24,831 nt of DNA from a virus. Below, piece after piece: positions 1 through 24,831 of the stretch. Under the pieces are notes generated by a model. The model was given only the letters and a program-made list of their open reading frames with translations. It ran no database searches and was not told where the DNA came from. The stretch spans positions 1 to 24,831 of IMG/VR virus record IMGVR_UViG_3300010883_000435; one strand, written 5' to 3'. Each line of letters starts with the position of its first letter. Within the stretch, counting starts at the first letter, position 1. A program made the position numbers and the translations under genes.

Positions 1-3000
1 GGGAGCATCATAAAGCCGGTTACCGGTCCCGGCCCAGTTTCCTATCGTCCCGTCGTTAAACACCCCCGGTGATCTCTCGGTGCCCTTTGCATCTAATATA
101 AATACTGAATTCAATCTCTGTAATTTAATATGAGTCCATTGCTCGTCTTCCATTCCACCGGTCGCGCCACTCCATTGCATCCATGAGTTGCCGCGGCAAA
201 ATAACTGGATGATTGGTCCGTATCTCACCAAAGCCCAATTCCCATTCCCGACACCGGCGGTGGACCCGGGGCCGCTATCGATGGCACCACCCCAACCGCC
301 TTGAATATTATTACTAATAATACTTTGATACTGGTGAAAGGGATGCAAGTTTCCGTTCCGGCCTTTCGAATCCCATGGATCCGGCCAGTCACCACGCGTG
401 TGCAGTCGTCTTACAGCTGGTCGAATTGAACACTGTATAGAAAAGTCACCTACACCAAAATTAAAATCACTGCTAATATTTGTTGTGAGGTAATTTTCTG
501 GGCCAGAGACGACAGATCCATGCCAGCCACCGCGGGAGCTTTGTTCTACCGGTGGGAAGTATAGAGAACTTCCTATACTATATGGGGATTCGGTTGTATC
601 AATCTCTACACCATTTGACGGGTATGCCACCCCTTGACTGTCGATGGAACCATCACCATGGACATTGATTATAGTATGGTCACTTCCGGAATAGTCTAAG
701 ATGTCATCGGTTGCTAGTGCAGGACCTTGGAGATGTAATACAGTATCTACACACTGTGGTTCCCATGGTGGTACAGTTGGTGATGGTGTAGGTGTTTGTG
801 AGCCTGTTGGTGTTGGTGTAGGTGTTTGTGTAGGAGTCGCAGTTGCAGTGTGAGATGGTGTCGGTGTTGCAGAAGGTGTAGCTGACCCGGTTGGAGTTGC
901 AGATGGTGTCGGTGAGCTAGATGGTGTAGGTGTTGGAGTAAGCGTTGCAGTGTGAGATGGTGAAGGAGTTGGTGTCATAGTACATCCTAAAACATCACAT
1001 GCCACCGTTGGAGTTGGTGATGGAGTTGGTGTATATGGAGGTGAACATGATTGACTTTTGAAGAGACCTAATCCATTTCTCAAGCTAGTTTCTAGCATAA
1101 GATCTATTATACCAGCCTGTTCAGTCCATGTATCATACGAACTGGTTGTTTCTTTTAACGTATAGTATTTATCGCTCAATAATTCGTCAGTACTGTTCCA
1201 ATCAATCATGCCTTCCAGTTGATCGAAAGAAGATAATGGATATGCACTATTAGGAACATACTCATAAAACTCGTAGTATTTATCAAATGTTTCATTACTA
1301 GGCCATTCTAAGCCCCATCCCCAAGATTTCTCGTACCCGGAAATCGCATACGTAGACGAACCCAGTACCATAGGTACTATCTTAAAATATCGGTCTTGAA
1401 AGAACTCATTAACTACAATTGGAACACCAGCAGTAACCATATATGTATCTGTCGATAATTTAGTTTCAGTCCGGTTTCGGCCGTGTCGGACTGTATCTGT
1501 AAGTCCGTCTGGGATTCCCTTTTTATCAAAATCAGTATCACCGGTGTTCCGGCAACCGAACAATTTCCGGTGACTAATTGACAGCAAATCTACTAATCTC
1601 CGGATTCCACCAGGGAATGAATAATTATAGTTCTGTAACTCTAATTGAACACCTTCAGCTAAACTGTATAACGCTTTAACATTACATGTATCAACATCAA
1701 CATTATTATGAGCGAAGTTGGCGATCTTTTCATATATAATTTTACCGGGAACTGTTGGTAAATCTCTGTCATCTCCGAATATTTCATATAAAAACTCATC
1801 AACCAATTTTTCCTTTGATGCTATATTTTCCTGTAAAACATATGACTTTAAAGTTCCACCGAAATCATAATCTTCATTTATTTTTAATGCATTGAGGCCG
1901 CTACATGAATGTACATTAAATGGTTCACTCACTCCGGAGATCACACCGGCTTCTGTACTCATTATACCTACTAATACAACATTACTACGGGTTCCGTTAG
2001 TAAATGTTACAACACCTGGGTAACTCCCCGGGGCATTTATAGCGGTCAATGATACATTATCTGTGAAATCTGCAATGAAAGGTGTAGCACCCCAAAAAGG
2101 ACTAGAAAGAGAAAAATATACAGTATTTGGTTCATAAACCTCCGGAGCTTCAAATGAGGATAGTGGCTGACCTTTTAACTGTACGGAAGCCCGACCCTTA
2201 CCTGGGTAGTCTTTAATTATATTACCATTATTATCTGCTACAGAAATGTAAAAAGGGATATCAGTATGTTCAAATTTTATTTTTGATATATCAAATACAT
2301 TTTCTTGTGCTATACCGTTAGATGTAAATACTAATTTACTCGGCGTATTATATGTGACTCCCATCGGTAGATATGCATAATTAACTTGTATAGAATTTAA
2401 TTCCGGTTTTGTAACTATAGATTCATTAATATCATAATTTACATAATACCGTTTATCTGGCCACTGACTAGTATCGAAACTAGCGTACAGCCCTACAGCT
2501 GTTAAACTACTAGTGTCGTCTGTATAATAGACTGGAGCAGATCCAATAGCACCGATAAGAACCGCGTTGGGAGCTGACGGTAGACAACGAATAAATGATT
2601 CACTGTATGTATTTTGAGGATTTCCGGAATGTGAAGGGTCTGTAGTATCAACTAATTCAGAAGCAAATCGCAAATACTGTGGCCCTCTTGCCGATGTCCC
2701 TGTTACAGTATCCCAAGTTGTATCTGAAATAATATTATCGATAGGATTTAAACCGTCACGATCACTAGTGAATCGCCACGTCTTTTGAAACTGCGCATAC
2801 TTATTTTTTTCGTATGTATGTGTTTTTAATGGTATTGATAGACTATTTATTGCATATAAATTTAATTCAAATCCACCGGCAGCCGAAATAGCACTATACG
2901 ACTGCCAGCTATTATTGGTATTAATCCAAAGCTTTTCTGGTCTAGGTCTCGTATACCGTGGGTTATGATTAGTACCTGCTTTAATTGTTGCAGAACGCAG

Positions 3001-3435
3001 CTGAAATGGTGTATCTGCCGGCGATTCAACCCACATAACTGAATCATTAAAATAATTATATGCGGACACTGTTATAACACTTGTGGATTTTATAACTACA
3101 CCATCGCTCCGGACGATTGAAAGTCCTATTCTATATATACCAGGCCATTTATAGTAGTGAGATACCTCATGGCCTCTTTTTTTAGTACCGTCGCCTAAAT
3201 CCCATATAATATTAGTATTAGACAGCTCACATAATACATCAACCGAACTAGTATCAAGCGCATCCATTACCCCTATGGTATTAGCCTTTATTACAATAGG
3301 ATTAGTAGGTATAGTATATCGCCATATTTCTTCTCCAGAAAATATTGTTTTCCATGTACCCATTAAATCCTTGAGCTCAAGAGTAGGGTCTACCATTGAA
3401 TCTAAAGGAGGTGGGCAGTGAGTTTCTAGTGCCAT
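1..3435 (-). CDS. Giant baseplate/adhesin-like protein (PKD, Pro-Thr linker, lectin-like domain), 3' end outside window
   Basis: Reading from the ATG at 3435 gives 1145 codons with no stop, so the gene leaves the window at its C-terminal end. The start overlaps the gp6-like stop (TAATG), indicating translational coupling. A PKD-type Ig fold lies at about residues 45-125, with WDLGDGT at 78-84, HYY at 93-95 and PGIY at 98-101. The middle (about 126-790) is unrecognised and includes a helical stretch GGIRRLVDLLSISHRKLFG. A low-complexity Pro/Thr/Ser linker spans about 798-892, bracketed by Cys797 and Cys895. After it comes a Trp/Gly-rich beta region resembling a LamG/concanavalin-like lectin fold. 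In T4 the gene after gp6 is gp7, a large wedge protein, so it occupies the gp7 slot, but I see no clear gp7 sequence match. Inferred role: peripheral baseplate protein carrying a glycan-binding head. The coding frame is certain; the function is moderate. Confidence 0.85.
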   Translation of the reverse strand, partial: MALETHCPPPLDSMVDPTLELKDLMGTWKTIFSGEEIWRYTIPTNPIVIKANTIGVMDALDTSSVDVLCELSNTNIIWDLGDGTKKRGHEVSHYYKWPGIYRIGLSIVRSDGVVIKSTSVITVSAYNYFNDSVMWVESPADTPFQLRSATIKAGTNHNPRYTRPRPEKLWINTNNSWQSYSAISAAGGFELNLYAINSLSIPLKTHTYEKNKYAQFQKTWRFTSDRDGLNPIDNIISDTTWDTVTGTSARGPQYLRFASELVDTTDPSHSGNPQNTYSESFIRCLPSAPNAVLIGAIGSAPVYYTDDTSSLTAVGLYASFDTSQWPDKRYYVNYDINESIVTKPELNSIQVNYAYLPMGVTYNTPSKLVFTSNGIAQENVFDISKIKFEHTDIPFYISVADNNGNIIKDYPGKGRASVQLKGQPLSSFEAPEVYEPNTVYFSLSSPFWGATPFIADFTDNVSLTAINAPGSYPGVVTFTNGTRSNVVLVGIMSTEAGVISGVSEPFNVHSCSGLNALKINEDYDFGGTLKSYVLQENIASKEKLVDEFLYEIFGDDRDLPTVPGKIIYEKIANFAHNNVDVDTCNVKALYSLAEGVQLELQNYNYSFPGGIRRLVDLLSISHRKLFGCRNTGDTDFDKKGIPDGLTDTVRHGRNRTETKLSTDTYMVTAGVPIVVNEFFQDRYFKIVPMVLGSSTYAISGYEKSWGWGLEWPSNETFDKYYEFYEYVPNSAYPLSSFDQLEGMIDWNSTDELLSDKYYTLKETTSSYDTWTEQAGIIDLMLETSLRNGLGLFKSQSCSPPYTPTPSPTPTVACDVLGCTMTPTPSPSHTATLTPTPTPSSSPTPSATPTGSATPSATPTPSHTATATPTQTPTPTPTGSQTPTPSPTVPPWEPQCVDTVLHLQGPALATDDILDYSGSDHTIINVHGDGSIDSQGVAYPSNGVEIDTTESPYSIGSSLYFPPVEQSSRGGWHGSVVSGPENYLTTNISSDFNFGVGDFSIQCSIRPAVRRLHTRGDWPDPWDSKGRNGNLHPFHQYQSIISNNIQGGWGGAIDSGPGSTAGVGNGNWALVRYGPIIQLFCRGNSWMQWSGATGGMEDEQWTHIKLQRLNSVFILDAKGTERSPGVFNDGTIGNWAGTGNRLYDAP
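760..1050 (-). repeat. Low-complexity Pro-Thr-Ser linker repeat
   Basis: Within the giant protein, roughly 95 codons are almost all Pro, Thr, Ser and Ala, in units such as TPTPSPTPT and SATPTPSHTATATPT. On the plus strand this reads as repeated ggtgttggtgtagg-like units. It probably forms an extended, flexible stalk between the body and the lectin-like domain. Repeats of this kind are prone to length change by slippage. Confidence 0.85.
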
Positions 3436-5243
3436 TATTCGGAAATAACTGTTATTTTAGAAGCAAGGCATGCTTCATCATGTAAATATGGAAATTTATA
3501 GTAAGGTAACTGTATATTTTGTGAAATTATATTAATATCACCTTTCTCGTATACTGGATTCCATAATAGTAACGTTATTCCTGAAACTTTGACCGAAGTA
3601 TTATCTGTTCTGGTCATATATATGTCTTTAACGCCAGTTATCTGTATTAAGTCACTATATATTGAATTCATATCGATTAATTGGCCTAAAGTTGCAGCAC
3701 TTCCGAAATATTTTTTTATAATTGATATAGCTTCTGACTTTATAAGATCAGAATCACGTTGCCCTAGTCGGTCTTTAACTATTACCATTCTTGATTTTGA
3801 TAACGTATTGACCGATACAGTTTCTCCTGGAATTTGAGTAGCTATATCTAGTGCCATATAAACTGGGTCAATAATTATAGGTTCACTATTTAATGTTTTT
3901 AGTTTTTCTAAAGTAACACTGATGATATTCTTCTGTGCAGGTGATAGGAAGTTGACCAGGACTGAACCGGTTGTTTTTACTTGAAACATAGGAACAGCAT
4001 ATACATACACATTATTAAAATTAGTAGATGATGAAAAATTAACTTGATTGTACAATACTCTTGATTCTAGGTTTGGTTTACTGAGCTTTAAATCATCAAA
4101 AACATATTTTAAGTGACCATTAATGTAATCGTTATTATTAACAACTGAAACATCTAGAAGGATATTTCCGAACGTTTTACTAATATATGTCTTATAATCT
4201 TTAGCTGTAACTAGGCGATTCTGCGCGGAGAAAAACGCCGGAGCATTTTGCTTAATTTCTTCTACGGTCTCTTCTAGTGAAAATAATGTAGAGCCGGCAT
4301 TATTATTAAACAATAAACCACTTATTTTATCATATGATAAATATGAAACCCCGGCTGATTTGACATCTGTTAATATTTCGTTTAGTTGTGGAGATGTATA
4401 TAACGTCATTAGATTGGTCTTTAAAATATTTGCACCAATTTCGCCCTTCTTGCCATCACTCTTAAGATAATATATCGCGATGGTATCACCAACATTCAGC
4501 TTTTTACCTGTAATATCATTACCAAATCTAATTTCGTGTCGACCATTTTCATTTAATCTTTTTTCATATACTAATGATGTTGGAAGTTCTAAGAATAAAG
4601 AATCGGTTTGCATATACTGTGACCAAGTACCGGTTTCTGCGTCTTTAACATATACATCAAGATTAAACGAATCTACTAGTACTGAGCTATCTACTCCTAT
4701 AGTTATAAGTTCAAATGCCTCACCAGTGGATACCTGTATTGGATATTCCTCATATGACCCTTGATATAAAAGGTGATCATTACCAATACTCAGAATACTC
4801 TCAGATGTAGAAGTCGTCTTAGTGAACGATATATCTGTATTAATACAATATTTTATTCCACCGATATTAATGAAACTATATCTAGGCACAGTATATGTTC
4901 CTCGTCCTAGTATATCTGATACATTAACATCGAATGTTAATGTCGGTGTACGTAACCCAGTAGGGTTATAATTTAACAATTTAACTATTCTATTGATATT
5001 TTCATTAAGCTGTGCTTCTGTAAACATACTCTCACTAGAAGTGCGGTTTAAATAAAATAGTAATACATGATAACTATATGCGACTATATCAATAATTGAA
5101 GATAAATTACTACCTTCAAATACTTGATCAGTGAATACATTTTTATCGGTTAGCCGCTCTACAATTAAGTCACGCAAACTGGTCGCGTCAAAAGCAGCAT
5201 AACTAGTTGCTGGTAAATTAAACTCTGTGAATTCTTCGCTCAT
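3435..5243 (-). CDS. 6: Baseplate wedge protein, gp6-like
   Basis: The 602-residue product resembles T4 gp6 (660 residues), which joins gp25 and gp53 in the baseplate wedge and forms the inner ring whose opening triggers sheath contraction. The N-terminal half includes SIIDIVAYSYHVLLFYLNRT (about residues 50-70), typical of the gp6/gpJ wedge family. The segment around FFSAQNRLVTAKDYKTYISKTFGNI matches the conserved part after which the family continues into a beta-rich C-terminal region. It starts inside the gp25 stop (ATGA overlap), and its own stop overlaps the next start. The gp25-gp6 order is conserved in contractile tails and supports the call. No lesion is seen. Confidence 0.85.
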   Translation of the reverse strand: MSEEFTEFNLPATSYAAFDATSLRDLIVERLTDKNVFTDQVFEGSNLSSIIDIVAYSYHVLLFYLNRTSSESMFTEAQLNENINRIVKLLNYNPTGLRTPTLTFDVNVSDILGRGTYTVPRYSFINIGGIKYCINTDISFTKTTSTSESILSIGNDHLLYQGSYEEYPIQVSTGEAFELITIGVDSSVLVDSFNLDVYVKDAETGTWSQYMQTDSLFLELPTSLVYEKRLNENGRHEIRFGNDITGKKLNVGDTIAIYYLKSDGKKGEIGANILKTNLMTLYTSPQLNEILTDVKSAGVSYLSYDKISGLLFNNNAGSTLFSLEETVEEIKQNAPAFFSAQNRLVTAKDYKTYISKTFGNILLDVSVVNNNDYINGHLKYVFDDLKLSKPNLESRVLYNQVNFSSSTNFNNVYVYAVPMFQVKTTGSVLVNFLSPAQKNIISVTLEKLKTLNSEPIIIDPVYMALDIATQIPGETVSVNTLSKSRMVIVKDRLGQRDSDLIKSEAISIIKKYFGSAATLGQLIDMNSIYSDLIQITGVKDIYMTRTDNTSVKVSGITLLLWNPVYEKGDINIISQNIQLPYYKFPYLHDEACLASKITVISE

Positions 5244-5713
5244 AAGAAACTGAAACCTGGTTGTTGTAATATCCCGTCAAATCTAACGGTAGAATTACTT
5301 AATTGGGGGATCCGTAAAATCAAAGTGATTTCGTACTGTTCATGATCAAAATTAACATTAACATTAACATTAACAATTGAAACTCTAGGTTCATAAATCT
5401 TAATCCCACTTACTATCATGTCTCCTATTTGTTCAGCGGTATCATGGTCCAGTGGCCAAAACAAAAATTGACTGATACTAAGACCATAATTAGGTGATAA
5501 TAGCTTTTGACCAGGGAAAGTTGTAAATAAATTGATTAGAGAGTTTTTAATTGCTGCCTCATCTAAGCTATCCATTATATCCTTAGATGTTGCTCCACGA
5601 AATAAACTATCTGTGAGGATGTCATCCTGTTCGAAATCTAGCTTCACATCTTTATATAAGTATTCTAAATCTCCTGATCCAGCATCTAAATTTGTTAATT
5701 TTATGGTCGCCAT
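5240..5713 (-). CDS. 25: Baseplate wedge protein, gp25-like (GPW/gp25 family)
   Basis: The 157-residue protein has the GPW/gp25 signature: LINLFTTFPGQKLLSPNYGL, then SQFLFWPLD, a helix, and IKIYEPRVSIVNVNVNVNF leading to paired C-terminal strands. T4 gp25 (132 residues) binds gp6 and gp53 at the wedge core and seeds sheath polymerisation. This copy has about 25 extra residues, mostly N-terminal. A run of four ATTAAC units (plus strand 5351-5374) encodes the alternating VNVNVNVN strand. The ATG at 5713 is preceded by the TAAGTATTTATA element rather than a clear Shine-Dalgarno site, and it diverges from the plus-strand gene at 5749. Confidence 0.88.
   Translation of the reverse strand: MATIKLTNLDAGSGDLEYLYKDVKLDFEQDDILTDSLFRGATSKDIMDSLDEAAIKNSLINLFTTFPGQKLLSPNYGLSISQFLFWPLDHDTAEQIGDMIVSGIKIYEPRVSIVNVNVNVNFDHEQYEITLILRIPQLSNSTVRFDGILQQPGFSFL
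5351..5374. repeat. Hexanucleotide repeat (ATTAAC)x4
   Basis: Four tandem ATTAAC units lie within the gp25-like gene and encode the alternating Val-Asn stretch of a predicted beta strand. Two-residue units are added or lost in frame if the copy number changes. Confidence 0.8.
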
Positions 5714-5715
5714 AC

Positions 5716-5723
5716 TATAAATA
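5716..5723 (+). promoter_or_regulatory. T4-type late promoter motif TATAAATA for the plus-strand genes
   Basis: An exact TATAAATA octamer lies 25 nt before the plus-strand ATG at 5749. Transcription from a T4-type late promoter would begin about 6 nt past the octamer and leave a short leader carrying GGAG (5733-5736), 12 nt before the start. The consensus is known from T4; its use in this phage is inferred. Confidence 0.5.
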
Positions 5724-5746
5724 CTTATACACGGAGTAAGTATTTA
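5718..5746. promoter_or_regulatory. Inverted repeat in the divergent intergenic region, GGAG in the loop
   Basis: TAAATACTTA (5718-5727) and TAAGTATTTA (5737-5746) are perfect 10-base complements around a 9-nt spacer that holds the only SD-like GGAG before the plus-strand gene. The arms are also the start-proximal elements of the two divergent genes. The element could act as a hairpin in mRNA or as a two-fold protein site in DNA. Confidence 0.6.
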
Positions 5747-5748
5747 AA

Positions 5749-6339
5749 ATGATAGAAAAGAAATTTGATAAATTGTTCGAAAGTAACTTCCAAACCTTAC
5801 AAGGGGGAGGATTATTATCAGGGGACGTCGTTAATTTTATTGATGATATATTAAACCATGATTGGGTGAAGAAACAGCAACCTAATTTAATTGATAAAAT
5901 CAAAGAAATGATGGATTCTGATAATAATATTAGAGTTGGGTCAGTTAAAGGTGAACGACCGGCAGTCTCGGGTAGTATACAACAAGATCAGCAAGTTGGG
6001 GAATTTTACTGTGATATTGTAAGTGAATATGCGCCCGGGCTTTGGTCTAGCTTCGTAACTGTACCAATGGAGCTACTTCAACATGTCGATCTAGGTAATA
6101 ATTTAGCTCCGGTACCTGACAGCCAGAAAAAAGACGACGCAGTACATGTGAAGCCCGTCGAGGATGATCATATGAAAGGTGACGATGAAACCTGTCCTAT
6201 ATACGGTACAAAAAGTGATGAAGGTGATAAGGCACTAGTAAATACAGACATTAAAATCGCCAAAGGTAAGCCTACTACAGATAACTTTAAAACAAAAGTA
6301 TATCTAGAAGCATTACAATCTAAAATACTGAAATTATAA
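5749..6339 (+). CDS. Unrecognised 196-residue protein, probable virion component
   Basis: I do not recognise this family. The soluble, acidic protein begins with MIEKKFDKLFESNFQTLQGG, has a predicted helix-rich first third (to about residue 62), a middle region with GEFYCDIVSEYAPGLWSSF, and a charged, probably disordered segment (about residues 125-175) rich in Asp, Lys and Glu. There are no membrane segments or signal peptide. It is the first gene of a two-gene plus-strand unit with a late-type promoter motif upstream, which suggests late expression with the structural genes. The next gene starts 5 nt after its stop. Its position between a DNA-metabolism block and the baseplate genes does not settle its role. 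Confidence 0.75.
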   Translation: MIEKKFDKLFESNFQTLQGGGLLSGDVVNFIDDILNHDWVKKQQPNLIDKIKEMMDSDNNIRVGSVKGERPAVSGSIQQDQQVGEFYCDIVSEYAPGLWSSFVTVPMELLQHVDLGNNLAPVPDSQKKDDAVHVKPVEDDHMKGDDETCPIYGTKSDEGDKALVNTDIKIAKGKPTTDNFKTKVYLEALQSKILKL

Positions 6340-6344
6340 GTACC

Positions 6345-7229
6345 ATGACCGGTCTTGGAACTATATTTAGTGTAGATAAGACCCTACTTGAAGGAGCGTA
6401 TCTAACAATACTTGAAAGAGGTCGCGACAAGATTATGTACGTTGATGCTGAAGGTAATGACAGAGAAGGTTATCGATCTATGGACCGCCCAGCAACTCCA
6501 GGGAATTTGATCATCGAAGATCCAGAAACTCAGAAAAAAGCAGAAATCCACCCGGATCAGATTTCAACTACATCAGTAAGAGGCCGGCAACCTGGAACTA
6601 CATCTGAAATGCCGGTGGTAAATCCATATGGAACCGGGGAAGAAGCACCGGTGGCAACAGACTTCCCACCTCCGCGGGATACACCAGTTGAACCAGAACC
6701 AGAAGCTGAACCAGAACCAGAACCAGAAGCTGAACCCGTAGCTGTAGCTGGACCAACAACATTTAAACCAGGTGATAAAATTACGTGGCAAGATGAAGCT
6801 GGTAATACACTTACTGGAACAGTTGACACTGACTCGATTTATCCAGCTAGCCCTATTGGACCTCAAACTAGAATGCAAATAGTCCCGGATACAGGTGGTG
6901 AAGTTGTACAATTATCACCAGATGCCGTTTCACTATCAGGTCCACCTGCCCCGGAAGCCACCGCGGCTCCTGAAGCTGCACCGGCTCCTGAAGCTGTACC
7001 GGAAGCGGTTCCGGAAATTAAATCCGCACCGGTTCCAGGAACGACTTTAGGTCAGTACCCTCAAACTGAACAAGAATGTAAGGAAACTGGCGGGTATTGG
7101 ACTGATGGAAAATGCCAACCAAGATCAGCTCCTGCAGGATTTGGAGGATCTAACCCAGTCTATGCAGAAAACCGGAAAACTCTCACAGAATCATCGTCTC
7201 CATATAGATTTAACACTTCTCTATTTTGA
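6345..7229 (+). CDS. Unrecognised 294-residue protein with two similar small beta domains and an acidic Pro/Glu linker
   Basis: The protein is modular. Residues 29-76 (KIMYVDAEGNDREGY ... IHPDQIS) and 145-196 (KITWQDEAGNTLTG ... LSPDAVS) align with each other in pattern and look like two copies of a small SH3/KOW-like barrel. Between them is a PEPEAEPEPEPEAEP tract (about 115-131). After the second copy a Pro/Ala/Glu tract (about 200-230) leads to a C-terminal CKETGGYWTDGKC element (245-257) and an Asn/Ser-rich tail ending YRFNTSLF. Function is unknown. The layout resembles a tethered binding protein or virion decoration. The gene follows the 196-residue gene by 5 nt and overlaps the convergent gp44-like gene by 9 nt. 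Confidence 0.75.
   Translation: MTGLGTIFSVDKTLLEGAYLTILERGRDKIMYVDAEGNDREGYRSMDRPATPGNLIIEDPETQKKAEIHPDQISTTSVRGRQPGTTSEMPVVNPYGTGEEAPVATDFPPPRDTPVEPEPEAEPEPEPEAEPVAVAGPTTFKPGDKITWQDEAGNTLTGTVDTDSIYPASPIGPQTRMQIVPDTGGEVVQLSPDAVSLSGPPAPEATAAPEAAPAPEAVPEAVPEIKSAPVPGTTLGQYPQTEQECKETGGYWTDGKCQPRSAPAGFGGSNPVYAENRKTLTESSSPYRFNTSLF
6690..6734 (+). repeat. Acidic Pro-Glu linker repeat
   Basis: GAACCA-type units, interrupted by GAAGCT, encode the PEPEAEPEPEPEAEP stretch of the 294-residue protein. Such rigid, negatively charged linkers separate folded domains. Confidence 0.75.
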
Positions 7230-8138
7230 GAGCGCGATTAAACAGCTATAAAAATTAATCTCTGGGTCTAACACAAAAGCCATTCTATATAAGTGCTCAG
7301 CTATTATTAATAGATGTTCTCTCTTAGTGTTATCGTCAATTTTAACGTCATGTACATAGTCGAATAATGATCGTAACAATTCCGTATAATCATTGCCAAA
7401 TTGACTCTCATTTTCAATAACAATCTTACGTAACTTAAGTACTAGGCCTTTTTGTATGAGCTGATATAATTTTTCTACAAACTTCTTGTTAATACCGGAC
7501 TGTTTTATATTAATCTCACCGTCAATTACACACTTTTGTAATTCGTTGATAGTTTTTCGTAAATCTGGATATAAACTCTTACAAAAATCTACTAATTTAT
7601 CATTATCTTCATAATTAACACTTTCTGCATCTAAAACATACTTACATCTCTCTATATACAAATCTTCCGGGGGGATTAAGTCTAAAAACTGACATCTACT
7701 CTGTAATGCTGGAATTACCTTATGTTTATAATTAGCAGTTAGTACAAAGCGCACATATTCACTATACTCTTCCATAGTATTACGTAGCGCTCGTTGAGCA
7801 TCTAGTGTCAATCCGTCGACTTCATCTAAAATAATGACCTTTATACTACCGTCGAAACTTTTTACCTTACTAAAATTGGTAACTTTCGTTCTTATAGTGT
7901 CTATACCATTTTCGTCACTAGCATTTATATATAAATACTGACAACCTAGAACAGATTTAACCAAAATCTTCGCTAGAGAGGTTTTTCCTATACCAGCCGG
8001 TCCGACGAATAAGAGATTTGGTATTTCTTTATCATTATTAAACTTATTAACGATGCGCTTATTGTGAGAGTCTAGAACAATCTCATCTAACGTACTAGGT
8101 CGGTACTTCTCGACCCATAGTGAATCAAATTTACTCAT
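7221..8138 (-). CDS. 44: Sliding-clamp loader ATPase, gp44/RFC small-subunit type
   Basis: This 305-residue AAA+ protein matches the T4 gp44 (319 residues) and RFC small-subunit family. These use ATP to open the sliding clamp and load it on primer-template DNA. Visible motifs are WVEKYRPSTLDEIV at the N-terminus (family signature), Walker A GPAGIGKTS (about residues 47-55), Walker B VIILDEVDG, sensor 1 FVLTANY and the SRC arginine-finger motif in QSRCQFLDLIPPED. The C-terminal third is the helical collar domain. The start overlaps the dUTPase stop (ATGA) and the gene ends in TAG. No gp62-type small subunit or gp45 clamp is visible in this window, so partners must lie elsewhere or be replaced. 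Confidence 0.92.
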   Translation of the reverse strand: MSKFDSLWVEKYRPSTLDEIVLDSHNKRIVNKFNNDKEIPNLLFVGPAGIGKTSLAKILVKSVLGCQYLYINASDENGIDTIRTKVTNFSKVKSFDGSIKVIILDEVDGLTLDAQRALRNTMEEYSEYVRFVLTANYKHKVIPALQSRCQFLDLIPPEDLYIERCKYVLDAESVNYEDNDKLVDFCKSLYPDLRKTINELQKCVIDGEINIKQSGINKKFVEKLYQLIQKGLVLKLRKIVIENESQFGNDYTELLRSLFDYVHDVKIDDNTKREHLLIIAEHLYRMAFVLDPEINFYSCLIALSK

Positions 8139-8602
8139 AGTCCGGATTCAAGCTTGGGGTCTGATGATCCAAATCCAGAATCTCCCCGGTTTGAACTAGT
8201 AATTTCTTCAGAAAACTCAAAACTCGGTTGTATTAGCTGATATATTACCAACTGTGCGATACGATCACCCCTTTTTATTGTAACTCCGGTTCGATCATGA
8301 AAGTTATAGAGCTTTACACCTAAATCACCGCGGTATCCGTTATCAATCACACCTAGATGTGGTTGAATGCTGCTTTTAAAGCCCAATCCGCTCCTAGGTT
8401 CAATCTTAAACCAATAACCCGGGGAAATGTACGCTACATGCAAACCGACCGGGATAACTACTGATTTCCCGGGAGGAACGTTCGCAGACTCAACGGCTAC
8501 GAGGTCATATCCGGTGTCACCAATGCCATGGCCGGTATTATTTACCTGTGGTAATTCCGCCAAAGGGTGGGTTTTCTTTAATTTAATTATAGGGTTACTC
8601 AT
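8135..8602 (-). CDS. dut: Trimeric dUTPase (deoxyuridine triphosphatase)
   Basis: The 155-residue enzyme hydrolyses dUTP to dUMP and pyrophosphate, keeping uracil out of phage DNA and supplying dTMP synthesis. All five trimeric dUTPase motifs are visible in order: GDTGYDLVA (1), PRSGLG (2), GVIDNGYRGDLGV with its catalytic Asp (3), GDRIAQLVI (4) and the flexible C-terminal RGDSGFGSS (5), whose Phe stacks on the uracil. Length fits the family, and about 10 residues follow motif 5. The start ATGAGTAA overlaps the stop of the preceding 49-codon ORF, and the gene is coupled to the gp44-like gene downstream, giving a small replication/nucleotide operon. GC content looks higher than in neighbouring genes. 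Confidence 0.95.
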   Translation of the reverse strand: MSNPIIKLKKTHPLAELPQVNNTGHGIGDTGYDLVAVESANVPPGKSVVIPVGLHVAYISPGYWFKIEPRSGLGFKSSIQPHLGVIDNGYRGDLGVKLYNFHDRTGVTIKRGDRIAQLVIYQLIQPSFEFSEEITSSNRGDSGFGSSDPKLESGL

Positions 8603-8744
8603 TTAAGAGAGTGTCTCCAGGATTAATATTTTGAACACTTTCAATAGTCGTTGCCCGGTTTGCCGTCAACCATTGAATTAGCTCGTTTAATTTACTAGGG
8701 TCTATTGCAAAAGCCCCATGCCCTTGAATGTTTACTGTTATCAT
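8595..8744 (-). CDS. Short unrecognised protein (49 residues) upstream of dUTPase
   Basis: A 49-codon frame runs from the ATG at 8744 to a TAA at 8595-8597. The product begins MITVNIQGHGAFAIDPSKL and continues NELIQWLTANRATTIESVQ, ending in NPGDTLLNE. Its stop overlaps the dUTPase start by 8 nt, as expected of coupled phage genes, and a sigma70-like promoter lies directly upstream. Predicted strand-helix-strand order, with no membrane segment. I do not recognise the family. Support is the packing, the start/stop overlap and the plausible composition. Confidence 0.65.
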   Translation of the reverse strand: MITVNIQGHGAFAIDPSKLNELIQWLTANRATTIESVQNINPGDTLLNE

Positions 8745-8751
8745 ACTATAT

Positions 8752-8779
8752 ATTATACAGTAACAACATCAATAATCAA
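8752..8779 (-). promoter_or_regulatory. Possible sigma70-type promoter for the short ORF-dUTPase-gp44 operon
   Basis: On the minus strand TTGATT (8774-8779) is followed after 16 nt by TATAAT (8752-8757), a close match to host vegetative promoters. The ATG lies only 7 nt beyond the -10 box, so the first ORF would be nearly leaderless. A host-type promoter would fit early or middle expression of DNA-metabolism genes, in contrast to the TATAAATA late-type motifs at tail genes. Confidence 0.4.
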
Positions 8780-8790
8780 TAAATAATTAC

Positions 8791-9243
8791 ATGGATGCCG
8801 AAGTTAATTCACTGATTACACAATTAAAGAGTAGTAACAAACTATCTAAAGATATTATAACCAATAAGAACGAAACCCTAGATAAAGAAGATTTAGAGCA
8901 ATTTATTTTAAATAATTCTGCTAAGTTAATAGCTGACAGTATGGAAATGATTGCATCAATGAAGGACTACGTGTCAGCAGGTGATAACCCGGACGATGTT
9001 GCTTCGTTTGCTGAACTATTTAAAGCTAGTACACATGCCATGGAAATCCTCAATAAAATTCTAATACAAAATAAGCGTGGCGCAACAACCGAAAAAGTTA
9101 AACAGATGGATATTGATGCTAGAAAACAAATAACTGTGGCTGAGCATCAATCTAAAATGTTACTTTCTAGATCTGAGGTCGTTGAAAAGCTAATAAATAG
9201 CGCTAATAATATAGTTGAAATAGAAGCAGAAGAAAAGCTTTAA
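8791..9243 (+). CDS. Candidate small terminase subunit (gp16-like)
   Basis: This 150-residue, almost entirely helical protein has a central stretch IADSMEMIASMKDYVSAGDN followed by FAELFKASTHAMEILNKILI and QNKRGATTEKVKQMDIDARK. This resembles small terminase subunits of T4-like phages, in which a helical core oligomerises into a ring that recognises DNA and regulates the large subunit. The resemblance is by pattern (paired helices, then a charged exit segment), not by a diagnostic motif. It is the only gene between 7230 and 24831 on the plus strand, diverges from the dUTPase operon and converges on the 271-residue gene with a 4-nt overlap. No Shine-Dalgarno sequence is evident. An alternative is an unrelated coiled-coil protein. 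Confidence 0.5.
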   Translation: MDAEVNSLITQLKSSNKLSKDIITNKNETLDKEDLEQFILNNSAKLIADSMEMIASMKDYVSAGDNPDDVASFAELFKASTHAMEILNKILIQNKRGATTEKVKQMDIDARKQITVAEHQSKMLLSRSEVVEKLINSANNIVEIEAEEKL

Positions 9244-10055
9244 CTAGATGAGACAGCTTCAAATCTATTCGCGCCTAACATATCTGCATTGGTAACTGTC
9301 TTTGCATTAGGAGTCTCTTTTTCATACCTGTTCATTTTATTAGAAAATGAATCAACTAAAACACGCGCGGTACTTTCAACATTAATATTAATCGACCATT
9401 TATAGAATTTCATGATTGATTTATTATTTTGATTAAATTCCAGTACTCTAAACATATCTCCTAATTTATTCTTAATAATTGCTTCTGATTGAGGTGCTGC
9501 TACTGCCATTCTTTCATAGTGCATTGAATCTGTAATAAGGCTTCGCCCATGGGGGTCCTTACTTAAATAACTGGGTATACCAGTAGAATCCCTTAGAAAC
9601 CGGGCGTTACGCTTAAAGACATTAGATGTCTTTCTACTCATTGTCTCCGTTAGGCGCCGGGTTTCTGGGGGTAGAGTATAACCTAGCGTGGATCCACATA
9701 TATGACCATAATCATCAGCATCAGATACCGGTATAACGCTGCTATCTTTTATATTTTCGAAATTATTATTCAATACCAATAGTCCTATACATTCACTATA
9801 GTCTTGAAAATATACTGATCCGGGATTTGATTTTTTAATGACATCTTTAGTTGTTTTGTGTAAGACCCGGAACTTATCTAACCAATATATTAGAAACCAA
9901 GTTTCTAAATCTTTAAATCCAAGAATATTATCTAGCGTGTAATCATCACCATATGGGTGTTGAACGTCCGCCCATTGTTGACTAGTCGACCTAGTATTAG
10001 TAGTATTGTCAACATCGTGTCTAGTTACCGCTACGCGTGGGCGATCCGTTAACAT
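9240..10055 (-). CDS. Unrecognised 271-residue protein, last gene of the hub operon
   Basis: I cannot assign a family. The ATG at 10055 lies inside the end of the 578-residue gene (7-nt overlap), so the two are translated together. The protein has an Asp/Thr/Arg-rich N-terminus (about residues 1-40), a folded core with LETWFLIYWLDKFRVLHKTT, one conserved-looking HICGSTLGYTLPPETRRL segment, and a C-terminal part with FYKWSININVESTARVLVDS. There is no signal peptide or membrane segment. Placement after the hub and the annexin-like protein suggests a baseplate or hub component, or a partner of the 578-residue protein. It ends convergent with the plus-strand gene. Confidence 0.7.
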   Translation of the reverse strand: MLTDRPRVAVTRHDVDNTTNTRSTSQQWADVQHPYGDDYTLDNILGFKDLETWFLIYWLDKFRVLHKTTKDVIKKSNPGSVYFQDYSECIGLLVLNNNFENIKDSSVIPVSDADDYGHICGSTLGYTLPPETRRLTETMSRKTSNVFKRNARFLRDSTGIPSYLSKDPHGRSLITDSMHYERMAVAAPQSEAIIKNKLGDMFRVLEFNQNNKSIMKFYKWSININVESTARVLVDSFSNKMNRYEKETPNAKTVTNADMLGANRFEAVSSS

Positions 10056-11785
10056 GTGGATTCCCCTCCAGCTGTAGGGTTATTATCATCATCTAGTATT
10101 AAATGTTCATCTTTTCCTAGTTGTCCACTAATTATCTTATTTCTAACAGCAACTGTGTCTACTAAATTAGAACTACAGAACTCTTGTAATTCTTCAATTA
10201 ATGATTTATCACCGGAGAAGTCTATTACTTTATCACATGAGGTGATCGCCGAGGATGTCGCTCTTTCACACATTGCAGATAATACACTCATATCACCATC
10301 ACCTTTTGTAGCTTCACGTAATCCAGCCATTATTGAACCCCTCAAATCAGGGAACTGTTCACCAATTTTGCTTAACAAAAGTGCCATTTGGTATGGATCG
10401 CTTTCAGAGAGAGACTTGCTATCGGTACCTATACCCAATATTATCGGGAACCTGTCTATAGCACTCTTAGCATCAGTAGAGAAGTTATCTTCTATATTAT
10501 CCTGTGCTTCAACTAACAGACGTTTAATAGCCGGCTTAGGGTACATATTCATAATATTTGTATTACTATTATTCTTAAAAAATTTGGAAATAGCCAGATC
10601 TGGGTTAGTTACTGTTTTTAGTTTATTAAACCTATTGACTAATTCAATTTCATTTTGAAATGGAGCTAATTGACCGAACCTATCAGACATCGATAACAGT
10701 AATGGTATCATTGTAATAAATCCGTTATCAGCGATATGAGGGAATGTTGTTTTCTGTAGCTCCGGAGGTGGTGGTGGATTGTGTCGTGAGCCATTAGGAT
10801 TAGTGTCGGTTTTAGGTATTGTTACAACTGCTATCTTCTCATTTTCCGGAACATCGATAGGAACAACTTGCTGTTCCCATTGATCCTCTGCATCTACTAG
10901 TGGGCTCCAATCCTCACAATGCTTACTAGCTTCGGCTATCTTTATTAAATTTAATATCTTTTCATACTCACCATCATCAAAGAAATCACCTTCATCCTCG
11001 AGGTCTTCTAACCATGTAAGAAGTGAGCCTCTAGCTTCAAGATCTGATCTATTCGGTTCACCGAAAAAACACATAAATGCTTCCCGGACTTGTTCCATTA
11101 TACAATAGTCATGTCCGACTCGGATTCCACTATATATCTTACCTTTATCAACATCATCTCCATCGCACCAAATACAAGTCCTTCCACCAACCATGCCCTC
11201 ATACAACATTTTAGCGGCTGCATAGGCTCTCATGTGCACTTGCCTAGTTTGGTCAGTAACTTGATATTTAGACCAGTACGAAACTCCATCTGCTTCCGTA
11301 CATCCACCATAAAATCTAAAAAAAGGGTATCCGTCTCGGACCTGTTGTGATGATCCAGCATATATTGTGGCTCCAGCCATGGCCAATCCAGGGGCGATCG
11401 CAAGCGCTAGACCACCGGTTGCAATAACAATGGCTGCCGCTGCGGTAACTCCACCAAGTATAGCATACCACTCGTAGTCGCTAAAGTCATCTGCAAGCCA
11501 CCCTTCTAGGGTTCGTTCTTTTTCTTCTAGACGGGCGGCAGCTCCATTTGTAATGTGCTTTGCGCCCCAGTGCTGGAACCAGTGCACTGAAACATCACCA
11601 ACTAATCCATATTCATTAGCTTCATCTAAAGCTAACAAAACAACATCTTCATCTGTCCCCATTCCTTCCATTGCATCATATAATCTCCGGCAGATATCAT
11701 CAACCCTTCCATGGTGAGTTGTTGTTATAGCAGGCATACCCAGCTCTTTGTTCCTTTCTGTAGCTTTCTCGTGTAGGGTACTCAT
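10049..11785 (-). CDS. Large hub-operon protein with annexin-like GTDE motif and hydrophobic segment
   Basis: This 578-residue protein is unlike any classical T4 tail protein I know. Residues 30-58 (ICRRLYDAMEGMGTDEDVVL) match the annexin repeat pattern, with the G-x-GTDE calcium-loop motif at 41-46, followed at 93-106 by acidic LEGWLADDFSDYEW. A long Ala/Gly-rich hydrophobic stretch (about 111-143) could span or insert into a membrane. A Cys-rich region follows, including CIWC (204-207) next to DGDDVDKG. A Pro run (337-341) separates it from a helical C-terminal half. There are twelve Cys in all, unusual for a structural protein. It lies between the gp27-like hub (ATGA overlap) and the 271-residue gene. 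Inferred: a hub-associated or injected protein that contacts membrane. No lysozyme motif is seen. Confidence 0.7.
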   Translation of the reverse strand: MSTLHEKATERNKELGMPAITTTHHGRVDDICRRLYDAMEGMGTDEDVVLLALDEANEYGLVGDVSVHWFQHWGAKHITNGAAARLEEKERTLEGWLADDFSDYEWYAILGGVTAAAAIVIATGGLALAIAPGLAMAGATIYAGSSQQVRDGYPFFRFYGGCTEADGVSYWSKYQVTDQTRQVHMRAYAAAKMLYEGMVGGRTCIWCDGDDVDKGKIYSGIRVGHDYCIMEQVREAFMCFFGEPNRSDLEARGSLLTWLEDLEDEGDFFDDGEYEKILNLIKIAEASKHCEDWSPLVDAEDQWEQQVVPIDVPENEKIAVVTIPKTDTNPNGSRHNPPPPPELQKTTFPHIADNGFITMIPLLLSMSDRFGQLAPFQNEIELVNRFNKLKTVTNPDLAISKFFKNNSNTNIMNMYPKPAIKRLLVEAQDNIEDNFSTDAKSAIDRFPIILGIGTDSKSLSESDPYQMALLLSKIGEQFPDLRGSIMAGLREATKGDGDMSVLSAMCERATSSAITSCDKVIDFSGDKSLIEELQEFCSSNLVDTVAVRNKIISGQLGKDEHLILDDDNNPTAGGESTC

Positions 11786-13419
11786 ATTATACTTTCATTA
11801 AACTTTAAATCTTTAAAATAATATGGTTTGAGTCCTATTATTTGATTATGGTATCCATTTGTATTAATACTATGCAACACCGATGTTACAAAATACTGTC
11901 CTAAGAGTTTACTGTCGAAATTACTCTCATCATACCCGGTATTTCGATCAATCCCTATAAATCGACCAGACCGGCGGTTTGGCATGCCTTTCACATTAAA
12001 CATAATTGCGTTTCCCTTGAATAATATAGTTTGTAATGTTTTATTTCTACCATTAGCTTTACCCGCAGCGTTAATGGAAGCACTCTTTTCCGTTGTATCT
12101 GATCCAGTATATACATTATATATATTTTTGTTTTCTTTTCTTAATTTATTGACTATAAAACTAGCAACCGGGCCGGTCTTGGGATCACCTAGCATGTAAT
12201 CTGTAATGTTCCTCTCAAAAAAGTCTCGAACATTTTCGATATCCCCATCTGTTAAATTTATATCAAATTGCCCGGAATCATACTTATGAGCCATAGTTGA
12301 GTTCAATTCGGTAGCATTATCAAACCCGGCCATTTCTGTAAATTCATAATCACTGATAATACCTACATCGGGATTATGAAAATTAATTACAGGTGATGTA
12401 GATACTCGCGGAATTTTTGGTTCATTTTTTATAATAGTATTTGAACTTGCTTCTTGTCCTAAATAAAACCGTTCTTGTTGATACGGTCCAGGTTGGGCTA
12501 AGGATTTATTATATGCTCTTTTATAGTATTCACCTATAGGTAGTAGTGACCATTCATCTGTAAACCGATCTAGAGATAGTATACATGGTTGATTATTAGA
12601 GCCGTCTGTACTTATATGAGAATCTAATAGATACTCTAGAGTGTCTATCATCTTATCCCCGGCAGGTGCACAATGAAATACCTTACCTCCACCATCATCC
12701 CAATCAGTAGAAAATTTAGGAGGATATTTTGGAAACGATTCTCGTATAACATCTTTTATAGCTAAACCTGTTAATATAGAGCGATCTGCATTAGATTGCT
12801 GGGAAACCGGAAGCCTAGATATAGCACTGTCTTCTATTCTCCTTAAAGCTGCAGATGTACTCCAAAAAGAATTTTTTTCTGACATTAATTCATATCTATA
12901 ATCCCAAAAATACAGTTTTTTTGTCTTTTTAGATGAGCCACCACTAGATGTAATATCTTCTGTTGCATATATACTACATAAAAGTTTAATCGTATATGTC
13001 TTTGTATTTAAACTAAGTGTTTGTGACGGATCATCACTAGATATTGGTATATCTAATTCAATATAAATATAGTCTCGGCCATCGGATCTAAATGTATATG
13101 GCTCCATATCGATATAAACATCTTCGTTTTTATAGCTTTTAACAGCTCTTTCTAGAAAGTCTTGAGGGTTCTTAAAAATTAAATAACCTTTGTGGAACCA
13201 ATCTAAAATATTGTCTTCAATTATTAAGCTCTCAATAGCTCCTCTTCTGAGCTTTGTCATTCTTCCGTCATTGTTAATAAGTACAGCTTTAAACTTAAAA
13301 AGACGGTCACCGATGAGTTCGTTAGTAGGATTCAATGGTGGGAGCTTCGCCCTCGAATTTCCACGAGCTGATTTTACTGATGCTGTGCCTCCAGTATTTG
13401 TAGTTCTCTTAGTCATCAC
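11782..13419 (-). CDS. 27: Baseplate central hub protein, gp27-like
   Basis: The 545-residue protein has the expected position and ending of a hub protein (T4 gp27, 391 residues; P2 gpD and Mu gp44 are analogues), a trimer at the tube tip that holds the spike. The N-terminal domain starts with RLFKFKAVLINNDGRMTKLR and alternates strands typical of the tube-like hub fold. The C-terminal end GQYFVTSVLHSINTNGYHNQ followed by IIGLKPYYF matches the family pattern (G-x-Y-x-V-x-x-V-x-H ... Y). It is about 150 residues longer than gp27, with a Ser/Lys-rich disordered N-terminus. The first Met is preceded by overlap with the gp53-like stop (ATGA). The hub role is supported by context; sequence similarity is limited. 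Confidence 0.65.
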   Translation of the reverse strand: MMTKRTTNTGGTASVKSARGNSRAKLPPLNPTNELIGDRLFKFKAVLINNDGRMTKLRRGAIESLIIEDNILDWFHKGYLIFKNPQDFLERAVKSYKNEDVYIDMEPYTFRSDGRDYIYIELDIPISSDDPSQTLSLNTKTYTIKLLCSIYATEDITSSGGSSKKTKKLYFWDYRYELMSEKNSFWSTSAALRRIEDSAISRLPVSQQSNADRSILTGLAIKDVIRESFPKYPPKFSTDWDDGGGKVFHCAPAGDKMIDTLEYLLDSHISTDGSNNQPCILSLDRFTDEWSLLPIGEYYKRAYNKSLAQPGPYQQERFYLGQEASSNTIIKNEPKIPRVSTSPVINFHNPDVGIISDYEFTEMAGFDNATELNSTMAHKYDSGQFDINLTDGDIENVRDFFERNITDYMLGDPKTGPVASFIVNKLRKENKNIYNVYTGSDTTEKSASINAAGKANGRNKTLQTILFKGNAIMFNVKGMPNRRSGRFIGIDRNTGYDESNFDSKLLGQYFVTSVLHSINTNGYHNQIIGLKPYYFKDLKFNESII

Positions 13420-13778
13420 ACTAGCTGGCTGTTAATTTCACTAACGATACTTGATACACGACTTGGTTTAACTATCTTTATAACAGTACCGGGTGTTATA
13501 AAAGATGTAGGGTTATCAGTACCATTAACAAGGCATATCAACCACCATAACTGCATAGTTTTATATGCCTTATAACTTAACGCAGTATATGCCATTTTTC
13601 TATCAACTCTGTATCTATAACAAAACGAATTAGAAACGTTTTCTGGTATATGTATAGTTTTTAAAATATTATAATAATAATAATTATCTCGTGTTTTATG
13701 TACCTTGAAGATATTCTCGAATCGATATTCACTTAGACCCGGCAAATCGCCTATATTATTTTGAAAATCCCCGGTCAT
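13416..13778 (-). CDS. 53: Baseplate protein with LysM-like domain, gp53-like
   Basis: This 120-residue protein has an N-terminal GLSEYRFENIFKVHKTRDNY segment and then a compact domain (about residues 58-108): YRVDRKMAYTALSYKAYKTM, LWWLICLVNGTDNPTSFITP, GTVIKIVKPS. The pattern of a Tyr-rich helix, W-x-L-I-x-x-x-N, then P-G-T-x-I-K-I is that of LysM-type tail proteins and T4 gp53, which clamps wedge units around the hub. T4 gp53 is 196 residues, so this is a short version. It overlaps the gp48-like stop and the hub start by ATGA, placing it in a coupled hub operon. Confidence 0.72.
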   Translation of the reverse strand: MTGDFQNNIGDLPGLSEYRFENIFKVHKTRDNYYYYNILKTIHIPENVSNSFCYRYRVDRKMAYTALSYKAYKTMQLWWLICLVNGTDNPTSFITPGTVIKIVKPSRVSSIVSEINSQLV

Positions 13779-15088
13779 GAAATCATTCCCTTTATTTTAG
13801 TTGCTGCATTTTTAACGTGAGGCGCTGCGAAATCTCTAGTTTCATCGAAAAGTTGACCAGTGCCTTTAAAATGAGGATTATTGTCTGTTACGGACACTAG
13901 ATGTTGTTTTTCACGTAACATAGCATATAACATATTTTGTGTTTCGGCAAATAATTCAGTCACTGCTATTTTAACCTGATAAGCGTCCGGTATCACTGTT
14001 TCAAACCCTTCATATCTTGTGTATGTTTCTAGATTATCACCTTGATATGATACAGGTATAGGTACAAACATTTTACGGGTAGCACCTAAAAACTCAACAT
14101 CTAATTGACTGATATATGTCCATCTATTATACCATATACCTTTAATCATTGCTTCATAAATCTTAGGAGGGTCAATTAAATCCTTTGAGAGTCGATTAGG
14201 TGTATTTTGATATATCAATAAAAATAATAATTGCCAATTGCTTATTACGTCCTGAAAATTATTGCCGGTGTTTACTAGTGGGAATTGGACAGTGTATGTC
14301 TTCCCGGAACGGCCAGCGAACCCATAAAATTTTGGTTGTTCTATATAGGTACCGGGTTCAAGTACATTAAAGCTAGTAGCAATATTAGCGACTGCTTTAC
14401 CTAAATTACTCATTATACCGGCAAATAAACCTGCACCTACTCCAGTATCTGGATTAGCGCTATCAAACTGATTTTGTACTGATTTATATGTTGTTTCTAA
14501 ATACGGTAACTTATACTTAAACCCGGTTGGTTTTACATAATATAAATCTTCATATGCAGCCATTACACTATTGCTGGAATAGGCTAGATCCTTCGCTGCC
14601 ATTACCATATCCCCGATAACCGGCACCTTTTCAGCTGAAGCCATAACTGCAGTAGCTTTTTCATCAGCTTTCCTCAGAGCATCCGCTATTGATCCTCCAT
14701 CCATATCACTTTTGAACTCATTATATGCGCGTAAGCCTTTTTGCAACCCGACAGATAAATTGTTAGCTATTTGGTTGATCATTGGATTAGCCATTATGCG
14801 CTCTTCTCTTAAAACTAGTTCAGGTACATCTACTCTAGAAGTCCGGGGAGAACCAGTCCAATTATAGTTATCGATAACGTTTACAACCTGTGTCAGAGAA
14901 CCGTTGGTGTGGTTTCCGAATGGTTTTTCATTAATACCATATTCTGATGGTCCAACTGGACTTAGCTCCGGAGCAGGGGACCATCCCAGCTCGCGATCTT
15001 CCTTGCCAGCAGGGAAATCTCGGATGTCGTTCCCATCTCCATGTTCGTACTCTTTAAAATTCCATATATATTTATAAGTTCCTGGCAT
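13775..15088 (-). CDS. 48: Baseplate tail-tube cap/junction protein, gp48-like
   Basis: The 437-residue product resembles T4 gp48 (364 residues), which with gp54 forms the platform on which the tail tube grows from the hub. The clearest match is the C-terminal strand-rich domain: SGKTYTVQFPLVNTGNNFQD, a helix with LLFLLIYQNTPNR, then VIPDAYQVKIAVTELFAETQ NMLY near residues 375-398, corresponding in pattern to the end of T4 gp48. The first 120 residues are polar and probably disordered. The start at 15088 is preceded directly by ATAAGTATTTTT, a variant of the start-proximal element. It follows the tape measure, as expected for initiator and cap genes. Confidence 0.72.
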   Translation of the reverse strand: MPGTYKYIWNFKEYEHGDGNDIRDFPAGKEDRELGWSPAPELSPVGPSEYGINEKPFGNHTNGSLTQVVNVIDNYNWTGSPRTSRVDVPELVLREERIMANPMINQIANNLSVGLQKGLRAYNEFKSDMDGGSIADALRKADEKATAVMASAEKVPVIGDMVMAAKDLAYSSNSVMAAYEDLYYVKPTGFKYKLPYLETTYKSVQNQFDSANPDTGVGAGLFAGIMSNLGKAVANIATSFNVLEPGTYIEQPKFYGFAGRSGKTYTVQFPLVNTGNNFQDVISNWQLLFLLIYQNTPNRLSKDLIDPPKIYEAMIKGIWYNRWTYISQLDVEFLGATRKMFVPIPVSYQGDNLETYTRYEGFETVIPDAYQVKIAVTELFAETQNMLYAMLREKQHLVSVTDNNPHFKGTGQLFDETRDFAAPHVKNAATKIKGMIS

Positions 15089-15100
15089 AAAAATACTTAT
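15089..15100 (-). promoter_or_regulatory. Start-proximal element ATAAGTATTTTT before the gp48-like gene
   Basis: A variant copy directly abuts the ATG at 15088, in a 55-nt gap after the tape-measure extension. The T-rich end departs from TTTAT, so the complement lacks an exact TATAAATA. Confidence 0.5.
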
Positions 15101-15143
15101 AGTTAGTACTAGGTTGCTCGACGATATATAGGTACTCTTCTAG

Positions 15144-15332
15144 TCATCGTCCCGGCCGGCTCCGTGTGCGGTCTCTGAAATTTCCTATTGATCCACCGGA
15201 TTGTTGATTAACTGAAGCACTGTACATTGGAGCGTTATTCACAGTAACTCCACCTTCTCTTACCGCGGTGATAATATTTTCATTTAATTCTCCTTGAAGC
15301 CGAACTTGTTCTCGTGAGAGTTTAATCTTCTA
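15144..15332 (-). other. In-frame 61-codon continuation of the tape measure after an amber codon
   Basis: After TAG at 15330-15332 the same frame runs open for 61 codons to TGA at 15144-15146. It encodes KIKLSREQVRLQGELNENII, TAVREGGVTVNNAPMYSASV and NQQSGGSIGNFRDRTRSRPG R. The first part continues the charged helix that ends the main frame (LDREQEELKEREA). The NNAP and Gln/Ser/Gly-rich tail resembles the C-terminal ends of other phage tape measures. Without it the 241-nt gap would be the longest unexplained stretch in the tail operon. It may be a readthrough extension, a recent nonsense mutation, or a sequencing or assembly error. Confidence 0.6.
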
Positions 15333-17147
15333 AGCCTCTCTTTCTTTCAATTCTTCTTGCTCTCGGTCTAGCTTAGATTTTGAATCATTATCACCACCGG
15401 TTAACTGGTTCAATAATTCATCAAAAGTGTCAAATACTCCTAGTACCATACTCTTTAAAGTGTTTCCCTTCTTCCCTTTTGCTTTTTGGCTGTCCTTAAT
15501 ATCTTGCTCTATATCTAGATCGGCTCTAGCATCTGGAGCTTGTCTACTAATAGCATCTTCTATTTGCTTCTGATCCCGGGATCCCCACCGTTGATATTTT
15601 AATAGCGAGTGGAGTTTTGATGTGGACATTTTATCTAGGTCACCACTAGTGAAAGGTAATGTATTATCCGGTCTAGAAGGGATATTTTTGACAGCATGAT
15701 CACTATCCATTGCGCCTAATATTTCTGACTCTTCACTGATTTCGGCAGAAGGTGAATCATCTAATATCTTACAAAAATCCGGGAACATTTTTCGCATTAC
15801 ATACTTCATGCCGGATCCGCCCCATTTGTTACCTACCTTTTTCCACCACTTTCGAGCTGTTCTGAGTATTCCGTCTTTCATCCCGGTCCAAAAACTTTTC
15901 TGCTTCGGGGCTTTTACAGGTTCTTTTGCTTCATCAGTATCAAAGAGAGATATCATTACCTGGAGACCGGCGGCAATGGCTGTACCCATCCATGGGAAGG
16001 AAACTGCGATAGCTCCGGCGACCTGAGTCAATCCTAGCACCCAATTCCCTTTTGAAAACGACCCTACAGCTTCCGCGCCCCATATAAAGGAGCCAATTAT
16101 TGGTAATAACCTCAAGACAGGTGACAAGAATTTATATATAGGCATGGCTAAATCATCAATTAAATTCCAGCCTTTTCCTTGCTTTGGTTCGTCACCTTCA
16201 CCTTTTATAATTCCAATTAATAATTGAACCCCAATATTCGCTAGGGTGCCAAACGCAGGAAAATTAACAGCAAGACCACCCACAAGACTTAACAACCCAA
16301 CAGAAAATCCCTTAATACCTCCTTGTTCGAATGCGGTGATGGCTTCAGAAAACCATACAAATGAACCTATAATAGGTATTAACTTTATAATTGGAGCCAA
16401 AAAGTCCCACATCGGCTTTCCAATATTTTCCCATATATCAAATCCTTTGCTTTCTTTTGCTTCTTCACCTTCTCCTTCACCCTCTAAAAAGGCAACGAAC
16501 ATATCTATACCCCACGATATCATCCCGGCGAATGGACCTAAAACCGCCCAGCCAACTGTATTTACTAGTCCACTAAAAACATGACCAAGGGCGATCCCCC
16601 ATTTACCTGTCTTAAAAGCCTGGTATGCATCTACAAAACTGATTATACCACCGACTATAGGAATCCGCCGGAGGTCTAAAGTATTTAGCAGTAGATCCAT
16701 TATCTTACCAAAGCCTCCGGAGCCAAGATCACCTAAAAACTCCGCGATTCCGTCTTTAAATGATAAGAATCCAGTAACAAGAGCAGCTAAACCACCTAAT
16801 AGTATTAACATCCCCGGGCTGAATATTTTTTCTAGCCATCCCTTACCTTTTTTCTCTTCTTTTTTAAGCCAGCCATCTTTATCTCGGGTTTCTTCTTGTC
16901 GTGCCTTCAGAGCTGTAGGTGAATAACCGGCTATAGTGATTTCCGGGGTTTTTTTAACAACTTCTGTAGGTTTACCGGTTGTTTTCGCAGTTGGTACCAC
17001 TCGTTCCATCTTTCTACGTGCTTCATCAGATGTATCCCCAACAGATACAGGTGTTTTAGATGATTCCAACCGGTCTAGCTTAAGACCTTCGACTAATTCC
17101 CGTAAGGTTACTATTAACTCGTTAATTTGTTCTTCACTAGCTGCCAT
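15330..17147 (-). CDS. 29: Tail tape measure protein (gp29 equivalent), possibly extended to 15144 by amber readthrough
   Basis: This protein sets tail length and is ejected through the tube. Residues 1-110 are charged and partly coiled-coil, followed by a hydrophobic segment (about 111-130). Then come three consecutive, visibly related modules of about 90 residues (about 146-228, 236-320, 326-410), each with a helix, a turn such as IPIIGSFVWFSEAI, a Gly-rich hydrophobic run and an acidic end (LEGEGEG, IKGEGDE, LFDTDEA). Residues 420-605 are polar and helical. At 605 residues it is close to T4 gp29 (590), predicting a tail of similar length. It follows two chaperone-like genes, as in T4. The frame ends at TAG (15330-15332), but 61 further in-frame codons follow. 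Confidence 0.88.
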   Translation of the reverse strand: MAASEEQINELIVTLRELVEGLKLDRLESSKTPVSVGDTSDEARRKMERVVPTAKTTGKPTEVVKKTPEITIAGYSPTALKARQEETRDKDGWLKKEEKKGKGWLEKIFSPGMLILLGGLAALVTGFLSFKDGIAEFLGDLGSGGFGKIMDLLLNTLDLRRIPIVGGIISFVDAYQAFKTGKWGIALGHVFSGLVNTVGWAVLGPFAGMISWGIDMFVAFLEGEGEGEEAKESKGFDIWENIGKPMWDFLAPIIKLIPIIGSFVWFSEAITAFEQGGIKGFSVGLLSLVGGLAVNFPAFGTLANIGVQLLIGIIKGEGDEPKQGKGWNLIDDLAMPIYKFLSPVLRLLPIIGSFIWGAEAVGSFSKGNWVLGLTQVAGAIAVSFPWMGTAIAAGLQVMISLFDTDEAKEPVKAPKQKSFWTGMKDGILRTARKWWKKVGNKWGGSGMKYVMRKMFPDFCKILDDSPSAEISEESEILGAMDSDHAVKNIPSRPDNTLPFTSGDLDKMSTSKLHSLLKYQRWGSRDQKQIEDAISRQAPDARADLDIEQDIKDSQKAKGKKGNTLKSMVLGVFDTFDELLNQLTGGDNDSKSKLDREQEELKEREA

Positions 17148-17172
17148 AATAAGTATTTATAAATACTTATTA
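17147..17172. promoter_or_regulatory. Perfect 26-bp palindrome at a stop/start junction
   Basis: Each half is TAATAAGTATTTA or its reverse complement, with no central gap. It contains TATAAATA on both strands, includes the TAA stop of the upstream chaperone-like gene at one end, and abuts the tape-measure ATG (17145-17147) at the other. It may act as a bidirectional late-promoter core, a dimer-binding site, or an RNA hairpin that limits translation. Confidence 0.75.
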
Positions 17173-17955
17173 GCTGGTAAAGAAAGCTGCGTCAAGTCCG
17201 ACCTCTAAATCTTGACCTTCATGTTTAATCTTAATAAAATTATCTTCATAATCCTTTAATTTTTGAATAAAATTAACAATCTCATTGCTCAAGACCATAG
17301 GTAGTGATTCAACTGTATCTAGACACTGTCTAATAGTAATATTACTAAAATCAATTACATTACCATTAAATTCTATAGTAGTAATGTATTTTACTAGTTC
17401 ATAAACAAACAAATCACCAATAGAATTAAGCGCGTCCATGCTTGTTTTAATTGTTTTGCTTGTTGTTTTGCTAGCGGTCTTATTTATCTTAATATCGGTA
17501 ACCATTGTTGGAGCATGTAGATTAGCGACAATACCGCCTTTTTCTACTCTACCGGTTAATAATTCACTATTAAACGTATATGTATTAAACTTGTCGATAT
17601 GAGAGGTTAAATCGACATTAAATGTAACTTCTCTTGGTGTTATGTCTACTTTAGGTCCCATAGCTTGTACTCTGAGTGCTATTAAAAGAGATGCTCTATC
17701 AATAGCATAAAAGTCGACCGGTTCAGAACTATTTTCAATGATAATATTGTTAGCAGTATTTGTAAATGTAATATTTGTTAATGCTGGGTCGATTGCACTA
17801 CGTATAATAGCTTTTTGTTGCTTTACATTTAAAGGCTTGAATGTGATTTCTTTATTTTGAGTAGGCACAAACGCTTTAATTGATTTACTTTCATTTAATT
17901 GTTGTAAATCTTTAAGTAACGTACTATAGTCCGGTTTTTCTTGTTTTTCTGTCAT
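17170..17955 (-). CDS. Tail assembly chaperone-like protein, gp26/gp51 family
   Basis: The 261-residue protein shows the pattern of the T4 baseplate-protein family that includes gp26 and gp51 (Pfam T4_baseplate): KAFVPTQNKEITFKPLNVKQ QKAIIRSA near residues 28-55, then DRASLLIALRVQAMGPKVDI at about 85-104, then paired strands and a helical C-terminal half. In T4 these genes lie directly before the tape-measure gene and are needed for hub assembly, probably by holding the tape measure in solution. Here it is the second of two such genes and lies 22 nt before the tape measure. A TAAGTA element lies 11 nt before its ATG. Choosing between gp26 and gp51 from sequence alone is not possible. Confidence 0.65.
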   Translation of the reverse strand: MTEKQEKPDYSTLLKDLQQLNESKSIKAFVPTQNKEITFKPLNVKQQKAIIRSAIDPALTNITFTNTANNIIIENSSEPVDFYAIDRASLLIALRVQAMGPKVDITPREVTFNVDLTSHIDKFNTYTFNSELLTGRVEKGGIVANLHAPTMVTDIKINKTASKTTSKTIKTSMDALNSIGDLFVYELVKYITTIEFNGNVIDFSNITIRQCLDTVESLPMVLSNEIVNFIQKLKDYEDNFIKIKHEGQDLEVGLDAAFFTS

Positions 17956-17980
17956 CTGTTTAATAGTACTTACCTGTACT

Positions 17981-18910
17981 TTATATATTATCTACTTGTG
18001 ATCCCATATGATCCGGGAGAGATGGACCATGGCCCTTCCCGGAACGCTGTTTACGACTTTGATTTTCCTTTTCCACCTCATCTCTTTTAAATTTTATATA
18101 AACATTAGCTTCAGCAGGAGTTAAACTCTCAATATACCTAGAATCCATTCCTACTTTAGATGTTAATGTATATATTAACTCGTAGTGTGTTGATAAACTA
18201 CCGGAATAGGTCATTCTTACAAAATCAAACATGCTGTTATCATATAACCCTAAACGATGAATGCGCTCTTCGCTATCTTTATCATGAGGACTCTTATCTG
18301 ATAAAATAATAAAGTCTTCAAACTTACTTTGTGTCTCATTCGCGTATTCAACAGCTGTCATAAAGGTATTACCAGGTAAAATATCAATGATTGTTCGCCT
18401 TTCAACCGTATTAAGCCGTGTTAGGTCATACTCTTGCTCGTTAACTTTAATAAAACTAATACAATCGACAATAATATCGATCATTGAATCTGACAATGTG
18501 TATAAATTATAAGGTATTGTTAATTTTATTGATATATCGTCATCGATTTCTATGTATTGATTACTCTTATATGTCAAATCAGTTGCTAGTTGTAGTATAT
18601 TATTCAAGTCAATCGAATTACTGTATTCTTTTCCGGTTATTTCGCATTTCATCCGGAGATCTAAGGTAGGGGCGAGGCAGACAATTCTTAATGTTAATAA
18701 TATACAAAACTTATCAATTTTATTAAGCAAAGTAACGTCGATTTCATTGTTCAGTTCACCTATTATATATAAAAAGTAATTATGTAGCCCTTCCATATCA
18801 TTATTCTGAACATATTTGAGTACATTTTTATGCATCCGGTTGGTAAATTGACCAAAATCGACAGTTTTTTGTATACTAGGAATATATATTCCGAATTTAA
18901 AATCACGCAT
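17981..18910 (-). CDS. Tail assembly chaperone-like protein, gp26/gp51 family (first of two)
   Basis: I chose the ATG at 18910 (309 residues); the codon before it is GTG and could give one more residue. The protein shares its plan with the next gene: a short N-terminal segment FGIYIPSIQKTVDFGQFTNR, a helix with LHNYFLYIIGELN, then DKFCILLTLRIVCLAPTLDL at about 68-87, followed by a strand region with CEITGKEYSNSIDLNNIL. That order matches the T4 gp26/gp51 family. The C-terminal 40 residues are Lys/Arg/Ser-rich and probably disordered. The gene is separated from its partner by 25 nt with no sign of the programmed frameshift seen in lambda-type chaperones. No ribosome-binding site is obvious. 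Confidence 0.62.
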   Translation of the reverse strand: MRDFKFGIYIPSIQKTVDFGQFTNRMHKNVLKYVQNNDMEGLHNYFLYIIGELNNEIDVTLLNKIDKFCILLTLRIVCLAPTLDLRMKCEITGKEYSNSIDLNNILQLATDLTYKSNQYIEIDDDISIKLTIPYNLYTLSDSMIDIIVDCISFIKVNEQEYDLTRLNTVERRTIIDILPGNTFMTAVEYANETQSKFEDFIILSDKSPHDKDSEERIHRLGLYDNSMFDFVRMTYSGSLSTHYELIYTLTSKVGMDSRYIESLTPAEANVYIKFKRDEVEKENQSRKQRSGKGHGPSLPDHMGSQVDNI

Positions 18911-18924
18911 CACTATTTTTGTAA

Positions 18925-20001
18925 TTATGTCCGGTTTTTCAGAAGTTGGTCACCGAATTTCCTGCCGGAGAATGAGTTACTCTTTCCACGTTGCTTACTA
19001 CTCGCGATTCCTCTGGACTGACTCTTTAATGCTCCACCGTGGGAAGAAGCAGCATTCCGGGCGCTATCAACTTGCGCTTGGGCTGAGTTCCCCTTTCCAA
19101 ATAAACCCAATTGCTGACCAGCGTTAAATATATTAAATGCCTGACCTAGAGAGAACTTCTTAATAATTGAATCGAGTGGGATATAAGGAAGACCCTCAAC
19201 ACTGTAATGGCTATATAGCCATTGAGTATCGTATGTTTGTATAGCGGTCCCATCATATGGTAAATTTGAATTAGATATTGACATTGGAACACAATTATAA
19301 TACCTCCACATTTTTCTAGTGACTGCTGAGCGCTTTTGAAATGTTTTACCTAATTGAATTACCGTAATATTAGTTTTAATATTTAAAGGTGACCTACTAG
19401 TGGGACTATCCCCGGGGCGAGCTACCATACCTAGGTGTGAATTTAATAAAATCCATGGCCGTATAACAAAATCAGCAAATGACGTGTTTGTTTCTAAGAA
19501 TGTCACTGTTAATGGCTGTAAATCAGCTCTATTATCTGTATATAGTGTACCTAAAAAGCCCCGATTTTTAGTAGGCTTAGCATATGCCATTGAAACTGCT
19601 TCTCCTGGTATATTTACACCTTGCGCGAATACACATCCTGCTACACGTTGATATATGGGATTCGTAAGAACCGTCGCGTTTCTCTCTATATTCCAACCCT
19701 TCTTTTCACCGTCTGTATGTTCTAATTGTTGCAACAGATCAGTATATAAGGGTACCGGGAAATGGTCAATTAAGACTAGCCACTGAAATTGGTTAGGTAT
19801 ACTACCACTCCACGTTTCTAGTACTCGTAAAAAATGATCTCTGTAGCTGATCAATGGCCAGAGAGGTACATTTGTACCGAATATATCAATACCGGCAGCA
19901 CCAGGGTTTCTAAGTATAGATTTAGCGCCATCTTTTAGGACATCGACTGGACTGCGGCCTTTAGTTACCGAATCTACTAAACCGGACATAAATTTACCCA
20001 T
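18925..20001 (-). CDS. 54: Baseplate tail-tube initiator, gp54-like
   Basis: The 358-residue protein is best matched to T4 gp54 (320 residues), the tube-like protein on which gp19 polymerises. The segment YYNCVPMSISNSNLPYDGTA followed by IQTYDTQWLYSHY (about residues 233-265) corresponds in order and spacing to the gp54 segment with CIPISVSAPELSYDGDN and its final strands. Upstream are FQWLVLIDHFPVPLY, NIPGEAVSMAYAKPTKNRGF and LQPLTVTFLETNTSFADFVI, typical of the tube fold. The C-terminal 75 residues are Ser/Gly/Lys-rich and probably disordered. It starts directly after TTAAGTATTTAT with no Shine-Dalgarno site. Position next to the major tube gene supports the role. Confidence 0.75.
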   Translation of the reverse strand: MGKFMSGLVDSVTKGRSPVDVLKDGAKSILRNPGAAGIDIFGTNVPLWPLISYRDHFLRVLETWSGSIPNQFQWLVLIDHFPVPLYTDLLQQLEHTDGEKKGWNIERNATVLTNPIYQRVAGCVFAQGVNIPGEAVSMAYAKPTKNRGFLGTLYTDNRADLQPLTVTFLETNTSFADFVIRPWILLNSHLGMVARPGDSPTSRSPLNIKTNITVIQLGKTFQKRSAVTRKMWRYYNCVPMSISNSNLPYDGTAIQTYDTQWLYSHYSVEGLPYIPLDSIIKKFSLGQAFNIFNAGQQLGLFGKGNSAQAQVDSARNAASSHGGALKSQSRGIASSKQRGKSNSFSGRKFGDQLLKNRT

Positions 20002-20013
20002 ATAAATACTTAA
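20002..20013 (-). promoter_or_regulatory. Start-proximal element TTAAGTATTTAT before the gp54-like gene
   Basis: The 12-mer directly abuts the ATG, with no Shine-Dalgarno sequence nearby. Its complement, together with the first base of the start codon, reads TATAAATACTTAA. It is one of six close copies, each next to a start codon in this window. Confidence 0.6.
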
Positions 20014-20045
20014 TAGAGGGGTCTAATTATTAAACGGAACTAATA

Positions 20046-20594
20046 TTACTTTTCTGGTGTAACTCTTTTCCAGAAGTGGTAATTTAACGTTACCGAGAAA
20101 CCAATAGCGGCACCAGAACCAGAAATATCATATGTTAAGTCACCGACTGTAGTTGGAAATGCACCTACTAATTGATAATGTGCTACTGCATCTAATTGTG
20201 AATTAAGTTGTAACAGATCGACTGTAGATGTAGCTTTAGGTACAAAATAGTTACCGGAACTGAATTCGTCATCAAAAATATCAAAACTCCACTTTTCGAA
20301 TAACTGTCTTATCTTAGAACTATTGTCACAATGAAGATCAATAGTATATTCTCCTGGGTATGATACAGCTCCAGGTACTTTAAATGCTAGTCCCATATAG
20401 GAGACATCGGAGCTAGCTATAGTACGTGCTGGTATAGTACCTCCCTTAGCATATACTAAGTCATCTTCAGTAATAACAATGTCACTACCATCTCCTGGTT
20501 GAATACTGAGAATTCTGAACTGAAAATCACGAGAAAAGTCGCGTTCTTGCGCTACTCTGTAAAAGTCGGATATTGTCTGTTTTACATCTGGCAT
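20046..20594 (-). CDS. 19: Major tail tube protein, gp19-like
   Basis: This 182-residue protein (T4 gp19, 163 residues) is a clear gp19 homologue of the type found in many environmental T4-like phages. Family landmarks: FSRDFQFRILSIQPGDGSDI at the N-terminus, KGGTIPARTIASSDVSYMGL (about residues 50-69), AFKVPGAVSYPGEYTIDLHC with DNSSKIRQLFEKWS, and the C-terminal end QLVGAFPTTVGDLTYDISGS followed by VTLNYHFWKRV. Stacked hexamers form the DNA channel. It follows the sheath stop by 14 nt, a gap filled by GACTAAGTAATTAT, a variant of the start-proximal element. Confidence 0.9.
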   Translation of the reverse strand: MPDVKQTISDFYRVAQERDFSRDFQFRILSIQPGDGSDIVITEDDLVYAKGGTIPARTIASSDVSYMGLAFKVPGAVSYPGEYTIDLHCDNSSKIRQLFEKWSFDIFDDEFSSGNYFVPKATSTVDLLQLNSQLDAVAHYQLVGAFPTTVGDLTYDISGSGAAIGFSVTLNYHFWKRVTPEK

Positions 20595-20608
20595 ATAATT
20601 ACTTAGTC

Positions 20609-23600
20609 TTATGATACAATTTCACTAAAGTCTTGACCGGTTCTTGTTGCATAGAAGTTAACTAATATAAATTCGGCAGCTCTCACCGGTTTAATATATA
20701 TATCAACAACTAATTCATTCTGATCGATAACGTCTGGTGTATTATTACGCTCATCACATATGAGTAAATAATCATACATTCCGTCTGTGTTTTTAGCATT
20801 CTCAAAAATAGGTGTCAATACATTAACTACTTGAGTTCGTGTAAACAACGTATTCGGCTCAAAAACAAAATACTTAACAGTAGCTCTTACAGCTTTTTCA
20901 AGATATAAGAACAACCGCCTAACATTAATTCTATCAAATGCACTAGGCTTTTTCTGAAATGTCTTTTGACCAAATATTACAAATCCATCATTTGGAAAAT
21001 TAGCTACAGGATTGAGACTAATCTTATATAATTGATCCCGGTGCTTTTGCCTTGGATATAATGCTATATCTGAAACTCCAGATAATAAACCTCTAGTAAA
21101 TCCAGCTGGGGCATACCATGGATAAAAATTAGAATCTGTATTCGCCATGGCTGCAGCTGCAAAACCACTAAATGGTGCCCAAACTCCGCGATTTAATACA
21201 CCATCAAATACACGTGCCCAATTTGCGTATGTGCATGCAAAGCTTGTATTTACATTACCAAAGACGTGTCGATTAGGCCAGTAAATATGTTGAGAAAAGT
21301 TTTTCTTTGATGTTGGATTCGCTGGGTCGGTTTGTTCTAGTGTTTTACTGTTTCTACCTTGGACATAAATATATCTAAGACCATCAGCGACATATAATAA
21401 ATCTTTCCGTTTATTCTGCGCGAAGTCGACAAATGCGTCATTAACATACCTATAATTTGAAACTACATCAGGTGGAGTGTTTAATACCTGGGTGGCTGAT
21501 AGTGCATCAATATTTACCGATACCTCATCATCGAATCCTGGAGCTGTACCTCCTTTAGTTCCAGCGTAAATTGTACCTAACCCGGCCTCCGGTACTATAT
21601 CAATAGGATATAGTTCCCAATTATCAACTAATTCAAAAACTCTTTCTAGCTTTGTAGGTATAGAACCCACAACTCGGGTCGTGATGTCAGTTTTCTGAAA
21701 AGTTCCGGATGGATATATATTTTCACCGTGAGCTTTTGCATCTAATGAACATATCATTGCAGATGTTTCGGCTTGTTCTGTTGTATCAACGTATTTTATA
21801 GACTTATCACTACATGAGGCGTCTGAACCACCGGCTAAGGTCAATGCTCCCGCGAGGCCATTAGCAGGAAATGCGCTGACTTCGGCGGTAGCAGTGCCGT
21901 TTGAGACAATGTCCCCGGTTCCCAACGCGTTAGTGGTGGATTCTACGACAGATACTATAGTGGCGGCTACGCCATCAACGCCACCATTCGCTCCGGCTAA
22001 AGTAATCCCATTTCCAAGCAATCCGGGAGTGGCTGCAGAAAACGTGATTGCTGGGCCGCGGACTTTTGACTCTCCTCCAGATAGCTTAGATTGTGCTGTA
22101 GTTGGAGCTGCGTAACCATTAACAGTTAGCCCTACAGTTGAAGGAGCAACAGCTGCTCCACTTTGAAATACTTGAATTGCTGTATCACCACCAGTGCCGT
22201 ACTTAATTTGGTTAATCGTTACCGTAGGCCCGGTAGAGGATGAGGTCCAATTTGTCGTATCCAACGCAATGTGAGCACTCATGTTCGTAGCGTCATCGTC
22301 GGTATTTCCACCATACGAGTAGGATCCGGCGGTTCCTCCGGCAACTGAGCCGGTGAAGTCGGTCACGGTGCCGGTGGCATTAGTAAGAGAATCAGCCAAC
22401 GGTGTCAATTTAAGTGTTACATCACTCGCAATTAACAGAGCATGGTCAGTAACTTCAACAGTACCTGTAGATTGTACCCATGTACCAGTTTGAGTCCACC
22501 AGTCATATGAAGCTGCGACGGCGCCGACTGTTGTTACAGCAGCTTGCTTTACACGGACGCGTTTTTCTGGGATGGCGTTTTCTTGATCGAACCAATTCCC
22601 ACTATGTTTACTAATATATGGATTAACAAAACATCTAATATTTGTAGAACTAGACGCTATATCTTCAATAAACATTGATTGAGCTGGGCCACCGTCAGGT
22701 GTAAAATGTTCTCGATATGAATTTAGTGATCCAACATATGATTCAACTAAAATGTAGTCTAGTTTCGTTGTATCGGGCTCTAAAACTGATCTTCTTATCT
22801 TAAATACACCAACTGCTATTGTATCACTAAATTCTGGTGTACTAATATCATATTGAGACAAATTCTCCATGATTTCACTAACTGTATTATCTCTAGTATA
22901 TTGTATACCGCCGGCGGTGATGGGTGAATGTAATGTAAATGCCAACCGGCTTAAAGGAACAGTCACATAATTTGTTCCGATCGTATTAGCTGGATTTAAT
23001 GACTTTAAATTGAGAATAGAGTCAAAATTAGTCGCTGGATTCAGATTGGTATTATCTGAAATACCAACATAAAACCCTTCAAATTTTTCATTAATAACAT
23101 TTTTTCTGGTATTAACAATAATCATACCCGCTTTGCCCCATGTCTGTGCATCGCTAGTTGATGTACCAGTTAAAAAGTTACTGACTGTTGGGTCATCTTG
23201 CCAATCTAAGTGACCTTGTGTCAAAAGTTGGTACTGCTCTTCAGTCAGCTGAACATTACTAGGTTCTCCAAACCAGTAACCTCCAGTTGAAGCAGATAAG
23301 CTAATTCCACCGGTGACCGTTCCAGTTGTTCTTTCTGGTTGAACGTAAACTGGATACACTAGTGCACTGTAACCGGTCGCGACGTTGTCACCTGCAGCCG
23401 CTCCATATGGCAATCTAGTTACTAGGACATTACCTGGGCTTGATTTGGCGGCCCGCACAGTGTGATAAAAATACCTCTCAGCAGCATTAGTTGGTAGTCC
23501 GTATATCTGTTCGAACTCACTTAAACTCGCGATTTCTAGGACTTCATCTGTGGGTCTTTTTTGGGCAAAACCCGATATAAAAATATTTGTTCCGACAGGT

Positions 23601-23668
23601 AATGCTGGTCGAAGTGATAAATCAACTTCTTTAATTTCAACGCCTGGACTTTGTATTGTACGTGCCAT
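20609..23668 (-). CDS. 18: Tail sheath protein, gp18-like, with a large inserted domain
   Basis: The 1019-residue contractile sheath subunit is far longer than T4 gp18 (659). Ends are canonical: ARTIQSPGVEIKEVDLSLRP at the N-terminus and, at the C-terminus, RINVRRLFLYLEKAVRATVK, FVFEPNTLFTRTQVVNVLTP and the final strand region VVDIYIKPVRAAEFILVNFY, which builds the inter-subunit mesh. An insert of about 245 residues (about 376-620, window about 21811-22543) is Gly/Ala/Thr/Ser-rich, poor in charged residues, and locally much richer in GC. It carries the GNGITLAG ... ALTLAGGSD pattern seen in surface modules of phage structural proteins. A late-type TATAAATA lies 17 nt before the start, with GAGAT nearer the ATG. 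Confidence 0.92.
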   Translation of the reverse strand: MARTIQSPGVEIKEVDLSLRPALPVGTNIFISGFAQKRPTDEVLEIASLSEFEQIYGLPTNAAERYFYHTVRAAKSSPGNVLVTRLPYGAAAGDNVATGYSALVYPVYVQPERTTGTVTGGISLSASTGGYWFGEPSNVQLTEEQYQLLTQGHLDWQDDPTVSNFLTGTSTSDAQTWGKAGMIIVNTRKNVINEKFEGFYVGISDNTNLNPATNFDSILNLKSLNPANTIGTNYVTVPLSRLAFTLHSPITAGGIQYTRDNTVSEIMENLSQYDISTPEFSDTIAVGVFKIRRSVLEPDTTKLDYILVESYVGSLNSYREHFTPDGGPAQSMFIEDIASSSTNIRCFVNPYISKHSGNWFDQENAIPEKRVRVKQAAVTTVGAVAASYDWWTQTGTWVQSTGTVEVTDHALLIASDVTLKLTPLADSLTNATGTVTDFTGSVAGGTAGSYSYGGNTDDDATNMSAHIALDTTNWTSSSTGPTVTINQIKYGTGGDTAIQVFQSGAAVAPSTVGLTVNGYAAPTTAQSKLSGGESKVRGPAITFSAATPGLLGNGITLAGANGGVDGVAATIVSVVESTTNALGTGDIVSNGTATAEVSAFPANGLAGALTLAGGSDASCSDKSIKYVDTTEQAETSAMICSLDAKAHGENIYPSGTFQKTDITTRVVGSIPTKLERVFELVDNWELYPIDIVPEAGLGTIYAGTKGGTAPGFDDEVSVNIDALSATQVLNTPPDVVSNYRYVNDAFVDFAQNKRKDLLYVADGLRYIYVQGRNSKTLEQTDPANPTSKKNFSQHIYWPNRHVFGNVNTSFACTYANWARVFDGVLNRGVWAPFSGFAAAAMANTDSNFYPWYAPAGFTRGLLSGVSDIALYPRQKHRDQLYKISLNPVANFPNDGFVIFGQKTFQKKPSAFDRINVRRLFLYLEKAVRATVKYFVFEPNTLFTRTQVVNVLTPIFENAKNTDGMYDYLLICDERNNTPDVIDQNELVVDIYIKPVRAAEFILVNFYATRTGQDFSEIVS

Positions 23669-23685
23669 AATTTATGATCTCTTTC

Positions 23686-23693
23686 TATTTATA
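23686..23693 (-). promoter_or_regulatory. T4-type late promoter motif TATAAATA upstream of the sheath gene
   Basis: The octamer reads TATAAATA on the minus strand in the 56-nt gap before the sheath ATG, with 17 nt between octamer and start. AAAGAGAT in that interval could serve as the ribosome-binding site. Here the motif points toward the gene it precedes, as in T4, unlike the start-proximal elements elsewhere. Confidence 0.6.
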
Positions 23694-23724
23694 TTTATTG
23701 TTATTCGGATAGATTTATTGATTC

Positions 23725-24300
23725 TTATAGTAATTTTGCTACTAATTGACTGAAACTAAATTCAAAAGTTGATTCAATCTGTTCCGGGTCTTGATAATTA
23801 TAACTAATATCACCTAAACCGACCGGAAGGACACCAATATAATCAAATTGAATTTTTTTGTTTTCATATTCATCTAAACCGTATAAAGTAAATGTTGTAG
23901 CGTACTCACTAAACGGTGGGGCATTGACTGGCATCTTTTCCTTATAGAAAAAAGCTTCTTTGTTATTATTAACCAAATTTATCCACTTATAAATAACCCA
24001 GTAATTGTTAAATTGATTATCTACTACAAAGTTTACCGTTATATTACCATATTCAGGTCGATGGTGACCAGAGAACTTGAATACTTGTCCGGAATAATTC
24101 TGTTCAATTGTTTCAACAGATACTTTTGGTATAACAGTACCGTATACGCTAAATTGTAATGAATCTCTAACTAGTCGTTCATTGTCTCTAACCGCATTCT
24201 CATTCGCGTCAATTTCTCGCATAGCTTTGGGTAACGAAAATACTAATATAAACTTATCTTTTCTTGCTTTATTTAAAACTGCTTGTGTAATATTACTCAT
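23725..24300 (-). CDS. Second gp19-like tail tube protein
   Basis: I start this at the ATG at 24300, which overlaps the terminase stop (ATGA); the longer reading to 24312 begins with GTG. The 191-residue product has the gp19/tube layout: KFILVFSLPKAMREI at the N-terminus, VIPKVSVETIEQNYSGQVFK, RPEYGNITVNFVVDNQFNNY with WVIYKWINLVN, and the ending IGVLPVGLGDISYNYQDPEQ IESTFEFSFSQL. It is distinct from the 182-residue major tube protein on the other side of the sheath gene. T4 itself has no such gene between 17 and 18. It could be a tail-terminus or neck-proximal tube variant, or a minor tube subunit. Confidence 0.75.
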   Translation of the reverse strand: MSNITQAVLNKARKDKFILVFSLPKAMREIDANENAVRDNERLVRDSLQFSVYGTVIPKVSVETIEQNYSGQVFKFSGHHRPEYGNITVNFVVDNQFNNYWVIYKWINLVNNNKEAFFYKEKMPVNAPPFSEYATTFTLYGLDEYENKKIQFDYIGVLPVGLGDISYNYQDPEQIESTFEFSFSQLVAKLL

Positions 24301-24831
24301 AAAACTGACCACCCTTGTGATTCGAGATCTGCCATGTCGCCCGCGGTTCCACCACCGGTTCCGGTATCAATTAATATCGGATGTGGTAAACCGTATTCTC
24401 CTTGCATAATTTCGTTATTATATAATGATAAGGGATTAGTGAATTGTTTTATACCATAATCTAGTGATCTTAAGGCTAGTGGTTTGTTATTTTTATCATA
24501 TTGCTCGATTTCGAAATACTTTTCTGTTAAAGACGTTTCGAGTATTACTAGGGCCCATATTAGTGCCATGACTCTATCATCATGAATACCTGTTCCTTTT
24601 TCCCCTGCCCAGGTTCCGTTTGGGTATCTAACAAATGTTTTAAGCTCACTGAGTGTGTTCTTATCTCTAATTGTTATTGCTCTTACTTCACTGAGCCAGT
24701 ACCTCATATTCATGACACCTTTATACTTCGTATTAGTATGAGCTATTATTCCGGATCGGTTGTACTTAACTTTCGTAGTAGAATTTGGAGCAAAGTTAAC
24801 AATATTGTCATATCCATGAATATTTTGTAAA
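24297..24831 (-). CDS. 17: Terminase large subunit, gp17-like, C-terminal part only (5' end outside window)
   Basis: The frame is open to the right edge: before the internal Met at 24713 it reads back through VKYNRSGIIAHTNYKYKGV-like codons to the last base, so 178 codons of a longer gene are present. The nuclease-domain landmark GIHDDRVMALIWALVILETS (about 100 residues from the end) carries the acidic HDD pair of the RNase H-like domain that cuts concatemeric DNA at the end of packaging. The ATPase domain lies outside. As in T4, it sits directly upstream of tail tube and sheath genes. Confidence 0.85.
   Translation of the reverse strand, partial: LQNIHGYDNIVNFAPNSTTKVKYNRSGIIAHTNTKYKGVMNMRYWLSEVRAITIRDKNTLSELKTFVRYPNGTWAGEKGTGIHDDRVMALIWALVILETSLTEKYFEIEQYDKNNKPLALRSLDYGIKQFTNPLSLYNNEIMQGEYGLPHPILIDTGTGGGTAGDMADLESQGWSVL

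Follow-up and report, generated by a model that had tools for sequence, protein, structure and literature searches.

In a viral contig window of 24,831 nucleotides (24.8 kb; "window" denotes the whole stretch of DNA analysed, IMG/VR record IMGVR_UViG_3300010883_000435), a 578-residue protein, P0001, was found by computation to carry an annexin-type repeat with the ligand pattern of an annexin Ca2+ site, a hydrophobic segment and a match to a baseplate domain, and to occupy a syntenic slot in the baseplate gene cluster. Our best reading, held with a probability of about 0.55, is that P0001 represents the first half of the baseplate protein encoded after the hub (the post-hub protein), preceded by an N-terminal head of ~340 residues with which the tail tip would grip the cytoplasmic membrane.

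P0001 and its genomic position

The window contains tail and baseplate genes, including those for the sheath, tubes, T4_baseplate hub proteins and wedge proteins of the gp53, gp25 and gp6 types. Judging from these sequences, its source is a divergent uncultured T4-like phage; gp6 of the window shows at most 28% identity to isolated phages, mostly cyanophages. The initial annotation had placed P0001 right after a conserved baseplate gene, and the 4-nt overlap (ATGA) between the two genes agrees with this; at its other end P0001 overlaps a 271-aa gene by 7 nt. The gp27 identity proposed for the upstream gene fits its position, but no sequence match was found in Pfam, nor in PDB with a 15-sequence profile, and matches in PHROGs were weak and unnamed.

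All elements described previously were located in the minus-strand ORF (Table 1): the annexin-type motif LYDAMEGMGTDEDVV (residues 35-49), an acidic Trp segment LEGWLADDFSDYEW (residues 93-106), the hydrophobic stretch, a CxxC (residues 204-207) within the Cys-rich part, the Pro run and a C-terminal half that is helical by prediction. P0001 contains 11 Cys in total and is strongly acidic, with a net charge of about -40.

Table 1. Coordinates of P0001, its sequence elements and the adjoining genes in the window
Feature	Position	Strand	Basis or remark
Hub-position baseplate gene	11782..13419	minus	IMG/VR relatives at 38-40% identity; hub role from position only
P0001, 578-aa ORF	10049..11785	minus	ATG at 11785, TAA at 10049; translationally coupled overlaps on both sides
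Annexin repeat, residues ~24-113	11447..11716	minus	Profile match, AF2 helices and Foldseek
MEGMGTDE (M39-E46), GxGTD type II Ca2+ loop	11648..11671	minus	M39, G41 and G43 align with annexin loop ligands; invariance in the set is by construction
D100, acidic cap predicted for the Ca2+ site	11486..11488	minus	Column D/E in 19/19 aligned sequences
Gly/Ala-rich hydrophobic segment, residues ~113-145, continuing annexin helix E	11351..11449	minus	Kyte-Doolittle maximum 2.19 (19-residue window)
Acidic Cys-rich part, residues 162-239 (C162, C204, C207, C228, C239)	11069..11302	minus	Sequence
Candidate second, degenerate annexin repeat, residues 185-290	10916..11233	minus	4.7 bits, reached by 7/2000 shuffles; among several segments tried
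Pro run PPPPP, residues 337-341, linker	10763..10777	minus	Sequence
N-terminal domain of post-hub baseplate protein, residues 345-411	10553..10753	minus	Gapless profile match
Residues 412-578, helical	10052..10552	minus	Helix prediction
271-aa core of post-hub baseplate protein	9240..10055	minus	BLASTP E 2e-24 to the L048 post-hub protein (its residue 152 onward)

An annexin-type repeat at the N-terminus

Employing the motif AMxGxGTDE, which is expected ~1e-5 times in the proteome of the window on the basis of residue composition, we scanned IMG/VR and obtained 47 contigs; in nearly all of them the motif lies inside an ORF. One pattern match (L046), in an unrelated tail protein without annexin context, was excluded from the set. 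Against a profile of 20 other non-redundant phage domains chosen by the motif, residues 27-106 of P0001 scored 29.7 bits. Because the set had been picked by the motif, we stripped it before rescoring; the part of P0001 C-terminal to the motif scored 6.3 bits against the phage annexin-like domains, and 5 of 2000 shuffles reached that score.

When the phage annexin profile (22 rows, P0001 included) was searched against PDB, it retrieved eukaryotic annexins with E-values down to 4.6e-61, and all 60 chains among the matches listed were annexins. P0001 alone matched annexins weakly among PDB sequences (E 0.2-0.5) and gave no PF00191 match in Pfam even at E 10, the gathering score not being reached. 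Four other IMG/VR phage proteins (L039, L143, L144 and L148) pass the Pfam Annexin cut-off directly. As we read these scores, P0001 is related to annexins via intermediate phage relatives. The profile search with this region, proposed in the initial annotation, retrieved annexins via the phage profile and no unrelated known family.

The predicted structure points in the same direction. An AF2 model of residues 1-160, calculated with 22 sequences, was mostly confident over residues 1-115 and showed annexin-like helices A to E (residues 22-39, 46-58, 62-74, 88-98 and 103-123). The last of these reaches into the hydrophobic segment, with low confidence beyond residue 116. In a Foldseek comparison with PDB, annexins came out on top, and the cleanest matches aligned ~87 columns with rmsd values of 1.7-1.9; the E-values of the annexin matches were 0.4 or worse, and the alignment given to AF2 consisted of motif-selected relatives. 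Among viral structures, no Foldseek match of the model had an E-value below 0.4. Predicted without relatives, full-length P0001 reached a mean pLDDT of 37 and was usable only at residues ~10-70, where a helix (24-40), a loop and a second helix (46-58) were already visible. Structure prediction and comparison with annexin repeats, the other check suggested earlier, gave the five-helix A-E arrangement and annexins as the top PDB folds, at weak E-values.

It is very improbable, in our judgement, that the GTDE motif arose by chance or convergence and that residues 24-113 are no annexin repeat. The failure of P0001 alone to match Pfam and the selection of its relatives by the motif would be in keeping with such an origin; the similarity that persists beyond the motif, the conserved cap acid and leucines, the predicted annexin-type fold and the low expectation for the motif all argue against it. 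Because profile, predicted fold and Ca2+-ligand pattern are all annexin-type, we encountered neither a fold without the annexin helical arrangement nor a place for the protein in a known, unrelated family, and the N-terminal module stands as annexin-type.

P0001 has one clear repeat, compared with the four or more tandem repeats of annexin proteins. The score of residues 185-290 is no more than suggestive of a second repeat. A second GxGTD (ILGIGTDSKS, residues ~450-455, 10424-10438 on the minus strand) was rejected as a repeat, its surroundings scoring -3.7 bits. The best match of P0001 to a PDB sequence, an amoebapore on residues 493-540 (E 0.085), was judged to be due to chance.

The predicted calcium site

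Met28, Gly30, Gly32 and Glu72 form the type II Ca2+ site of annexin A5. The counterparts in P0001 are M39, G41, G43 and D100, so that all four positions are kept. The cap column, which, unlike the GxGTD motif, had no role in selecting the sequences, is occupied by D in 14 and by E in 5 of the 19 sequences; leucines are also conserved in the phage annexin-like alignment. The repeat of P0001 has the complete ligand pattern of a type II site and may bind Ca2+.

Alternatively, the annexin fold could be a structural spacer or a protein-binding module of the baseplate that binds neither Ca2+ nor membranes. P0001 has one repeat only, and its loop-to-cap distance is 57 residues (a longer loop) instead of ~40 (40-43 in many phage sequences); the Cys-rich part could do the work of the head. 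We regard this as improbable in view of the conservation of every Ca2+-ligand position, the cap acid included, and of the strongly hydrophobic segment directly behind the repeat.

Compared with the annexin repeat PF00191 (PMC3894181), that of P0001 likewise has five helices, a GxGTD(E) loop and an acidic cap; it differs in that only one repeat is clear where four are usual, in the longer loop before helix D, in lying below Pfam detection and in its fusion to a phage baseplate domain.

Probable fusion of the head to a post-hub baseplate protein

Syntenic contigs were gathered via relatives of the hub gene in IMG/VR, and many more via the clamp-loader gene. In 12 lineages (the L048 group, the L050 group, L064, L065, L066, L068, L069, L070, L071, L072, L080 and L084), one protein family is encoded directly after the hub, and its members open with a conserved KTxxPxIxDxN...DPxxAxxxFF domain. 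Residues 345-411 of P0001, which start right behind the Pro run, matched the profile of this domain with 14.7 bits and no gap. None of 1000 shuffles reached this score (best 6.2); among 3297 ORFs the match had an E-value of 0.005 and ranked just below the family and above L066, a member by position. The core of the family (SDSIG, HGxNLVTD and similar motifs) is absent from the P0001 chain and was found in the next ORF, the 271-aa gene. Farther toward the C-terminus, the P0001 tail VRNKIISGQLGKDEHL weakly resembles residues 89-104 of the L048 post-hub protein.

Because residues 345-411 match the N-terminal post-hub domain and the 271-aa gene lacks it, the head appears to be fused onto a split post-hub protein. 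Very probably, P0001 comprises an annexin, hydrophobic and Cys-rich head in front of a post-hub protein that is divided here over two overlapping ORFs. The initial annotation had singled out P0001 as the best candidate for an undescribed device; a separate new device was not borne out, since residues 345-411 correspond to the usual post-hub N-terminal domain and the core lies in the next ORF. On the sequence evidence, the new part is only residues ~1-340. Like members of the post-hub family (L048, L050, L064, L068, L080, L084 and others), P0001 lies behind the hub, and its residues 345-411 together with the next ORF span the family; it differs from them in the annexin, hydrophobic and Cys head, seen only in P0001, and in the division between two ORFs.

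Possibly, P0001 and the 271-aa ORF form one protein of ~850 aa whose frame was broken near 10050-10090 in sequencing or assembly, which would be compatible with our best reading. The two ORFs together are colinear with single post-hub proteins of relatives, and there is a GGGG run within the overlap; with a sound start codon in the overlap and split post-hub genes also present in L065 and L066, we consider a frameshift rather unlikely.

No full-length relative of P0001 was found in IMG/VR, INPHARED or the whole contigs of syntenic phages, and GTDB genomes yielded two matches only, both annexin-only. Because P0001 has no full-length relative in these databases, the architecture of head plus baseplate domain is represented by one contig. 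A wider motif scan gave six further contigs with annexin-like proteins, none with an adjoining hub or post-hub gene. The post-hub and hub profiles found no meaningful match in PDB.

In one relative (L064), the post-hub protein contains a 3D domain (27.7 bits versus a cut-off of 23.8), with PHROG peptidase matches; by tblastn the protein resembles cell-wall peptidases of phages. This cell-wall-cleaving domain indicates that the post-hub gene accepts envelope-acting domains.

A proposed role at the cytoplasmic membrane

How contractile phages open the cytoplasmic membrane once the cell wall has been pierced is still poorly understood. An annexin repeat built into the tail is a concrete candidate for this step, by Ca2+-dependent docking on acidic lipid. 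In our best reading, the Pro-rich linker would tie the head to the domain of ~67 residues and so build it into the baseplate of the virion together with the 271-aa core protein. The head would be positioned at or near the tail tip and would contact the anionic surface of the cytoplasmic membrane once the sheath has contracted. There, the annexin repeat may dock via Ca2+ and phospholipid head groups, and the hydrophobic segment may insert in the membrane and help to open or seal a passage for DNA. Annexins usually use several repeats for membrane binding, and the single repeat in P0001 may be too weak for it.

T4 gp5 is thought to act on the envelope. As a functional comparison only, this spike lysozyme is, like P0001, encoded next to the hub, and a wall-acting domain (3D) occurs in the slot in L064. 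In P0001 itself, no hydrolase or lysozyme domain was found with Pfam or PHROGs, and there was no useful Pfam, NCBIfam or PHROG match at all.

The initial annotation had considered both a membrane-contacting tip and an ejected effector. Since P0001 carries the post-hub N-terminal domain, a built-in tail-tip module is favoured over a free ejected effector. Toxins of the PVC type carry single annexin domains, for which a role in breaching membranes has been proposed (Zhang 2012, PMC3482391), and Annexin is among the effector domains of extracellular contractile injection systems (eCIS; Geller 2021, PMC8213781). By analogy, the annexin head could be a cargo or effector-type part that travels on the baseplate and enters the host cell upon release. 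The annexin domains of PVC/eCIS toxins and of the Chloroflexi protein L057 (92.8 bits) would fit this, as would the many phage annexin proteins whose N-termini resemble head-targeting sequences, as in packaged proteins. A cargo role is improbable, however: the match of the C-terminal half to the baseplate domain argues for anchoring, no enzymatic or toxin domain was recognised in P0001, and family profile searches found neither DUF4157 nor a C-terminal toxin domain in it. P0001 and these toxins (PMC3482391, PMC8213781) share a single annexin domain on a phage-tail-like injection machine; in the toxins the annexin is cargo before a toxin domain, whereas in P0001 it precedes a baseplate domain. 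The repeat forms a link between phage tails and contractile injection systems, in which toxins have single annexin domains of unproven purpose.

Annexin-like proteins in other phages and in bacteria

A survey of bacterial annexins reported no viral annexins and accepted single-domain bacterial forms (Kodavali 2014, PMC3894181); compared with that reported absence in 2014, annexin repeats do occur in phage contigs. An open-access literature search of partial coverage found no paper on phage annexins. Strongly hydrophobic segments are present in 20 of 27 phage annexin proteins versus 38 of 262 neighbouring ORFs, the sequences not being independent. Other IMG/VR phage annexin-like proteins (L006, L008, L013, L020, L039, L143, L144, L147 and L148) have the repeat in common with P0001 and frequently a hydrophobic segment, which, unlike that of P0001, is usually N-terminal to the repeat. 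Among them, no annexin repeat joined to a post-hub domain was found. The gene for that of L039, with 835 aa, immediately follows a T4 baseplate gene, and that of L147 has a peptidoglycan-binding domain.

We advance tentatively, and at somewhat less than even odds, the wider idea that phages have widespread, overlooked annexin-based envelope-contact proteins. These would combine Ca2+-dependent docking repeats with glycine-rich membrane segments, sometimes with peptidoglycan-binding domains, in tail tips or packaged proteins. In P0001, the head would sit in the baseplate gene in which a relative has a wall hydrolase, maybe with a second, degenerate repeat in which a Cys/Asp loop has replaced the Ca2+ loop.

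In eight contigs (L001, L006, L008, L013, L020, L030, L144 and L147), the N-termini of the annexin-like proteins often resemble T4-type head-targeting/cleavage sequences (RIKNLMGYDRSKTLNE, IIKEEL). These proteins follow the same type of order, from N-terminal peptide to Gly/Ala-rich hydrophobic segment to annexin repeat, and in some the C-terminal end is peptidoglycan-binding-like. They are candidate packaged, ejected proteins. In a Chloroflexi MAG (L057:3179-6383), a protein with two annexin repeats adjoins a second annexin-like ORF, and the neighbourhood resembles eCIS toxin proteins.

Further observations on the baseplate and tail genes

In two related contigs, the post-hub slot is enlarged to two or three ORFs (L065:2151-6006 and L066:2366-5993). 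One of these ORFs is amidase-like (L065:3855-4880) and another muramidase-like (L066:2366-4144) by eye; Pfam gave no match for either. Amid the baseplate cluster of the window lie genes for a clamp loader (DNA-polymerase) and a dUTPase (7221-8602, minus strand), in an order that is kept in related phages.

With 1019 aa, the tail sheath protein of the window (20609-23668, minus strand) is roughly double the normal length. Matches to sheath family profiles fall mainly at its two ends and in the C-terminal ~200 residues, so that it would hold a large inserted domain. The gene after gp6 (1-3435, minus strand), which extends past the contig end, encodes an N-terminal PKD domain, a long linker of Thr/Pro/Ser repeats (TPTPSPT...) and a lectin-like C-terminal part, a domain make-up unusual for a baseplate wedge protein. 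In L048, a close relative, a Hint/intein-like ORF of 140 aa (5829-6251, plus strand; PT-HINT, 42.5 bits versus a cut-off of 27.7) stands alone, flanked by a tape-measure-like gene and the tail gene that follows; at the corresponding place the window has a gap of 241 bases (15089-15329).
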